Below, in pieces: positions 1 through 64,000 of a stretch of 64,000 nt of DNA; within the stretch, counting starts at the first letter, position 1, and the number at the start of each line of letters is the position of its first letter. Origin of the DNA: Candidatus Gastranaerophilales bacterium (GTDB lineage Bacteria > Cyanobacteriota > Vampirovibrionia > Gastranaerophilales > Gastranaerophilaceae); the NCBI GenBank assembly GCA_944324455.1, contig CALUWJ010000002.1, positions 1-64,000 on the forward strand, written 5' to 3'. The notes beneath the pieces were generated by a model, which was not told the DNA's origin, searched no databases, and saw only the letters and a list, made by a program, of their open reading frames with translations. The translations under genes were made by a program, and so were the position numbers.

Positions 1-205
1 TTGCATTTTGAAAGTAGTATTGATTTCAAAATGGGGTCCCTGCTCCGCCCGAAAATTTTTCTATATCTTATTTAATTGTCAAACTTTTTGTATCTCGGGA
101 CTTGCGCACCCCCATTCCCTTTTGCTTTTTGCATTTTGAAAGTAGTATTGATTTCAAAATGGGGTCCCTGCTCCGCCCGAAAATTTTTCTATATCTTATT
201 TAATT
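1..205. repeat. Two copies of a 77-bp direct repeat, 128-bp period
   Basis: Bases 1-77 and 129-205 are identical. They are separated by a 51-bp spacer rich in G/C compared with the flanks. Each copy contains a perfect 10-bp inverted repeat (4-13 with 24-33; 132-141 with 152-161) around a 10-nt loop, then a GC-rich core and an AT-rich tail. The first copy starts at the window edge, so the array may continue upstream. No coding sequence fits it. Nature unknown: possibly part of a longer tandem array, a mobile-element end or an RNA/protein binding repeat. Confidence 0.85.
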
Positions 206-306
206 TGATGTACATGTAAATCTGCTTACTTTATCCTAACATAAAATAAAAAATATGTGCAAAAAATATTTTTAGATGTTTTGTATAGTAAAATAAGCGA
301 GGAACT
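206..306 (+). promoter_or_regulatory. Leader of the AAA ATPase gene
   Basis: AT-rich stretch between the repeat and the ATG at 307. A TATAGT box lies at 284-289 and a GAGGA ribosome-binding site at 299-303, three bases before the start. No clear -35 box was recognised. Confidence 0.45.
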
Positions 307-1665
307 ATGAAAATAAATTTAATTAATAATATCAGATTTGCCTATAATAAAGATTACCATGACAAACTTCATCAAAAATTAGCAAGGCAAAAAAATGATC
401 TGCCATTAGCACAACAGCTTTCGGCAGCTGATGAGTTTTGTCTGTCTCTTGAAGATAAAATTAACGAAATTGAAAGCGACGGAAGTGATTTAGATGGTTA
501 TACGTTTAATGAGCTTACAAATTTTTTGATTGAGTTGCGTTTGGTTGTCGTGGATTATTTCTCGGCTAATTTTAATAATTTTCATTATCCTCAAGAATTA
601 ATTAAACAATATACAAAAGAAGCAAAAAACACGGCAAATGATGTTGCAAAACAATGGAGATTGGATTTATGTGACAGTTTATCAGGTCTATTGGCCCCTG
701 TGTCAAACAATTCTGAGGACAACATGGAAACATCTTCAAATCCGGATAACTCTGTTGGTTATAATATACCTATAGGAAACTTAAAAAAGCCAGATTTTTT
801 GGATGAATTTATTCCAAGACAATCTTCTCCAAAAGGCTTTTGCGATGTTGTCGGATTTGAAAATCAAAAAAATGAGCTCAAAGAATCAATTATTGAATAT
901 ATTGAAAACCCCGAATTAGCTGAAATAGATAAAAATGAATATGGTATTACTTTGCCTAGAGGGTATTTGTTTTATGGGCCCCCAGGTTGCGGTAAAACTT
1001 TTTTAACCGAAGCAATTGCAGCTGAAACAGGTTTAAAAATGTATAAAATGGATTTATCAAAAATTGGTTCATCTTATGTAAACCAAACTGCAAAAAATAT
1101 TCAAGGCGCATTTGATTTTTTGAAAACACAAGCGCAAAAAGATAATAAACCTGTTTTATTATTTATTGATGAAGTTGATTCTTTAGTTAGAAAAAGACAA
1201 CCGGATGAACAAAGTGCTGAAGATTCAAAAACTACAACGACTTTGTTGAAGTTAATACATGAGGCACGGGATAACGGAATTATTGTTATTGCTGCAACAA
1301 ACAGATACGATATTTTAGATGAGGCTTTTACTTCTCGATTTGATAATCAGCAATATTTTGGTTTGCCGGATATGGAGCAAATTCAAGCTTTGTTAAAAAA
1401 ATCTCTTGAAAAAAGAATAAAAGGTCAAGAATTGGCTAAAAATAATGATGCTATTAAAAACCTAGCTATTCAATTGAAAGATTATTCAAACCGTTCTATT
1501 ACTTTTATTGTGGATGAAGCAGCTAAAATTGCAAAAAGAAAAGGGCGACTAAATATAACATCCTCTGATGTAGCTGAAGCAATTAATAAATGCAATTTCG
1601 ATAAGGTTGATGAGTCATCATATCGAAAAGACAAGAGAAAAACTTTTAAGCTTGGTTTTAATTAA
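307..1665 (+). CDS. AAA family ATPase (classic VPS4/FtsH-like AAA module)
   Basis: A 452-residue protein with a helical, non-conserved N-terminal region (about 1-165) and one AAA module. Visible motifs are Walker A GPPGCGKT (224-231), Walker B LLFIDE (284-289), the sensor-1 Asn in AATN (about 332) and the arginine-finger region SRFD (343-346). The C-terminal helical lid continues to about residue 428 and a basic tail follows. There is no zinc metalloprotease domain and no transmembrane segment, so it is not FtsH. AAA modules of this class remodel or unfold protein partners; the substrate cannot be read here. The start is supported by GAGGA just upstream. It stands alone between a repeat and a convergent radical SAM gene, overlapping that gene's 3' end by 8 bp. 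Confidence 0.85.
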   Translation: MKINLINNIRFAYNKDYHDKLHQKLARQKNDLPLAQQLSAADEFCLSLEDKINEIESDGSDLDGYTFNELTNFLIELRLVVVDYFSANFNNFHYPQELIKQYTKEAKNTANDVAKQWRLDLCDSLSGLLAPVSNNSEDNMETSSNPDNSVGYNIPIGNLKKPDFLDEFIPRQSSPKGFCDVVGFENQKNELKESIIEYIENPELAEIDKNEYGITLPRGYLFYGPPGCGKTFLTEAIAAETGLKMYKMDLSKIGSSYVNQTAKNIQGAFDFLKTQAQKDNKPVLLFIDEVDSLVRKRQPDEQSAEDSKTTTTLLKLIHEARDNGIIVIAATNRYDILDEAFTSRFDNQQYFGLPDMEQIQALLKKSLEKRIKGQELAKNNDAIKNLAIQLKDYSNRSITFIVDEAAKIAKRKGRLNITSSDVAEAINKCNFDKVDESSYRKDKRKTFKLGFN

Positions 1666-2593
1666 TCTTTATAAATTGTTCAAGTTTATTTTTAATTATG
1701 TCTTTGTTTTTTAAGACTAATAATGGCATGTTTATATAATTAATAAAAACGTTTCTAAATGCTTTTAAATAATTTTTCTTAGGCAAAATTTGGTTATATT
1801 GCTTTGGTTTTGGGCATGTGCAATATTTTTGTGTGCAAACTTTGAGGTTATTATACAATTTAAAGTTTTTATCTTTAATGTTGCCAAGATAATTTTTTAT
1901 TAAAAATCTTGATGAATAGCAGCGATAAACTGAACCATCTTCATATATTACCGCACTTTTGCTTCCTGCACTGCAATAGTGGGCGTATGATTTTTCTATT
2001 TTTTCTTTTTTTGAAAAATATTTTTCTTCGACTTTATTATATTTAATAAATTTGTTTAAAATTCGTATGTGTTGAAAATCAATATTTGTATTGTATTTTT
2101 CTGCAATTAAATTAATTTTTTTAATTTTTTCTTCTTTTATCTGGTCTAATTTAAAAATGGGTATCAAAATCGTTGTTGATATGTATTTAGGTTTGCTTTT
2201 TAAAAATTGTTCAAGTTTCATTAATATTGCACTAAAGTCTTTAATTTCATCTAAATGCAGGCTGATATCAAGCTTGTTTAAATTTTCTTTTGTGATTGAG
2301 AATATTTTTTGATATGTTTCTAAGTTAAATGAAAAATTCGATATAAGATTGATTTTGAAATTATAATTTGCTAATTTTTCTATAATTTCAAAAAAGTTTG
2401 GGTGTAAAAGTGCTTCTCCGCCTGTTATTGTAATTTCAAAATCTTTATCAAGAGTTTCTATGAAATCAAAAAAAGCTTTTATTGTTTCTTTTGTCGCATG
2501 GTTTTTTTTCTTTTGTTGTTGCTTGCTTTGAGAACAATAAGTGCAATTTTGGTTACATTTTTGAGTAATAATAAAATCTATAAATTTATTCAT
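1658..2593 (-). CDS. Radical SAM protein with C-terminal SPASM-like cysteine cluster
   Basis: 311 residues. The N-terminus has the radical SAM iron-sulfur motif CNQNCTYC (C13, C17, C20), followed by the typical TITGGEALLHP SAM-binding segment near residue 55-65. The C-terminal third carries further cysteines (HYCSAG, YRCYSS, and CTQKYCTCP) resembling a SPASM/twitch auxiliary cluster domain. Such enzymes often modify peptides or proteins (family knowledge), but no precursor peptide gene is evident beside it. It is a single gene: the AAA ATPase converges on its 3' end and a ribosomal-operon terminator lies just upstream of its start. Very Lys/Asn-rich, in keeping with the base composition. Substrate unknown. 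Confidence 0.85.
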   Translation of the reverse strand: MNKFIDFIITQKCNQNCTYCSQSKQQQKKKNHATKETIKAFFDFIETLDKDFEITITGGEALLHPNFFEIIEKLANYNFKINLISNFSFNLETYQKIFSITKENLNKLDISLHLDEIKDFSAILMKLEQFLKSKPKYISTTILIPIFKLDQIKEEKIKKINLIAEKYNTNIDFQHIRILNKFIKYNKVEEKYFSKKEKIEKSYAHYCSAGSKSAVIYEDGSVYRCYSSRFLIKNYLGNIKDKNFKLYNNLKVCTQKYCTCPKPKQYNQILPKKNYLKAFRNVFINYINMPLLVLKNKDIIKNKLEQFIKIN

Positions 2594-2609
2594 ATTAAAA
2601 TTTTACAAT

Positions 2610-2646
2610 AAAAAATCTGCCCCGTTTTTAACAGGACAGATTTTTT
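2610..2646 (-). terminator. Intrinsic terminator of rpsL-rpsG
   Basis: A 17-bp inverted repeat whose minus-strand RNA pairs fully, with two G-U pairs, and ends in a run of six U. It sits 14 bases after the rpsG stop codon and marks the end of the operon before fusA/tuf could appear. Confidence 0.85.
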
Positions 2647-2659
2647 TATTTTAGTTGTA

Positions 2660-3133
2660 TTAATATCTGTAATGAACAAAAGCTTTATTTGCTTCAGCCA
2701 TTTTGTGTGTGTCTTCTTTTTTCTTAACAGCTGAACCTGTTGAATTTGAAGCGTCCATGATTTCGTTTGTTAATTTTTCAATCATAGATTTACCGCCTCT
2801 TTTTCTTGCTGCTTCAATAATCCATTGAGAAGCAAGTGCAACGCCTCTATCCGGTTTAACATCAATAGGTACTTGATATGTTGAACCACCGATACGACGA
2901 GCTTTGACTTCAATTAAAGGTGTAGCGTTTGATAAAGCTTTTTTGAAAGTATCAATTGGGTTTTCAGTTTTAGCTTTTTGAGAAACTTGTTCCATTGTTG
3001 TGTAGAATATTCTTTGAGCTACTGATTTTTTGCCTTTTTTCATTAATCTGTTAATGAATTTAGCAATATCTACACTGTTGTATATAGGATCCGGAGCTGG
3101 AATGCGTTTTGCCGGTTTTGATCTTCTTGACAT
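2660..3133 (-). CDS. rpsG: 30S ribosomal protein uS7
   Basis: 157 residues, the usual length for uS7. It has the characteristic N-terminal MSRRSKPAKR and the conserved core around GGSTYQVPI, R-A-L/I-A-x-x-W-I-type helix (VALASQWIIEAARKRG) and the C-terminal HKMAEANKAFVHYRY. It binds the 3' major domain of 16S rRNA and nucleates head assembly of the small subunit; it is also the usual autoregulator of the str operon. It follows rpsL with an 18-bp gap and is followed by an intrinsic terminator instead of fusA. Confidence 0.98.
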   Translation of the reverse strand: MSRRSKPAKRIPAPDPIYNSVDIAKFINRLMKKGKKSVAQRIFYTTMEQVSQKAKTENPIDTFKKALSNATPLIEVKARRIGGSTYQVPIDVKPDRGVALASQWIIEAARKRGGKSMIEKLTNEIMDASNSTGSAVKKKEDTHKMAEANKAFVHYRY

Positions 3134-3151
3134 TATTTATCTTAACCTTTC

Positions 3152-3532
3152 TTATTTTTTAGCTTTAGCTTTTTTTGTACCGTATTTAGATCTTGATTGC
3201 ATTCTGTTTGCAACACCTTGTGTATCTAGGGTACCTCTGATGATGTGATATCTAACACCGGGAAGGTCTTTAACCCTGCCGCCTCTGATCAGCACAACAG
3301 AGTGCTCTTGCAAATTATGTCCGATACCGGGGATGTATGAAGTAACTTCAAATCCGTTTGTTAAGCGAACACGAGCAACTTTTCTCATTGCAGAGTTCGG
3401 TTTTTTTGGAGTTGTAGTATAAACTCTTGTGCATACTCCACGTCTTTGAGGGCATCCTGTAAGAGCCGGTGAGTTAGTTTTATCTTTAATTTTTTGTCTT
3501 TCTTTTTTGATTAATTGATTTATAGTAGGCAT
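3152..3532 (-). CDS. rpsL: 30S ribosomal protein uS12
   Basis: 126 residues, complete. The decoding-centre loops are intact: [10 protein letters not shown] (streptomycin-site lysines present) and [13 protein letters not shown] (second streptomycin loop, with the conserved Lys and Asp). The sequence at these positions is therefore the streptomycin-sensitive type. An AAGGGG ribosome-binding site lies just upstream of the ATG. First gene of a two-gene rpsL-rpsG operon. The region 3533-3642 is shared with the divergent gene at 3658. Confidence 0.98.
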
Positions 3533-3620
3533 ATTTTCCCCTTAATAATAGTTATCTGTACTATATATTTCACTATAAACAATGTTTGAAGTCAATATTT
3601 TTTTCTTTTAAATTATTTTA

Positions 3621-3651
3621 TTGTTAACATTTGTAAAAAATATTGTATAAT
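3621..3651 (+). promoter_or_regulatory. Predicted leaderless promoter
   Basis: TTGTTA at 3621-3626, a 19-bp spacer and a perfect TATAAT at 3646-3651. The -10 ends 6 nt before the ATG at 3658, so transcription should start at or next to the A of the start codon. No Shine-Dalgarno sequence fits. Confidence 0.6.
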
Positions 3652-3657
3652 ATAGTT

Positions 3658-5631
<1,974 letters not shown>

Positions 5632-5793
5632 AATATTACCTCTTTTTGTTTACTAAATTATTAGAACACAATTGTTTTATTAGTGCAAATTTATCTTTTT
5701 ATTATTATGGTGTTAAAAGTAAATTTTTATTAAATAATTCCTTTATAAAAATTTTTTTATTATAATTTAGAAGTTAACTAGTGGAGTATGAGG

Positions 5794-6255
5794 ATGTTTA
5801 AAAACAACAATTCAGTATATTTGAGAAATGGTTTAAAGAAAAATCAAAACGTATCTGAATATTATTCAAATATAAATACTGCTGTTGCTTTGGGAAAAAC
5901 ACATGTACCAATAAAACATAAACAGTTGGCGGCTAATTACGTTTTAATTAAGAAAATTTTTGGAAGCTCGGCTGCTTCAATTCCAATTACAAATGCCGAC
6001 AGGGCAGTATTAACTCGTCATGGTTTTCAGCCATTAGAAAATACTTCTGTTGAACAAATAAATCGTCAAATTGAACAGTTAAAAAATTGGTCTAACGGCG
6101 GTGATATTTTGCTTTCAACCTACGCAAGTGAACTTTTTGAAATTAGAATAAAAGAGCTAAAGTATTTGCGTTTGACTACTACAAACGCGCGCAGCTGTGA
6201 ATTTTTAGATGGATATAAAGCTCTAGAAAAATACATTGAATACATTGCAAGATAA
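5794..6255 (+). CDS. Hypothetical protein, about 153 aa
   Basis: Not recognised. Predicted soluble and mainly helical, without signal peptide or membrane segment. The start at 5794 is preferred over an in-frame ATG at 5788 because GGAG at 5783-5786 stands 7 nt from 5794 but only one base from 5788. TATAAT at 5761-5766 is a plausible -10 box. Residues 85-115 (counted from the first ATG) contain a helix (SVEQINRQIEQLKNW) that could be a short coiled coil. It is monocistronic, between ndk and a small secreted-protein gene. Confidence 0.6.
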   Translation: MFKNNNSVYLRNGLKKNQNVSEYYSNINTAVALGKTHVPIKHKQLAANYVLIKKIFGSSAASIPITNADRAVLTRHGFQPLENTSVEQINRQIEQLKNWSNGGDILLSTYASELFEIRIKELKYLRLTTTNARSCEFLDGYKALEKYIEYIAR

Positions 6256-6350
6256 TTCAAATTTTATTTGATTAATAATTGTTAAGTTGTCTATTGCATA
6301 TCATGTTGAAAAATTCTTATTTAATGGTATTTTTTTACTAGGAGGTAATT

Positions 6351-6656
6351 ATGATTAAAAATTGCATTATGTTATTTTTTGGTCTGTTGTTATTGAGTTT
6401 AAATCAGTGTTATGCTGTTGATTCAAACTATGATGACACCCCCGAAACCCAAGTTAAATATCAACATGAGTATTCTGAGGATGATTTTAACTTTAATGAC
6501 AGTTCAAGTTATTTAACTGATGAACAGTTGCAGGAAGCGCAAGAAATCAATGAGATTGATGATAATGTTGGTTTTTGGGCTAAAATTATCAACTCAAGTC
6601 ATTTTTCATCAGGAACTGCCACGAAAACTTATATCCCTATAAATAAAATTCAATAA
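6351..6656 (+). CDS. Small acidic exported protein, 101 aa
   Basis: A clear N-terminal signal peptide: two positive-charge residues, a hydrophobic core (about residues 6-17) and a likely cleavage after CYA (about residue 22). The mature part of about 79 residues is strongly acidic (many Asp/Glu) and has no recognisable domain. The cysteine before the cleavage site is not in a good lipobox context. A strong AGGAGG lies 7 bases before the ATG, suggesting efficient translation. Its stop codon abuts the 3' end of the convergent P-loop gene. Function unknown. Confidence 0.65.
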   Translation: MIKNCIMLFFGLLLLSLNQCYAVDSNYDDTPETQVKYQHEYSEDDFNFNDSSSYLTDEQLQEAQEINEIDDNVGFWAKIINSSHFSSGTATKTYIPINKIQ

Positions 6657-7337
6657 TCACCACAATGCTTTTGGCATATGCCTGTCAAGGAATTTGACGG
6701 GTGTATTGTCGTATATACAAGTTTTAAAATCTTTTTCGAGTTTTTTATCAACGCTTATTGCAACAATAGGAATGGAAGTTTTAATTGATACTTCTTTTAG
6801 GATGTTGTATCCATTTATTACATCTTGTTTTGTGGTTTCATCACCAAGATGTGTATTTGATATTAATCCTGAGATTTTTTTCCAAGGTTTTTTATTTTCT
6901 CCGCTATTAAATTGTATATATTCAAGGATTGATTCAACGTCTCTTGTTTCAAATTTTGCAGTATTAACTACAAGATAAATTTTTATATTTTTTTCTTCAT
7001 CAATTCCATTTAAAATATCGAGCGTATCAAGCCCTGTTACACCATAGCCAACATCGATAATGACATCGTTATTATTTTTCTTTAGGCAGTTTATTTGCTC
7101 ATTTGTTACATAACTTCCTGCTTCGCCTAATCCTAAATAATCTGATTGTAATATTAAGTCTATGCCATAATCTTTTAAAACTTTTTCAATCGGGCGCATA
7201 CAATATGCAGGTTCAACCGTATCTAAATCAACAAGTGTAATTAGTTTATTTTCTTTTGTGTATTCTATTGCACGATTAAGAGCATTTTCGCTTTTTCCTG
7301 AAGCATAAGCTCCTGTATATATTTCAACTGTTCGCAT
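6657..7337 (-). CDS. P-loop NTPase, CobQ/MinD-like fold, unknown function
   Basis: 226 residues. The N-terminus shows a Walker A motif GAYASGKS (residues 9-16), followed by a strand ending in VDLDTVEPAY (a Walker A'-like Asp-rich loop) and a DVIIDVGYG strand (Walker B-like). The pattern resembles deviant-P-loop CobQ/CobB/MinD relatives found in anaerobes, usually annotated as hypothetical. No signal peptide or membrane segment. The gene is the last of the long flagellar/signalling cluster; its start overlaps the response regulator's end by 14 bp, so the two are translationally coupled. A role near the signalling genes is inference from position only. Confidence 0.7.
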   Translation of the reverse strand: MRTVEIYTGAYASGKSENALNRAIEYTKENKLITLVDLDTVEPAYCMRPIEKVLKDYGIDLILQSDYLGLGEAGSYVTNEQINCLKKNNNDVIIDVGYGVTGLDTLDILNGIDEEKNIKIYLVVNTAKFETRDVESILEYIQFNSGENKKPWKKISGLISNTHLGDETTKQDVINGYNILKEVSIKTSIPIVAISVDKKLEKDFKTCIYDNTPVKFLDRHMPKALW

Positions 7338-8397
7338 TTATTTCTTTCTGGTTTTGTGTAAAATTATTGTTTTCGTCTTCAAAACTCAATATTTTTTGTT
7401 GTTTTTCATATTCTTCTATTTCCTTTTTTGCCTCAGGAAGAATACTTTTAAATATTTCAACTAAATTAGGGTCAAATTGTTGACCTGCACTTTGCTCAAT
7501 AACTTTGAGAGCTTCTTCTGCTGATAGGCTGTTTCTATATGCCCTTTTTGAAACCATTGAATCATAAGCATCGGCTATTGCAATAATTCTTGAACCCAAA
7601 GGAATTTCATCGCCTTTTAATCCATAAGGATAACCGCAGCCGTTATAATATTCATGGTGATATTTTATGATTTCTGTAATTTCATAGAGTTGTTTAATGT
7701 CCTCAAGAATTTTTACGCTGTAATGTACATGCATTTTGATTTTTTCAAATTCTTCTTGGGTTAGTTTTTGACTCTTGTTTAAAATTTCTTCTGCTATACC
7801 AATCATTCCGATATCATGTAATAATCCTGCCAATTCAATTTGGCTAACTTCGGTTGGATTTAGTGCTAATTTATTAACCATTTTCATTGAGTAATATGCA
7901 ACTCTGCGGCTTCTGCCCAGTGTAAAAGAGTCTTTTGCATCTAGTGCTTCTATGATTGCCTTAACTGTACCTGAAAATAAATCTTTTAAATCTGAAATCA
8001 AATTCTCGTTATCTATTTTTAATTGATAGCATTCAAGGGCTGAATCTACAATCATTAGAAGTTCATCAGGAGTAAATGGCTTTTTAATATAGCGATAAAT
8101 TTTTGCATAATTTATTGCGTCAATAAGAATTTTGACGTCAGAGTATGCTGTAACTAAAAGACGCATTGTTTTTGGTTGAATTTCGTTAACTCTTTTTAAA
8201 AACTCAACGCCATCCATTATTGGCATTTTGTGATCTGATAATATACAATCAAACTGTTGGGTTTTTAAGATTTCGAGTGCTTCAATGGCGTTATGAGCTT
8301 TTGTTATATCATATTTAGAACGTAGAGTTCTGTATAAAAGTGCCAAATTACTTTCTTCATCATCTACAATAAGGATTTTATACCTCTTTTGTTCCAT
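7324..8397 (-). CDS. Response regulator with REC and HD-GYP domains
   Basis: 357 residues. Receiver domain about 6-125, with acidic pair D12/D13, phospho-acceptor D55 (LSDHKMP), T83 and K105/K106 (YIKKPF). A linker helix leads to an HD-GYP domain: H194-D195, HHExYxGxGYP at 247-257. HD-GYP proteins hydrolyse cyclic di-GMP. The usual Lys of HDxGK is Met here (HDIGMIGI). Gene overlap with the upstream sensor kinase is 20 bp, so this is its cognate regulator. A Glu/Lys-rich C-terminal tail of about 35 residues follows. Located downstream of fliPQR-flhBA and a PilZ gene, so a role in motility control via c-di-GMP is likely. Confidence 0.93.
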   Translation of the reverse strand: MEQKRYKILIVDDEESNLALLYRTLRSKYDITKAHNAIEALEILKTQQFDCILSDHKMPIMDGVEFLKRVNEIQPKTMRLLVTAYSDVKILIDAINYAKIYRYIKKPFTPDELLMIVDSALECYQLKIDNENLISDLKDLFSGTVKAIIEALDAKDSFTLGRSRRVAYYSMKMVNKLALNPTEVSQIELAGLLHDIGMIGIAEEILNKSQKLTQEEFEKIKMHVHYSVKILEDIKQLYEITEIIKYHHEYYNGCGYPYGLKGDEIPLGSRIIAIADAYDSMVSKRAYRNSLSAEEALKVIEQSAGQQFDPNLVEIFKSILPEAKKEIEEYEKQQKILSFEDENNNFTQNQKEINANS

Positions 8398-10033
8398 CTT
8401 GTACTCCGTTTTCGTTTCTTAAATCTTGAATAATTTCTTCTTCCATTGTTATTTCTTTATCATCATGGTTAATGGGCAGCATTATTGTGAATTTGGTGCC
8501 TACACCTACTTTTGATTCTACGTTAATTGTTCCTTTGTGGTCATTTATAACCCTGTATGATATACTCATTCCCAAACCTGTACCTTTTCCAACAGGTTTT
8601 GTTGTAAAGAATGGATCAAAAACTTTTTTAAGGTTTTCTTCAGGAATTCCGCAGCCGGTGTCAATAAATTCGATTTTAACTTTATTTCCTATTTTTTGCG
8701 TATTTATTGTTAGTGTACCTGTGTCTTTTATTGCATCTTGTGCATTATCTAATATATTCATAAATACTTGATTTAGCTGTCCGCCATAGGCTTCGATTTT
8801 GGGTAAGTCTGGTGCATAATTTTTAATAACGGTTATTCTGTTTTTGTATTTATTATTTAGAATATTTAGAGTTGTATCTATTTCTTTTGCAATATCAAAT
8901 TGAGTTAAAACTCTTTCTTCCATTCTTGAAAAGTTTTTTAAATCCAAAATAATATTTTTTGTCCTTTGTGTTCCTTCCATGCAGCTTCTTATTAAATCTT
9001 TTACATCTGCTCTTAGGAAGTCTAAATCGATATCTTTTTTAAGAGCTTCAATTTCATCTTTAATATTTTGCGGGAAATTTGCATTATTTTGTTCGTATAA
9101 ATCAATTAACTTCAAAAGGTCATCAACATAATTCTGAAGAATGATTATATTCCCATGGATGAAATTTATAGGATTATTTATTTCATGGGCAATTCCTGCA
9201 ACTAATTCACCAAGAGAGCGCATTTTTTCTGAATGTACCATCATAGCTTGCGTTTCCTGAAGCTTATAATTTGCTTCTTCTAGTGCTATTGTTCTTTCTT
9301 GCACCTTAAGTTCTAATGATGAATATAATTCATGGAGTTGAAATCCCATTTCATTATACGAATAAATTAAATCATTAATTTCGGTAAAGTTTGAATTATC
9401 AATTTTTACGTCAAAATTGCCGTCTGTTATTTCTTTTGCTGCTTTTGACAGTTTTTCAAGAGGTGTTGAGATTATACTCGACATCATAATACTAATTACA
9501 ACACCTATAACTATAAATATAGTTAATATGTTAACTATCATTTCAAAGAAATTATCGTAATATGTGTTGAGGCTATTTCCTGTTGGAATGCCAAAATATA
9601 TTGTGTATCCGCCAATAACTTTTGATAATTTTTGCGATTTTCTATATACTTCTGATTTATAATTTTCTTCTATTTTATTAATGTCATCACCTAAAATAAT
9701 TTGATTTGATGAATTGTTTTTAACATATATATATGATAATAAACTGTCTCTTTTTAATAAGTCTATTATATTTTTTGTTGATTCAAATGTATCATCATGT
9801 TTTTTTGTATCAAATATAAATGATTGAATCAATACGGTAGACAGAGAGTATCTTAATTTGAAAATATTTGATTCATATTCGCTGGTTAAATTTTTAATGT
9901 TAAAAATGGTGTATAGAGCAAATAAGCTTGTTATGATAATAATTACAATGCTCATTAGTATTGCAAACCATATACTTAATTTGATGGTTCTGTATTTTTT
10001 TAGACCCAGACTTTTTAGATTAAATTTTCTCAT
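8378..10033 (-). CDS. Membrane sensor histidine kinase
   Basis: 551 residues. Two membrane segments (about 20-42 and 164-187) flank a periplasmic domain of about 120 residues; a HAMP linker follows (about 190-240), then a coiled coil, the HisKA box with phospho-accepting His at 283 (GIAHEINNPINF) and a complete HATPase domain: N box (NILDNAQDAI), G1 (DTGCGIPE), F box (DPFFTTKPVG) and G2 (GTGLGMS). The periplasmic sensor has no recognised motif. The start overlaps the preceding small membrane gene by 4 bp and the stop overlaps the response regulator by 20 bp. It phosphorylates, by inference, the REC-HD-GYP protein encoded next. Confidence 0.94.
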   Translation of the reverse strand: MRKFNLKSLGLKKYRTIKLSIWFAILMSIVIIIITSLFALYTIFNIKNLTSEYESNIFKLRYSLSTVLIQSFIFDTKKHDDTFESTKNIIDLLKRDSLLSYIYVKNNSSNQIILGDDINKIEENYKSEVYRKSQKLSKVIGGYTIYFGIPTGNSLNTYYDNFFEMIVNILTIFIVIGVVISIMMSSIISTPLEKLSKAAKEITDGNFDVKIDNSNFTEINDLIYSYNEMGFQLHELYSSLELKVQERTIALEEANYKLQETQAMMVHSEKMRSLGELVAGIAHEINNPINFIHGNIIILQNYVDDLLKLIDLYEQNNANFPQNIKDEIEALKKDIDLDFLRADVKDLIRSCMEGTQRTKNIILDLKNFSRMEERVLTQFDIAKEIDTTLNILNNKYKNRITVIKNYAPDLPKIEAYGGQLNQVFMNILDNAQDAIKDTGTLTINTQKIGNKVKIEFIDTGCGIPEENLKKVFDPFFTTKPVGKGTGLGMSISYRVINDHKGTINVESKVGVGTKFTIMLPINHDDKEITMEEEIIQDLRNENGVQDGTKEV

Positions 10034-10374
10034 AGTTCCTCTGTTGTTTCACTAATCTCAGATTCATCAGATGGTATATCCGAAAATATGCTCGGAATTT
10101 CATAAGCTTTTTTTTCTTCCTGATGTGTTTTTGTTATTATTTTATCACTGTATTTATCCAGAATTTTGCCTATTATCAATCCTATGAACCAAAAGCAAAA
10201 TGATGCAGGTAAAACAACTTTTAAAAGCATTGCGGCACTATACAAATCAAGCGACATATTATTTAAAAGACATAAAACCGATAATGCAATAATCGAGCTT
10301 GAGCAAAAAAGCGATGATAGCATTTTTGAATATTGAATTTTATTTTCTTCTATAGACATTGTTTGATTTTGCAT
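10030..10374 (-). CDS. Small membrane protein, 114 aa
   Basis: Not recognised. Two hydrophobic segments (about residues 20-38 and 47-72) with a short connecting loop, then a charged Glu/Ser-rich cytoplasmic tail. It lies between the PilZ gene (5-bp gap) and the sensor kinase (4-bp overlap), so it is part of the same transcription unit. Its topology would allow it to act as a membrane partner of the PilZ protein or the kinase, but nothing in the sequence proves that. Confidence 0.65.
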   Translation of the reverse strand: MQNQTMSIEENKIQYSKMLSSLFCSSSIIALSVLCLLNNMSLDLYSAAMLLKVVLPASFCFWFIGLIIGKILDKYSDKIITKTHQEEKKAYEIPSIFSDIPSDESEISETTEEL

Positions 10375-10379
10375 TTTAT

Positions 10380-11003
10380 TTAATCGTTTTCTTTGTTTTG
10401 TTCTTCCATTTTAATTTTAAAGGCATATTGAACTAAAACTATTCTATCCATATTTTCAAGATTTACAAATTTACCTGATATGCTATAACATTTTTGATTT
10501 AAATATTCGATTTCTTTAATCCTTATTGGCTGCATTGCGCATTCAATTTTCATGTTGTTTGATAAGTTTATTTCAATATCATAGTGTTTATCTAATTCAA
10601 GTGTGTTTGTTGAGATTAGTTTAATGCCGCCTGCTGATATATCTTCAACTTGCTTTACAAAGTCAGGAGCAAAGTCTTTAAAAACTACATTACCTTTATT
10701 TAAATTTACACGAGAATATTCTCTTCTTTGGATAATACTGTAATCTTGAACAACAGCAAGAGTTATAATATTTTCTTTTAGATCAAGAATTTTTGTTTCA
10801 AAGTATATTAACCCAACATTATTAACTCCAAAAACTTCAACATTGGAGCCTATTGTATAATCATTTAGTTCATTATTATCTATAAGTATGAGTTTTGCGG
10901 TTATTTTTTCGTCATCAACATCGATTAATTCAAATGCTCCTGAACTTTTGAAATTGTTTGGTATTATTTTAAAATCTTTTGCACTTTGTATTAGTTCTTT
11001 CAT
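10380..11003 (-). CDS. PilZ-domain c-di-GMP receptor (YcgR-like)
   Basis: 207 residues. An N-terminal beta-rich domain (about 1-88) of the YcgR_N/PilZN type is followed by a PilZ domain with both ligand signatures: RxxxR within QRREYSRVNL (R94 and R98) and DxSxxG within DISAGG (121-126). PilZ proteins of this architecture bind c-di-GMP and slow the flagellar motor in other bacteria. It sits directly behind flhA (16-bp gap) and ahead of a kinase/HD-GYP pair, which supports a flagellar brake or assembly-control role. Specific target is inferred. Confidence 0.88.
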   Translation of the reverse strand: MKELIQSAKDFKIIPNNFKSSGAFELIDVDDEKITAKLILIDNNELNDYTIGSNVEVFGVNNVGLIYFETKILDLKENIITLAVVQDYSIIQRREYSRVNLNKGNVVFKDFAPDFVKQVEDISAGGIKLISTNTLELDKHYDIEINLSNNMKIECAMQPIRIKEIEYLNQKCYSISGKFVNLENMDRIVLVQYAFKIKMEEQNKEND

Positions 11004-11019
11004 AAAATATTCCTATTAA

Positions 11020-13122
11020 TTACATTGAGACCGTTTTCATATTTGCTCTTATAATTCCTACAGATTTAGCTTTTACATTATTTGTTACTTCATTATACGA
11101 CATAATTGTAATTTGCGGATAGGTTCTTTCAATTAATTTTCTAAAAATCAACCTTATGGGTGAAGAACACAATATAACGGGTTGGTTGCCTGTTTGTTGG
11201 ATTGCTCTTTCAAATTCTGAATTTAAACTGTCCATAAGTCGTTTTACAAAGTCAGGATTTAGAGTTAAGCTTTCTCCATCAGGGTTTATTCCTTTGGCAA
11301 TTTCTTGTTCAACTTCTTGGGTCATGGTTATAACCAGTAAATCGCCTGTGTCGGATAGGTTTTGTTTGCATATTGTTCGGGCAAGCGCTTGTCTGCATTG
11401 TTCTGTTAGATAGTTATAGTTTTTATTAATTTTATATTGCAAACTCATTGTTTCTAATATTGTTTTTAAATCTCTTATTGAAACTCTTTCTTTTAATAAA
11501 TTTTGCATTACTTGTTGAACATCTGCTGTTGTCATTTCTTTCATTAAATCATTAACATAGGTGTCATTTACTTCTTTTTTGAGGTTGTCAATAAGTTGTT
11601 GAACATCAGCTCTGGTTAGAATTTCTGAAGCATTTTTCTTTATTATTTCGGTTAAATGGGTTGATATAACTGCACTTGCTGAAACTACGGTATAACCAAC
11701 TGATTCAGCGTATTCCTTGTCTTTTTCTAATATCCAGATGGCAGGAAGATGGAAGGCTGGTTCAATTGCACTTATACCTGTGATATTTGGATCATCCTCT
11801 CCTCCCATTGAGTTCATTGCAAGACTTCTATCCGGATATACTTCACCTGTTTCTATGGTTATGCCCTTTAATTTAATTTGGTATGTATTGGGAGGTAGTT
11901 GCAGATTGTCTCTAACTCTTATTGATGGTAATACAATACCTAAATCAAGTGCAGTTTGGCGTCTGATTTGAGAAATCCTATCCAGTAAATCTCCGCCTTT
12001 TTCAACATCTAAAAGGCTTACCAGTCTATATCCTATTTCAATTTCCAATGTCTCTACGCTTAAAAGTTCTAATACACTTTCTCTCGTTGCTTTTTTCTTT
12101 TTCTTGCCGAGCTTTTCAGCTTTTTTTGCTTCTTTTTGTGCAATTTCTGCTTTTTGTTTTGCTTCTGTGTTTTCTTTGTATTTTTTAAAGCTGAAACCTC
12201 CTGTAATAGCCGAGATTGTTAAAAATGGTATGGTTGGCATGCCTGGGACTACACCCATAACCAATAAAAGTCCGCTAATAATTCCTAAAACTTTCGGATT
12301 TTGGAACATTTCTGTTTTTATATCTTCAGCTAGTGAATTATCAGAACCTGATGCACGTGAGATAATTAAGCCTGTTGCCGTTGAGATTATTAATGCAGGA
12401 ATTTGTGATACCAAACCGTCACCCACTGTTAAAATAGTATAGGTTGAAAGGGCTGTCATTGGCTGCATTTTTAGTTGGACTATTCCTATAATCAAACCAC
12501 CGACAATATTAATTACAGTAATGATGATGCCTGCTGTTGCGTCACCTTTAACAAATTTTGAAGCACCATCCATTGTGCCATAAAAATCAGCTTCTCTTAA
12601 AAGAGCTTTTCTTCTTCTTTTTGCTTCATTTTCATCAATTAGACCGGAGTTTAGGTCTGCATCAATTGAAAGTTGTTTACCGGGCATAGCGTCTAATGTA
12701 AATCTTGCACTAACTTCTGCAACTCTGCCGGCACCGCCTGTAATAACCATAAAATTAATTATTACTAAAATAACAAATATAACAGCACCAACAACATAAT
12801 TTCCACCTACTACAAATTGCCCAAATGATTCAATTACCGAGCCTGCATTTGCTTCAAGCAGGATTAATCTTGTCGAAGTTACATTTAAACCCAATCTAAA
12901 TAATGTTGCAATTAAAAGAATTGTAGGAAAGCTTGAATATTCCAAAGGTTCCTTTGTGTATAGGCAGACTAATAAAATTAAAACCGATAGAGAAATATTT
13001 AAGGTTAATAATAAGTCTAATAATTGTGCAGGGATTGGTATTACCATCATTAAAACAATGGTAACAAGACCAATAGCAAGAACTATATCATTATTTTTAA
13101 GTAAGTCTTTTAATTTCCCCAA
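11020..13122 (-). CDS. flhA: Flagellar biosynthesis protein FlhA
   Basis: 700 residues, the normal length. The N-terminal half has the clustered transmembrane helices of the export-gate channel and the FHIPEP signature (RVAEVSARFTLDAMPGKQ). A charged linker rich in Lys/Glu (about 320-345) leads to the cytoplasmic domain that docks chaperone-substrate complexes on the FlhA ring. Gene order fliP-fliQ-fliR-flhB-flhA matches many bacteria. The start ATG is close to flhB (24-bp gap). Confidence 0.97.
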   Translation of the reverse strand: MGKLKDLLKNNDIVLAIGLVTIVLMMVIPIPAQLLDLLLTLNISLSVLILLVCLYTKEPLEYSSFPTILLIATLFRLGLNVTSTRLILLEANAGSVIESFGQFVVGGNYVVGAVIFVILVIINFMVITGGAGRVAEVSARFTLDAMPGKQLSIDADLNSGLIDENEAKRRRKALLREADFYGTMDGASKFVKGDATAGIIITVINIVGGLIIGIVQLKMQPMTALSTYTILTVGDGLVSQIPALIISTATGLIISRASGSDNSLAEDIKTEMFQNPKVLGIISGLLLVMGVVPGMPTIPFLTISAITGGFSFKKYKENTEAKQKAEIAQKEAKKAEKLGKKKKKATRESVLELLSVETLEIEIGYRLVSLLDVEKGGDLLDRISQIRRQTALDLGIVLPSIRVRDNLQLPPNTYQIKLKGITIETGEVYPDRSLAMNSMGGEDDPNITGISAIEPAFHLPAIWILEKDKEYAESVGYTVVSASAVISTHLTEIIKKNASEILTRADVQQLIDNLKKEVNDTYVNDLMKEMTTADVQQVMQNLLKERVSIRDLKTILETMSLQYKINKNYNYLTEQCRQALARTICKQNLSDTGDLLVITMTQEVEQEIAKGINPDGESLTLNPDFVKRLMDSLNSEFERAIQQTGNQPVILCSSPIRLIFRKLIERTYPQITIMSYNEVTNNVKAKSVGIIRANMKTVSM

Positions 13123-13146
13123 AGCTATCCCTTAATCCTCTTTTTG

Positions 13147-14220
13147 TTACCTTTTTTGTGAATATACATATTGTAGAATTTCAGCTACGGCAACATATAG
13201 TTCTTGTGGTATTATAGCATCAATTTCTACTAATTTGTATAGGCTTCTTGCAAGCGGTTTATTTTCTACTATCGGAATACCGTTATTTTTTGCAATTTCT
13301 CTTATTTTAAATGCAACAAAATCCACTCCTTTTGCTACAACAACAGGAGCGGGAACCTTAAGCGGGTCATACATTAAGGCAACCGCATAATGTGTTGGAT
13401 TAACTACAACAACATCTGCATCTTTTACTTTTGACATCATTTTTTGTTGCAATATCTTCATTTGGAAAGAGCGGATTTTTCCTTTTATTTTTGGATCCCC
13501 TTCTATATTTTTCATTTCGTCTTTGACTTCTTGCTTAGACATTTTTATGGATTTATTGTATTCCCAATCTTGATATTTTTTATCTAAAATGCCTATGATT
13601 ATTAATAAAATGCAAATTGTCGCCAATAACTCAAAAATAACCGAACCCATTACAACAAGCCCTGTGGATGGGTCTGCACCAATGAGCGAGAATAATTCCT
13701 CTTTTCTTTTTAATATTACATTAATCCCTGCAAGAGCTACTATTATTGTTTTTACGATTGATTTTATTAATTCAACCATTTGTCTTGGTTTAAAAATATT
13801 AATTTTATCTATAAAGGCTTTTATTGCGCTTGATGGAGAAAGTTTGTTAAAATTTGGTTTAAGCGCTTCTTTTGCAAATAATGCTCCCGTTTGAAATCTT
13901 AAAACCGCAATTGCTCCAATAGCTAAAAAGGCAAAAAATAAAAGTGTTACATGGCAGTAGTAATCTAAATATGGAGCTAAAATAGATATCACACTATTAT
14001 CTGATATGTTTTCGGGTTTTAAATCAGACAGTGTTGATATTAACATTGTCCTTAAACTGTCAAGCATTTTTGGTCCCATAACAAAAATTAGACCCAGTCC
14101 AAAAGACAGCACAAGTGAGGATGTAAAATCCTGACTTTTAGCTATATGACCTCTGTCGCGTTCTTTCTCTCGCCGCTTGGGGGTCGCTTCTTCGGTTTTT
14201 TCGTTTTGTTCGTTTGCCAT
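13147..14220 (-). CDS. flhB: Flagellar export switch protein FlhB
   Basis: 357 residues. A basic N-terminus (EEATPKRREKERDRG) precedes four membrane segments; the cytoplasmic domain contains the autocleavage motif NPTH (residues 274-277), where family members cut between Asn and Pro to switch from rod/hook to filament export. All parts are present and the length is normal. It follows fliR by 6 bp. Confidence 0.97.
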   Translation of the reverse strand: MANEQNEKTEEATPKRREKERDRGHIAKSQDFTSSLVLSFGLGLIFVMGPKMLDSLRTMLISTLSDLKPENISDNSVISILAPYLDYYCHVTLLFFAFLAIGAIAVLRFQTGALFAKEALKPNFNKLSPSSAIKAFIDKINIFKPRQMVELIKSIVKTIIVALAGINVILKRKEELFSLIGADPSTGLVVMGSVIFELLATICILLIIIGILDKKYQDWEYNKSIKMSKQEVKDEMKNIEGDPKIKGKIRSFQMKILQQKMMSKVKDADVVVVNPTHYAVALMYDPLKVPAPVVVAKGVDFVAFKIREIAKNNGIPIVENKPLARSLYKLVEIDAIIPQELYVAVAEILQYVYSQKR

Positions 14221-14226
14221 GGTTTG

Positions 14227-15018
14227 TTATGTAAATAGTAAGTTTATTGCTTGGAAATAATTTTTAATTATTTCTTGTAAATATGTGTTTGTTGCTCCTA
14301 AAAAAGCAAGTATTAAAAATAATCCTATATATATTTTAACAGGTATTGCAACCATATATATATTCATTTGAGGCATCATTTTACTCATTAAGCCTAATAA
14401 TATATCGCTTGTTAAAAGAACAGAGTATATAGGGAGTGCTACACCAAAAGCAATTTTAAAAAGTTGCGCAAATAAACTCATGAGCGCACCAACTATGTTA
14501 CTATCTAATACAGGAAATACTCCCATTGGAATTGCACTAAAGCTTGAATTTAGTGCAATAAAAAGCATTTGATGCGCTCCTGTTGCTATTAAAATAAGCG
14601 TTGTAAGATAGATATATATTCTTGATAATTCTGTTGAACTTATTCCTGTTGCTGGATCCAATGCTTCTGACATGGATAAACCTGCTTGAATAGATAAAAT
14701 ATTACCTGCCATTCTGACCCCTTCAATTATCAAATTTGCAACAAAACCGATTAAATATCCTATTAAAAACTCTATTGATAAAAGAATAATAAATTCAGGC
14801 ATGCTATGAGGCATTATAAAATTTTTGCCTGCAACAACAATTGGATACATGATAAAAGCTATTGTTGCGCTAAACCAAATTTTTGTCATCACTGGGGCTT
14901 GTATGCTTGAAAAAAAAGGAGCACTGATAAGAAGACCTGTTATTCTTGTAAATACAAGCATGTAAATTACTATGTTGTATGGAGATAATAAATTTACAAG
15001 ATTGGGTATCTGTGTCAT
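14227..15018 (-). CDS. fliR: Flagellar biosynthesis protein FliR
   Basis: 263 residues with about six hydrophobic segments spread along the whole length. The family pattern is visible in ITGLLISAPFFSS near the N-terminus and GLSMSEALDPATG in the middle, the latter typical of FliR. It forms the export gate with FliP and FliQ. Located between fliQ (17-bp gap) and flhB. Confidence 0.95.
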   Translation of the reverse strand: MTQIPNLVNLLSPYNIVIYMLVFTRITGLLISAPFFSSIQAPVMTKIWFSATIAFIMYPIVVAGKNFIMPHSMPEFIILLSIEFLIGYLIGFVANLIIEGVRMAGNILSIQAGLSMSEALDPATGISSTELSRIYIYLTTLILIATGAHQMLFIALNSSFSAIPMGVFPVLDSNIVGALMSLFAQLFKIAFGVALPIYSVLLTSDILLGLMSKMMPQMNIYMVAIPVKIYIGLFLILAFLGATNTYLQEIIKNYFQAINLLFT

Positions 15019-15035
15019 TCTTTTTGTTTTTTCCT

Positions 15036-15305
15036 TTATGAAATAAATACTTTAATGTATTCAAACATTTCTTTTGTTGTTGAAGTAAATATATCAATCA
15101 TCCAAGGGGCGGCCACAATTAAAACTAAAACTGCAGCAAAAATTTTAGGCACAAAAGTCAATGTTTGCTCTTGAATTTGTGTAACTGATTGAATAATACT
15201 TATAGCCAGACCAACAACAATTGCCGATAGTAATATCGGGGCTGAAATAATCATCATAAGCATTAGTGCTTTTTGTAATATTGTTAAAAATAAAGCTTCA
15301 TCCAT
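15036..15305 (-). CDS. fliQ: Flagellar biosynthesis protein FliQ
   Basis: 89 residues, two membrane helices, the usual FliQ size. The characteristic middle segment SIIQSVTQIQEQTLTFVPK is intact; this loop lines the closed export gate. Ten bases separate it from fliP. Confidence 0.96.
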   Translation of the reverse strand: MDEALFLTILQKALMLMMIISAPILLSAIVVGLAISIIQSVTQIQEQTLTFVPKIFAAVLVLIVAAPWMIDIFTSTTKEMFEYIKVFIS

Positions 15306-15315
15306 TTTTATATTC

Positions 15316-16086
15316 CTATGTTACAAAACCTTCTATTAGTGATTTAGTTATTAAGAACCACCCATCCACCATTACAAACATGATTAATTTAAATGGCATT
15401 GCAATTGTTGTTGGAGGTAAAAACATCATACCCATTGAAACAAGAACGGATGCTACAACTAAATCTATAACAAGAAAAGGTAAAAATATTACAAAACCTA
15501 TTTTAAAGGCTGTTTTTAGCTCTGATAAAACAAATGATGGAATTAAAACATAAGTTGGTACATCTTTTTTTGTCTTAGGTTTTTCTATTTTTGATAATTT
15601 TACAAAAAGCGCAAGTTCTGATTCATGGGTTTGTTTAAACATAAAATCTCTAATGGGCACCATTGCATTATCGAGTGCTTGTTGTTGAGTTATTAAATTT
15701 TTTGTATATGGCTGATAAGCTGTTTGATTAATTTTTGCCAGTGTAGGCGACATAACAAAAAAAGTTAAAATTAAAGCTAAACCCACAATAACTTGATTGG
15801 GAGGTAGTGTTGATGTGCCTATTGCTTGTCGAGTTAAGGAAAGGACTATAACTATTCTAATAAATGCCGTAGTCATTATTATAATGCTCGGGGCAAGCGT
15901 TAGAATGGTAAGCATTATTAAGATTTGAACACCTTGGGTAAAATCCTGAGGTGTGTTCATATCTTTCATGCCGACAGTTATAGTTGGTATTGAAAGTGCT
16001 GCATGCACTTTCAATGTTGAAAATAAATATAATACTAATACTCCCAATACATTTTTGGCGATTAATTGCCTGATTTTAGATAACAT
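15316..16086 (-). CDS. fliP: Flagellar biosynthesis protein FliP
   Basis: 256 residues. An N-terminal signal-like hydrophobic segment is present, as is usual for FliP, then the conserved blocks LTLAPSIIIMTTAFIRIVIV and the C-terminal LPPTTIAMPFKLIMFVMVDGW. Five FliP and one FliR with four FliQ build the gate in known systems. First gene of the minus-strand flagellar cluster. A GGAAG site lies just before the ATG. Confidence 0.96.
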   Translation of the reverse strand: MLSKIRQLIAKNVLGVLVLYLFSTLKVHAALSIPTITVGMKDMNTPQDFTQGVQILIMLTILTLAPSIIIMTTAFIRIVIVLSLTRQAIGTSTLPPNQVIVGLALILTFFVMSPTLAKINQTAYQPYTKNLITQQQALDNAMVPIRDFMFKQTHESELALFVKLSKIEKPKTKKDVPTYVLIPSFVLSELKTAFKIGFVIFLPFLVIDLVVASVLVSMGMMFLPPTTIAMPFKLIMFVMVDGWFLITKSLIEGFVT

Positions 16087-16118
16087 TTTTCTTCCATCTT
16101 TATACTATTTATAGATAT

Positions 16119-17090
16119 TTATTGAACAAAGACTCCCATATTTCTGAATTTTGAATATCTTTGTTTTTTGAGTTCTTCTTTTGTGTATCCTTCAAATTCT
16201 TTTAAAGAATTAACTAAGGCTATTTTTAAGTTGTTTGCCATTTCCTCGGCGTTATAGTGAGCCCCTCCTATGGGTTCTTTAATAACTTCGTCTACAATTC
16301 CGTATTTTAGTAAATCCTCCCCTGTAATTTTAAGAGAATCAGTGGCAATTTTTGCCATGGAAGCATCTTTCCATAGAATTGAAGCACAACCTTCAGGTGA
16401 AATTACTGTATAGTATGCATGTTCTAATATCATAACTTTATTTGCCACAGCTAAACCCAGGGCACCGCCTGAACAGCCTTCACCTGTTATAACCGCAATA
16501 ATAGGAACTTCTAACTTTGCCATTTCTTTTAGATTTGTTGCAATGGCTTCACCTTGGTTTGCTTCTTCTGCTTTCATTCCGGGGTATGCACCCATTGTAT
16601 CAACAAGGGTTATAATCGGTAAATCAAAACGATTGGCATGTTCAAAAAGTCTTAGTGCTTTTCTGTAGCCTTGAGGTTGAGGCATACCAAAATTGCATTC
16701 CAGATTTTCTTTTGTTGATTTACCTTTCATTGTTCCAATCAACATAACAGCCTTACCATCAATTCTTGCTATCCCGCCTGCAATAGCTTTATCGTCATAA
16801 CCATGTCTATCGCCATGCAATTCAATGAAATCTTCACACATGAAATGAACATAATCCATAAAGTTTGGTCTTTGCGGATGACGTGCAATTTGCAGTTTTT
16901 GATATGGTTCTAATTTTTCATACAATTCTTTTTTATACACTTTTGTTTGTTCTTCCAATTTTTTAATCTCGTTATCGTAATTTATATTTGTGTCTAAACT
17001 TGTTTTTTTTAGTTCTTCGATTTTATCTTGAATTTTATAGATTGGTTTTTCGAAGTCTAAAATTTGAACTTTTTTATTTGAATCGCTCAT
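16119..17090 (-). CDS. accA: Acetyl-CoA carboxylase carboxyltransferase subunit alpha
   Basis: 323 residues from the preferred ATG at 17090, which has AAGGAA eleven to seven bases upstream; a TTG further upstream (17123) would overlap accD by 23 bp and is less likely. Family signatures are clear: the N-terminal coiled helices, then FMEDFIELHGDRHG-like FMCEDFIELHGDRHGYDD, PQPQGYRKALRLFEHANRF and the oxyanion segment GEGCSGGALGLAVAN. It carboxylates acetyl-CoA from carboxybiotin together with AccD. It follows accD by 10 bp; accB and accC are 4-6 kb away on the other strand. Confidence 0.97.
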   Translation of the reverse strand: MSDSNKKVQILDFEKPIYKIQDKIEELKKTSLDTNINYDNEIKKLEEQTKVYKKELYEKLEPYQKLQIARHPQRPNFMDYVHFMCEDFIELHGDRHGYDDKAIAGGIARIDGKAVMLIGTMKGKSTKENLECNFGMPQPQGYRKALRLFEHANRFDLPIITLVDTMGAYPGMKAEEANQGEAIATNLKEMAKLEVPIIAVITGEGCSGGALGLAVANKVMILEHAYYTVISPEGCASILWKDASMAKIATDSLKITGEDLLKYGIVDEVIKEPIGGAHYNAEEMANNLKIALVNSLKEFEGYTKEELKKQRYSKFRNMGVFVQ

Positions 17091-17100
17091 TTTTGTTTCC

Positions 17101-17967
17101 TTATTTTTTGGTGTGTAGGGCAATTAGTTTAGATAATTTTTCTTTCATATCTTTGCGCTCTACGATAAAATCTATTTGTCCGTATTTTAGTAGATATTCT
17201 GCTGTTTGAAAGTCCGCAGGAAGTTTTTGTCTTATAGTTTGTTCTATTACCCTTCTTCCGGCAAAACCAATTCTGGCACCTTTTTCTGCTATTATTATAT
17301 CGCCGATTGTGCCAAAAGAAGCAGTAACACCGCCAAATGTCGGTTCGCATAGTACTGTTATATAAAGCAATTTAGCTTCATTTAGCTTTGCAACAATGCA
17401 GCTTGTTTTAGCCATTTGCATTAAACTAAGAGCACTTTCTTGCATACGGGCGCCGCCTGATGAAGTGAATACTATTGAGGGCAATCTGTTTTCAAGAGCG
17501 TATTCTAATATTCTTGTGATTTTTTCACCTACAACTGAACCCATGGAGCCGCCCATGTATTCAAAATCCATAACTGCAATTGCCGCTTTTTGTCCGTCTA
17601 TCAGGCATGTGCCTGTTATAACCGCTTCATCGAGACCTGATTTCGCCTTAGCTGATTCTTGACGAGCTTTATATGATTGTGTATCAACAAATTCTAGAGG
17701 GTCGCAAGGCTTGATATTTGAAAACATTTCTTCAAAGCTGTTTTCATCAGCAATTAGTTTTATTCTGTCTCTTGCACCTATTCTGAAGTGGTAATCACAA
17801 TTAGGGCAAACCATTAAATTATTTTCCAAGTCCTTTTTGGGTAATTGGCTTGAACAGTTATAACAAAGTGTCCAAAGTTTTCCTATTGAATCATCAATAT
17901 GAACATCGTTATCACGTGCAGCAATTTGCTGTATTTTTCTTTTATTAAACCAATCGGTTAAAGTCAT
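17101..17967 (-). CDS. accD: Acetyl-CoA carboxylase carboxyltransferase subunit beta
   Basis: 288 residues from the ATG at 17967, chosen because GAGG stands 9 nt upstream; a TTG 18 bp earlier is an alternative. A zinc ribbon with C35, C38, C54, C57 begins the protein; this part binds RNA/DNA in E. coli and is needed for catalysis. The crotonase-like core is complete (GGSMGSVVGEKITR, SSGGARMQES, TFGGVTASF). Operon accD-accA. Confidence 0.97.
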   Translation of the reverse strand: MTLTDWFNKRKIQQIAARDNDVHIDDSIGKLWTLCYNCSSQLPKKDLENNLMVCPNCDYHFRIGARDRIKLIADENSFEEMFSNIKPCDPLEFVDTQSYKARQESAKAKSGLDEAVITGTCLIDGQKAAIAVMDFEYMGGSMGSVVGEKITRILEYALENRLPSIVFTSSGGARMQESALSLMQMAKTSCIVAKLNEAKLLYITVLCEPTFGGVTASFGTIGDIIIAEKGARIGFAGRRVIEQTIRQKLPADFQTAEYLLKYGQIDFIVERKDMKEKLSKLIALHTKK

Positions 17968-18031
17968 AAATAATATCCTCACCAAGTAATTAATGTAATT
18001 ATATAATAAAATTATTAATCAATACAAATCA

Positions 18032-18060
18032 TTGCTAAACGTAAATTTTTTAACTATTAT
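18032..18060 (+). promoter_or_regulatory. Predicted leaderless promoter of rsgA
   Basis: TTGCTA at 18032-18037, 17-bp spacer, TATTAT at 18055-18060. The -10 box ends 6 nt before the ATG at 18067 and there is no Shine-Dalgarno sequence, so the mRNA should start at the start codon. Confidence 0.65.
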
Positions 18061-18066
18061 TAAATT

Positions 18067-19071
18067 ATGCAAGCACAAGTATATAAAATACATTCGGATT
18101 TTTATTATGTTAAGAATTTTAAACATGACTCTTTTGTTTGCAAGTTAAGAGAAGTTTTAAAAAAGCAAAAAATTGATATTGTTGTTGGGGATTTTGTTGA
18201 ATTAAGCGAAGATAATAATTTCATTATTTCAAGATTATCAAGAAAAAATTCTTTATTGAGACCAAAAGCTGCCAATATTGATTGCGTGCTTGTTGTTTCA
18301 TCTATAAAAGAACCTGAGCTTGACTTAATTCAATTAAACAGGTATCTTGCATATTTAAAATACCATAACATTGATTGTGCTATTTGTATAAATAAGGAAG
18401 ATTTAGAAGATAATATTGACGTAATAAAAAAAGAAATATTTTCAATATATGAAAAGCTAAATTATAAAATATTTTTTATAAGCGCAAAAAATAAGTTAAA
18501 TCTTGATGATTTGAAAGAGTATATAAAAAATAAAACTATTGCTTTGTGTGGTTTATCGGGTGTTGGTAAGTCAACTTTATTAAATAGTTTAAACCCTGAT
18601 ATAAATATTAAAACAAATAATGTTTCTGCTAAAACAAATCGCGGTTGTCATACAACAAGACACTGTGAAATAATTGAGTTTGACGATTTTAAAATTATGG
18701 ATACTCCCGGGTTTTCAAATTTAAAATTCGATTTCTTGTTACCCGAAAATGTAATTGATTTATTTGATGATATTAAGTTATATTCTAATAAATGCAAATT
18801 TAAAGATTGTCTGCATAATGGAGTGCAAGAAGGCGTTTGTTGTGTATATGATAACTTAAATAAAATTGATAAAACAAGATACAATAGTTATTTAACTTTT
18901 TTGGCTGAAGCTATTGCATATAAGGAATTAATTTCTAAAAGAAGTATAAAGCAAGAAGCAACCAATAAAAAAACAGGCAACAGATTAAGTATAAAAATCT
19001 CAAAAAGAAAAAGAGTTAGCTCTAGAAATACACAAAAGCAAAAATTTAAAGGCGGTGAAGATGAAATTTAG
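18067..19071 (+). CDS. rsgA: Small-subunit-dependent GTPase RsgA
   Basis: 334 residues. A late 30S-assembly GTPase with circularly permuted motifs: G4 NKED (109-112) precedes G1 GLSGVGKST (162-170), the switch region GCHTTRH (193-199) and G3 DTPG (212-215). An N-terminal OB domain and a C-terminal zinc site (C243, C248, H250, C258 region) complete the family pattern. A very basic tail of about 30 residues (RLSIKISKRKR, RNTQKQK) is present. Likely leaderless start. The 3' end overlaps the prenyl synthase start by 11 bp. Confidence 0.95.
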   Translation: MQAQVYKIHSDFYYVKNFKHDSFVCKLREVLKKQKIDIVVGDFVELSEDNNFIISRLSRKNSLLRPKAANIDCVLVVSSIKEPELDLIQLNRYLAYLKYHNIDCAICINKEDLEDNIDVIKKEIFSIYEKLNYKIFFISAKNKLNLDDLKEYIKNKTIALCGLSGVGKSTLLNSLNPDINIKTNNVSAKTNRGCHTTRHCEIIEFDDFKIMDTPGFSNLKFDFLLPENVIDLFDDIKLYSNKCKFKDCLHNGVQEGVCCVYDNLNKIDKTRYNSYLTFLAEAIAYKELISKRSIKQEATNKKTGNRLSIKISKRKRVSSRNTQKQKFKGGEDEI

Positions 19072-19948
19072 TGAATATAAAAATTTAATTCAAGAGAGTT
19101 TAAAAAAATATTTTGATGAATATTCAAAAAATTCGTCTTATTCATCTGAAATTTGGGAGTCAATGGCATATACTACTCTTTTAGACGGCAAAAGGTTAAG
19201 AGCAATAATGTGTTTGGAAGTCGCAAGATTATTTGGTGCATCAATCAAAGACGCTGTACCTTTAGCTTGTTCATTAGAAATAATGCATGCTTATAGTTTA
19301 ATCCATGATGACTTGCCTTCAATGGATAATGATGATATAAGAAGAGGAAAACCATCTAATCATAAAGTTTTTGGTGAAGCTATTGCAACTTTAGCGGGTG
19401 ATGCACTGATTTCTTTTGGTGCTCAATTAATTATTGATAAGATGCCAAAATATATTAAACCTGAAACAACATTGGATATTGTCAGAGATTATTTAATTTG
19501 TGCCGGTGCAAAGGGTATTGTAGCAGGTCAATGCGCTGATATTAAAGCTGAAAATAAAAAAATTGATATCGAAAATTTAAAATATATTCATAAATATAAG
19601 ACAGCTGCACTTTTTAAATGTGCAATATTAATTGGTGCTAAATTTGCAAATGTAAATAAAGAAATATTAAGAAAGTTAGAGCAATTTGCTGATAATTTCG
19701 GTATATTATTTCAAATTTATGATGATATCATAGATTGCACCTTAACATCCTATGAATTGGGTAAAACCGCAGGAAAAGATAAGCTTGAAAATAAGATGAC
19801 CTATGTTAGTGTTTATGGTTTAAATGAGGCTAAAAATATTTTTTATAGCCTTATAGAGAAAAATCATGTTATACTTAGTGAACTTAATATTAGTTCAAAT
19901 ATATTTAATCAAATTGATAATATGCTTATTGAAAAGGTAAAAAGATAG
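19061..19948 (+). CDS. ispA: Polyprenyl synthase, probably geranyl/farnesyl diphosphate synthase
   Basis: 295 residues from the ATG at 19061 (AAAGG 8 nt upstream; an in-frame GTG at 19055 is less well placed). Class-I isoprenyl synthase: first Asp-rich motif HDDLPSMDNDD (D83, D84, D89) with the two-residue insertion typical of bacterial FPP synthases, KLHKY-like KYKTAAL, and second motif DDIID (221-225). The C-terminus is somewhat short. It supplies C15 or C20 precursors for longer isoprenoids; product length cannot be fixed from sequence alone. Overlaps rsgA by 11 bp and the next gene by one base. Confidence 0.9.
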   Translation: MKFSEYKNLIQESLKKYFDEYSKNSSYSSEIWESMAYTTLLDGKRLRAIMCLEVARLFGASIKDAVPLACSLEIMHAYSLIHDDLPSMDNDDIRRGKPSNHKVFGEAIATLAGDALISFGAQLIIDKMPKYIKPETTLDIVRDYLICAGAKGIVAGQCADIKAENKKIDIENLKYIHKYKTAALFKCAILIGAKFANVNKEILRKLEQFADNFGILFQIYDDIIDCTLTSYELGKTAGKDKLENKMTYVSVYGLNEAKNIFYSLIEKNHVILSELNISSNIFNQIDNMLIEKVKR

Positions 19949-20430
19949 TGTTTGAATTTCAGTTTTATAATACCGGTTTTGAGGCTTTGGCAAGCGGTTT
20001 ATTGGCTGCTTCAATAGCGCAGACTATAAAAGTAATTACATATTTATGTACGCACAAAAAAATTAATTTTAAAATATTTACAACAACCGGTGGCATGCCA
20101 AGCTCTCACACTGCCGGGGTAATTGCACTATCAACCTCAGTTGCTTTAATTGATGGTATTGATTCATTACTTTTTGCGGTTTCGCTTGGATTTTCTTTGG
20201 TAATTATGCAGGATGCTGCGGGTTTAAGGCGTGCAGCCGGAAAAACTGCAGCCACCTTAAACAGACTTGTTGATGAATTTGTGCAAAAAAATCAGGAAGT
20301 TAAACCATATGCTGCTCTAAAGGAATTATTGGGACATACCCCTTTGGAAGTTTTTTGCGGCATGTTATTAGGGATTTTCATTCCTTTTGTAGTGCATAAT
20401 TTTAATTTTTTAATTTCTTATATTAGCTAA
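19948..20430 (+). CDS. Divergent PAP2 family membrane protein (YuiD-like, DUF212)
   Basis: 160 residues with a GTG start that shares its G with the preceding stop codon; AAGG lies upstream. It contains four or so hydrophobic segments and the family motifs GGMPSSHTAGV (acid-phosphatase-type motif) and QDAAGLRRAAGKTA. Found across cyanobacteria, plants and Bacillus; substrate unproven. The position behind a prenyl synthase suggests a polyprenyl-phosphate phosphatase role, which is inference. Confidence 0.88.
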   Translation: MFEFQFYNTGFEALASGLLAASIAQTIKVITYLCTHKKINFKIFTTTGGMPSSHTAGVIALSTSVALIDGIDSLLFAVSLGFSLVIMQDAAGLRRAAGKTAATLNRLVDEFVQKNQEVKPYAALKELLGHTPLEVFCGMLLGIFIPFVVHNFNFLISYIS

Positions 20431-20432
20431 GA

Positions 20433-20600
20433 TTATACGCTTCTTTTTAAAATTTGTGATAATGTTGCGTCTTTTCTAATTCTGTCTTTAATTCTTTGCT
20501 TTGATTCCGATAATTTAAAGAAATCATCGTTGAATTTACATAAGCCAATAGCTGATGTTTCATCATCATTAAAGTTGAATAGTTTTTTAATTATATCCAT
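20433..20600 (-). CDS. Hypothetical small protein, about 55 aa
   Basis: Not recognised. The start at 20600 is preferred because GAGG stands 6 nt upstream on the minus strand; a second in-frame ATG at 20615 has none. Charged, helical, with a C-terminal cluster of Lys/Arg (KQRIKDRIRK and ILKRSV). Convergent with the PAP2-like gene. Could be a small regulator; nothing more can be said. Confidence 0.5.
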   Translation of the reverse strand: MDIIKKLFNFNDDETSAIGLCKFNDDFFKLSESKQRIKDRIRKDATLSQILKRSV

Positions 20601-20712
20601 TTTAACCTCGTTCATAGTCTATATTTAATAATTAATTTTATCAAGTCAAATTTATTATAATTTTTTTTATATATTTTTTGCTCCTCATTTTTGTTATGGT
20701 TTAATTATAGAT

Positions 20713-21459
20713 ATGGATAATGTTTTAAATTTGGTTTATACAAAAGAACAATATGAAAATTTTTATAATGATTTTTCATATGATGAAATAATGAACATCT
20801 TAAAAGATGATACTGAAGACGATTTTAAGAAAATTTTTTCTATAATAAATCTTTCTTGTTTTTTATCCGAGAATGATTTTATATGTTTCATAAATCATTT
20901 AACAAATCACTCAACTCCGATTCGAGAAATTACTGCATATAAGCTTGAAGAATTTATAGATAAATATAATGATTATTTTTGTTTAGATTTCTCAAAAAAT
21001 AAGCTGCTGGACGGAATAATAGATATAAATCCTAATATATCAAGGGCGGTTTGCAATGTTGTAAATAAATTGCCTGAATTGAATTCATTTTTTGAAGAAG
21101 AAATTATTAAAAGAATTGATGATTTGTTAAAAGAAATTGACATATATCAGCAAAATACGGGCGATTTATTTGTTGATAATAAAAAAAACCGAAAAAACCA
21201 TGCCAAAAACAAGAAACTTTTTGCTCTTTATTGGTATTTGGAAGCTCTAAATATGAGTTTAACTAATGAAAATGATGAAAAAATTACAGAAATATTAAAA
21301 AAAACAATTAAATTTTGTGATTATACAATAAGGGAAAAAACTGCAAAAATCCTTGCTAATATTGATAATGCACCATTGGAATTATTACAAAGTGCAAAAT
21401 CTGACCAAAATTTTTATGTAAAAAATCAAGTTTATGATAAAATTAACTTTGAAGATTAG
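20713..21459 (+). CDS. HEAT-like repeat protein, 248 aa, function unknown
   Basis: Soluble, all-helical. Internal helix pairs of HEAT type are visible around residues 75-95 (TPIREITAYKLEEF), 195-215 (CDYTIREKTAKILANI) and at the C-terminus (FYVKNQVYDKI). No signal peptide. No Shine-Dalgarno sequence; TTTAAT at 20700-20705 is 7 nt from the ATG, so a leaderless start is possible. Immediately upstream of efp (17-bp gap). Function unknown; HEAT repeats generally mediate protein binding. Confidence 0.65.
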   Translation: MDNVLNLVYTKEQYENFYNDFSYDEIMNILKDDTEDDFKKIFSIINLSCFLSENDFICFINHLTNHSTPIREITAYKLEEFIDKYNDYFCLDFSKNKLLDGIIDINPNISRAVCNVVNKLPELNSFFEEEIIKRIDDLLKEIDIYQQNTGDLFVDNKKNRKNHAKNKKLFALYWYLEALNMSLTNENDEKITEILKKTIKFCDYTIREKTAKILANIDNAPLELLQSAKSDQNFYVKNQVYDKINFED

Positions 21460-21476
21460 ACTAACAGGAATGATAT

Positions 21477-22034
21477 ATGATTTCAGTAAATGATTTAAAA
21501 ACAGGTTTAACACTAGACATTGATAACGGCCTTTGGTCTGTTGTTGAATTTTTACACGTAAAACCCGGTAAAGGTGCTGCTTTTGTCAGAACAAAATTGA
21601 AAAATGTTGAAACCGGTCAAGTTGTTGAAAAAACCTTTAGAGCTGGTGAAAAAGTTGCAAAAGCAATGTTAGACAGACGCGAAATGCAATATTTATATAA
21701 AGAAGGTTCTGATTTGGTTATGATGGACCTTGAAACATACGAACAATTGCCCGTTCCTGCTGATAGAATAGGTGATGGTATGAAATATTTGAAAGAAAAC
21801 ATGACAGTTCAAATTTTGATGCATGATTCAAAAATTATCGGCATTGATTTACCTAATTTTGTTGAATTAGAAGTTGTTGATACACCTCCTGCAGAAAAAG
21901 GTAACACTGCTCAAGGCGGCTCTAAACCTGCAACTTTGGATGGCGGAGCAGTTGTTAATGTTCCTTTCTTTATTCAAGTTGGTGACGTATTAAGAATTGA
22001 CACAAGAACTAATGAATATCTAGATAGAGTGTAA
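21477..22034 (+). CDS. efp: Elongation factor P
   Basis: 185 residues, complete with three beta-barrel domains. It relieves ribosome stalling at polyproline. The loop [10 protein letters not shown] puts Lys32 at the tip, the residue that is beta-lysylated or otherwise modified in many bacteria. No epmA/epmB is seen here. AGGAAT precedes the ATG. First of efp-accB-accC, an order shared with many bacteria. Codon use (CGT, GGT, GAA) is slightly more biased than in its neighbours. Confidence 0.97.
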
Positions 22035-22045
22035 GGATACCGAAA

Positions 22046-22504
22046 ATGAAATATGAAATAGAGTACATTGAAAAAATTGCTAAAGTAATTGCTGATAACC
22101 AGTTGACGGAAATAATTCTTGAAGATGGTGAGCAAGCGATCACTGTTAGAAAAGAGGCGGTTTGTGTTCAAGCGGCTGCTCCAGTTGCATTAAATAATGT
22201 AGCAGTACCTCAAAATAATGCTGTTCAAGCACCTGTTCAAAAAGAAGAAAAACAAGCAGATAAACCAAAAGGAACTGCAATTACTTCTCCTATGGTTGGT
22301 GCTTTTTATGCTGCTCCGGCACCTGGTGCTAAACCTTTTGTTAAGGTTGGTGATGTAGTTAGCGCGGGTCAAGTGGTTTGTATAGTTGAAGCTATGAAAC
22401 TGATGAATGAAATTGAATCAGAGGTTTCTGGTAAAATTACGCAAATTTGCGTTGAAGATGGCCAAAGTGTTGAATATGGTCAAGTTTTAATGTATGTCGA
22501 ATAA
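22046..22504 (+). CDS. accB: Biotin carboxyl carrier protein of acetyl-CoA carboxylase
   Basis: 152 residues. An N-terminal helical region, a flexible Ala/Pro/Gln linker (about 40-75) and the biotinyl domain with EAMKLM; Lys118 is the biotinylation site. A thumb-type loop ([14 protein letters not shown]) is present as in the E. coli protein. AAGGAT lies upstream. An intrinsic-terminator-like hairpin follows before accC. Confidence 0.97.
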
Positions 22505-22520
22505 AAGGAATTTATATTAA

Positions 22521-22550
22521 GCAAAGGCATTTTTGCTGCCTTTGCTTTTT
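22521..22550 (+). terminator. Terminator-like hairpin between accB and accC
   Basis: A perfect 9-bp stem (22521-22529 with 22537-22545), a 7-nt loop and five T directly after. It lies 17 bases after the accB stop and 13 bases before the accC ATG. It should end or attenuate part of the efp-accB transcripts. Confidence 0.75.
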
Positions 22551-22562
22551 AAGGTTAAAATT

Positions 22563-23930
22563 ATGTTTAAGAAAGTATTGATTGCAAATAGAGGCGAGAT
22601 TGCCGTTCGTATAATTAGAGCCTGTAGAGAGTTAGGAATTGCAACGGTTGCTGTTTATTCTCAGGCAGATTCACAAAGTTTACATGTTTCTTTAGCTGAT
22701 GAAGCATACTGTATAGGCCCGGCACAAAGTGCGAAGAGCTATCTTCATATACCTGCACTTATTTCAGTGGCGCTTACATCAGGAGCTGATGCAATACACC
22801 CAGGATACGGTTTTTTATCCGAAAGAGCCGATTTTGTTGATATTTGCGAGGAACATCATATTAAATTCATTGGCCCGAGTGCAAGTGCTATGATGAAAAT
22901 GGGTGATAAAGCCAATGCCAGAGCTACAATGGAAGCTAATGGGGTACCAATAACTCCTGGGCTTGGTATTGTTGATAATACAGAAACAATCAGAGAATTT
23001 GTGAAAAAAGTTGGGTATCCAATTATTATTAAAGCTACTGCAGGTGGCGGCGGAAAAGGTATGAGAATTGTCAGAAAAAATGAAGAATTGGATGATGCAT
23101 TCAATTTGTGTCGCTCTGAAGCTCAAAGCGCTTTTGCAAACCCTGAAGTTTATGTTGAAAAGTTTATTGAAAATCCAAGACATATTGAAGTTCAAATTTT
23201 AGCAGACAGCTATGGAAATGTTATTCATTTAGGCGAAAGAGATTGTTCTGTTCAAAGAAGAAATCAAAAACTCCTTGAAGAAGCTCCCTCTGTTGCAATT
23301 TCTGAAGAAATAAGAAAACAAATGGGTGAAGCTGCTATAAATGCTGCTAAATCTATTAATTATGAGGGTACAGGTACAATTGAATTTTTATTGGATGAAT
23401 CTGACCCTAAAAATAAAAAATTCTATTTTATGGAAATGAATACAAGGGTGCAAGTTGAACATTGTGTTACTGAGATGATTTCAAATGTTGATATCGTGAA
23501 AGAACAAATTAAAGTTGCGCAAGGTGAAAAGCTTTCATACACCCAAGATGATATTAAGTTAGTGGGTCATGCTATTGAATGCAGGATTAATGCTGAAGAT
23601 TATGAAAAATGCTTTATGCCTTGTCCTGGTACTATTGAAGGATATATTGCACCCGGTGGTTTTGGTACAAGGGTTGATTCGCATGCTTATACAGGCTATT
23701 CAATCCCGCCATATTATGATTCATTGGTTGGAAAAGTAATTTGTTGGGGTCGAGATAGAGACGAAGCAAGAAAAAGAATGCTTAGAGCTTTAAATGATTA
23801 TGTAATTACGGGTATCAAGACGACAATAGGGTTTCACAAAAAGATACTTAATAATTATAATTTTATTTCAGGTGATTTCAATACAAGTTTTATTGAAAAA
23901 AATTATCCTGAAGTTTTAGCAAAAAAATAA
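22563..23930 (+). CDS. accC: Biotin carboxylase subunit of acetyl-CoA carboxylase
   Basis: 455 residues from the ATG at 22563 (AAGG 9 nt upstream; an upstream in-frame start would lie inside the terminator hairpin). ATP-grasp enzyme: N-terminal KVLIANRGEIAVR, glycine-rich ATP loop ATAGGGGKGMR, EKFIENPRHIEVQ and the catalytic segment MEMNTRVQVEHCVTE. It carboxylates biotin on AccB with bicarbonate and ATP. All catalytic motifs are present. Confidence 0.97.
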   Translation: MFKKVLIANRGEIAVRIIRACRELGIATVAVYSQADSQSLHVSLADEAYCIGPAQSAKSYLHIPALISVALTSGADAIHPGYGFLSERADFVDICEEHHIKFIGPSASAMMKMGDKANARATMEANGVPITPGLGIVDNTETIREFVKKVGYPIIIKATAGGGGKGMRIVRKNEELDDAFNLCRSEAQSAFANPEVYVEKFIENPRHIEVQILADSYGNVIHLGERDCSVQRRNQKLLEEAPSVAISEEIRKQMGEAAINAAKSINYEGTGTIEFLLDESDPKNKKFYFMEMNTRVQVEHCVTEMISNVDIVKEQIKVAQGEKLSYTQDDIKLVGHAIECRINAEDYEKCFMPCPGTIEGYIAPGGFGTRVDSHAYTGYSIPPYYDSLVGKVICWGRDRDEARKRMLRALNDYVITGIKTTIGFHKKILNNYNFISGDFNTSFIEKNYPEVLAKK

Positions 23931-23938
23931 GGTAAAAA

Positions 23939-25072
23939 ATGCAGTTTAATTTTGATGATAAAACTGAAAATTTTTTAAAATTAATCCTAAAAAACGCCCT
24001 AAAACACAATATTAGGGTGTTTTTTGTCGGCGGAGCAGTCAGAGATAATTTACTCGGCATTAAAAATAGTGATATCGATATATTAATTGAGGGAAACGCT
24101 GTTGAATTATGTGCTAATATTTCTGAATTAAAAATTAAGTCTGTTCATAAGGAGTTTTATACCGTTAAAGTTTTATATGATGGATTAATTTTTGATGTTG
24201 CTTCTACAAGAGTTGAATCTTATCCTCATAGTGGATGTTTGCCTGTTGTTAAAAAAGTTGGTGTTTCAATTATAGAAGACGTTAAAAGGCGCGATTTTAC
24301 TATTAATTCTTTGTATTGTGAATTAAAACTAGTCTCTGATAATATTGAATATATTTTGATTGATTTGGTTGAAGGTGTAAATGACTTAAATAAAAAGGTT
24401 TTAAGGGTTTTACATGCTAACAGTTATATTGATGATCCAACAAGAATTTTAAGAGGGGTTGGGTTTAAATATCGTTTCAATGTTGATTTTTCAGATAATG
24501 ATAAGATTTTAATTGATAATTATTTAAAAAATATCATTCGTGAAAATATGTCTATTTCTCGGATTGAATGCGTATTTAAGAAAATATTTGCTCTTGAGTC
24601 CGGTTATGATATTTTTGTTGAAATTATTGAAAAAAAATATTATAAAATACTTTTTGATTATGAGCTAAGCTTTGATTATTTTCGCATTAAAAATATTATA
24701 TATAATTTAAAGTTAAACAAAATGCATATATCTGAGTTTTTGTTTTTACTCATTAAAAATGCTTGTCAGGAAAAACCGAAATTTAATTCTTTAACTGAAT
24801 TAATTAAATATTTTTCAAAATTTAATAATTCAAAATTGGCATATTATTTATATAAAACACAAGATATCAATAACGTATGTAAATTTCTGAAAGCAAAAGA
24901 TGTTCATATTTTTTTAAATGGTAACGATTTAATTGAGCTTGGATATAAAAAAGGAAAAATTTTTTCTGAAATATTTAATACTTTGATTGAAAAAAAGCTT
25001 GAAAATCCCTCTAAATTCTTGTCAAAAGAAGATGAGAGAAAGTTTATCCTTGAAAACTTCCCTAAAGATTAA
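23939..25072 (+). CDS. cca: CCA-adding/poly(A) polymerase family nucleotidyltransferase
   Basis: 377 residues. Class-II nucleotidyltransferase: GGAVRD (31-36), metal-binding D45 and D47 in SDIDILI, RRDFTINSLY, and the DPTRILRG basic motif. The C-terminal half is divergent and AT-rich. A CCA-adding role is supported by the tRNA-Leu in this window, which does not encode CCA. It starts 8 bases after accC. A poly(A) polymerase or split A- or C-adding enzyme cannot be excluded. Confidence 0.85.
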   Translation: MQFNFDDKTENFLKLILKNALKHNIRVFFVGGAVRDNLLGIKNSDIDILIEGNAVELCANISELKIKSVHKEFYTVKVLYDGLIFDVASTRVESYPHSGCLPVVKKVGVSIIEDVKRRDFTINSLYCELKLVSDNIEYILIDLVEGVNDLNKKVLRVLHANSYIDDPTRILRGVGFKYRFNVDFSDNDKILIDNYLKNIIRENMSISRIECVFKKIFALESGYDIFVEIIEKKYYKILFDYELSFDYFRIKNIIYNLKLNKMHISEFLFLLIKNACQEKPKFNSLTELIKYFSKFNNSKLAYYLYKTQDINNVCKFLKAKDVHIFLNGNDLIELGYKKGKIFSEIFNTLIEKKLENPSKFLSKEDERKFILENFPKD

Positions 25073-25286
25073 AATAATAACAAAAATTTGAAATATTTAC
25101 ATTTCTTAATTTATTTAATTTTTGAATGCCTTGTTATTGCAGGCTTTTGAGCTTTTAGCATATTAATTTTGTAAAATTATCCTCTATTTAGGTTAGAAAT
25201 TTTCTAAAATAGTGCATTGTTCTTTTGTAACGAAATTATATAAGCACAAGGATGTATTACTAAGGCTTTATGAAAGGAGCTCATTT
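25073..25286 (+). promoter_or_regulatory. Upstream region of flagellin
   Basis: 214 bp, AT-rich. GAAAGGAG at 25272-25279 is a strong ribosome-binding site. I could not find a convincing sigma-28 promoter (TAAA, 15 bp, GCCGATAA); a TTATAT stretch near 25238 could be a -10 box. A weak hairpin followed by T runs near 25128-25160 might end cca transcripts. Confidence 0.4.
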
Positions 25287-26186
25287 ATGTCAGTAGTTAT
25301 TAACACTAACGTGGATTCTATTAAAATCCAATCACTTTTGTCTAATTCAACAAATGGTTTAGCACAAGCCATGGAGAGAATGTCTTCAGGTTTGAAAGTA
25401 AATTCAGCAAAAGATGATGCTGCAGGTACCGTAATTTCTGCTCGTATGCAAGTGCAATTAGATGGTAACAAAACTGCACAAAACAACATTCAAAACGGTA
25501 ATGCTATGTTATCTACTGTTGAAGGTAACCTTGATGTAGTTCAAGATAACTTATCAAGAATTCGTGACTTGACTCTTCAAGCTAAAAACGGCACTTATTC
25601 AGAAGAAGAAATTCAAGCAATGCAAGATGAAGTTGCTGAACGTATGGCTGAAATTGACCGTATTTCAACATCATCTAAATATTCTTCATTATCTTTATTT
25701 AATGATGAAAATTTGCAAGATAATGGTGTAACATTGCAGGTTGGTGCTGATTATACAGAAGATAACACAATTTTAGCTGATGGTGAAATATTTGGAAAAG
25801 TTACTTTCTCAGCTTTAACAGGTATGAATACTTTTGATTTAACAGCTATGACAAATGCAGATCCTCAAACACCGGCTGGTCCTGATCAAGCAGAAGTTCC
25901 TGCTGCAGGTACATTCTCTGAAGCTGTTTTAAAATTAGATGAAGCTATTGATGATATTACAAGCAGAAAATCTAAAATTGGTTCTACTCAAAACCGTTTG
26001 GAATCAGCTCTTGATACTTTAACAATACAATACGAAAACTTATCAAGTGCTAAATCTATAATCACAGATGCCGATATTGCTTCTGAAGCTTCAAACTTTA
26101 CTCAACAACAAATACTTCAACAAGTATCAACATCTTTGTTAGCTCAAGCAAACCAAGCACCATCAATTGCATTAAGCTTAGTATAA
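25287..26186 (+). CDS. fliC: Flagellin
   Basis: 299 residues from the ATG at 25287, which has GAAAGGAG 7 nt upstream; upstream in-frame codons have no such site. The D0/D1 ends are conserved: N-terminal VINTNVDSIKIQSLLSNST and MSSGLKVNSAKDDAAG, C-terminal ITDADIASEASNFTQQQILQQVSTSLLAQANQAP. The variable middle is only about 60 residues, so the filament would be thin-surfaced with little D2/D3. The D1 stretch LSRIRDLTLQAKNGT resembles the region bound by TLR5. Exported by the machinery encoded at 11020-16086 and chaperoned by FliS (61057). Strong terminator follows. Confidence 0.97.
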   Translation: MSVVINTNVDSIKIQSLLSNSTNGLAQAMERMSSGLKVNSAKDDAAGTVISARMQVQLDGNKTAQNNIQNGNAMLSTVEGNLDVVQDNLSRIRDLTLQAKNGTYSEEEIQAMQDEVAERMAEIDRISTSSKYSSLSLFNDENLQDNGVTLQVGADYTEDNTILADGEIFGKVTFSALTGMNTFDLTAMTNADPQTPAGPDQAEVPAAGTFSEAVLKLDEAIDDITSRKSKIGSTQNRLESALDTLTIQYENLSSAKSIITDADIASEASNFTQQQILQQVSTSLLAQANQAPSIALSLV

Positions 26187-26211
26187 TAAATAATTATATA
26201 AATAATTATTT

Positions 26212-26239
26212 ACCTCCGGATTTTATTCGGAGGTTTTTA
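26212..26239 (+). terminator. Flagellin terminator
   Basis: A 9-bp stem (26212-26220 with 26226-26234, one G-T pair), a 5-nt loop and a T run. Its right arm also encodes the last codons and stop of convergent rnhB. Confidence 0.9.
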
Positions 26240-26855
26240 TTATGTTTTTTAAAAAAGATTTTCTATGGTATTTTGTAATGCCGTATTTTTGTATAGCTTC
26301 AATATGTTTTTTTGTAAGATATCCTTTATTATTAGTCCAGTCATATTGCGGGTATTCAAGATTAATTTTGTCCATGTATTTATCTCTTGATACTTTGGCT
26401 AATATGCTTGCAGCTGCAATAGAAGCTGATTTAGAGTCGCCTTTTATAATAAAATTTTGCGTATAATTAAAATCTTTTATAAGCTTATTTCCGTCAACAA
26501 GGGTTAAAATATTTTTATTATTTATTTTCTCTATAATTTCTAAAACGGCATATTTCATTGCTAATAATGATGCTTGAAGTATATTTATTTCTTCAATTTT
26601 TTCAACTGTAATTGCTTTAATTGACCAAATTGAGTTTTGTTTAATGACATCATAAAGTAATTCTCTTTTTTTGGGAGTAAGTTTTTTAGAGTCATTAAGT
26701 GTTTCAAAAAGTTTTTTGTCGATATTATCATTAAAACAAACAGCTGCTGCCCAAACTCCGCCTGCGGCAGGGCCCCTACCTGCTTCGTCTGTCCCTATTA
26801 TTTGATTTATTTTATTTTCTGCTTTTTTTTGGTTGTCAAAATCAAATAGTGTCAT
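26223..26855 (-). CDS. rnhB: Ribonuclease HII
   Basis: 210 residues from the ATG at 26855; a TTG nine bases upstream is an alternative. It cleaves RNA in RNA-DNA hybrids, including single misincorporated ribonucleotides. Active-site signature GTDEAGRGPAAG (D23, E24), the LVDGN strand (third acidic residue) and AAASILAKVSRDKYM are all present. Overlaps rbgA by 14 bp. The classic rplS-ylqF-rnhB order of Firmicutes and others is kept. Confidence 0.95.
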   Translation of the reverse strand: MTLFDFDNQKKAENKINQIIGTDEAGRGPAAGGVWAAAVCFNDNIDKKLFETLNDSKKLTPKKRELLYDVIKQNSIWSIKAITVEKIEEINILQASLLAMKYAVLEIIEKINNKNILTLVDGNKLIKDFNYTQNFIIKGDSKSASIAAASILAKVSRDKYMDKINLEYPQYDWTNNKGYLTKKHIEAIQKYGITKYHRKSFLKNIIKTSE

Positions 26856-27699
26856 ATTCTTCAATTCTCTCTATTGTATATTTTCCGATTTTTCCATCCC
26901 TAAAATTTGATAGTAAGATTAATGAGGCTCTTTTTGTATCGGGTATTGAATTTTTTAGTATCCAATTTTTCTTAACAGCAATATTAGAGAGATTTATTTC
27001 TTCTTCGTCTGTAAAACCGTAGTATTTTCTAAAATTTTCATTATATAATTTAAGAAGTATTTTTATCAATTCGCTTGCAACATATTCGCTATCATAGGCG
27101 TTTTCACTTATTGAATTAACACATGCTAATTTTAGTGCTTGAAATTGGTCATTTTGGACAGTTGGAATAATCCCCGGTGTATCTAATAATTCTACTTTTT
27201 CATTGATTCTAACCCATTGCTGTTGTCTGGTTACTCCTGCTTTTGCTCCTGTTTTTGTTTTTGCTCTTTTAACCAGACGATTTATTGTGCTTGATTTACC
27301 AACATTTGGCATACCTATTACCATTGTTCTTGTGGGGCGGGGCAACAAACCTTTTAATATTCTTTTTTGCATAATTTCTTTTGATAAATTTATAATTTCA
27401 GAAATTATTGTATTTACATCGTTTCTATTTGAAAGGCTCGTTGTTATAACTTTGCATTTTGTTTTTTTATTTAAAAAATCAGCCCATATTTGATTATATT
27501 TAGCATCAGAAACATCTGATTTGTTCATTAAAATTAGTCTTGGCTTGTTTGGGCAAAGTTCTGCCGTGTTTTTATACCAACTAGAATACGGAATTCTGGC
27601 GTCAATTACCTCAATAATTACATCTACAAGGTTTAGTTTTTCTTTTAGCTGTCTTTGAGCTTTTGCAATATGTCCTGGGTACCAGTGTATATGATTCAT
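26842..27699 (-). CDS. rbgA: Ribosome biogenesis GTPase YlqF/RbgA
   Basis: 285 residues. A 50S-assembly GTPase with permuted motif order: G4 NKSD (59-62), G1 GMPNVGKSS (129-137), GVTRQQQW switch region and DTPG (173-176). The N-terminal HWYPGHIAKA is diagnostic of the YlqF family. The C-terminal ANTAR-like helical domain is present. Overlaps rnhB by 14 bp. Confidence 0.96.
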   Translation of the reverse strand: MNHIHWYPGHIAKAQRQLKEKLNLVDVIIEVIDARIPYSSWYKNTAELCPNKPRLILMNKSDVSDAKYNQIWADFLNKKTKCKVITTSLSNRNDVNTIISEIINLSKEIMQKRILKGLLPRPTRTMVIGMPNVGKSSTINRLVKRAKTKTGAKAGVTRQQQWVRINEKVELLDTPGIIPTVQNDQFQALKLACVNSISENAYDSEYVASELIKILLKLYNENFRKYYGFTDEEEINLSNIAVKKNWILKNSIPDTKRASLILLSNFRDGKIGKYTIERIEEYDTI

Positions 27700-27718
27700 A
27701 GTTTACCTTTATATAAAT

Positions 27719-27759
27719 AATGCCTTGAATTAGTAATATCTAGCTAAATTCAAGGCATT
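27719..27759 (-). terminator. Terminator of rplS
   Basis: A perfect 13-bp inverted repeat (27719-27731 with 27747-27759) and a 15-nt loop, 22 bases after the rplS stop. The minus-strand tail is TTATTTAT rather than a pure U run. It separates rplS from rbgA. Confidence 0.7.
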
Positions 27760-27781
27760 ATAAAAAATTGTTTTGAAAAAA

Positions 27782-28135
27782 TTATCTTTTTTCCATTTTT
27801 TCTCTAATACGTGTAGCTTTGCCTGAACGTTCTCTTAGGTAATATAATTTAGATCTTCTTACATCACCTTTTCTAAGAACTTGGATTTTTTCAATTCTTG
27901 GAGAATAAACAGCAAATACACGTTCTACACCAATGCCTTGGAATACCTTTCTAACAGTGATAGTTTTGTTTATTGAGCTACCATGTTTCTTGATAACTGT
28001 GCCTTCAAATGCTTGAGTTCTTTCTTTGTTTCCTTCGATAATTCTAACAAAAACTTTAACAGTATCTCCTGGGTTAATTTCAGGCATTTCTTTTTGTGTA
28101 TATTCTTTTTCTAATTCGTCAATGATAGGATTCAT
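27782..28135 (-). CDS. rplS: 50S ribosomal protein bL19
   Basis: 117 residues from the ATG at 28135 (AAGGAC 5 nt upstream); an earlier in-frame codon would add a lysine-rich extension with no ribosome-binding site. Conserved PGDTVKVFVRI, ERTQAFEGTVI and the C-terminal RRSKLYYLRERSGKATRI identify the family. It sits at the interface of the two ribosomal subunits. Confidence 0.97.
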   Translation of the reverse strand: MNPIIDELEKEYTQKEMPEINPGDTVKVFVRIIEGNKERTQAFEGTVIKKHGSSINKTITVRKVFQGIGVERVFAVYSPRIEKIQVLRKGDVRRSKLYYLRERSGKATRIREKMEKR

Positions 28136-28278
28136 TTTTTTGTCCTTTTTCGTAAGTTGTTCTAGCATATATCATATTATATTAAACAAAATTAATAAAC
28201 AAGTACTTTTGGTAAAGATTTATTAACAAAATTTTATTTTTCGTTTCTAATAACCAATTATCTTGCAATAATTTTGGT

Positions 28279-30090
28279 ATGAAGAATAGATTTTTATTTG
28301 TTTTGCTTTTGTTTTTAATTTTTTTGTTTTATGTTTTTTTGGTTACTTGGGAAAAACAACCCAAAAAACATAAAATTTTAAAAGTTGTTGAAGCTGATGA
28401 ATTTTATATTGATTTAAATGATAATAATTTTATTGATGAAGATGAGCATTTTAAATTAAAAGATATAATTTCTTTTAAACCGCATAAAAATAAAAAGGTT
28501 GAGCTAATTTCTCAATCATTGGGTTTGGATGTAAATGAATATTTAAAGGCAGGATTTTGTGCTAGAAATTGGGCAATTGCAAATTTATCCAATAAAGAGG
28601 TTTATATTTCATCTAAATTGCCTGTTTATAATAAAGATATTCCAATCAGATATATTAAAGTTAAATTCAATAATAAAGATTTAGGCGAATTTCTTTTATC
28701 TTCGGGACTTGCATATTTAAGTAAGGATTGCATTGATGCTGAATATTTGCAGCTTCAAAATATAAAGCAAATTAAGTTAAATGCAAAAGAAATTTCTAAA
28801 GTTGTATTCTATATTGTCAATTTAAAAAATGATATGGTGCATAAGCTTGATTGTGAATATGTGCGCTTGATTTCAAATGCTAAATTAGTTGCTAAAAAAT
28901 CTCTTAATAATTACAGATATTGTTCAATTTGTTTTTCAAGGAATAATATTAACTTTAAAATTAGTAAATCTGATTTGAAATATCAAAAATCTATTAGTAA
29001 GAAATTTAATAATATTGAATTATTTTTAATTAATCCGCTGGAATACAATAAACCAAACAAAAATTGCAATACACATTTTTGCAAGACTTTAGTTAAAGAA
29101 ATAAATTCGGCCCAAAAATCAATAGATATTGCACTATATGGTATGGGTGATCAAAAAGAAGTTTATGATGCGCTATTAAAAGCAAAAAATAGAAATGTTA
29201 AAATAAGAGCAGTTGTTGATTATTCTACGAAAATGGATTTTCTTTATCCGAATACAAGAAATTTTATCAAAGATTTCGATGCTGTAACTGATAATAGTGA
29301 AATTTTAATGCATAATAAATTTTTTATTTTTGATGATAAAAAAGTTTTAACGGGTTCAGCTAACATTTCCCCAACTGATAGCGGCGGTTACAGTGCTAAT
29401 ATTGCTGTTTTGATAAATTCATCTCAATTGGCCATGACTTATAAAGATGAATTTAATAAAATGTATAATTCTAAATTTTCAACTTTAAAAACTAAGACAA
29501 ATAATTCTAAAATTATTCTTGATGATTCTGTTTTAAGAGTTTATTTTTCTCCCCAAGATAACGTTTTAGAAAATCTTTTATTACCTGAAATTAAAAATGC
29601 AAAATCTGAAATATTTGTTTCAATTTTTTATTTGACTGATAAAAAGTTAATCAATGAATTAATAAACGCAAAGAAAAGAAATGTCAATGTCATGGTTTTA
29701 CTTGATAGTGTTGCTGCATCTAATTTTAAAGATAGAGTGTATCTTTTAAGAAATAATTCTATCCCTGTGGTTGTTGAAAACTGGGGTGGAAAAAACCATG
29801 AAAAAACTATTATGATTGATTCAAAAATTTTAATCTTGGGCAGTTGTAATTTTTCGAGAAATGCCTTTGAAAAAAATGATGAAAATGTTATAAAGATTGT
29901 GAATACTGATATCGCAAGCTTTTATAGGGATTATTATTTATATTTATTTAATTCTATAGATAGAAAATATCTGCATTATATTCCAAGGGCAGAAGGAATA
30001 GAATCAAAAAATTCTTGTTATGACAGGATTGATAATAACTTTGACGGAAAGATTGATTTAGAAGATGACGGTTGTAAGAATTTAAAATAA
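28279..30090 (+). CDS. Anchored SNase-like/phospholipase D-like protein with C-terminal DxD-rich cysteine motif
   Basis: 603 residues. An N-terminal membrane anchor (about 4-22), an SNase-like beta-rich domain (about 33-150), a small Zn-ribbon-like segment (H188, C192, C215, C218), then two phospholipase-D HxKx4D motifs: H345/K347/D352 and H507/K509/D514. Paired HKD motifs form one active site in nucleases and phospholipases of the PLD family. The last 24 residues hold C580 and C599 around alternating Asp/Asn (IDNNFDGKID), a calcium-loop-like motif seen at ends of secreted proteins. Probably an extracytoplasmic nuclease or phospholipase; substrate unknown. Start likely leaderless (AATAAT box 6 nt upstream). 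Not a fragment: both halves are complete. Confidence 0.85.
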   Translation: MKNRFLFVLLLFLIFLFYVFLVTWEKQPKKHKILKVVEADEFYIDLNDNNFIDEDEHFKLKDIISFKPHKNKKVELISQSLGLDVNEYLKAGFCARNWAIANLSNKEVYISSKLPVYNKDIPIRYIKVKFNNKDLGEFLLSSGLAYLSKDCIDAEYLQLQNIKQIKLNAKEISKVVFYIVNLKNDMVHKLDCEYVRLISNAKLVAKKSLNNYRYCSICFSRNNINFKISKSDLKYQKSISKKFNNIELFLINPLEYNKPNKNCNTHFCKTLVKEINSAQKSIDIALYGMGDQKEVYDALLKAKNRNVKIRAVVDYSTKMDFLYPNTRNFIKDFDAVTDNSEILMHNKFFIFDDKKVLTGSANISPTDSGGYSANIAVLINSSQLAMTYKDEFNKMYNSKFSTLKTKTNNSKIILDDSVLRVYFSPQDNVLENLLLPEIKNAKSEIFVSIFYLTDKKLINELINAKKRNVNVMVLLDSVAASNFKDRVYLLRNNSIPVVVENWGGKNHEKTIMIDSKILILGSCNFSRNAFEKNDENVIKIVNTDIASFYRDYYLYLFNSIDRKYLHYIPRAEGIESKNSCYDRIDNNFDGKIDLEDDGCKNLK

Positions 30091-30171
30091 CTCTTTTTGT
30101 TAAGCTATTTGCATTGAGATGGTTGTTTTTGTTATTATATTGTATATATAAGTATTTACAAAGGAAAAAAA

Positions 30172-30276
30172 ATGGAATTTTTTAGAAAACATAGGAAAAT
30201 TATAGTAATAGTTTTAACAGTGTTTTTGGTTGCTTGGATGGTTGGTATAGGTGCATTTTTAAGCGTTATATTGTAA
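30172..30276 (+). CDS. Single-pass membrane peptide, 34 aa
   Basis: A short gene with ATG at 30172 and TAA at 30274-30276. AAGGA at 30161-30165 sits 6 nt before the start and TATATT/TATATA sequences lie 20-30 bases further up. The product has a basic N-terminus (MEFFRKHRK) and one hydrophobic segment of about 22 residues. It lies 9 bases before the M23 peptidase gene and reads in the same direction, so it could be translationally coupled to it. Function unknown. Confidence 0.55.
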   Translation: MEFFRKHRKIIVIVLTVFLVAWMVGIGAFLSVIL

Positions 30277-30285
30277 ATTATCAGT

Positions 30286-31449
30286 ATGAATTATAAAATA
30301 TTTGGATATAGTAAAATATTTTTAATCTATGCATGTATTGTTTTATCTTTTTTTGTGAATAATGCAGTCTTTGGTGCTGCGCCAAAATTAAATGAGCAAA
30401 AAAATCAAATTGAAGTACAAAGAGGGCATGCAAAAAAAGAAATTCATAAATTAAAACTTTTAGAAAAAATTGAAACTAACAGACTATATAGAAATCAACA
30501 AAAGTTGGAATATACTCAACATAGTCTTCATAGAAGCCAGAAAGAGTATGATAACGCAAAAAATGAAGTTATCAGTTTAGAAAAAAAATTGGATGTTTTG
30601 CTTGCAGAAAATAAGCGACACCAGGCTTATACTTCAAAAAGGCTTGTTCAGATTTTTAAACACAAAAGAAATAATTATATAGACTTTTTGTTGAATTCTG
30701 AAGACATTAATGCTTTTTTAGATAGATTGTATTTTGAAAATATCATTATTTCTTATGATAAAAAGCGTCTTGAAGAGACGCGTAAAGTTGCAAAAGAAAT
30801 TTTAGCAGTTAAAGCAAGAATTGAAATGCAAAAAAGAAACTTGGAGTCATCTATTGCAAGTATTAACAGACAACAAGAAGATATTCAAGACGCTATTTCA
30901 AAAAATGAAAAATTAATTGAAAAATTAAAAACAGATAGAGCTACTTGGGAAAGAGCTGAAAAAGACCTTGCTCGTCAATCAAGGGCAATTAGCCAAATGA
31001 TTAATCAAGAGATGAAGCGAAACCAAAAAGAGGGTAAAAGTGTTGTTGTTACAGGCGGCTTCACAAGACCGGTCCCAGGTAGAATCACTTCTCCTTTTGG
31101 TTGGAGGATGCATCCGATATTTAAAAGAAAAATTTTCCACTCCGGTGTTGATATAGGTGCTCCTTATGGTACAGCTATACATGCGGCTAACTCTGGACGA
31201 GTTATATTTGTAGGCTGGTATAGCGGTTATGGGCGAGTTGTAATTATAAATCACGGCAATATTAACGGTGTTCCAACAACTACCTTATATGCGCACATGT
31301 CTTCTGCATCAGTTAAACAAGGGGCAAATGTTGCAAAAGGCTCTGTGATTGGAAAGGTTGGTACAACCGGATATTCTACCGGACCGCATCTTCATTTTGA
31401 AGTTCGTCAAAATGGTAATCCTGTAAATCCATTAAATTTCATAAGATAG
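30286..31449 (+). CDS. EnvC-like M23 peptidoglycan endopeptidase
   Basis: 387 residues. Signal peptide (about 1-31), then a long coiled coil (about 35-240, heptads rich in Lys/Glu/Arg) and a LytM/M23 domain (about 265-387) with H285, D289 and H370 (HLHFE), the catalytic and zinc-binding pattern. All ligands are present, so unlike EnvC or NlpD it could cleave on its own. Such coiled-coil M23 proteins act in septal peptidoglycan splitting. Preceded by the 34-aa membrane peptide and followed by the OstA/LptD-like gene (60 bp), making a cell-envelope block. Confidence 0.92.
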   Translation: MNYKIFGYSKIFLIYACIVLSFFVNNAVFGAAPKLNEQKNQIEVQRGHAKKEIHKLKLLEKIETNRLYRNQQKLEYTQHSLHRSQKEYDNAKNEVISLEKKLDVLLAENKRHQAYTSKRLVQIFKHKRNNYIDFLLNSEDINAFLDRLYFENIIISYDKKRLEETRKVAKEILAVKARIEMQKRNLESSIASINRQQEDIQDAISKNEKLIEKLKTDRATWERAEKDLARQSRAISQMINQEMKRNQKEGKSVVVTGGFTRPVPGRITSPFGWRMHPIFKRKIFHSGVDIGAPYGTAIHAANSGRVIFVGWYSGYGRVVIINHGNINGVPTTTLYAHMSSASVKQGANVAKGSVIGKVGTTGYSTGPHLHFEVRQNGNPVNPLNFIR

Positions 31450-31509
31450 TTTGTATATGAATTTTGTTTGATGTAAATTAGTTATAGAAACTAGTTTTGA
31501 GGGTTTAAT

Positions 31510-33525
31510 TTGTATAATCGCTTCAAGAAACCGACAATATATTTTTTCTTTATTTTGTCTCTTATGATGTTGCAAGTGGGGCATAGGGCTTATGCACAAT
31601 ATGATGTTGTAAAGGCAAGAACTGTTGAAAACGAAAATATCCCAATAGAAGATAATAATGAATTAAAAACTTTCAATGATCCCGATTTGCCTAATTTTTC
31701 TCAAGAGGAAAGCGTTAGTTCACTTTTAGAAAAAAAGATTAATTCTTTTATTGACAAAAAAAGAAATAAGAAAATAAATGAAAATCCTGATATTGTATCC
31801 GAAGAAACAAATGAAGATAATGTTGCTAAAAAGCAGATTGTAAATATCGAAACAACAGACGAAGTTGTTGAAGAAAAAAACAAATTTCAAATAAATGCTG
31901 ATAAAATTACTTATGATGACGAAGAAGGCAATGTTTACGCTAAAGGCAATGTTGAAATTATTGCAAAATCTCAAGGGGTTACCTTAAAAGCAGATGAAGC
32001 TGTTTTAGACAAACCTACTCAAACTATTAAACTTGTTGATAATGTTAAAATTATAAAAGACGGCACTGAAATGAGCGGTGAATACATGCTTGTAGATTTA
32101 AACGAGCAAAATATTCTTATGGATAACCCCACTATGAAAGCTTATTCTTTTGTCATTAATGCGCAAGAAGGCTATTTAATTGCAAATGATATTCAGATGT
32201 TAAACGGTACAATTAAAAGCTCTGAACAAAAAGATATCGTACTTCAAACCTCTGGATTTATGCGCCTTGATAACATCGCATGGGATGCAGTCAGAAGTAA
32301 AGACATTATTAGAGAAGGTTCGGATGCATCAAAAAAACAAGTTTATAAGGTTGATGCAAAAGAAATTGTTGTAACAAGCTATAAAGACCATAACTCTGTT
32401 TTGTTAAAAGGTTCTAATATATTTTATGGAAAGCATAAAATAATTAGAAATTCAGATATTGAAATCCTTTCCGATAAAAAAAATCAAGTTTTAGATACAA
32501 ATTCTCCTGAAGGCGGTACTTTGAGGGCTTTTGGTACATATATTGGATATGGTTTTATTCATAAGTTGCCAAAAGGTCAAATCTTAAAATTAATGCCTGC
32601 ACTGGTTTACGGTGATAGTAATATCGGGGTTGGTTTAATTGCAAGACATAGATCAAAAAATAGTATGTTAGAAGCTGGCTATGCAACATCTACTACTAAT
32701 CTTGTTGCACGTGGAAAGTATCGTTTTAGTGATGGTTTGACCCTGAATTACGGTAGAAATGCTTATATACCTGATGGATTTATGGGTGCAAGGCGTTCTG
32801 GGTATGCTGCACAATTACAATATGAAAAATCATACATGGTTGATGATTTAAAACTTGATTTTAACCATGGTATATATGCTGGTATATTTAGTGATTACCA
32901 AGAGCATGATCAAGAAAACGCTTATGCTACAACAAGGTTCAGATATATGGCTGAGATGAGACGTAATATACTTACCTACGAAAATAAAGAACAAGATTTA
33001 GGTTTAAGATTAAGTTTGCTTTCTCAAGCACAGGCTACAATATACGGTTCAGGTGAAACTGTCGGCGTTGCACGTATTGGTCCTATGGTTTCAACTAAAT
33101 TAAAAAATTGGCAGTCAAGTATCGGCTATTTAATTGCAGGCGTACACGGAGACAGCCCTTTTGTGTTTGATAAATATCGCTATGGTAAGCACGCTATTAT
33201 GTTAAATGAAAGATTTAATTTTAACAATAAGTTTGCTATTGGCTATAGGGCAACTTTCACTCCCTTAAAGGATAATTATGAGAATGATTTATTAACTGAA
33301 TCCAGATTCTATGTTATTTTTGGGCCTCAAGACTTAAAAATGATTTTATCTTATGACTTTGTAAGAGATGTTGCGCATTTTGATTTCATGTTCTTATTAG
33401 GAACAGAGGCTGCTAAGATAAACTTTGATAAGTTAACAACCAGAAATATTGATTCTCGTGAACAAAAGAGAGATTTTTACAGAAACGCAAAAAGAGTCAA
33501 GATAGAGGAACCGGAAAATATCTAG
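31510..33525 (+). CDS. OstA/LptD-like outer-membrane LPS assembly protein
   Basis: 671 residues. A TTG start is preferred because GAGGG stands 7 nt upstream and the first 30 residues then form a normal signal peptide (MYNRFKKP, hydrophobic core, AYAQ). An acidic, disordered stretch (about 40-120) leads to an OstA/LptA domain (about 125-205: QINADKITYDDEEGNVYAKGNV, followed by the repeating beta-jellyroll pattern) and a C-terminal half rich in beta strands and aromatic residues that looks like a barrel. Cyanobacterial LptD proteins have this layout. Next to kdsB on the opposite strand (4-bp tail overlap), which supports an LPS transport role. Confidence 0.8.
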   Translation: MYNRFKKPTIYFFFILSLMMLQVGHRAYAQYDVVKARTVENENIPIEDNNELKTFNDPDLPNFSQEESVSSLLEKKINSFIDKKRNKKINENPDIVSEETNEDNVAKKQIVNIETTDEVVEEKNKFQINADKITYDDEEGNVYAKGNVEIIAKSQGVTLKADEAVLDKPTQTIKLVDNVKIIKDGTEMSGEYMLVDLNEQNILMDNPTMKAYSFVINAQEGYLIANDIQMLNGTIKSSEQKDIVLQTSGFMRLDNIAWDAVRSKDIIREGSDASKKQVYKVDAKEIVVTSYKDHNSVLLKGSNIFYGKHKIIRNSDIEILSDKKNQVLDTNSPEGGTLRAFGTYIGYGFIHKLPKGQILKLMPALVYGDSNIGVGLIARHRSKNSMLEAGYATSTTNLVARGKYRFSDGLTLNYGRNAYIPDGFMGARRSGYAAQLQYEKSYMVDDLKLDFNHGIYAGIFSDYQEHDQENAYATTRFRYMAEMRRNILTYENKEQDLGLRLSLLSQAQATIYGSGETVGVARIGPMVSTKLKNWQSSIGYLIAGVHGDSPFVFDKYRYGKHAIMLNERFNFNNKFAIGYRATFTPLKDNYENDLLTESRFYVIFGPQDLKMILSYDFVRDVAHFDFMFLLGTEAAKINFDKLTTRNIDSREQKRDFYRNAKRVKIEEPENI

Positions 33526-34250
33526 CCTTCGATAATTTTTTTGAATTTTTCGAAGTCTTCTATTGTGTCAATTCCTGTTGGGTTTAAGTCTGTAATTGCG
33601 ACTTTAATTTTCATGCCATTATATAGTGCTCTTAGTTGTTCAAGACTTTCTTGTTTTTCAAATGGAGCTTGATTTAGTTGTGTCATTTTTATTAATGAAT
33701 TTTTTTTGTATCCATATATTCCAATGTGGGCGTAATACGGTGAACAATCTTTGTTTCTCGCATAAGGAATTGGGCATCTTGAGAAATATAGCGCATTAAA
33801 GTCTTTGTCAAATACACATTTGACACAATTTGGGTTATTTATTTGATTTTCATCTTTAATTTCTCGAACAAGAGTGGAAATATCTGTATTTTTGTCTTTT
33901 AAAAGTGTTTCAATTGCTAAATCAATAACTTCAGGGGTTATTTGGGGTTCGTCGCCTTGAAGATTTAAGATATAATCAAAGTCATCATGCCTTAGTGCAA
34001 CCTCTGCAATTCTATCTGATCCACATTTATGGTCAACTTTTGTCATTTCGCAATTGGCATTAAATTTTTCTGCTGCTTTTTTTATTCTTTCATCATCCGT
34101 TGCAATTATGACTTCACTAGCCAATTTTGATTTTTTAGCTGCCTCATATACATATTGAATTATTGGTTTATTTTTAACTTCTAAAAGCGGTTTTGCAGGA
34201 AGTCTTGTTGAGGCATATCGTGCAGGTATTATAATTGCTGTTTTTGTCAT
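33522..34250 (-). CDS. kdsB: 3-deoxy-manno-octulosonate cytidylyltransferase
   Basis: 242 residues. It activates Kdo with CTP for lipid A/core assembly. N-terminal IIIPARYASTRLPAKPL, the LQGDEPQ motif and the HIGIYGY segment mark the family; catalytic Asp and Lys residues are in place. An AGGAAA site precedes the ATG. Downstream of the TPR gene at 34262 (11-bp gap) on the same strand. Its presence shows that the organism makes Kdo-type LPS. Confidence 0.96.
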   Translation of the reverse strand: MTKTAIIIPARYASTRLPAKPLLEVKNKPIIQYVYEAAKKSKLASEVIIATDDERIKKAAEKFNANCEMTKVDHKCGSDRIAEVALRHDDFDYILNLQGDEPQITPEVIDLAIETLLKDKNTDISTLVREIKDENQINNPNCVKCVFDKDFNALYFSRCPIPYARNKDCSPYYAHIGIYGYKKNSLIKMTQLNQAPFEKQESLEQLRALYNGMKIKVAITDLNPTGIDTIEDFEKFKKIIEG

Positions 34251-34261
34251 TTTTATATTTC

Positions 34262-36307
34262 CTAGTAGTATTTTTCTCCGAGTAGTACAACTTTTTTTTG
34301 AATTTCTTGAATTAATTCTTTTTCATCCGGCTCTATTGATAAAAACCTTTCCCAAGCAACAAGTGCGCTTCTTTCGTCGCCTATTTTTTCATAGGTTTTG
34401 CCAAGTTGATAATATGCCATATAGTAGCTTGGGTCTATATCTATTGCTTTTTGAAGGTCAATTATGCTTGCAGCGTTTCTATCCATTGCATTATACACTA
34501 ATGCTCTATAGTAATAAATTTGCGCGTTTTTAGGGTAGTATTTAATGCCGTTATCAAGAATTTTTAAGGCTTCAAGATATTCTTTTGCTTCATATTTTGA
34601 GTAAGCATTATTTACAATTTTTGTGATTAATTTTTGATTTACAAAAGATAGCAATGTTAGTGCCTTTGTGTTTTCGCTATCTAAATTAATAGCTTTAATT
34701 AAGTTGGCTTTTGCTGTTTCAAGGCTGTTTAATTCCATATATACAAGACCCATATTGTAATATATATCTGAATTTGTAGGGTTTTGTTTTAGGGCTTCTC
34801 TATAATATTTTATAGCACTTGTTGGTTCTCCCATTTGTCTGTATGTGTTTGCTATTGCGCAATATATGGTTGAATCTTTCGCCTCTTGTGCCAAATATTT
34901 ATCAATTGTTTTTTTATATTCTTGATATTTTTTTGGATCTTTTTTAATTGCTTTTTGTCTTTCTGAAAGGATTGCTTTTTGTTCGTATTCTTCTTGTTTT
35001 TTTAGTTCCTGTTGTTTTAATTTTTCTTTTTTTAGAATTTCTTGTGTTTTTTTGTTTTCTTCTTGTTTTTTCTTTGCTATTACTTGTTTTTCTTTTTCTT
35101 TTAATTGCTCTTTATTTGTTGCTTCTTTTTTGTTTTGTGATTGATTTATGGTTTGTTTTGTTTTTGGTTGTTTTTTTATTTCTTGCTGTTTTTGTGAAAG
35201 TAGTTTTTGCTTTTCTATATTATCAACATAATCTTTGAAATTTTTAGCACCTTCTGAATCGTTCATTTCTTCAAGAAAATCTGCAAAGGCCAGTATATCT
35301 TCCTTTGTTGGGGTATAGTTTTTGTTATCTGTATAATTTACTTTTGCAATTATTTTTTCAGGTGATAGTTTATTTTTATAGATTTTATAGATACCGTATT
35401 TTGCTTGTGCGAGATTTGGGTAATCTTCTAAAACCGTAATATATTCTTTATTTGCGCTTAATAAATTTCCTTTTTGTGCTAATAGTTCTGCTTTTGAGAG
35501 TCTTATTTGCGAGTCTTTCGAGTTTTCTTTTAAAATTGAATCATATACTGCAATTGCATCATTTGTGCAGTCTAGTTTGTAGTATAATTCGCCAAGCTGA
35601 TATTTTAGATAAATATCAGTCGGATTTAAAATAATAGCTTTATTATATGCATTTAGTAATTCTTGAGTTCTGTTTGTTTTTTGATATATAATTCCGAGTA
35701 TTTCATATAGATTATTTGCTTCATATCTGTTGTTTGGAGTTATATTATTTTGAACCATTGTTTCAATGGTTGATAGAAGCTCTTTGTTATCTGATTTTAT
35801 TGCTATTTCCTTTAAACATTCTATTCCTAAAATGTTTCTTTTTTCTTTTAAATATAATTTTGCAAGTTTGAATAATGCACTTATGTTGTCACTATTTTGT
35901 GATATTGCTAATTTATAGTAATTTGCTGTTTTTTTAACAGGCTGTGCTGTTTTATATGAAATATCGCCAAGTATTTCATAGCAAAGGCTTGGGTTGTAAT
36001 TTTCTTCAATTAGTGAGTTTAATTCCCAAATGGCAATATTATATTTTTGTTGATTTATTAATCTTTGAACATCATTTAATCTTAATTCTTGAGAATAATC
36101 AATTTTATTTTGTGTAATATATTTTTGTAGTTTTTGTTTTGTTTTAATGTATTGAGGAGAATTTTTGTCTTTTAAATAAGACAATTCGGTTCTCAATAAA
36201 TCTAATTCATCTGTTTTTTGATTATAAGAATAAACAGGATTTGATAAAATCAATTGAAAAATAAAAAATGCAAATATAAGTTTATTTATTTTATTTCTTG
36301 AATACAA
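34262..36307 (-). CDS. TPR protein with lysine/glutamine-rich coiled-coil centre
   Basis: 681 residues. A TTG start (36305-36307) is used, with GAGG 9 nt upstream, and gives a signal-peptide-like N-terminus (about 10-27). Two TPR blocks (about 40-330 and 460-670, around twelve repeats) flank a low-complexity Lys/Glu/Gln region (about 370-460). Probably exported or membrane-tethered scaffold; ligand unknown. Divergent from a second TPR protein. Last gene before kdsB. Confidence 0.8.
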   Translation of the reverse strand: MYSRNKINKLIFAFFIFQLILSNPVYSYNQKTDELDLLRTELSYLKDKNSPQYIKTKQKLQKYITQNKIDYSQELRLNDVQRLINQQKYNIAIWELNSLIEENYNPSLCYEILGDISYKTAQPVKKTANYYKLAISQNSDNISALFKLAKLYLKEKRNILGIECLKEIAIKSDNKELLSTIETMVQNNITPNNRYEANNLYEILGIIYQKTNRTQELLNAYNKAIILNPTDIYLKYQLGELYYKLDCTNDAIAVYDSILKENSKDSQIRLSKAELLAQKGNLLSANKEYITVLEDYPNLAQAKYGIYKIYKNKLSPEKIIAKVNYTDNKNYTPTKEDILAFADFLEEMNDSEGAKNFKDYVDNIEKQKLLSQKQQEIKKQPKTKQTINQSQNKKEATNKEQLKEKEKQVIAKKKQEENKKTQEILKKEKLKQQELKKQEEYEQKAILSERQKAIKKDPKKYQEYKKTIDKYLAQEAKDSTIYCAIANTYRQMGEPTSAIKYYREALKQNPTNSDIYYNMGLVYMELNSLETAKANLIKAINLDSENTKALTLLSFVNQKLITKIVNNAYSKYEAKEYLEALKILDNGIKYYPKNAQIYYYRALVYNAMDRNAASIIDLQKAIDIDPSYYMAYYQLGKTYEKIGDERSALVAWERFLSIEPDEKELIQEIQKKVVLLGEKYY

Positions 36308-36432
36308 AAATTCTACCTCGCAAAGTCATGTTTATTTTATTATAAAATTAATTTAAAGAAAATAAACAATAAGATATTTTTACATTTAATCTTATTGCAT
36401 TTTATTTTAATAAGTTTAATAATAGTATTACT

Positions 36433-38268
36433 ATGAATAGAAAATTTTTATCGTTAATATGTTTAATAACTTGTGTATCTTTTGCTTTTAATCCTGCACA
36501 AGCTAGAATGAGCACAAAATCATATCAGTTATATAATAGTGCTGTGTTGCAAGAGCAAGACGGAAATTATCAACAAGCACTTAATTATATCAATAAAGCA
36601 CTTCAATATTCCCCTGATGATGCTGTTTTAAATATTAAACTGGCAGGTATTCAAGAGAGTCTTGGAAATTATTCTGAAGCAATTAGTGCTTATCAAAAAG
36701 CAATAACTTTAAGACCGAATGATGGTTTTTTATATGTTAGTTTAGGTAATTTATATTTAAATCAATATAATTATAAAGATGCACTTATTTGCTATGAAAA
36801 AGCTCAAGCTTTAATGCCTGATTATAAATATAATAATATCAATGTTGCAAACGCAAAATATCTTTTAAAAGATACTAAAGGCGCAATTTCTGCTTATCAG
36901 GATTTTTTGAGCGCTTATCCTAATGATTTAGAAGGGCAGTGCGCCATAGCAAATATTTATCTTGAAGAAAGTGATTATCAAAATGCTATTGAAAATTTTG
37001 CACTTGCATTAAGAAATAACCCAAAAGACTTTAGGGATTATTCTAATTATGGCTTGGCATTAATGAGAAGCGGCGATTTTTCAAAAGCTGAAATTGCTTT
37101 TAAGAGTGCTATTGGCGTAAATAAAAATGATTCAATGAGTTATGCTAATTTGGCTATTGTGCAAATGAAGCAAGATAAATTAGACGATGCTTTATTATCA
37201 TTTAAAAATGCTTTCAGTCTTGATAGTGATTTAAATGCGCTTCGTTATGATTATGCTCAATTATTAACAAAGAAAAATAAAATCCCTCAGGCAATCGAGC
37301 AGTATGAATTGTTTATAAAAGAATACCCCAGTCAAATGGCTGCTTATATTTCTTTATCTGAATTGTATGCTAAAGAGCATGATTATAATAAAGCTATTGA
37401 GGTGTTAAATAGTGCAATTGCAGTTAATTCCTCTGATAATAGCATTAAATTACAATTAGCTAAAATCTATCAAAATAATGCAGAATTTAATGACGCTCTT
37501 AAATATTACAATGATGTGCTTTTAGTTGATAAATTAAACTCTGTTGCTTTATATAATAAAGCGGTTCTGCTTTCTGAAATCGGACAATATCAAGATGCAT
37601 CAAATATTTATAATGAGCTTTTGAAATTCGATGAAACAGAATTATCAAAAAATCAAATATATTTGACTGATATTAAAAATGATATATTTGAAAACCAGAT
37701 TAAAATGGCACAGGATTGTTATAATAAAGGCGATTACAAAAAAGCAAAAGCATTATATGAAAAATTGCTTTTACAAAGAAAAGATGATTATAGAATCTAT
37801 ATTGGCTTAGCTGATACTTCTTTGGCGCTTAATATGCATACTTATGCAAAAAATTATTATGAGCTTGCTATTCAATTGGATAATACAAATCAAGATGCTT
37901 TAGTGCATTATGCGCAAGTTTTATATGAATTAAAAGATTATGATACTGCTTTGATTGTTTTAGATAAAACCATTGAAAATGATCCAAATGACGATAAGCT
38001 CTATTATAACAAAGCTTTAATTGAATACGAAAAAGAAAAATATGATTTAGCAGATAGCGATATTAAAAAAGCATTACTATTGAACACTAATGATGATGAT
38101 TATAATTATCTTCAAGGCATGATATTGGAAGCTTTAAATAATAATCAAGGGGCAATTTTTGCTTACGAAAAATACATTGAGCTTTCTGATGACGAGGAAA
38201 CTAAAACAAAAGTTCAGGCAAAAGTTAAAAAGCTTTATGATATGGTTGTAAATGAAAAAACTGAGTAG
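36433..38268 (+). CDS. Secreted TPR-repeat protein, 611 aa
   Basis: Signal peptide (about 1-25, cleavage near QARM), then around fifteen TPR units over the rest of the protein. Degenerate consensus can be seen as A-x3-x-AL-x-Y-x-x-ALxxxP in each unit. No catalytic domain. Putative -10 boxes near the ATG and no ribosome-binding site suggest a leaderless or near-leaderless start. Operon with the two genes that follow (17- and 8-bp overlaps). May organise periplasmic or surface complexes. Confidence 0.85.
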   Translation: MNRKFLSLICLITCVSFAFNPAQARMSTKSYQLYNSAVLQEQDGNYQQALNYINKALQYSPDDAVLNIKLAGIQESLGNYSEAISAYQKAITLRPNDGFLYVSLGNLYLNQYNYKDALICYEKAQALMPDYKYNNINVANAKYLLKDTKGAISAYQDFLSAYPNDLEGQCAIANIYLEESDYQNAIENFALALRNNPKDFRDYSNYGLALMRSGDFSKAEIAFKSAIGVNKNDSMSYANLAIVQMKQDKLDDALLSFKNAFSLDSDLNALRYDYAQLLTKKNKIPQAIEQYELFIKEYPSQMAAYISLSELYAKEHDYNKAIEVLNSAIAVNSSDNSIKLQLAKIYQNNAEFNDALKYYNDVLLVDKLNSVALYNKAVLLSEIGQYQDASNIYNELLKFDETELSKNQIYLTDIKNDIFENQIKMAQDCYNKGDYKKAKALYEKLLLQRKDDYRIYIGLADTSLALNMHTYAKNYYELAIQLDNTNQDALVHYAQVLYELKDYDTALIVLDKTIENDPNDDKLYYNKALIEYEKEKYDLADSDIKKALLLNTNDDDYNYLQGMILEALNNNQGAIFAYEKYIELSDDEETKTKVQAKVKKLYDMVVNEKTE

Positions 38269-38683
38269 CATAATTTTAATTGTTTTCTTATTATTTTCTA
38301 TCCAAGGAGCACATGCTTGGGGTAAAAAAGCAAAACCATCATTATATTTAACATCAACTAATCCTTTTGATGATAAAAATTTTGAAACTCAAATTCAATC
38401 TCATAGTGTTTTTCAGCTGAATAAAAGAATTTATTTTTTGGTTTATAATCCCAATGGTTTTAAGTCTAATTTCCTTAAATATCAAATAGTAAAACAAGAC
38501 GACAACGCCTTTAGCGGCGGATATACAAGAATAAGAAATAAAACCGTCAGATTAAAAAATAAAAATTATTATTGTGATTATTTTGTTTTAAGCGAAAAAG
38601 GAAAGTATTTTCTTCAGATTTTTGATATTACTGATTTAAATAAAGAAATAGCTTTTGGTGCTTTTAGGGTGATTAATGAATAA
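38252..38683 (+). CDS. Small exported protein, 143 aa, unknown
   Basis: A clear signal peptide (about 1-22, ending GAHA). The mature part is rich in beta-strand patterns (LNKRIYFLVYNP, YFLQIFDI) and Lys. No known domain seen. It overlaps the TPR gene by 17 bp and the cysteine-cluster gene by 8 bp, so its function probably relates to theirs. Not identified. Confidence 0.65.
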   Translation: MKKLSSIILIVFLLFSIQGAHAWGKKAKPSLYLTSTNPFDDKNFETQIQSHSVFQLNKRIYFLVYNPNGFKSNFLKYQIVKQDDNAFSGGYTRIRNKTVRLKNKNYYCDYFVLSEKGKYFLQIFDITDLNKEIAFGAFRVINE

Positions 38684-39134
38684 TATATTTCTTAATATTA
38701 AAAACTTTATAGAAGATTTTTTGTTTGATTTATATAATAAATTTTTTTCTTCTAAATATGTTTTAAAAGGCAAATGTAAAAAATGCGGTAATTGTTGCAG
38801 GAATATACTTTTTAGCACTAAAGACGGATATGTAAAATCGAAAGATTTGTTTCATCAAATGCAGAAAAAATATAGATATTACAGGAATTATCGTATTTCG
38901 GGCGTGGTAGAAAATAAACAAGATTTTCAAAACGGCGCTTTGACATTTGAATGCAAGTTTATTTCAAAAAACAACAAATGTCTTATTTATCCGATTAGAC
39001 CAATATTTTGCAGAAATTATCCTGATATTAATCCTGAATTAATATATGGTGGCGTTGAAATGCTTGATAGCTGCGGGTTTTATTTTGATATCAATAAAAA
39101 ATTTTGCGATTATTTAAAAAATATGGAGAATTAA
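38676..39134 (+). CDS. YkgJ-family cysteine-cluster protein
   Basis: 152 residues. Cysteine pattern CKKCGNCCR (about 32-40), CKFISKNNKC and CRNYP is the hallmark of the YkgJ/UPF0153 family, which probably binds zinc or an iron-sulfur cluster. No membrane segment. It overlaps the preceding gene by 8 bp. The 3' end forms the left arm of a terminator for the convergent aminotransferase. Function unknown. Confidence 0.85.
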   Translation: MNNIFLNIKNFIEDFLFDLYNKFFSSKYVLKGKCKKCGNCCRNILFSTKDGYVKSKDLFHQMQKKYRYYRNYRISGVVENKQDFQNGALTFECKFISKNNKCLIYPIRPIFCRNYPDINPELIYGGVEMLDSCGFYFDINKKFCDYLKNMEN

Positions 39135-39143
39135 TCTCCATAT
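39121..39143 (-). terminator. Terminator of the aminotransferase gene
   Basis: A 9-bp stem (39121-39129 with 39135-39143) with a 5-nt loop; on the minus strand it is followed by five T. It overlaps the last codons of the plus-strand cysteine-cluster gene. Confidence 0.7.
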
Positions 39144-40337
39144 TTACTCATATTTAATTCCTGCTTTTTTAAATCTTCTGAATACTTCTTGCAATCTTAA
39201 AATCGGTTGAACCAATGAAACTCTAAAATGATCATCGCTCATTTGACCAAAAGCACTTCCAGGGGTTATTAAAACACCTGTTTTATCAAGCACATATTTG
39301 CAAAATTCCATTGAAGAATTAAATGTTGATGGTATTTTTATCCAAAAATACATTGTAGCATCCGACCTTGGGGCGTAAAATCCCAGTTCATTAAATCCTT
39401 GAGCAACGATTTCTCGTCTTGCGTCATATTTATCCATTATTCCTTTAACGTATTCTTGAGGCATAGTTAGTGCTGCAATACAAGCGTCTTGAACTATGGT
39501 TGAAGTTCCATAGTCAATATTTGATTTCATTGAATAAAGATTATTTATAAATTCTTCTTTACCAACCGCAAAGCCACATCTCCAGCCTGCCATGTTGAAT
39601 GTTTTTGTAAATGAATGAAATTCAATTGCAATATCTTTTGCGCCATCAATATTAAAGATTGAATATGGTCTGTAATTTGAAAAACAAACTTCTCCGTATG
39701 CTAAATCAGAAACAAGCAAAATATTATTTTCTCTGCAAAAGCTTACAATATCAGCTAAAAAACTTTTTGGCGCAACTGCACCTGTGGGGTTGTTTGGATA
39801 GTTTATAAAAAACATTTTTGCTTTTTTTGCAATTTCAGATGGTATTTCGTTTAAATCAATTAAAAATCTATTTTCTTCTTTTAAGTTTACAAAAAATGGT
39901 TTTCCACCTGCAATTAATGTTCCTCTGCATAGTACAGGGTAATATGGGTCAGGTATTATGTTTATATCGTCAGGGTTGGTGTATGCCATTGCAATGTTGG
40001 CAAGGCCTTCTTTTTCTCCAATAAGAGTTTGTACTTCTTTATCAGGGTTAATATCTACAAAATAGCGTTTTTTCATCCAATCTGCTATTGCTTGTCTTAA
40101 TTCCGGTTTACCTCTAAAATTGGGATACCCATGGTTTATTGGGTTTTGAATTGCTTCCAAGGCAACTTTTACAACAGGGTCAGGGGTAGCTCCATCAGGA
40201 TTTCCGATGGAAATATCAATTACATCGACACCGTTTGCTATCGCTTGCTGTTTTAAATCTGCCAGTTGTGCAAATATATATTTTGGTATGTTTGTAATTC
40301 TGTCTGCAGGTGTAATGTTTATTTTTTTAGTTTCCAT
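39144..40337 (-). CDS. Class I/II PLP aminotransferase, LL-DAP/AlaA-like
   Basis: 397 residues. The PLP-binding segment SFTKTFNMAGWR contains the Schiff-base Lys; NYPNNPTGA and the arginine-containing RVSLV near the C-terminus fit fold-type I enzymes. The sequence resembles LL-diaminopimelate aminotransferases and related alanine/aspartate aminotransferases; which amino acid it uses cannot be settled from sequence alone. Meso-DAP synthesis is a plausible job. AAGG precedes the ATG. Ends in an intrinsic terminator. Confidence 0.85.
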   Translation of the reverse strand: METKKINITPADRITNIPKYIFAQLADLKQQAIANGVDVIDISIGNPDGATPDPVVKVALEAIQNPINHGYPNFRGKPELRQAIADWMKKRYFVDINPDKEVQTLIGEKEGLANIAMAYTNPDDINIIPDPYYPVLCRGTLIAGGKPFFVNLKEENRFLIDLNEIPSEIAKKAKMFFINYPNNPTGAVAPKSFLADIVSFCRENNILLVSDLAYGEVCFSNYRPYSIFNIDGAKDIAIEFHSFTKTFNMAGWRCGFAVGKEEFINNLYSMKSNIDYGTSTIVQDACIAALTMPQEYVKGIMDKYDARREIVAQGFNELGFYAPRSDATMYFWIKIPSTFNSSMEFCKYVLDKTGVLITPGSAFGQMSDDHFRVSLVQPILRLQEVFRRFKKAGIKYE

Positions 40338-40368
40338 CTTTTTCCCTTTCGCTAAATTATATATAAAA

Positions 40369-40395
40369 AAAGAGCCTCATAAAATGAGGCTCTTT
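40369..40395 (-). terminator. Terminator of rpsP
   Basis: A 12-bp stem (40369-40380 with 40384-40395), a 3-nt loop and, on the minus strand, a T run of six (40365-40370). Eighteen bases after the rpsP stop. Confidence 0.92.
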
Positions 40396-40412
40396 GAGTG
40401 TTTAAACTCTTA

Positions 40413-40778
40413 TTATGCCTCAGGCGCAGCGGCAGCTTCCGCTTCTTGGGCGGCTGCAGCGGCTTGGGCAGCTTTTTCTTCTTCTAATTTAGCTTGAGCT
40501 TTTTTAGATAGTTTTGTTTTTTCGGATTTTTTATAATTTAATGTACCATCTTCATTTGCATTGTTGATAAGGTACATAACTGTTTCTGTGGCTTGAGCAC
40601 CTTGAGATAATCTTACTTTAGCTCTTTCTACATTTAATTTCATTTCTTTAGTTTTAGGATTGTAGAAGCCTAATTCTTCAATAGGTGCCCCTTCACGTTT
40701 GCAACGGCTGTCTATTGCGATTATTCTGTAGCTAGGATTTTTTTTGTAGCCCAGTCTTTTTAATCTGATTTTAATCAC
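40413..40778 (-). CDS. rpsP: 30S ribosomal protein bS16
   Basis: 121 residues: the usual bS16 core (RLKRLGYKKNPSYRIIAIDSR, IEELGFYNPKT) of about 82 residues plus a Lys/Ala/Glu-rich C-terminal extension of about 35 residues (KLEEEKAAQAAAAAQ). The extension is encoded by a GC-rich patch that stands out in this AT-rich window. Assembles early on 16S rRNA. Upstream of the ATG is AAAGGAATTT (about 40788-40797). Confidence 0.95.
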   Translation of the reverse strand: MIKIRLKRLGYKKNPSYRIIAIDSRCKREGAPIEELGFYNPKTKEMKLNVERAKVRLSQGAQATETVMYLINNANEDGTLNYKKSEKTKLSKKAQAKLEEEKAAQAAAAAQEAEAAAAPEA

Positions 40779-40861
40779 TTTATTAAATTCCTTTTATATG
40801 TACTGTCTTATCTCTATCAAACTATAAACATATTTATTTTGCAAGTATAACAAAAAGTTAT

Positions 40862-40891
40862 TTGTTAAATAATTTAATAATATGATATATT
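40862..40891 (+). promoter_or_regulatory. Predicted leaderless promoter of the TrpD-like gene
   Basis: TTGTTA at 40862-40867, an 18-bp spacer and TATATT at 40886-40891, ending 6 nt before the ATG at 40898. No Shine-Dalgarno sequence. Confidence 0.6.
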
Positions 40892-40897
40892 AATTAT

Positions 40898-41911
40898 ATG
40901 ATTAAGTCGTTAATAAATAAATTAATTTCAAAAAATGATTTAGATGAGATTGAATTAAAAGAAGCCTTTGATGAAATTTTTTCCGGACTAGCTGATGAAA
41001 TTAACGCTACTTCGTTTATAACTGCGCTTAAAATGAAAAATGAGACTGCTGATGAATTGTTTGGTGCAATTTTGTCATCTCGAGAATTTGTTAATAAAAT
41101 AAAACTCGGTGCAAATCCTGACAGCCTTTTTGAAAATGTATTATTAACGTCCGATAAGGGTTATTTTGATATTAGTCTTGCTGTTGATTTAATTTGTGCG
41201 GCAAATTCATTGGGTGTTTTAAAATATTCTTTTAACAATTGTTTTGAAAAAAATAAGTCTTTTGAATTGTTAAAATTAATGGGTGTTAATTCTTTTAATC
41301 AAAAAAACATTATTGAAAATTTTGAGAGGTTAAATTTTGGATATTTTGAATTAAATTCTGATGAAAAATATTATAAATACACAAATAATATCTCAAGAAG
41401 CCTTGAATTTAATAATATTTTTAATATTTTATCTAAAATGTTAAATCCGTATGATGCTAAAAATCAAATTATTGGTTTGAATGATAAGGATAGGGTTGAG
41501 TTTTTTGCAAATATTGCATTAAGATTAAATAATTTAAATACAATTGCTTTATCAGGTAATAATTCGCTGCCCTTTGTTACGCCAAGCGGTGAGACTTATG
41601 TTGCTGAAGCATGGAAAAATAAAATTTTTACTTACATTTTAACTCCTGAGTTGTTAGGGTTAAACGAGTATCCTTTAGATGATTTAATTTGTGCTGATTA
41701 TGAAACTAATGCTTCAGATATGATATTGTTATTGCAAAATAAATTATCGGGAGCTAAAAAAGATTGCGTTATTTTAAATGCTGCACTAGCTTTATATATT
41801 ACTAAAAAAGCCAATTCAATAATGGATGGAATTGAATTAGCTAAAAAAACCCTATCTTCTAATTTGGCTTACGATAAATTTATTCAAATTAAAAATACAT
41901 TTAAAGAATGA
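40898..41911 (+). CDS. Degenerate TrpD-like (anthranilate phosphoribosyltransferase family) protein
   Basis: 337 residues. The N-terminal helical domain matches the glycosyltransferase family 3 N-terminal pattern (ITALKMKNETADELFGAI; compare ALRVKGETPEE), and the later order TSDKGYFDISLAVDLICAANSLGVLKYSFNN follows the TrpD GTGGDGxxTFNISTxxAxVxAAxGxxVxKHGNR segment. The PRPP/Mg glycine-rich motif GTGGD and the KHGNR motif are missing or changed, so catalysis on PRPP is doubtful. Later sequence retains the length of TrpD. A diverged paralogue, perhaps a regulator or a new enzyme. Leaderless start predicted. No trp genes nearby. Confidence 0.7.
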   Translation: MIKSLINKLISKNDLDEIELKEAFDEIFSGLADEINATSFITALKMKNETADELFGAILSSREFVNKIKLGANPDSLFENVLLTSDKGYFDISLAVDLICAANSLGVLKYSFNNCFEKNKSFELLKLMGVNSFNQKNIIENFERLNFGYFELNSDEKYYKYTNNISRSLEFNNIFNILSKMLNPYDAKNQIIGLNDKDRVEFFANIALRLNNLNTIALSGNNSLPFVTPSGETYVAEAWKNKIFTYILTPELLGLNEYPLDDLICADYETNASDMILLLQNKLSGAKKDCVILNAALALYITKKANSIMDGIELAKKTLSSNLAYDKFIQIKNTFKE

Positions 41912-41925
41912 TTTTTCAATATTGT

Positions 41926-41959
41926 TTGAATACATTTGATATTATACCTATAATATTAT
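41926..41959 (+). promoter_or_regulatory. Predicted leaderless promoter
   Basis: TTGAAT at 41926-41931, 17-bp spacer, TATAAT at 41949-41954; an overlapping TATTAT at 41954-41959 ends 6 nt before the ATG at 41966. No ribosome-binding site. Confidence 0.6.
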
Positions 41960-41965
41960 ATTGAT

Positions 41966-42712
41966 ATGAATAAATTATTTATAAAGTTAATAATTTGTTT
42001 TTTATTGTTTTCTTATCAGTTTTCGTGCGCCAACACTCAACAAGAAGAATACGAAAATGATACGTTATATTCGCAAGAATATTTTGATTATTTGATTGAA
42101 TGTGCTGCTGATGATTATCAAAAACAACAAGAAAAAGAGCAAGTCAGCGAAAAAGCGCAAATTACTTTAAATGAAGATGTAGTTTCTCAGGATGATAATT
42201 CAAATTCAGATATTATTTCTGATAATTATGAACCATTTAAATTGAAAATCGAAAATTATGATGTTGGTAAATATTCGCAAACTTATATCAAAGAAAATTC
42301 AAAAACATTAATTCCTGTTGGTGATAGATTTAGTTTTATGCAAGATACCTTGCAGTTTAGAAATAAATATAATAGTAACGATTATCGGATTTTAGCGGGT
42401 GCTGAATATCGAATTAACAGGTTTTTAAATCTTACGGGTGGTTTGGAAACTAATTATCGCGGAAATGATCAAAATCCCAATTCAAGAAAGCTTTATTTTA
42501 CTCCTGTGATTAAAATAGGGGATGTTTTTTCAATCAGCTTTCATAATAAATATGATACTTCTAATCATTCCCAAGACCACGATATAGGTCTTAGTGTTTC
42601 TCCTTTTAAATCAAAAGCGCTGGATTTTGGTGTTTATGCAGGTACTACACAGCAACAAGGCGGTGCACATAGTGAAAGCATAAATTTCTCTACAAACTTT
42701 TACTTTTTTTAG
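41966..42712 (+). CDS. Exported probable outer-membrane beta-barrel, 248 aa
   Basis: Signal peptide (about 1-22). A linker rich in Asp/Glu/Gln/Ser (about 25-85) precedes a C-terminal domain with alternating aromatic and polar residues (RILAGAEYRINRFLNLTGGLE, KLYFTPVIKIGD, DIGLSVSPF) and a final NFYFF, the C-terminal aromatic typical of outer-membrane barrels. About 100-130 residues of barrel are possible. Function unknown. Confidence 0.65.
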   Translation: MNKLFIKLIICFLLFSYQFSCANTQQEEYENDTLYSQEYFDYLIECAADDYQKQQEKEQVSEKAQITLNEDVVSQDDNSNSDIISDNYEPFKLKIENYDVGKYSQTYIKENSKTLIPVGDRFSFMQDTLQFRNKYNSNDYRILAGAEYRINRFLNLTGGLETNYRGNDQNPNSRKLYFTPVIKIGDVFSISFHNKYDTSNHSQDHDIGLSVSPFKSKALDFGVYAGTTQQQGGAHSESINFSTNFYFF

Positions 42713-43212
42713 TGTAAAAAGTTTTTATTGTATTGAGATAGCATTTCAAGACTTGCCATTAGCGCTTGGTTAGTTGAATCATAGCCAACCGAACCGTTTG
42801 ATTGAGCTTGTATATTGGCTAGTTCTTGACTAAGCCCCCTTAATTTTTCAAGCATTTCTTCATTATTAGAGCTTGCTTGAATTTTTTCTTCTAGCGTACT
42901 TTCAATTTTTGCTAAAAGTGATGTAAAATTTTCTTTTTCATCTACTTTTATTCCGATTTTTTCAGCTAGTTCTTTAGCTTTCTCAAATAAGCTATCTTTA
43001 TTTGTATTTTGTCCTAAGTTGTGTTCTGAGTTGTTTTGTGTGTCTTGTGTTTTCTTTTGTTGGATTAATTTTTTCCCTTCTGCTTCAGTTATGTTTGGAT
43101 TATATGTTATTCCAAGCTTTTCAAGCTCTGCTTTTGTTGCAGAAGTTAATTTTTGATTGTAAGCTCCATAAGATGAAGCACCCATTGCCAAATTTATTGA
43201 ACTTATTGTCAT
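42709..43212 (-). CDS. Hypothetical protein, 167 aa
   Basis: Not recognised. Hydrophilic and mainly helical, with an Asn/Gln-rich middle (about 50-75) and coiled-coil-like C-terminal half (KELAEKIGIKVDEKENF, KIESTLEEK). Its N-terminus MTISSINLAMGASSYG has a short conserved look and no signal peptide. AGGGAC precedes the ATG. Tail-to-tail with the barrel gene (4-bp overlap). Confidence 0.6.
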   Translation of the reverse strand: MTISSINLAMGASSYGAYNQKLTSATKAELEKLGITYNPNITEAEGKKLIQQKKTQDTQNNSEHNLGQNTNKDSLFEKAKELAEKIGIKVDEKENFTSLLAKIESTLEEKIQASSNNEEMLEKLRGLSQELANIQAQSNGSVGYDSTNQALMASLEMLSQYNKNFLH

Positions 43213-43334
43213 TTTTCGTCCCTTTTCCTAATTTAATAAAACTAACCTTAAAGTCAACCTTTCTTAGTTAGTTTTTCGGCAAATATTTTAAAAAAATTAG
43301 TTATTTAATATTTTTTGTAATAAAAATTTACAAT

Positions 43335-45200
43335 TTAAATTTTATGGAAAATTATAAAAACATAATCGCTATCAAAAGAATTAATCGCATTTGTTATATT
43401 TTTTGTATTGTTTTTAATTTCGTAGTAGTCATTGTCGATTTTCTTGTATTCAATTATTTTGCTGCAATAGAAATTTCTTTGCAGTAAAACTATAAATTCA
43501 TATAATACTTTTGATTTTAGTGTATCAAAAAGCATTCTTGATTGATTTTTTGATATATCAGGCGTTGTTGGGTCTATCTTTTTTAGTCTTGGATTGTATT
43601 TTTCATTTTTGGAAAATCTTTCAATGCTTACTATGCTTAGGGGTTTTGAATTTAATTTATCAATAAATAAAACAATTCTTCCATCTAAATCAGAGTTTTC
43701 TATACAATTTTCGATAAAGTATTTACTTATAATATCGTTTTCGCCCCTATAAGCCAAATAATCATAAAGTAAGTAAAATACATTGTTTTTATTGATGGTT
43801 TTTGCTTTCTTACTTGTTAATTCTTTTGTTAGAGAATTTTTGGAGTTTTTTTGTAATTCGCTATAATCAAAATTAAAGAATGTTAAATCTTTGTAGTATA
43901 GTTTTGCAAAATTAGATAAATATGGCATTATAATCAAATCTTGATTATTTAGTTCATAATTTTTTAAAAATACATTAAAAACATTTATAGTTGCATATTT
44001 TTTATTGATTGTTATATTAAATGAATTTATTTCAGGATTGATAAATTGAATGGTTATGATGCAGAATATTATTAACGATTGTATTAATATATCTTTAATG
44101 CTAAATATTCCATAACCCAGTAATATAGCACAGGTTATAAAAAATTGTATGCAATAAATCGGATTTGTGTCTAATATTTCATAAACATTTAAAAGGAGTA
44201 TAAAACCAAGATTGATTAATCCTAAAAGAAAAAGTACTTTTAAGCGGTTATCTTTTTTGTATGCGCTAAATGTAAAAATTATTGCAACGGATAAAGGTAA
44301 AATTGAGCTATAAAATAAGGTAATCAATATTTTAATTGTATTTATGTTTTTTAAATCCGTATTTAAAAAGAAGCTATAAAGCATCCCTAATGTGCTTTTT
44401 GTTTGTGTTTCCGGAGCTAAAAAGCTTAAATATGGGCTTATATAGTCGTTTATTAATAACCCTAGAGAAGATAAATTTAAGCCAATTCCATCCATATTTA
44501 GAGGTATTAGCATTCTGTTTATTATTGCATATTGAAATATCGCAATTGGAAATATTAAAAGAAAAGTTATTAATGAGTTAAAACCAAGCTTTGCAATTAT
44601 TTTTTTTAAATATTGTCTTTTTTCAGCCAGAAAGTAAAAAATTATAAATTCAGAAGCGATATAAAGGCAATTTAGTGGGTTTATCAGTATAAATATACAG
44701 TTAAATATATTTAGGTTTTTAAAGTGCTTTTTATTAGGTTTTTTGATGAAATCAATAAGAGAATTTATTAATAAACTTCCTATTAAAAAATCCAAGCAAT
44801 ATGGAGCAATAAGATTACTGTAATAAAGGTAAAAATGGTTAACGGATATAAATATTGCAAGAAATATTCCAAGTTTTCTTCCTTGGAGTTTTTTTCCTAT
44901 GTTTATAAATACAAAAATATTGATTAAGCCGATAATGGCATTAAAAGACCTTAAAAATATTTCGTTTTTTGATATTAAAAGTACAAAGTGTAGTAAAAAA
45001 TAATATACAGGTGAAAAATAGTCTAACAAAGCACTGTTTTTAATAATTCCAAACGGAAATTGCGAGGAAGCAATAGCCATACTTTTAAAATCAATATCTG
45101 TTATTCCTGATGTTGAAAAAATATAGCTAAATCTAACCAGTGCAAATATCATGAAAAGTACAATATATAGAATATATTTTGATTTTTCATTAATTTTCAT
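43335..45200 (-). CDS. Polytopic glycosyltransferase-like membrane protein (GT39/ArnT-like)
   Basis: 621 residues. An N-terminal membrane helix is followed by a loop with ITDIDFKSMAIASSQ (the Asp of DID is where GT39/PMT and ArnT-type enzymes place a catalytic acidic residue) and roughly ten further membrane segments, then a soluble C-terminal domain (about 385-621). The layout suits a lipid-linked sugar transferase for LPS or surface glycan; donor and acceptor unknown. Leaderless start predicted (TATACT box). Lies in an intergenic region of the 45239 gene. Confidence 0.7.
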   Translation of the reverse strand: MKINEKSKYILYIVLFMIFALVRFSYIFSTSGITDIDFKSMAIASSQFPFGIIKNSALLDYFSPVYYFLLHFVLLISKNEIFLRSFNAIIGLINIFVFINIGKKLQGRKLGIFLAIFISVNHFYLYYSNLIAPYCLDFLIGSLLINSLIDFIKKPNKKHFKNLNIFNCIFILINPLNCLYIASEFIIFYFLAEKRQYLKKIIAKLGFNSLITFLLIFPIAIFQYAIINRMLIPLNMDGIGLNLSSLGLLINDYISPYLSFLAPETQTKSTLGMLYSFFLNTDLKNINTIKILITLFYSSILPLSVAIIFTFSAYKKDNRLKVLFLLGLINLGFILLLNVYEILDTNPIYCIQFFITCAILLGYGIFSIKDILIQSLIIFCIITIQFINPEINSFNITINKKYATINVFNVFLKNYELNNQDLIIMPYLSNFAKLYYKDLTFFNFDYSELQKNSKNSLTKELTSKKAKTINKNNVFYLLYDYLAYRGENDIISKYFIENCIENSDLDGRIVLFIDKLNSKPLSIVSIERFSKNEKYNPRLKKIDPTTPDISKNQSRMLFDTLKSKVLYEFIVLLQRNFYCSKIIEYKKIDNDYYEIKNNTKNITNAINSFDSDYVFIIFHKI

Positions 45201-45206
45201 ATTCTA

Positions 45207-45235
45207 AGTATATATGAATACTTTTAAAAAGCCAA
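45207..45235 (-). promoter_or_regulatory. Predicted leaderless promoter of the membrane glycosyltransferase gene
   Basis: On the minus strand: TTGGCT (45235-45230), 17-bp spacer, TATACT (45212-45207), then 6 nt to the ATG at 45200. It lies within 4 bp of the stop of the upstream gene. Confidence 0.55.
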
Positions 45236-45238
45236 ATA

Positions 45239-45673
45239 TTATGAAACTGCCTTATTTTTAATTATTTGCACATTAGAATTGTCTCTATCTTGCCATACTG
45301 AGTTGCCTAGTGTGTTTTTGGAATAAATTATTTGGTCTTGATTAGATGGGTTGTTTATGATTAATAAGTCATATCCATCTAACCAAGGATTTTCATATAC
45401 TCTTGTAGAATCACCATAACCTATTAAATCACCTTTAATTCTGCCTTGAACTATAAAATCCATATTTTGAAACATATCAACTGCATCTTTGGGAGTTAAA
45501 ATTTCTTTTATCTCCTCAGGCAGAGTTGCATATTTTTTGATATATTTGGATTTTGCACTAAATGTAATGCAGTCATTTTTAATTGGAAGCGGTTCTTTTG
45601 GTTCATCTACGGTTTTTTTAATTTTTCTGTGCACACCAAAACTACCCAAATAGCCGATTTGCGGAACTCTCAT
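45239..45673 (-). CDS. Hypothetical protein, 144 aa
   Basis: Not recognised. The ATG at 45673 is used; a TTG nine bases upstream is an alternative. Hydrophilic, with no signal peptide. Contains CITFSAKSKYIKKYATLPEE, a short basic stretch, then an acidic PKDAVDMFQNMDF segment. Stop codon lies just before the promoter of the next gene on the same strand, so it is likely monocistronic. Confidence 0.55.
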   Translation of the reverse strand: MRVPQIGYLGSFGVHRKIKKTVDEPKEPLPIKNDCITFSAKSKYIKKYATLPEEIKEILTPKDAVDMFQNMDFIVQGRIKGDLIGYGDSTRVYENPWLDGYDLLIINNPSNQDQIIYSKNTLGNSVWQDRDNSNVQIIKNKAVS

Positions 45674-45830
45674 TTTTATCAACTCTTTTCTATTTCAACA
45701 CAACTACATATATAGTTTATCAAATTTTTGCAAAAAAATCTATAATATATTTAAACTATTACAAAACTAAATATGGTACTAAATACACTTATAACAATAA
45801 CTTTGACTGTTAATTAATTTATTTTTGTGA

Positions 45831-45836
45831 TTTAAT
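45831..45836 (+). promoter_or_regulatory. Candidate -10 box of sbcDC
   Basis: TTTAAT at 45831-45836 ends 6 nt before the sbcD ATG at 45843. A TTGACT at 45803-45808 lies 22 bp upstream, longer than ideal. No ribosome-binding site is present. Confidence 0.4.
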
Positions 45837-45842
45837 TTTTTT

Positions 45843-46982
45843 ATGAAATTTTTGCATCTTTCTGATTTACATATCGGGAAAAAAGTTAATAACATTTCTA
45901 TGATTGAGGAACAAAAGTTTGTTCTTAAAGAAGCGATTGATTTAATAATTAATCATGAAATTAATGCTGTTCTAATTGCCGGTGATGTTTTTGATAGGGC
46001 TGTTCCATCAATTGAAGCCATGGAAGTATTAAATGATTTTTTATTTGAGTTAAATAAATTAAATACAAATGTTTATATTATTTCGGGAAATCACGATAAT
46101 ATGGAAAGATTATCATATTTATCTGATTTATTATATAAATCTAATATTTTTATATCTAAACCTTTTTATGGGGATATTGAGTGTTTTAATTTAAATGATA
46201 TTAATATCTTTTTGATGCCATATATTTATCCTTTTATAGTTCGAAAATATTTTCCTGATGAGAAAATTTTAAATTACAATGATGCTATAAAATGTGTAAT
46301 AGAAAATACTGTATTGGATGATAATAAAATTAATATTTTAGTTTCTCATCAGTTTGTTGTTTCATCAAATACCCCTGTTTTATCTGAAAGTGAACAAAAG
46401 TCGGTTGGTGGAGTTGAAGAAATAGATTACAGAATTTTTGAAAAATTTGATTATGTAGCCTTAGGACACCTGCACTGTCCTCAAAAAATAGGAATTGATA
46501 AAATACGTTATGGGGGTTCTATTTTAAAATATTCATTTAGCGAAATAAATCAAAATAAAAGCTTTTGTGTTGTTGATATAAAATCGAAAAATGATATTTC
46601 AATTGAGCTTTATCCAATAGTACAAAAGCATGATATGAAAGAGTATAGAGGTTTTATAGATGAATTTTTAAGTAAAGATTTTTATTCAAAAATAAATAAA
46701 GATGATTATATTCATTTTACTTTATTGGATGAAAATGTTATGGACGCAAAATCTAAATTAAGTTCTATTTATCCTAATATTATGCTTTTAGATTTTGATA
46801 ACAGTTTTACGAGAAATTTAGATTATGGTTTTGATGTGAATTTAAAAGAGCAAAAAAATTTAGTTGAGCATTTTTGTGATTTTTATCATACCCAATCTGA
46901 TGAAAATATTGATAAATCAAGAAAACAGATTGTTGTTGATGTTTTTAATTCAATACAAAAGGAGGATGAATGCTCCCCCTAA
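45843..46982 (+). CDS. sbcD: Exonuclease subunit SbcD
   Basis: 379 residues. Mre11-type nuclease with LHLSDLHIGKK (metal residues D8/H10), AGDVFDRAVPS, SGNHDNM (GNHD motif), VSHQF and ALGHLHCPQ. Complete. It partners SbcC to cut hairpins and process DNA ends. The 3' end overlaps sbcC by 13 bp, so the two are coupled. Confidence 0.96.
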   Translation: MKFLHLSDLHIGKKVNNISMIEEQKFVLKEAIDLIINHEINAVLIAGDVFDRAVPSIEAMEVLNDFLFELNKLNTNVYIISGNHDNMERLSYLSDLLYKSNIFISKPFYGDIECFNLNDINIFLMPYIYPFIVRKYFPDEKILNYNDAIKCVIENTVLDDNKINILVSHQFVVSSNTPVLSESEQKSVGGVEEIDYRIFEKFDYVALGHLHCPQKIGIDKIRYGGSILKYSFSEINQNKSFCVVDIKSKNDISIELYPIVQKHDMKEYRGFIDEFLSKDFYSKINKDDYIHFTLLDENVMDAKSKLSSIYPNIMLLDFDNSFTRNLDYGFDVNLKEQKNLVEHFCDFYHTQSDENIDKSRKQIVVDVFNSIQKEDECSP

Positions 46983-49504
46983 AATTGACTATTCAGGCGT
47001 TTGGTGCGTATTATGATAGAGTTGAAATTCCTTTTGAAAATTTAGGACATAGCAATATTTATTTAATTTCAGGTCCTACGGGTTCTGGTAAAACAACAAT
47101 CTTTGATGCGATTTCCTTTGCTTTATTTTCTTCTGCATCAGGTCAATACAGGAAAAATCAGAACCTGAGAAGTCATTTTAGTTCTGATGATAGGGAAACT
47201 TTTGTTCAATTTGAATTTTTATATAAAGGTGAAAAATACGTTGTTTTTAGAAGCATCAAGCAAAACAAGGATAAAATTAAAACAACTTCTTTGATAACTT
47301 TGCCTAACTCTAAAATTATAGTTGGAAATAAAGATGTAGATAGTTATATTGTTGATCTTCTTGGCGTGAATGCTACTCAATTCGGTCAAATCGCACTTTT
47401 AGCGCAAGGTGAATTTATGAAATTATTAAATTCTGATACTAAAACAAGAAGCGAGATATTTAGAAGTATTTTTAAAACAGATATTTATAAAATTTTTCAA
47501 GAAAAATTAAAGTTATTAGCAAAAGATTATAAAAAATCTTATGATGAAATTAAAAAATCAATAATTCAATATTCGGCTCAAATTGAAAGTTGTGATGATA
47601 AAATATCTGTTTTTGCTCTAAATTATTCTACTAGTAACTCTATTGTTGAATTTGAGGATTTTTTAAAGCTTATCAAAAAACAAAATAAAATAGATAAAAA
47701 AGAATTAAATTCTATTAAGAAAATGCAAGATGAGCTGGATAAAACAATTATCGAAAATGAAAAATTGCTGCAGCTTTTAGAAAATAAGCAAAAACTGGTT
47801 AATGAAAAAGAAACTTTAAATAAAAAAATTGATGAGCAAAAAGTTTGTTTTGAAAAATCTAAAAGTCAATATTTGAAATTAGATAGTATGGAAAATGTCG
47901 AAAAGAATTTAATTTTAAAAATTGAAAAATTAAAAAATGACTATGATAATTCTGTCCTTATTAAAGAATTAAATAAAAAGAATGAAAATTTAGACGAAAA
48001 TTTAAAAAAAATTGAATTTAAATTAAAAGAAAATGATGAAAAAATTTTAAATTTTAAAACAAATTATTTAAAATTTATTTCAAGTGAATATTTTATTTTT
48101 GAAAAAAAACTTATAGAATTTCAACAAGAATTTCAAAAATTAAAAAATGAATTTAGTGAATTTAATGAAATTTATAATCTGGAATATGATAAATATATTT
48201 CATCGCAAGCTGGAATATTAGCTAAAACTCTTAAAGATAATCTGCCTTGTCCTGTCTGCGGTTCAAGTATCCACCCAAAACCTGCTTTAGTATCAGAAGA
48301 TATTATTTCAAAAGATGAGCTTGATAAAAAAAGAGAAATTATTGAGAAAAAGAGAAATATTTTATCTAAAAAATCAGAACAATGTTCAATTTTAAATGAA
48401 AAAAAAGAACAAAAATTATCAGAATTTAATTCTGAATCAAATAGATTAAAAATAAAAATTGATTTTCAAAATTATGATATTGATAATATTGATTATCTAT
48501 CCAAAATTTCAGAATTAGAAAAAAATAAAGATGAAATTATTCAAAAAATTGATTTATTAAAAATTGAAATTGAAAAAAATTCTGCTCAAATTTCAACTTT
48601 AAGCAAAGATTTTAAATATTCAGATATTGATTTAATATATGATGAATATAATAAATTACAACAAGAAAAAGAAAATATTATAAAAGAAATAAGGCAAATT
48701 AAGCAAAATTATGAAAATGAAAGCAATATTTTTAATGAATTAAATACAAAGTTTAATCTTTTAAATAAGCAAATAAACGATTATTCAAATATAAATTTAT
48801 CTGCTTTTGATGAAATTTCAAAAATTGTTTCAGACAATTATTTAAAAAAAGAAGCACTAAATCAAAATTTTAGTTTAATTAACTCTCGTTTTATAACAAA
48901 TGATAAATTAACCCCATTGCTTGAAAAAGCTTATGAAAAATATCTTGAAATTCAAAAAAGTTACTTAGAATATGATATTTTATCAAAATGTGCAAATGGC
49001 GATATGCAAGGCAGGCAAAAAATCGAATTTGAACAATATATTCAAGCTTACTATCTTGATATGGTTTTGATTGAAGCAAATAAAAGATTAAAAGTCATGA
49101 CAAAAAATCAATTTCAGTTATTAAGAAAAAAAGATTTTTCTTCAATTCAATCTAAAGAGAGTCTAGAATTAGAAGTTATGGATTTTCATACCTTTAAAAA
49201 AAGAAGCACAAAGACTCTTTCAGGGGGCGAAAGTTTCATGGCGGCTCTTAGTTTGGCTTTAGGACTTTCTGATTGTATTAGCAGTTATTCAAATGTTTCT
49301 ATTGATGCTCTTTTTATTGATGAGGGTTTTGGTTCTTTAGATTTAGAAACCCTGCAAACTGCTATGGATGTAATTTTGGATTTAACGTCATCAAATAAAT
49401 TGGTGGGTATAATTTCTCATGTTGAGGATTTAAAAACAAGAATTCAAAACCGTATTTCTACATCTAAAACTGAATTTGGTTCCAAAGTTGAGGTGAGTTT
49501 TTAA
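46970..49504 (+). CDS. sbcC: Exonuclease subunit SbcC
   Basis: 844 residues, rather short for SbcC. ATPase halves at both ends: Walker A GPTGSGKTT (about 36-44), signature TLSGGESF, Walker B LFIDEGFGSLD near the C-terminus. The middle is long coiled coil with a zinc hook CPVC at C427 and C430, where two SbcC molecules clasp. GGAGG stands five nt before the ATG. Works with SbcD. Confidence 0.95.
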   Translation: MLPLKLTIQAFGAYYDRVEIPFENLGHSNIYLISGPTGSGKTTIFDAISFALFSSASGQYRKNQNLRSHFSSDDRETFVQFEFLYKGEKYVVFRSIKQNKDKIKTTSLITLPNSKIIVGNKDVDSYIVDLLGVNATQFGQIALLAQGEFMKLLNSDTKTRSEIFRSIFKTDIYKIFQEKLKLLAKDYKKSYDEIKKSIIQYSAQIESCDDKISVFALNYSTSNSIVEFEDFLKLIKKQNKIDKKELNSIKKMQDELDKTIIENEKLLQLLENKQKLVNEKETLNKKIDEQKVCFEKSKSQYLKLDSMENVEKNLILKIEKLKNDYDNSVLIKELNKKNENLDENLKKIEFKLKENDEKILNFKTNYLKFISSEYFIFEKKLIEFQQEFQKLKNEFSEFNEIYNLEYDKYISSQAGILAKTLKDNLPCPVCGSSIHPKPALVSEDIISKDELDKKREIIEKKRNILSKKSEQCSILNEKKEQKLSEFNSESNRLKIKIDFQNYDIDNIDYLSKISELEKNKDEIIQKIDLLKIEIEKNSAQISTLSKDFKYSDIDLIYDEYNKLQQEKENIIKEIRQIKQNYENESNIFNELNTKFNLLNKQINDYSNINLSAFDEISKIVSDNYLKKEALNQNFSLINSRFITNDKLTPLLEKAYEKYLEIQKSYLEYDILSKCANGDMQGRQKIEFEQYIQAYYLDMVLIEANKRLKVMTKNQFQLLRKKDFSSIQSKESLELEVMDFHTFKKRSTKTLSGGESFMAALSLALGLSDCISSYSNVSIDALFIDEGFGSLDLETLQTAMDVILDLTSSNKLVGIISHVEDLKTRIQNRISTSKTEFGSKVEVSF

Positions 49505-49542
49505 TTTTCTTTATGATAAGATGTTATTATCTGGAGGAAAAG

Positions 49543-50766
49543 ATGAAAAATATTAAAAAAATAACAGATGATTTATATTATATCGGTTGCAGCGATAGAA
49601 GAATTGCTTTATTTGAAAATGTTTATCCTGTTGATGATGGTGTATCATATAATACTTATTTTTTAAAGGATGATAAAACTGTTCTTTTTGATACAATTGA
49701 TAAACATGTTGCTGAGCAATTTTTTGAAAATCTTGAGTATTTGCTTGATGGTAAGACGCTCGATTATTTGTTTTTGCATCACCTTGAACCTGACCATGGT
49801 GCTTTAATTAAAGAAGTTATTGAAAAGTATCCTTCTGTTAAAATAGTTGCCAATGCAAAAATAAAGCAAATGCTATTTCAATTTTTTGAATTTAAAAAAG
49901 ATATTGAGAATAATTTTCATATCGTAAAAGAAGGCGATACTATTAAAACAGGCAAACATGAATTTACTTTCTATATGGCCCCAATGGTTCACTGGCCTGA
50001 GGTTATGGTTAGTTATGATAAAACAGATATGATTTTATTTTCTGCTGATGCTTTTGGCTCTTTTGGCGCCCTAAATGGTAATATCTTTGATGACGAAGTT
50101 AATTTTATGGAAAAAATCCCTGAATATCGAAGATATTATTCAAATATTGTAGGTAAATACGGAACTCAAGTTAATATGCTTTTAAATAAAGCTAAAAACC
50201 TTGAAATTGAAATGATTTGCCCATTGCATGGGTTAATTATTCGAAAAAATATTGCAAAAATGTTTGAAAAATATATTTTGTGGTCTAACTATATTCCGGA
50301 AGAAAAATCTGTACTTATAGTTTATGCAAGCGTATATGGCGGAACGCAAAATGCGGCTGAGGTTTTAAGCTATAAACTTTCAGATTTAGGTGTTAAAAAT
50401 ATGAAAATCTATGATGTATCTAAAACTCATAGATCATTTATTTTATCTGATGCCTTTAAATATTCTCATATTGTTATTGCTTCAACAACATATAACAATA
50501 GTATTTTTGTCAATATGGAACATTTTATTTCTGATATCATTAAACATAATCTCCAACATAGAACATACGCAATTATAGAAAATGGTTCTTGGGCATGTAA
50601 TTGCGGAGCTTCGATTAAAGATAGATTGTCTGAATTAAAAGGAAGCAATTTTATCAAAAGCAAGCTAACGATTAAATCATCTATAAAAAATAGTCAAGAA
50701 GCAGAGGTTGAGAATTTGGCAAAAGAAATAAAACAAAGTTTGGATGATTTAGTTAATAATAAATAA
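49543..50766 (+). CDS. Flavodiiron protein (FprA/A-type flavoprotein)
   Basis: 407 residues from the ATG at 49543 (GGAGG 6 nt upstream). Metallo-beta-lactamase-like domain with the di-iron ligand set: HHLEPDH (H80, E82, D84, H85), H150 in MVHWPE, D169 in ADAFGSFG, and a His in CPLHG; then a flavodoxin domain with FMN loop VYASVYGGTQNAAEVL. These proteins reduce O2 or NO to protect anaerobes. All ligands are present. No rubredoxin or rubrerythrin fusion. Flanked by a bidirectional terminator. Confidence 0.93.
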   Translation: MKNIKKITDDLYYIGCSDRRIALFENVYPVDDGVSYNTYFLKDDKTVLFDTIDKHVAEQFFENLEYLLDGKTLDYLFLHHLEPDHGALIKEVIEKYPSVKIVANAKIKQMLFQFFEFKKDIENNFHIVKEGDTIKTGKHEFTFYMAPMVHWPEVMVSYDKTDMILFSADAFGSFGALNGNIFDDEVNFMEKIPEYRRYYSNIVGKYGTQVNMLLNKAKNLEIEMICPLHGLIIRKNIAKMFEKYILWSNYIPEEKSVLIVYASVYGGTQNAAEVLSYKLSDLGVKNMKIYDVSKTHRSFILSDAFKYSHIVIASTTYNNSIFVNMEHFISDIIKHNLQHRTYAIIENGSWACNCGASIKDRLSELKGSNFIKSKLTIKSSIKNSQEAEVENLAKEIKQSLDDLVNNK

Positions 50767-50769
50767 ATT

Positions 50770-50795
50770 AAAAAGCCCTTTAAAAAGGGCTTTTT
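50770..50795. terminator. Bidirectional terminator
   Basis: An 11-bp stem (50770-50780 with 50785-50795) with a 4-nt loop and A/T runs on both sides. It serves the flavodiiron gene (plus) and the acyl-CoA ligase gene (minus), which converge here. Confidence 0.9.
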
Positions 50796-50797
50796 AA

Positions 50798-52456
50798 TTA
50801 TACAGGTTGTTCTATTTTTTCTTTTTTTCTTGATATTTTTGAAATTCCTGTTCTTGGAAGCGGGGTTCTTGTAACGATAATTGAATTTGGACGTTTATAG
50901 CTTGATAATTCTAATGATAATTTTTTAACTTCTGCTCTTATTATGTTGTTTAATTCTTTGTCATCAGGATATTTATCAACAATTTCTTTTTTAGGATATA
51001 TTTTAACTGCAATTTCTTCAGTACCTTTTTTTGAGCCTGTTTTTATAACATCAGAATATACAAGAGTTTCTTCGATTAATGGGCTTTTTGCTAAAACTGC
51101 TTCAACTTCTTCAGGAAAAACTTTTTTGCCGCCTGATAGTACAATCATATTTTTAATTCTGCCTGTAATATAAACATATCCATGGGAATCAATTTTTGCA
51201 ATATCACCTGTTCTAAGCCAACCGTCTTCCATGATTGCTTCTTTTGTTAATTCCGGCTTATTGTAGTAGCCTTTCATGATATTATCACCCAACATTTGTA
51301 ATTCATGAGTGTTTTTATCTATACGAACCTTTACATTACTTATTGGTTTACCTACTGAACCCAGTTTTCTGTGTTTTTCTGTGTTCATTGTGATTATCGG
51401 GCTGGCTTCAGAAAGTCCATATACTTCATATATGCTAATTCCGATTGCTTCAAAGAATTTTGCAACTTCAATATCTAATGGAGCACCACCCGACATAAAG
51501 CCTTTAAATTTGCCTCCGAATTTTCTTCTAAGTTCACCAAACATAAGTTTAGAAAGCCATCTTGTTTTAGCTGCTCTTGCAATAGTATATTTAAAATCGA
51601 ACCATAATTTTTTAAATGGACCATATTGTTTTATTTCGGATTCAAGCGTTGTTTTCATTAGTTTTAAAAATGCAGGTACGGCAACCATAAAAGTAATTTT
51701 CTTTTCTTGCATGATTTGGAAAATGTCTTTTGGTTTCAGGCTATTAGAATAATATATTGATGCACCTTTGTTTAAAAATGACATAAAGCCGACTGATATT
51801 TCAAAAAGGTGATTCATAGGAAGAATTGATAACATTGAATCTTCTGAATTAAAATTAAAGCATTTTCCAACAGCTATAACTTGAGATAATATATTTCTAT
51901 ATGTTATCTCAACCCCTTTTGGGTTTCCTGTGGTGCCTGAAGTGTAAACAATTAGAGCTGTTTTATCAAGGCTTCTATGGCGCCATTTTTTATCTGGCAT
52001 ATCATCCAGTGTATGTAGATTTACATAGTTTTTATTTGCACCTTTTCCATCGATAATTATGATATGTTCAATTGATGAAATCATTTCTTTTAATTTTATT
52101 GCATCACTTAAATGAGAGCTTGATACAAGAATGGCTCTTGGCATACAATCTGATAAAATATGATTTAATTCATGGATTGTAAGCTTAATATCTAATGGAA
52201 CACTAACTACACCAGCTAGAACATTAGCAAATAAAGTTGCACCTAATTCCGGCATTGATTCAGACAATATCGCAACTTTGTCTCCTTTTTTTAAGCCAAT
52301 ATCAATCATATAGCTTGCAAGTTTTCTTGATAAAATGCTTAAACCCTTAAATGTCATTTCATTCCAGCCGAGATTTGAACGTATTCCTAAAGCTATATGA
52401 TCTTCAAGTTCTTTTGTTCTTTTTTCTATAAATGATAATAAATTAGTTATTTCCAT
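50798..52456 (-). CDS. Long-chain acyl-CoA/acyl-ACP ligase (AMP-forming)
   Basis: 552 residues. ANL-superfamily motifs are complete: YTSGTTGNPKG (P-loop A3), YGLSEASP, GWLRTGDIA, GRIKNMIVLSGGK, and the catalytic Lys in PRTGISKISRK. It activates a carboxylic acid as acyl adenylate and transfers it to CoA or ACP; chain length is not readable. No signal peptide. It lies alone on the minus strand between convergent and divergent genes. Confidence 0.92.
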   Translation of the reverse strand: MEITNLLSFIEKRTKELEDHIALGIRSNLGWNEMTFKGLSILSRKLASYMIDIGLKKGDKVAILSESMPELGATLFANVLAGVVSVPLDIKLTIHELNHILSDCMPRAILVSSSHLSDAIKLKEMISSIEHIIIIDGKGANKNYVNLHTLDDMPDKKWRHRSLDKTALIVYTSGTTGNPKGVEITYRNILSQVIAVGKCFNFNSEDSMLSILPMNHLFEISVGFMSFLNKGASIYYSNSLKPKDIFQIMQEKKITFMVAVPAFLKLMKTTLESEIKQYGPFKKLWFDFKYTIARAAKTRWLSKLMFGELRRKFGGKFKGFMSGGAPLDIEVAKFFEAIGISIYEVYGLSEASPIITMNTEKHRKLGSVGKPISNVKVRIDKNTHELQMLGDNIMKGYYNKPELTKEAIMEDGWLRTGDIAKIDSHGYVYITGRIKNMIVLSGGKKVFPEEVEAVLAKSPLIEETLVYSDVIKTGSKKGTEEIAVKIYPKKEIVDKYPDDKELNNIIRAEVKKLSLELSSYKRPNSIIVTRTPLPRTGISKISRKKEKIEQPV

Positions 52457-52557
52457 GCCTTTTTCTTATTCTCCCCTAAAGTTGATTAATAAGTATATTA
52501 TATATTAATTTTTTAAAAATAGTCTAAATATTTGTAAATTTAACAATATTTTAGTGG

Positions 52558-52563
52558 TATAAT
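52558..52563 (+). promoter_or_regulatory. Extended -10 promoter of the bifunctional nuclease gene
   Basis: TGGTATAAT: a TATAAT at 52558-52563 with the extended TG at 52555-52556. TTGTAA at 52532-52537 is a poor -35. AAAGGAG at 52575-52581 is the ribosome-binding site. Confidence 0.6.
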
Positions 52564-52590
52564 TTACATATTTTAAAGGAGAAGTAATTA

Positions 52591-53103
52591 ATGATTGAAA
52601 TGAGAGTCATGGGTATAGCATTGGATACTCGTTCCGGTTCACCTATTGTGGTATTAAATGATTTAGATAACAGAAAAGCTTTACCTATTTGGATTGGTTC
52701 GGCTGAAGCAAGTGCAATTATAAGAAAAATTGAAAATATTCCATCTTCAAGACCAATGACCCATGATTTATTTTTAGATATAGCTAAACAATCAGAATAT
52801 GACATAACTAAAGTTGAAATCAATGATGTTGATGATCAAACTTATTTTTCAACAATATATATGTATAATGAAAAATTGCAAAAAGAACTGCAAATTGATT
52901 CTCGTCCATCTGATGCTATTGCAATAGCACTTAGAGCTGATGTACCTATATTTGTCAGCTCTGCTGTATTGGCTGTTGGTTCAGTTTCAACAGATGTTGA
53001 AAAAGATGAGCAAGAAGCACAAGAATTTAAGAATTTTATTAAAGATATAAAGCCATCTGATTTTGAAAAATTATTGAAAAAGAATTTTGAATCTGATCAA
53101 TAG
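52591..53103 (+). CDS. Bifunctional nuclease family protein (DUF151)
   Basis: 170 residues. RVMGIALDTRSGSPIVVLND, ALPIWIGSAEA, and IDSRPSDAIAIALR are characteristic of the DUF151/BFN family, which in Arabidopsis and Mycobacterium was reported to have RNase/DNase activity. Full length. AAAGGAG 9 nt before the ATG. Stands alone. Confidence 0.93.
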   Translation: MIEMRVMGIALDTRSGSPIVVLNDLDNRKALPIWIGSAEASAIIRKIENIPSSRPMTHDLFLDIAKQSEYDITKVEINDVDDQTYFSTIYMYNEKLQKELQIDSRPSDAIAIALRADVPIFVSSAVLAVGSVSTDVEKDEQEAQEFKNFIKDIKPSDFEKLLKKNFESDQ

Positions 53104-53243
53104 GCTATATCTTGTGTCATTGAATGTCAAAAGTTTTTTTAGATAATTTTTTCTAATTGCTTTTAAACCAATTGGATAAAAAGTTGTATATTTTTTATTT
53201 TCCATGGTATCTTATTAATGTAAATTTTAAAAAAGGCAAAAAA

Positions 53244-53456
53244 ATGGATAAAATAACAAAAGATATGGGAATTATGGATATCGTGACAGCTCACCCTGAA
53301 ACTCTAGAAGTGTTTGCACAATATAACATGGGTTGTATTGGCTGCGCGGCTGCCCGTTTTGAAAATCTTGAAGCAGGTGCTAAAGTTCATGGAATTGATC
53401 CGGATGAGATGGTTGAAGCCATGAATGAAGTTATTGAAAAAAGTGCTGGACAATAA
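53244..53456 (+). CDS. DUF1858 redox-disulfide peptide, 70 aa
   Basis: Start at 53244 (AAGG 7-8 nt upstream); an earlier in-frame ATG would add a non-conserved leader. It contains C31-x2-C34 in GCIGCAAAR and the helical fold of the DUF1858 family found near hybrid-cluster proteins and other anaerobic redox enzymes. Possibly a small thiol redox carrier. Partner unknown. Confidence 0.85.
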   Translation: MDKITKDMGIMDIVTAHPETLEVFAQYNMGCIGCAAARFENLEAGAKVHGIDPDEMVEAMNEVIEKSAGQ

Positions 53457-53513
53457 TTTTTTTTCATAGTATTATATCTAGGCACAGTTATTGTGTTTGA
53501 TAATTAAATATTT

Positions 53514-53600
53514 GCCCTGGTGGTGGAATCGGTAGACACGTCGGACTTAAAATCCGATGAGGCTAATAACTTCGTGCCAGTTCAAGTCTGGCCCAGGGCA
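53514..53600 (+). tRNA. tRNA-Leu (anticodon UAA)
   Basis: 87 nt. The acceptor stem GCCCTGG pairs with CCAGGGC; a long variable arm, the hallmark of tRNA-Leu, lies between the anticodon and T arms, and the T loop TTCAAGT is regular. The anticodon loop CTTAAAA contains UAA, which reads UUA/UUG. Discriminator A at 53600. The CCA end is not encoded. Single tRNA gene in the window. Confidence 0.96.
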
Positions 53601-53605
53601 TTTTT

Positions 53606-53632
53606 AAAACTCCGTTAATGCGGAGTTTTTTA
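53606..53632 (+). terminator. Terminator of tRNA-Leu
   Basis: A 9-bp stem (53606-53614 with 53621-53629), 6-nt loop and a T run. It begins five bases after the tRNA end. Confidence 0.88.
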
Positions 53633-54046
53633 TTTATATTCAGTTGTCTGATGGAATTAATTATAAATATATTTATAATTATATTTATTATCATGCGCAA
53701 AATTTTATTGATATGCACAAATAAAAAAAATGTGTCAAATTTTATTAAGAAATGTAAACTCAAATATTATTAAAAATCAATAATGTTCAGTATATTTATT
53801 AAAATAATTATTAAAAAATATCTTCTAAATCAAATAATGTAAGACAAACAATAAAAAAAATGGTAATATAGCAAAGCAGTGATTAAAAGTACTGATTAAT
53901 GTGAAAATAAATTTATAAAATATATATGTATTAAATATCATTCGTAACAAATTTTAAAAATTAACAACAAATATGGCAATTATTTTGAAAAAAAATATTT
54001 TATAAAAATATAGGTAATAGTGTGTAAATGTTATTGGAGGAAATCA
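53633..54046 (+). promoter_or_regulatory. AT-rich intergenic region and leader of the HEAT-repeat gene
   Basis: 414 bp without a credible gene, very AT-rich. A perfect 24-bp palindrome lies at 53658-53681. The last 20 bases contain GGAGG at 54036-54040, a strong ribosome-binding site 6 nt before the ATG. Promoter not resolved. I saw no DnaA boxes. Confidence 0.5.
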
Positions 54047-54910
54047 ATGACAATTAGTGTGAACAATCGCAAAAAAACAAGCAAAAAGTCTTTTGATGAA
54101 TTAGTAAATGATTTAAAAACTTCTAATTCTGAAAAAGTTAGATATAATGCTGCCAGAATACTTGGCGAAATGGGCGATTTTAATGCTGTTGAACCTTTAA
54201 TTGAAGTATTAAAAAATGATAAAAACGGTTCAGTTCGTTTGTATGCAGCTCGTGCATTAGGTGAACTTGGTGATACTACTGCTACTGAACCACTTATTGA
54301 ATCTTTAAGATTAGATAGAAACGTTGATGTTCGTGTTCGTGCAGCTCGTGCTTTGGGTCGTCTTGGTGGTGAAGTTGTAGTTGAACCCCTTGTAGAAGCG
54401 CTAAACGATGAAAACCCTCAAGTTTGTATTACTGCAACAGAAGCTTTAATTGAAATTGGTGATGTTGCTACTGATGCTTTAATTGCTTCGCTTGATCATG
54501 AGAAAGTTAATGTACGTTGTGACGCTACAAGAGCACTAGGTGAAATTGGAAACCCAAAATGTGTTGATAAAATTATCAATATGTTAAAAGATGAATGGGT
54601 TAATGTTAGAATTTATGCCGTAACTTCACTAGGTAAATTGAACGACAGAAAAGCTGTTCCAGGTTTAATAGAAGTTATGAAGAATGAAAAAGAAAATGAT
54701 TTAGTTCGTGCGGGTGCAGCTGCTGCTCTTGGTGTTTTACGCGATCAAAGAGCTTTACTTCCTTTGCGTGAATTAATTATTAATGCTGAAGAACTTGGTG
54801 AATTAGAAGATACTGCTTTAAAATCATTCAAAAAAATTATGGCTGCAAATTGGGAAGCTATGCAAAGTGCTCAAGGCACCCAAGCCATTAAAAAGCCAAG
54901 TTTCTTTTAA
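54047..54910 (+). CDS. PBS-lyase-type HEAT-repeat protein
   Basis: 287 residues from the ATG at 54047 (GGAGG 6 nt upstream; an ATG at 54020 has no site). About seven HEAT-like repeats with VRxxAARALGxLGD spacing of about 31 residues, e.g. VRYNAARILGEMGD, VRLYAARALGELGD, VRVRAARALGRLGG, then NVRIYAVTSLGKLND. No lyase catalytic domain. Codon use (many CGT, GGT, GTT) is more biased than in neighbours. A strong terminator follows. Similar repeats occur in phycobilin lyases of Cyanobacteria, where they bind partners; here the partner is unknown. Likely abundant. Confidence 0.88.
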   Translation: MTISVNNRKKTSKKSFDELVNDLKTSNSEKVRYNAARILGEMGDFNAVEPLIEVLKNDKNGSVRLYAARALGELGDTTATEPLIESLRLDRNVDVRVRAARALGRLGGEVVVEPLVEALNDENPQVCITATEALIEIGDVATDALIASLDHEKVNVRCDATRALGEIGNPKCVDKIINMLKDEWVNVRIYAVTSLGKLNDRKAVPGLIEVMKNEKENDLVRAGAAAALGVLRDQRALLPLRELIINAEELGELEDTALKSFKKIMAANWEAMQSAQGTQAIKKPSFF

Positions 54911-54931
54911 TTCTATATAAAATTAATCATT

Positions 54932-54958
54932 AAAAAAGCCCTGACAAAGGGCTTTTTT
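54932..54958. terminator. Bidirectional terminator
   Basis: A 10-bp stem (54932-54941 with 54949-54958), 7-nt loop, six A on one side and six T on the other. It separates the HEAT-repeat gene and the small exported-protein gene. Confidence 0.9.
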
Positions 54959-54976
54959 AATGTATTTATTATTTAG

Positions 54977-55264
54977 CTAAATTCTATTGTGCCAAACGCC
55001 GCCTTGTCTATCTATGATAGCATCATAAAATGACCATAATCTAAATACACCTGTTAAACCTAGAACTGCGTGAGTAATGTTTTTTTCTGCGGTTTGTCCG
55101 TTTATCGCTTGTCCGATTCCGGGCCAAACTAATAAGGAGCACAATGAAGCACCAACACTTCTTGCTGAAACATGTCCATCTGTACCGTGCGTGCCTGCTG
55201 CAAATACGGGGGTAGCCAGTGACAATAGCACACTAAGTGCCATAATTGATAAAATCTTTTTCAT
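54977..55264 (-). CDS. Small exported/membrane protein, 95 aa
   Basis: Signal peptide (about 1-22, ending VFA). The rest has a Gly-rich hydrophobic segment (LCSLLVWPGIGQAINGQ) and a second hydrophobic helix (LGLTGVFRLWSFYDAII), a pattern similar to small TM2-type membrane proteins. A perfect AGGAGG lies 5 nt before the ATG. Function unknown. Confidence 0.6.
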   Translation of the reverse strand: MKKILSIMALSVLLSLATPVFAAGTHGTDGHVSARSVGASLCSLLVWPGIGQAINGQTAEKNITHAVLGLTGVFRLWSFYDAIIDRQGGVWHNRI

Positions 55265-55281
55265 ACTTTCCTCCTTTTTAG

Positions 55282-56769
55282 CTATGATAACAAGTAATTT
55301 ATTAGTGTTCTAATCATTACACCTGTTGGCCCTTGCAAGGTTTCTTTGTTTGATTTATCCAAATAAGCTGTTCCTGCAATATCTAAATGAAGCCATGACT
55401 TAGATTTTGTGAAATTTGATAGAAACCAAGCAGCGGTTGAAGTTCCTGCTTGTCTTCCTCCTGTATTTTTCATATCAGCAATATTAGATTTTAGATTATC
55501 TTTAAGTTCTTCTAATATTGGCATTTGCCAAGTGTTTTCTCCGGATTTTTTGGATATTTCTATAAAATTATCTATTTGTTTTTGGTTATTTCCCATAACG
55601 CCTGTAATATTGTTTCCTAATGATACAATAACAGCGCCTGTAAGTGTTGCAATATCAATAACTTCATCAACATTTAGCTTATCGCAATAAGTCAGCGCAT
55701 CTGCCAGAGTAATTCTGCCTTCTGCATCCGTGTTATCAACTTCAATGGTTTTACCGTTCATTGCAGTTAAAATATCTCCTTGCTTATAAGCTGAACCTGA
55801 TGTCATGTTTTCACATAGTGCAGCTACAACGTGGAGTTCAATATCGCTTTCCAATTTTGCTATTGCTTGAATTATACCTAGAACGCTTGCTGCACCTGTC
55901 ATATCATCTTTCATTGTCAACATAGATGTAGCCGGTTTAATATTCATTCCGCCTGCATCAAATGTTATGCCTTTACCTACAAGAGCAATTTTTTTTCTTG
56001 GTGTGCATTTTGGTTTATAAGCTAAATGGATAAATTTGGGTTCATGGACACTTCCTTGGCTGACAGCTAAAAATGCATTCATATTCAATTCTTTTATTTG
56101 ATTTTTGTCATAAATTTTTGCTTCTAATTTATGTTCTTTTGCAATTTGAGCTGCGATATTTGCTATATATTCAGGTGTTGCAATTTGGGCTTGTTCGTTT
56201 ACCAAGTCTTTTGTGAATTTCATGGCAAAAGATGTGTATGCGCCAATTTCAGCTGCATTTTCAATTTCTTTTGTAAAATTATCATCCAACAGTTCAATTG
56301 TTTCAATTTTTGGTTTTTTTTCTGATAAATATTTATCAAATTCATATAATCCAATTCTGGCTGAGCAAAGAGACATTTTTGCTGAGTCTTCTTTGTTAAA
56401 GTTTTTAGTTATATTTATGCATTCATTCAAATTTTCAATTAATTCTATTCCTATTGAATTATTTTTTGTCATGTTTTTTGCAATTCTTGCAGCATTTGCT
56501 ATAACTTGCGAGAATTTCCGTCTTGTGAGCTTATCTTTTTTTCCAAGCCCTGCTAATAAAACTTTTATGTTTTCATTTATTGAATATTTAAAAGTCTCCA
56601 TAAATTCACCTTTAAATATTTTATATGTTTCAATTTGATTTAATAATTGGTTGTTTGATAATTTGTTTAAATAATCAAATAAGTTGCTTTTTGGTTTATA
56701 ATCTTCCCAAAAAAAGCAAATTATTGTATCTGACGTAAATTCTTCAATTTTTTTGGTTAAAAATCTCAT
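55282..56769 (-). CDS. pepA: Leucyl aminopeptidase (M17)
   Basis: 495 residues. C-terminal catalytic domain has the full two-metal motif set: GKGITFDAGG (Lys and Asp), MKDDMTGAASV and NTDAEGRITLADAL (NTDAEGR signature). N-terminal domain is divergent. Removes N-terminal residues from peptides. Starts 5 bp after trmFO; co-transcribed. GGAG precedes the ATG. Confidence 0.95.
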   Translation of the reverse strand: MRFLTKKIEEFTSDTIICFFWEDYKPKSNLFDYLNKLSNNQLLNQIETYKIFKGEFMETFKYSINENIKVLLAGLGKKDKLTRRKFSQVIANAARIAKNMTKNNSIGIELIENLNECINITKNFNKEDSAKMSLCSARIGLYEFDKYLSEKKPKIETIELLDDNFTKEIENAAEIGAYTSFAMKFTKDLVNEQAQIATPEYIANIAAQIAKEHKLEAKIYDKNQIKELNMNAFLAVSQGSVHEPKFIHLAYKPKCTPRKKIALVGKGITFDAGGMNIKPATSMLTMKDDMTGAASVLGIIQAIAKLESDIELHVVAALCENMTSGSAYKQGDILTAMNGKTIEVDNTDAEGRITLADALTYCDKLNVDEVIDIATLTGAVIVSLGNNITGVMGNNQKQIDNFIEISKKSGENTWQMPILEELKDNLKSNIADMKNTGGRQAGTSTAAWFLSNFTKSKSWLHLDIAGTAYLDKSNKETLQGPTGVMIRTLINYLLS

Positions 56770-56773
56770 TACT

Positions 56774-58105
56774 TTATTCTCCTAGTGTATTTTTGATTTT
56801 TTCTATCTCATCTAATGCTCTTTTTGAGCGTAGTTCATTTTTATATTTTTTATCTTTTAATCTTTTTTTATCTCCATCTATTTCTTTTGTTATCCCCCAG
56901 TTAGCATTTATTGGCTGGAATTTTTTATGTTCTTTAAATGTAATATATTCAATTAATGAACCAAGCATTGTTGTATTATCAAGTTTAATAAGTTCTTTAT
57001 TTTTTAAATATCTATCCATATTAATAGCTGCAAAAAGCCCTGTGGATATGCTTTCACAGTATCCTTCGACACCTGTTATTTGTCCTGCAAAAAATATATT
57101 TTCATATTTTTTTGTTTGTAAGTATTCATTTAAAATTTTAGGAGAGTTTATAAAAGTGTTTGCATGCATGACGCCATACCTTGTTATTATGGCTTTTTCA
57201 AGGGATGGAATACTCTGAATTAATTTTTTTTGCTCTCCCCATTTTAGGTTTGTCTGGAAACCGACAAGATTATATAAATTTGCCATTTTGTCATCTTGTC
57301 TTAATTGTACAACAGCATAAAATTGATTTTTTTTGAATTCCGTTTTTATTCTTTTGTCAAACAGCCCTACGGGTTTTAACGGCCCAAATCTTAGAGTATC
57401 TTTTCCTCTTGAAGCCATAACTTCTATTGGCATACATCCTTCAAAGTAATTTGCCTCAAATTCTTTCAATGGTGCTCTTTGGGCATTAATTAGAATATCA
57501 TAGAAGTTATCATATTCTTCTTTTGTCATAGGGCAGTTGATAAAATCTGCTTCGCCTTTATCCCATCTTGAAGCATAAAATGCTTTATTGAAATCAATTG
57601 AGTCTTTTTCGATTATTGGCGCTATTGCGTCATAAAAATGAAAATCATTTTCACCAAATTCTTTTTTAATATTTTGAGCTAATTCTTTGGCACTTAATGG
57701 GCCTGTAGCTATTATTGTAGGTATTGAGTTATCAATTCTTTCATATTTCTCGTTGATTATTTTTATGTTTTTGTATGATTTAATTATGGATTCTATTTCT
57801 TTACAAAAACCAAACCTGTCAATCGATAGTGAATTACCTGATGGCACTTTATTTTTTGTTGCAATAGGAAATAAAGTTGAGCCTAATTGAGTTGCTTCTT
57901 GCTTTAATAATCCTGAAGCTGACGTTATATCAATTGAGCCCAATGAATTAGAACAAACAAATTCGGCCGGATAGCTTGTTGTATGTGCTCCTGTTTGATA
58001 TTTAGGACGCATTTCGTATAATTCAATATAATAGCCTTTTTTGGCTAAATAAATTACGGCTTCGCTGCCTGCTAATCCTGCCCCTATTACTCTTACTTTC
58101 TTCAT
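56774..58105 (-). CDS. trmFO: tRNA (uracil-54-C5) methyltransferase TrmFO
   Basis: 443 residues. FAD-binding GAGLAGSE (7-14) at the N-terminus, GAHTTSYPAEFVCSNSLGS and GCMPIEVMASRG are typical of TrmFO, the folate- and FAD-dependent enzyme that makes T54 in tRNA. The conserved catalytic Cys in FVCSNS is present (Cys51 area). Start ATG has TATAAT 6 nt upstream and no ribosome-binding site. First gene of trmFO-pepA. Confidence 0.96.
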   Translation of the reverse strand: MKKVRVIGAGLAGSEAVIYLAKKGYYIELYEMRPKYQTGAHTTSYPAEFVCSNSLGSIDITSASGLLKQEATQLGSTLFPIATKNKVPSGNSLSIDRFGFCKEIESIIKSYKNIKIINEKYERIDNSIPTIIATGPLSAKELAQNIKKEFGENDFHFYDAIAPIIEKDSIDFNKAFYASRWDKGEADFINCPMTKEEYDNFYDILINAQRAPLKEFEANYFEGCMPIEVMASRGKDTLRFGPLKPVGLFDKRIKTEFKKNQFYAVVQLRQDDKMANLYNLVGFQTNLKWGEQKKLIQSIPSLEKAIITRYGVMHANTFINSPKILNEYLQTKKYENIFFAGQITGVEGYCESISTGLFAAINMDRYLKNKELIKLDNTTMLGSLIEYITFKEHKKFQPINANWGITKEIDGDKKRLKDKKYKNELRSKRALDEIEKIKNTLGE

Positions 58106-58111
58106 AGATTA

Positions 58112-58117
58112 ATTATA
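58112..58117 (-). promoter_or_regulatory. Predicted leaderless -10 box of trmFO
   Basis: A perfect TATAAT on the minus strand, ending exactly 6 nt before the trmFO start codon at 58105. The -35 is weak. No Shine-Dalgarno sequence fits between it and the ATG. Confidence 0.55.
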
Positions 58118-58171
58118 CTCTAAACAAGATAAAAATTGTCTTAACATTAATTAATATAAACCTAAAGATAA

Positions 58172-58363
58172 ATGAAAATGTGCCGATATTTATTAATAAG
58201 AGTGAATATCGGGTGGCTTATGTTTAGTTTGTCAAAATATAGTAAAAATAAAAATTCTGCATGTGACTTAATTAAAAAAGCCATGATAAAAAGAAGGCGT
58301 TTATCTGTTGCTGCTATTTTAAATGTTTCGTCAGACAGTCAAAGAATAAGAGTTGTGAAATAA
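58172..58363 (+). CDS. Hypothetical small basic protein, 47-63 aa
   Basis: Low-confidence gene. The longer start has no ribosome-binding site; an in-frame ATG at 58220 gives 47 residues and has GGGTGG just upstream, closer than ideal. The product is highly basic in the middle (IKKAMIKRRRLSVAAIL). Nothing similar is recognised; stop codon abuts the end of the convergent FtsB-like gene. Confidence 0.35.
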   Translation: MKMCRYLLIRVNIGWLMFSLSKYSKNKNSACDLIKKAMIKRRRLSVAAILNVSSDSQRIRVVK

Positions 58364-58813
58364 TTAATCAATGGTTTTTTCTGTTGAAACGTCTCTGTTG
58401 AATTTAGATGAAAAAGTTTCTAAAAATTTAAAAAATTTATTTTCAGTTACATTATCAGTGCTTTTAGGTTCATCGTTTTGTTGATTTATTATAATTAAAA
58501 CTTCATCTTTGGCAGCCATTTTTAGGTTGTTTCTGGCGATTGATTCAACTTTATACATTGAAGAAAAATTTTTAATTTCGTTTTTTAGGTGTTTATTTCT
58601 TTCTTCAGCTTGCGTTTTTAGCTCTTGAGCTTTAATGATTTTAGTTTGATATACAACAATTTTAGCTAAATTTAAAAGCGCGCTGTAGCTAATTTGGCAA
58701 ACGCATAATAAAAGAACTATAGTTAAAAATGAATGGTAAAATCTTATTTTTCTGATTTTTTTCTTTTGTTGTTTTTGTACTCTTGATTTTAAATTCATGT
58801 AATTGCTGCTCAT
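58364..58813 (-). CDS. FtsB/DivIC-like septum protein
   Basis: 149 residues. A basic N-terminus (KQQKKKIRKIRFYHS), one transmembrane helix (about 27-50), a coiled-coil region (about 55-85) and the FtsB-type box VESIARNNLKMAAKDEVLII. It fits the septum-formation-initiator family, which stabilises the divisome with FtsL/FtsQ. A Ser/Lys/Glu-rich tail follows. Assigned by pattern, not a conserved signature. Confidence 0.7.
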   Translation of the reverse strand: MSSNYMNLKSRVQKQQKKKIRKIRFYHSFLTIVLLLCVCQISYSALLNLAKIVVYQTKIIKAQELKTQAEERNKHLKNEIKNFSSMYKVESIARNNLKMAAKDEVLIIINQQNDEPKSTDNVTENKFFKFLETFSSKFNRDVSTEKTID

Positions 58814-58849
58814 AAAATAATTCTAACCTAAAATTTTTTTTTAAACTTA

Positions 58850-59785
58850 TTATAACCTAAATTCGTAACAATATTTTGCAACTTTTTGTTTTTGTTGATT
58901 TAGCTCATACTCAGGCAGCTTTACATCTAGCCAATTAAGGTTATTTAAGACATTAAGAGTTATAAGTTTTCTTGCTTCATTGTTGTTTTGTGTCATTTTC
59001 ACAAGAAGTATTTCATCTTTTTCTAAATTGTAGATTATTACAAAGCCTCCTGCGCCGACTTTTGAAAACAATTTTCCTTTTGATAGAGATATTATTTCGC
59101 TATCAAATCTGTTATATCCTCCAAAAATATTAGGGTATTTTAAAACCGCTGATAAAATCGGTTTAAATTTATCATCCTTTATTAAATTAAAATATGAATT
59201 GATTATTTTCTCAATGCTGATTGCCCAAAGAGGTGTTCCGCAGCCATCATAGCTTAAATCTGTACATTTTTCATTTGATAATGTTTCTTGCTTTTGTTTG
59301 ATTAATTGTTGAATGGGGTGGTGTTCATTGGTGTAGTTCTTTAAATCAAAATCAAGATATTTACACATTAAAAGCATCATTATGTGTTTTGCGCTGCAAT
59401 TATTGTGTAGTTTTGTTTTTTTTCCTTTAAAATGCCTTAAATCAAGAGGATTTATTGCTTTTATATTTAAATCAGATATTTTTAATTTATGTTTTTTTAA
59501 TATGTTTTTTAAAATATTTAGGTGTATTGTATCTCCTGCATGGGAGGCACAAAAGATTGCCAATTCTTTTTGTGTGAGTTTGAAGTCATTTATTATATTA
59601 CAATCACACATTATAGATGCTTGTAGGGGCTTAGCCAGTGAACGCATAAAAAAATGCGTTTTTGGGTCAAATCCGATTTTTTTATATATTTCTTTTTTGT
59701 TAGCTAAATATATACTGCCATAATAAATTGAATCAATGCAGTTATTTCTTTTGGTTGTAAGTAAAATTGTTGGTTTGTTTGTCAT
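58850..59785 (-). CDS. L-asparaginase, Rhizobium etli type
   Basis: 311 residues. FMRSLAKPLQA (Ser49, Lys52), FCASHAGD, HNNCSAKH (C130, K133) and SYDGCGTP (C182) match the pattern of the R. etli asparaginase family (zinc and Ser/Lys active site). A single stop overlap (one base) links it to the next gene on the same strand. Hydrolyses asparagine to aspartate and ammonia; specificity could be broader. Confidence 0.88.
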   Translation of the reverse strand: MTNKPTILLTTKRNNCIDSIYYGSIYLANKKEIYKKIGFDPKTHFFMRSLAKPLQASIMCDCNIINDFKLTQKELAIFCASHAGDTIHLNILKNILKKHKLKISDLNIKAINPLDLRHFKGKKTKLHNNCSAKHIMMLLMCKYLDFDLKNYTNEHHPIQQLIKQKQETLSNEKCTDLSYDGCGTPLWAISIEKIINSYFNLIKDDKFKPILSAVLKYPNIFGGYNRFDSEIISLSKGKLFSKVGAGGFVIIYNLEKDEILLVKMTQNNNEARKLITLNVLNNLNWLDVKLPEYELNQQKQKVAKYCYEFRL

Positions 59786-60531
59786 TAAAGATTTAAGAGC
59801 TTTTTCAAGCGTTTTTTCATGATTATATTTTCATTTTCAAGTCTTGCAATTTCTCGTTGCATTCTTACTAATTGATCTTCGCTTTGAGAGCCATCAGGAA
59901 GTTTAACTGATGTTAAACCTACACCTAGCGGAAGATGTTTTCTTGCTTCTTCTTTTAGCAATAATAAGCTGTCTAAACCTTTATCTGTAATAAAGCCCAT
60001 TTTAATTAAAACGCTTGCCATTTTAATGTGACGACCTTCATCGTTTAGTTGTTTTTGATAGCGAATTGCTTGCTCTAGTTGGATTGCGTTAATTTTGCCA
60101 ATTCTCTTAATGAATTCGCCTGTTTTTATTTTTCCTGCTATAAAAAGCGCAACGGCAATATTTTTATTTGTTTGATAGTCACTGATTTGCAGATATTCAA
60201 GTTCATTTAGTCTGCAGAATATCTTTGCGCTGTCTGCAAATGTCCAGTTGTTTTTTATGGTTATTTCAAAAATGTTATTGCCCTCAGATAAATCTTTTAA
60301 AAAAATATAGTAGCCTTCAGAAAGTTTAAGTGATCTTTGCACAAGCTCTTGCTTGCCTTTAAAAGTTAATTTAGGGCACATGTATTGAAAGAGATCTTCT
60401 CCTTCGATGAGTTGAGAGAATTCATCAAGTTTTTTTCTTAAATCTTCCAATATTTCTCTTGTTACTACTTGTTTTACCCATATCGGAAGATTTTTGATAT
60501 TTTGTATAAATAAGTCCGATGTTTTCTGCAT
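59785..60531 (-). CDS. MshEN/GspE-N-like helical protein, unknown
   Basis: 248 residues, soluble. The central part (about 130-195) has two helix-loop units, ALFIAGKIKTGEFIKRIGKI and ASVLIKMGFITDKGLDSLL, that resemble the N-terminal domains of type II/IV secretion ATPases, some of which bind c-di-GMP. The C-terminus is a coiled coil (RMQREIARLENENII). No ATPase follows. GGG-rich site precedes the ATG. Overlaps the asparaginase by one base. Confidence 0.5.
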   Translation of the reverse strand: MQKTSDLFIQNIKNLPIWVKQVVTREILEDLRKKLDEFSQLIEGEDLFQYMCPKLTFKGKQELVQRSLKLSEGYYIFLKDLSEGNNIFEITIKNNWTFADSAKIFCRLNELEYLQISDYQTNKNIAVALFIAGKIKTGEFIKRIGKINAIQLEQAIRYQKQLNDEGRHIKMASVLIKMGFITDKGLDSLLLLKEEARKHLPLGVGLTSVKLPDGSQSEDQLVRMQREIARLENENIIMKKRLKKLLNL

Positions 60532-60644
60532 TAATCTACCCTTTTACTACTATTATATATAATCTGGTTTTTTTTACAAATACATTATATAATTTATTGT
60601 GGTATGTGTGAAGTAAGTTATAATTATTAACGAAAGATTAAATT

Positions 60645-61055
60645 ATGGGGCTTGATGGAATTTCAATAAATCAGCTGAGAGTCACTCCAGAATACAATTC
60701 ATCCGAACTAAACAATGTAAATAATCTTAATGCTCAAAATGATGTTAAGATTGTTGATGGTTTATCAGAAGGACAAAAGATTGATCCGGATGAGGAAAAA
60801 CATCATGAAAATGCATCGCAAGATTTTAATCAGAGTGAAAACGAAAATGAAACAGATGTAAAAGAGGATGTAGTTAAGCATGATTTTTCTCAAAGTGACA
60901 AGTATAAACTCGAGATAAATGAGGATACAAATGATATAATAATAATAGAAAAACAAACGAATGAAGTAATTGAAAAAATAAATTCTAAAGAGCTATCTAA
61001 GTTAGTACTTTATCTTGCTAATTCTCAAGGGACCATTGTAAATAGGAAATTTTAG
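60645..61055 (+). CDS. flaG: FlaG family flagellar protein
   Basis: 136 residues. The C-terminal 65 residues match the FlaG pattern (YKLEINEDTNDIIIIEKQTNEVIEKI, then a conserved helix). The N-terminal half is acidic and poorly conserved. FlaG is associated with filament length and cap assembly in other bacteria. TATAAT at 60619-60624 is a candidate -10. First gene of flaG-fliS-fliT-like; one base separates it from fliS. Confidence 0.85.
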   Translation: MGLDGISINQLRVTPEYNSSELNNVNNLNAQNDVKIVDGLSEGQKIDPDEEKHHENASQDFNQSENENETDVKEDVVKHDFSQSDKYKLEINEDTNDIIIIEKQTNEVIEKINSKELSKLVLYLANSQGTIVNRKF

Positions 61056-61056
61056 T

Positions 61057-61539
61057 ATGAACCAGTATATTAAACAATATCAAAAATCCAGTATTGAAAC
61101 GGCATCTCGCGAACAAATATTAATTATGCTTTATGATGGCGCTATTCAGTTTCTAAATAAAGCTAAAGTTTCAATGCAGAATAAGCAAATTGAGCAAACA
61201 CATAACAATTTAATGGGTGCTCAAAATATTATTCAAGAGTTTATTAATTCAATGGATAGAGAAGTTGCTCCTCAGCTGGCAGAAAATCTAATAAGCCTTT
61301 ATGAATATTTTATAAGACGTTTGGTCTATGCAAATGTTAAAAAACAAATTGAACCTATTGATGAAGTTTTAAAATATTTAAAAAGTTTAAAAGCAACTTG
61401 GGAAAAAGCAATTGAGTTGGCGCAAAAAGAACAAGTTCAAGCATTAAAAGAATCTTCATCTGATTATTATGATAAGTATGATGAAGATAACGATGAAGAA
61501 GATGACGAAGAAGATGATGAAGATGATGAGGACGAATAA
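61057..61539 (+). CDS. fliS: Flagellin export chaperone FliS with acidic tail
   Basis: 160 residues. The four-helix FliS core (about 1-128) is clear: REQILIMLYDGAIQFLNKA near the N-terminus and a conserved central segment. About 25 extra C-terminal residues are almost only Asp and Glu, with two Tyr, which is not part of the usual ~130-residue FliS. The tail codons contain the GAGG that could serve the next gene. Binds flagellin monomers before export. Confidence 0.95.
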   Translation: MNQYIKQYQKSSIETASREQILIMLYDGAIQFLNKAKVSMQNKQIEQTHNNLMGAQNIIQEFINSMDREVAPQLAENLISLYEYFIRRLVYANVKKQIEPIDEVLKYLKSLKATWEKAIELAQKEQVQALKESSSDYYDKYDEDNDEEDDEEDDEDDEDE

Positions 61540-61541
61540 TT

Positions 61542-61922
61542 GTGTTAAGTGTCCATGATTACAATCATTTAAAATTGTTGTATGATGAGTTTTTGAAAAA
61601 AAATTTATATATTAAAGAAATAATAGCCAAGGGATTATGGGATGATATTGACGTTGCAGTTAAAGAAAAAGAAGCTTTAATGCGTCAAATTATTTTTTTT
61701 GAAAAGCCCAGGTTAAAGGCAGTTAAATCTAATTATGAGCTCAATAAAATAAGATTAAAATTAATTGAATTAGAAAAAGAAAATATAGCTTTAATTGTTG
61801 AAAAACGTCAAGAATTGACATTAGATTTAGCTAAAACTAAGAAAATGAAAAAAGTTTTAAACACTTACGAGCCAGCTTCAAGGAACGTAAAATCAACATT
61901 TGAAGTAAGGCAGGATGATTAA
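61542..61922 (+). CDS. FliT-like flagellar protein
   Basis: 126 residues from a GTG start; GAGG lies 11 nt upstream within the fliS tail. Predicted helical with a coiled coil (about 60-105). Position behind fliS and length fit FliT (the FliD chaperone), but conserved signatures were not found. Not assigned further. Confidence 0.55.
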   Translation: MLSVHDYNHLKLLYDEFLKKNLYIKEIIAKGLWDDIDVAVKEKEALMRQIIFFEKPRLKAVKSNYELNKIRLKLIELEKENIALIVEKRQELTLDLAKTKKMKKVLNTYEPASRNVKSTFEVRQDD

Positions 61923-63425
61923 CTATTTTCTTAGGTTTTTATAGCTAAATATGATATATATGATGACACCAATTAGTATCCAAATAGGAAACATTATTGC
62001 GCTTGATGTCAGTTGTTTAAGTGAATATATCATTAATCCAGTGCATGAAATTACGCCTAAAATAGGAAATAATGGAACAAATGGTACTTTGAAAGGTCTT
62101 TTTAAGTTTGGTTCTGTTTTTCTTAAAATAATTACCGCAACGCAAATTGCAATAAAAGCTGTAAATGTTCCATAATTACATAATTCAGCCGATATATTTA
62201 AATCCATAAATAAACTGCAAACTATAATTACAAGCCCTACACTCCAAGTTAATACATGTGGAGTTCTGTGTTTTTTGTGGATTACTCTTAATACTCTTGG
62301 AAGAAATTTGTCTCTACTCATGGCGTATAGAATTCTTGTTGAAGCTAGTTGACATATTAAAAATACGCTTGCCAAAGCGCAAACAGCAGCTACCGAAATA
62401 AAACCTGCTAAATAGTCTTTATTTATAATATGAAGCGCTGCAGCAATCGGAGCAGATGAATTTATTTGATTTATTGGAGCAATTCCTGTTAATACAAGTG
62501 CAACCAGTATATATAGAACCGTGCAAAATAAAAGTGTTCCCAATATTGCAATAGGTAAATCCTTTTGTGGATTTTTGGTTTCTTCTGCGGCTGTTGAAAC
62601 TGCATCAAACCCAATGTATGCAAAAAATATAATAAATGCCCCCATAAGTATTCCTGATAGTCCGTTTGGAGCAAATGGCACCCAATTCTCGGGTTTAATA
62701 TAAAAAGCGCCTACAACCACAAATGATAAAATCATAAATAGGTTTAAACACACCATAACGGTCGCAAATCTTGTAGATTCTTTTATTCCTTTTATTAAAA
62801 CAAGTGTTACTATGAGTGTAAGTAAAACTACGGGAATATTTATTGCAAATGGAATTTTATCAAACAAGAATGGCATTTTATCGTGTACATCCAAGCCATA
62901 TTTTGCGCACATATTATAAATCGAGCGTACGTCGCTTCTAAGCCATAGAGGAAAATTAACTATAAAATCAGGCAGGTAATTTGAAAACCCTTTTAATAAT
63001 TGGGTTAAGTATCCGCACCAAGAGCTTGCTACTGTTACATTTCCTATAACATAATTTAACATTAATACCCAGCCTATTATCCAAGCGGCAAATTCACCCA
63101 GTGTTGCATAGCAATATGTATAAACACTACCTGATACAGGAATGATTGAGGCAACTTCACTATAACATAATGCTGAAAATACACAAGCTATTGCAGCTAG
63201 TACCATTGAGATTATTATTGCAGGACCTGCACCCGGGCTTTCGGCACTTCCTTGAATTGCTGTTCCAACAATGGTTAAAATCCCTGTACCTACAACGGCG
63301 CCAATCCCTATGATGAATAAATCAAATGCGTTTAGGGTTTTTTTTAGTGAACCTGTTTTTGCTCTTTCGATTAATTCTTGAGCTGTTTTTCTCGTAGATA
63401 GGTTGGAAGCGATTTTTTTAAGCAT
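61923..63425 (-). CDS. APC-family amino-acid permease
   Basis: 500 residues from the ATG at 63425, with the stop of the upstream paralogue inside its first codons (8-bp overlap); longer starts are unlikely. Twelve or more membrane helices and the CAT/YfnA-like motif GIGAVVGTGIL at the N-terminus. Cationic amino acids are typical substrates, but this is inference. Tandem paralogue of the next gene. Confidence 0.92.
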   Translation of the reverse strand: MLKKIASNLSTRKTAQELIERAKTGSLKKTLNAFDLFIIGIGAVVGTGILTIVGTAIQGSAESPGAGPAIIISMVLAAIACVFSALCYSEVASIIPVSGSVYTYCYATLGEFAAWIIGWVLMLNYVIGNVTVASSWCGYLTQLLKGFSNYLPDFIVNFPLWLRSDVRSIYNMCAKYGLDVHDKMPFLFDKIPFAINIPVVLLTLIVTLVLIKGIKESTRFATVMVCLNLFMILSFVVVGAFYIKPENWVPFAPNGLSGILMGAFIIFFAYIGFDAVSTAAEETKNPQKDLPIAILGTLLFCTVLYILVALVLTGIAPINQINSSAPIAAALHIINKDYLAGFISVAAVCALASVFLICQLASTRILYAMSRDKFLPRVLRVIHKKHRTPHVLTWSVGLVIIVCSLFMDLNISAELCNYGTFTAFIAICVAVIILRKTEPNLKRPFKVPFVPLFPILGVISCTGLMIYSLKQLTSSAIMFPIWILIGVIIYIIFSYKNLRK

Positions 63426-64000
63426 TGTTTGTCGTATTTCCTTTGTCTGTTGTTTCTTTTTGTGCAAGTCTTTGTTGTTTATAGCTGTAAGCAAAGTAAA
63501 GCACAATTCCAAGTATTACCCAAATAGGGAATAATATTCTTGAAGTTTTTAGAAATTGCATCGAATAAAGCATAAGTCCAGAACAGCATATTATACCCAT
63601 TAAAGGTAAAAAAGGTGAAAAAGGAACTTTGAATGGCCTTTGTCTGTCAGGATCTGTTTTTCTTAAAATCAAAACCGCAACGCAAACAATTATAAATGAT
63701 GCAAATGTACCAAAATTGCATAATTCTGCTGCTGTTGAAATATTTAATAAAAGTGAACCTATTATACAAATTACGCCAACAATTAATGTCAAAATGTGTG
63801 GAGTTTTATATTTAGGATGAAGTGTTTGTAATATTGAAGGCAAAAATCTGTCTCTGCTCATTGCATAAAGAATTCTGGTGCCGGCTAGCATTAAAACAAG
63901 CAGAACTGAAGTTAAACCTGTTAAGGCGCCAATAGATATTAAACCTGCTACCCAATTTTGTCCTACCATTGCCATAGCAGATGCTATTGGCGCGTGTGTA
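63418..64000 (-). CDS. APC-family amino-acid permease (partial, 5' end outside window)
   Basis: At least 194 residues of the C-terminal part; the reading frame runs to the window edge. It is closely similar to the same region of the downstream permease (e.g. TRILYAMSRD, FGTF/YGTF, VPFxPLFPI-type segments), so the two arose by tandem duplication. Complete start not visible. Confidence 0.9.
   Translation of the reverse strand, partial: THAPIASAMAMVGQNWVAGLISIGALTGLTSVLLVLMLAGTRILYAMSRDRFLPSILQTLHPKYKTPHILTLIVGVICIIGSLLLNISTAAELCNFGTFASFIIVCVAVLILRKTDPDRQRPFKVPFSPFLPLMGIICCSGLMLYSMQFLKTSRILFPIWVILGIVLYFAYSYKQQRLAQKETTDKGNTTNNA

Follow-up and report, generated by a model that had tools for sequence, protein, structure and literature searches.

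A conserved HEAT-repeat protein of Gastranaerophilales, predicted to be abundant, whose leader appears to retain a minimal start-stop frame

Introduction

What does a PBS-type HEAT-repeat protein do in a non-photosynthetic relative of Cyanobacteria, and how is its expression set? The question is raised by a gene in a stretch of 64,000 nt (the window) from a genome of Candidatus Gastranaerophilales (1.76 Mb in 40 contigs, 99.4% complete). The original prediction, made from the letters of the window, described a highly expressed HEAT-repeat protein of unknown role. It also took the host to be a non-photosynthetic relative of Cyanobacteria, rightly so according to the titles of related loci, and the close named relatives of the locus are metagenome-assembled Candidatus Gastranaerophilales. 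Its statement on the role likewise holds. Among the titles listed, none from the Melainabacteria/Gastranaerophilales literature concerned the protein or its leader, and none was a proteome of Vampirovibrionia. The conservation of the protein and the elements of its leader are additions to that prediction; of the two, the leader offers the greater novelty and is easier to test. The features are collected in Table 1.

Table 1. Features of the HEAT-repeat gene and its flanks (positions in the window)
Feature	Positions	Strand	Details and basis
Promoter-like element	53841..53869	+	AAGACA (53841-53846), 17 nt ending TGn, TAATAT (53864-53869); conservation
Predicted 5' leader, ~170 nt	53876..54046	+	start site inferred from promoter; 3' part 53941-54046 conserved
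GTG-TAA start-stop pair	54022..54027	+	24/24 same-genus leaders; only weak AGG-type Shine-Dalgarno (SD) sequence upstream
Predicted hairpin UGUUAUUG/CAAUGACA	54029..54052	+	SD mostly in loop, start codon in 3' arm
Shine-Dalgarno GGAGG	54036..54040	+	sequence; 6 nt before ATG
HEAT-repeat alpha-solenoid protein (CDS)	54047..54910	+	287 aa, 15 predicted helices, 8 repeats
First codons, conserved at the DNA level (Ser4 AGT, Val5 GTG)	54047..54064	+	codon counts
Intrinsic-terminator-like hairpin	54928..54962	both	15 pairs, 5 G-C

Results

The protein is predicted to be an alpha-solenoid with an invariant face

The protein sequence matched the Pfam families HEAT_2 (8.2e-52, 173.9 bits against a gathering score of 27.7) and HEAT_PBS (1.9e-41, 136.2 bits against 20.9, in 7 stretches), both above their gathering scores. 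The AlphaFold model, built with 34 aligned sequences, had a mean pLDDT of 90.6, so that a solenoid of helix pairs is predicted with high confidence. The best solved match was the alphaRep protein 4zv6_A (Foldseek E 2.1e-14; Z 28.4, rmsd 5.1, 265 aligned residues, 43% identity), and the other rows of the structure comparison (importin alpha, Vac8, Integrator and others) were general solenoids. No enzymatic domain was found in the protein, and an anti-phage role was rejected, as only HEAT-containing models matched. The same genome encodes a second, divergent HEAT protein of 310 aa (L143:10935-11867), and most surveyed relatives have a second frame of about 300-340 codons that matches at 25-45%.

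In alphaRep libraries each repeat is varied at six positions (18, 19, 22, 23, 26 and 30; PMC3754942). Via the aligned alphaRep sequences, these were placed at registers -6, -5, -2, -1, +2 and +6 around the helix-B alanine. Among 122 orthologs, 12 of them from the class level and with the non-ortholog L194 left out, 32 of the 42 residues at these registers in repeats 1-7 were invariant; in helix A and the loops, 35 of 112 positions were. The other helix-B positions were about as conserved as the binding-face registers (42 of 63 invariant), which weighs against reading the face as frozen by binding, since helix B of HEAT repeats is conserved for structural reasons too. The residues at register -5 (K, S, D, Q, N, N and L by repeat) and at register -1 (N, Y, R, T, D, Y and G) were each invariant and yet differ between most repeats, so mere repeat consensus does not explain them. 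Cys127 and Cys158, which lie on adjacent repeats at or beside the binding-face registers, were invariant in 122/122 orthologs. The frozen face suggests that one conserved partner may be held there.

The protein is conserved about like core ribosomal machinery

Judged by sequence identity, orthologs occur across the whole order, and some sister families have them as well. The first survey found an ortholog of at least 76% identity in 53 of the 57 order-level genomes and in all 42 order-level genomes with a completeness of 90% or more and a contamination of 5% or less, a count that leaves out one class-level genome matched only in part, at 39%. In the class survey (194 genomes), 98 order-level genomes held an ortholog, with no order-level genome among the no-match rows listed, and 17 more genomes, from families f9, f14 and f15, held one at 64-73%; four further matches of at most 41% were not counted as orthologs. 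The phylum survey (292 genomes) gave an ortholog in 130 of the 131 order-level genomes among those listed. No ortholog was found at E<=1e-25 in G375, a same-family genome that is 96% complete, and in the phylum's other classes no match exceeded 52%, 8 genomes matching partially at 34-52%.

Judged by identity, the protein is conserved about as strongly as core ribosomal machinery. It was more conserved than ribosomal protein L2 (gene located by family search) in 26/26 genomes, than GroEL in 21/28 and than EF-G in 16/27, with no L2 found in 2 of the 28 genomes and no EF-G ortholog in 1; the comparison favours the HEAT protein somewhat, because its variable C-terminal tail often lies outside the aligned range. 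Median identities (%) of the HEAT protein and L2 were 86.5 and 79 in the family, 80 and 71.5 in the order, and 70 and 66 in the class.

In same-genus loci the HEAT proteins were 90-98% identical and the neighbour medians were 48-88%, single neighbours in the closest relatives reaching 98%. The neighbours change between genera, indicating that the HEAT gene is kept on its own. An operon partner was rejected, as no neighbour is kept outside the genus. One neighbour survey called the HEAT gene in 79 of 80 loci (not in L099); in another, a longer opposite-strand ORF was called in its place in L160, L161 and L175. Such long opposite-strand frames in these f9 loci, up to 300 aa, are probably a by-product of codon bias.

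Codon usage points to an abundant protein

Codon usage was compared over 419 genes from the window and 20 stretches of 20 kb (464 kb of the genome). The reference set consisted of 15 genes from one cluster, which we take to be ribosomal-protein genes. The HEAT gene ranked 8th by codon log-odds towards this set and 36th by plain CAI (0.711 vs a non-ribosomal median of 0.633, sd 0.063). Its codons bear out the CGT/GGT bias seen originally (CGT for 9 of 19 Arg, GGT for 13 of 17 Gly). Among its neighbours in the log-odds ranking are genes presumed to encode ribosomal proteins, a GTPase resembling elongation factor G, a flagellin and a DnaK-like protein. The original prediction had proposed such an analysis and named average codon adaptation as a result that would speak against it; within the sample the gene is not average, so this objection falls away, and high expression is supported as a prediction from sequence. 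The protein is probably abundant.

The strong GGAGG site had been read as a further mark of abundance. The site is there, but it is unusual in this genome sample: GGAGG within 18 nt upstream occurs in only 18 of the 419 sampled genes and in none of the 15 ribosomal genes, and a site that is rare and missing from ribosomal genes is by itself no sign of high expression.

The sample held other codon-adapted genes. L157:17941-18408 and L141:16258-16785 encode proteins that start with MGW(I/V)(S/T)L and have no Pfam match above cut-off, possibly an abundant unknown family. L153:2531-2893 (33rd of 419) encodes a 120-aa protein with a sub-threshold HEAT match.

The gene has its own promoter-like element, leader and terminator-like hairpin

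The TG form of the promoter-like element was present in 24/24 same-genus leaders, 27/75 other same-family-type leaders and 1/34 order- or class-level leaders, groups defined by identity to the window protein, and in 5/665 shuffles. The promoter block accompanies the HEAT gene despite different genus-level neighbours (L057, L065, L067, L072, L088). A conserved intergenic block at 53741-53880, bigger than the promoter core, accompanies the gene within the genus. The long leader of the original prediction is supported: 446 nt separate the gene from the upstream tRNA, and from the position of the promoter-like element the leader is predicted to measure about 170 nt, its 3' part being 75-100% conserved within the genus. 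An Rfam search returned nothing above threshold except the upstream tRNA.

The predicted hairpin around the Shine-Dalgarno sequence was found in 57/84 same-family-type leaders, compared with 24/231 other genes and 18% of 830 shuffles; outside f1 it occurred in only 4/32 leaders. The 121-nt window leader folds no better than shuffles (z -1.02), and the z-scores of all three leaders folded were not significant (-1.02, 0.69 and 0.70). In genes of the MTISVN/MSISVN type, codon 4 was AGT in 102/102 and codon 5 was GTG in 93/102; later in the same genes, AGT made up 80 of 1135 Ser codons and GTG 58 of 2555 Val codons. Codons 4-5 are thus nearly fixed as AGT GTG although GTG is a rare Val codon, and in f1 leaders AGTGTG recurs before the Shine-Dalgarno sequence as well.

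Downstream, the strong terminator described originally corresponds to the terminator-like hairpin of Table 1, which can be read on both strands and is therefore shared with a convergent 95-aa gene (54977-55264, - strand). That gene has a signal-peptide-like start and weak DUF6488 similarity and is kept in part of the genus.

The leader seems to keep a start codon followed directly by a stop codon

In f9, f15, f2, f3 and f4, the leaders carry a start codon and then directly a stop codon 32-42 nt upstream of the gene, preceded at 5-12 nt by an SD-like sequence, mostly GGAGG. In f9, f15, f2 and part of f3 and f4 a strong Shine-Dalgarno sequence lies 5-8 nt before the element, and in f2 the pair holds one whole inserted codon, ATG-TCG-TAA. 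At L166, the true start lies 62 codons upstream of the first-called start and is preceded by AAGGAG..ATGTAACG. A start-stop with a Shine-Dalgarno sequence was missing in L165 and in all four f14 leaders.

An RTG-stop in -80..-13 occurred in 104 of 132 unique leaders (one of them from the non-ortholog L194), vs a mean of 36 and a maximum of 46 in 40 dinucleotide shuffles, counts that are not independent since the genomes and orthologs are related. In the sample from the window's own genome, with the HEAT gene left out, 15 of 186 other leaders had an RTG-stop in -60..-13. A start-stop with a Shine-Dalgarno sequence at 3-9 nt was found in 14/36 HEAT leaders but in none of 180 other leaders from those loci; in the window genus the Shine-Dalgarno sequence is only weak. 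Of 12 genomes searched for the exact pattern GGAGG-N4-9-ATGTAACG, 3 had it, and only at the HEAT gene.

At least one leader with a plain RTG-stop in -55..-15 was found in 30 of 41 genera, f2 and g42 being scored as lacking it; the 11 genera without one include all of f6 and f14. The forms were GTG-TAG (30), ATG-TAA (26), GTG-TAA (25), ATG-TAG (18), GTG-TGA (17) and ATG-TGA (10). The base preceding TGT-stop was mostly G or A (G 72, A 54, T 9, C 2), which fits the expectation for a start codon. These leader sequences suggest that in several families the HEAT gene has retained a minimal start-stop frame.

Discussion

We give about an even chance to the following account: the HEAT protein would be an abundant cytosolic alpha-solenoid of 8 PBS-type repeats dedicated, as a scaffold or as an assembly chaperone, to a single conserved housekeeping partner that is probably abundant too, with its expression set by a dedicated leader. 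The partner would sit on the face that the second helices form with their N-terminal halves. That it is a housekeeping protein is suggested by the persistence of the HEAT gene regardless of flagella, IscA or any given neighbour. In the leader, the minimal start-stop frame just upstream of the main Shine-Dalgarno sequence would most likely load or park ribosomes at the main start, by termination-reinitiation or by protecting the mRNA. Several results count against this account: the CAI rank is only 36 of 419, G375 lacks an ortholog, EF-G is more conserved than the HEAT protein in 6 of 8 same-family genomes, the Shine-Dalgarno sequence before GTG-TAA is weak in the window genus, 11 of 41 genera have no plain start-stop, and none of the three leader folding z-scores is significant.

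Other roles were weighed against the scaffold. A service to the flagellum or chemotaxis appears extremely improbable. The ORFs at 60645-61539, 6 kb downstream, which we take to be flaG- and fliS-like, would fit it, as would the codon adaptation of a flagellin-like ORF at 25287 (7th of 419); the occurrence of the genes does not match, however, and the link was rejected: flagellin was found in 51/194 class genomes vs a HEAT ortholog of at least 64% in 115/194, the HEAT-bearing G033, G065 and G077 have no flagellin, and f10 has flagellin and no HEAT match among the rows listed. Very improbable, too, is that the protein is a relative of phycobilin lyases or of phycobilisome-degradation proteins (CpcE/CpcF/NblB type), inherited from a photosynthetic ancestor and still handling a tetrapyrrole or its carrier protein. 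CpcE, NblB and CpcF were its top NCBIfam matches and CpcE/CpcF (5n3u) was among the fold matches (chain A E 1.9e-8; chain B Z 18.9, rmsd 1.8, 152 aligned), a fold that is common to many HEAT proteins and so not specific. However, the scores were far below the curated cut-offs (CpcE 96.7 of 330 bits, CpcF 79.1 of 220, NblB 82.4 of 300), the Phycobilisome family PF00502 was found in 0/29 genomes by a search that was positive in Synechococcus elongatus, the best relatives in the phylum's other classes match only part of the protein, at 52% or less, and designed alphaRep proteins fit better. The kinship with phycobilisome proteins that the original prediction had raised was therefore rejected, and the name "PBS lyase HEAT" reflects the repeat consensus only. 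A somewhat less improbable, still doubtful role is that of an IaiH-like partner of an Fe-S carrier, in which Cys127 and Cys158, invariant and on neighbouring repeats, would help to hold a cluster or a thiol partner. Cyanobacterial IaiH, a HEAT protein, stabilises the IscA cluster (PMC7058544), and the window carries a DUF1858 redox-disulfide gene upstream of the HEAT gene. Against this, the DUF1858 gene is not beside the HEAT gene outside the genus, and the IscA family PF01521 was found in 0/19 order-level genomes, the window's included, and in 10/10 class-level genomes, by a search of imperfect sensitivity whose control missed Synechococcus elongatus; an IscA/IaiH role within the order is disfavoured. 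The same PF01521 counts suggest a loss of IscA in Gastranaerophilales.

The leader element also has a second reading, which we consider possible but not probable: a site on DNA or RNA bound by a regulator, perhaps the HEAT protein itself, with the RTG-stop arising by chance. The palindrome ATGTAACGGTTACAT formed by the f9 element in several members and the repeated AGTGTG of f1 speak for such a site. Several observations speak against it, however: the palindrome does not extend beyond f9 and f15, each of the three stop codons is used and the start may be ATG or GTG, the strong Shine-Dalgarno sequence of the families named above stands 5-8 nt before the element, and the insertion in f2 is a whole codon. 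On the start-stop reading, we tentatively suggest that a pair led by a Shine-Dalgarno sequence and kept class-wide through changes of start, stop, spacing and one codon might serve as dedicated translational control of the HEAT scaffold; it could sense the state of initiation, termination or recycling, set the dose and possibly give feedback from the scaffold.

A protein that evolves as slowly as L2 across an order of gut bacteria points to a core process of these non-photosynthetic relatives of Cyanobacteria, and the frozen face shows where to seek its partner. Should the start-stop leader prove functional, bacteria would have an equivalent of the eukaryotic start-stop upstream frames, kept class-wide at one gene.

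The protein is best classed as a new, lineage-specific HEAT scaffold family. It shares the repeat consensus and solenoid fold of alphaRep binders (PDB 4zv6, 4xl5, 3ltj) at 42-43% identity over most of its length, and the same registers mark the binding face (PMC3754942); alphaRep proteins, however, are artificial and their binding positions are varied per target, whereas those of the HEAT protein are frozen over a bacterial class. With CpcE/CpcF and NblB it has PBS-type HEAT repeats in common, and with CpcE/CpcF a fold match, but it misses their cut-offs widely and its genomes are without phycobiliproteins. Like IaiH of Synechocystis (PMC7058544), it would be a HEAT protein of the phylum that acts as the partner of another protein, but IscA was not found in the order-level genomes searched. 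For the leader, the nearest parallels are in E. coli, where published work reports a GUGUGA start-stop site with termination-reinitiation at narQ (PMC9841429) and an influence of 5'-terminal AUGs of SD-led mRNAs on downstream expression (PMC4965119). Putative start-stop sites are also reported in Campylobacter (PMC11955535), and start-stop upstream frames are covered in a reinitiation review (PMC5972666). As in the two E. coli cases, a start codon is followed immediately by a stop near the main start, and their GUGUG/AUGUG context (PMC9841429, PMC4965119) is present in f1 leaders too. The start-stop of narQ overlaps the gene's own start codon, whereas the pair in the HEAT leaders lies 25-42 nt upstream, has its own Shine-Dalgarno sequence in several families and is kept over a class.
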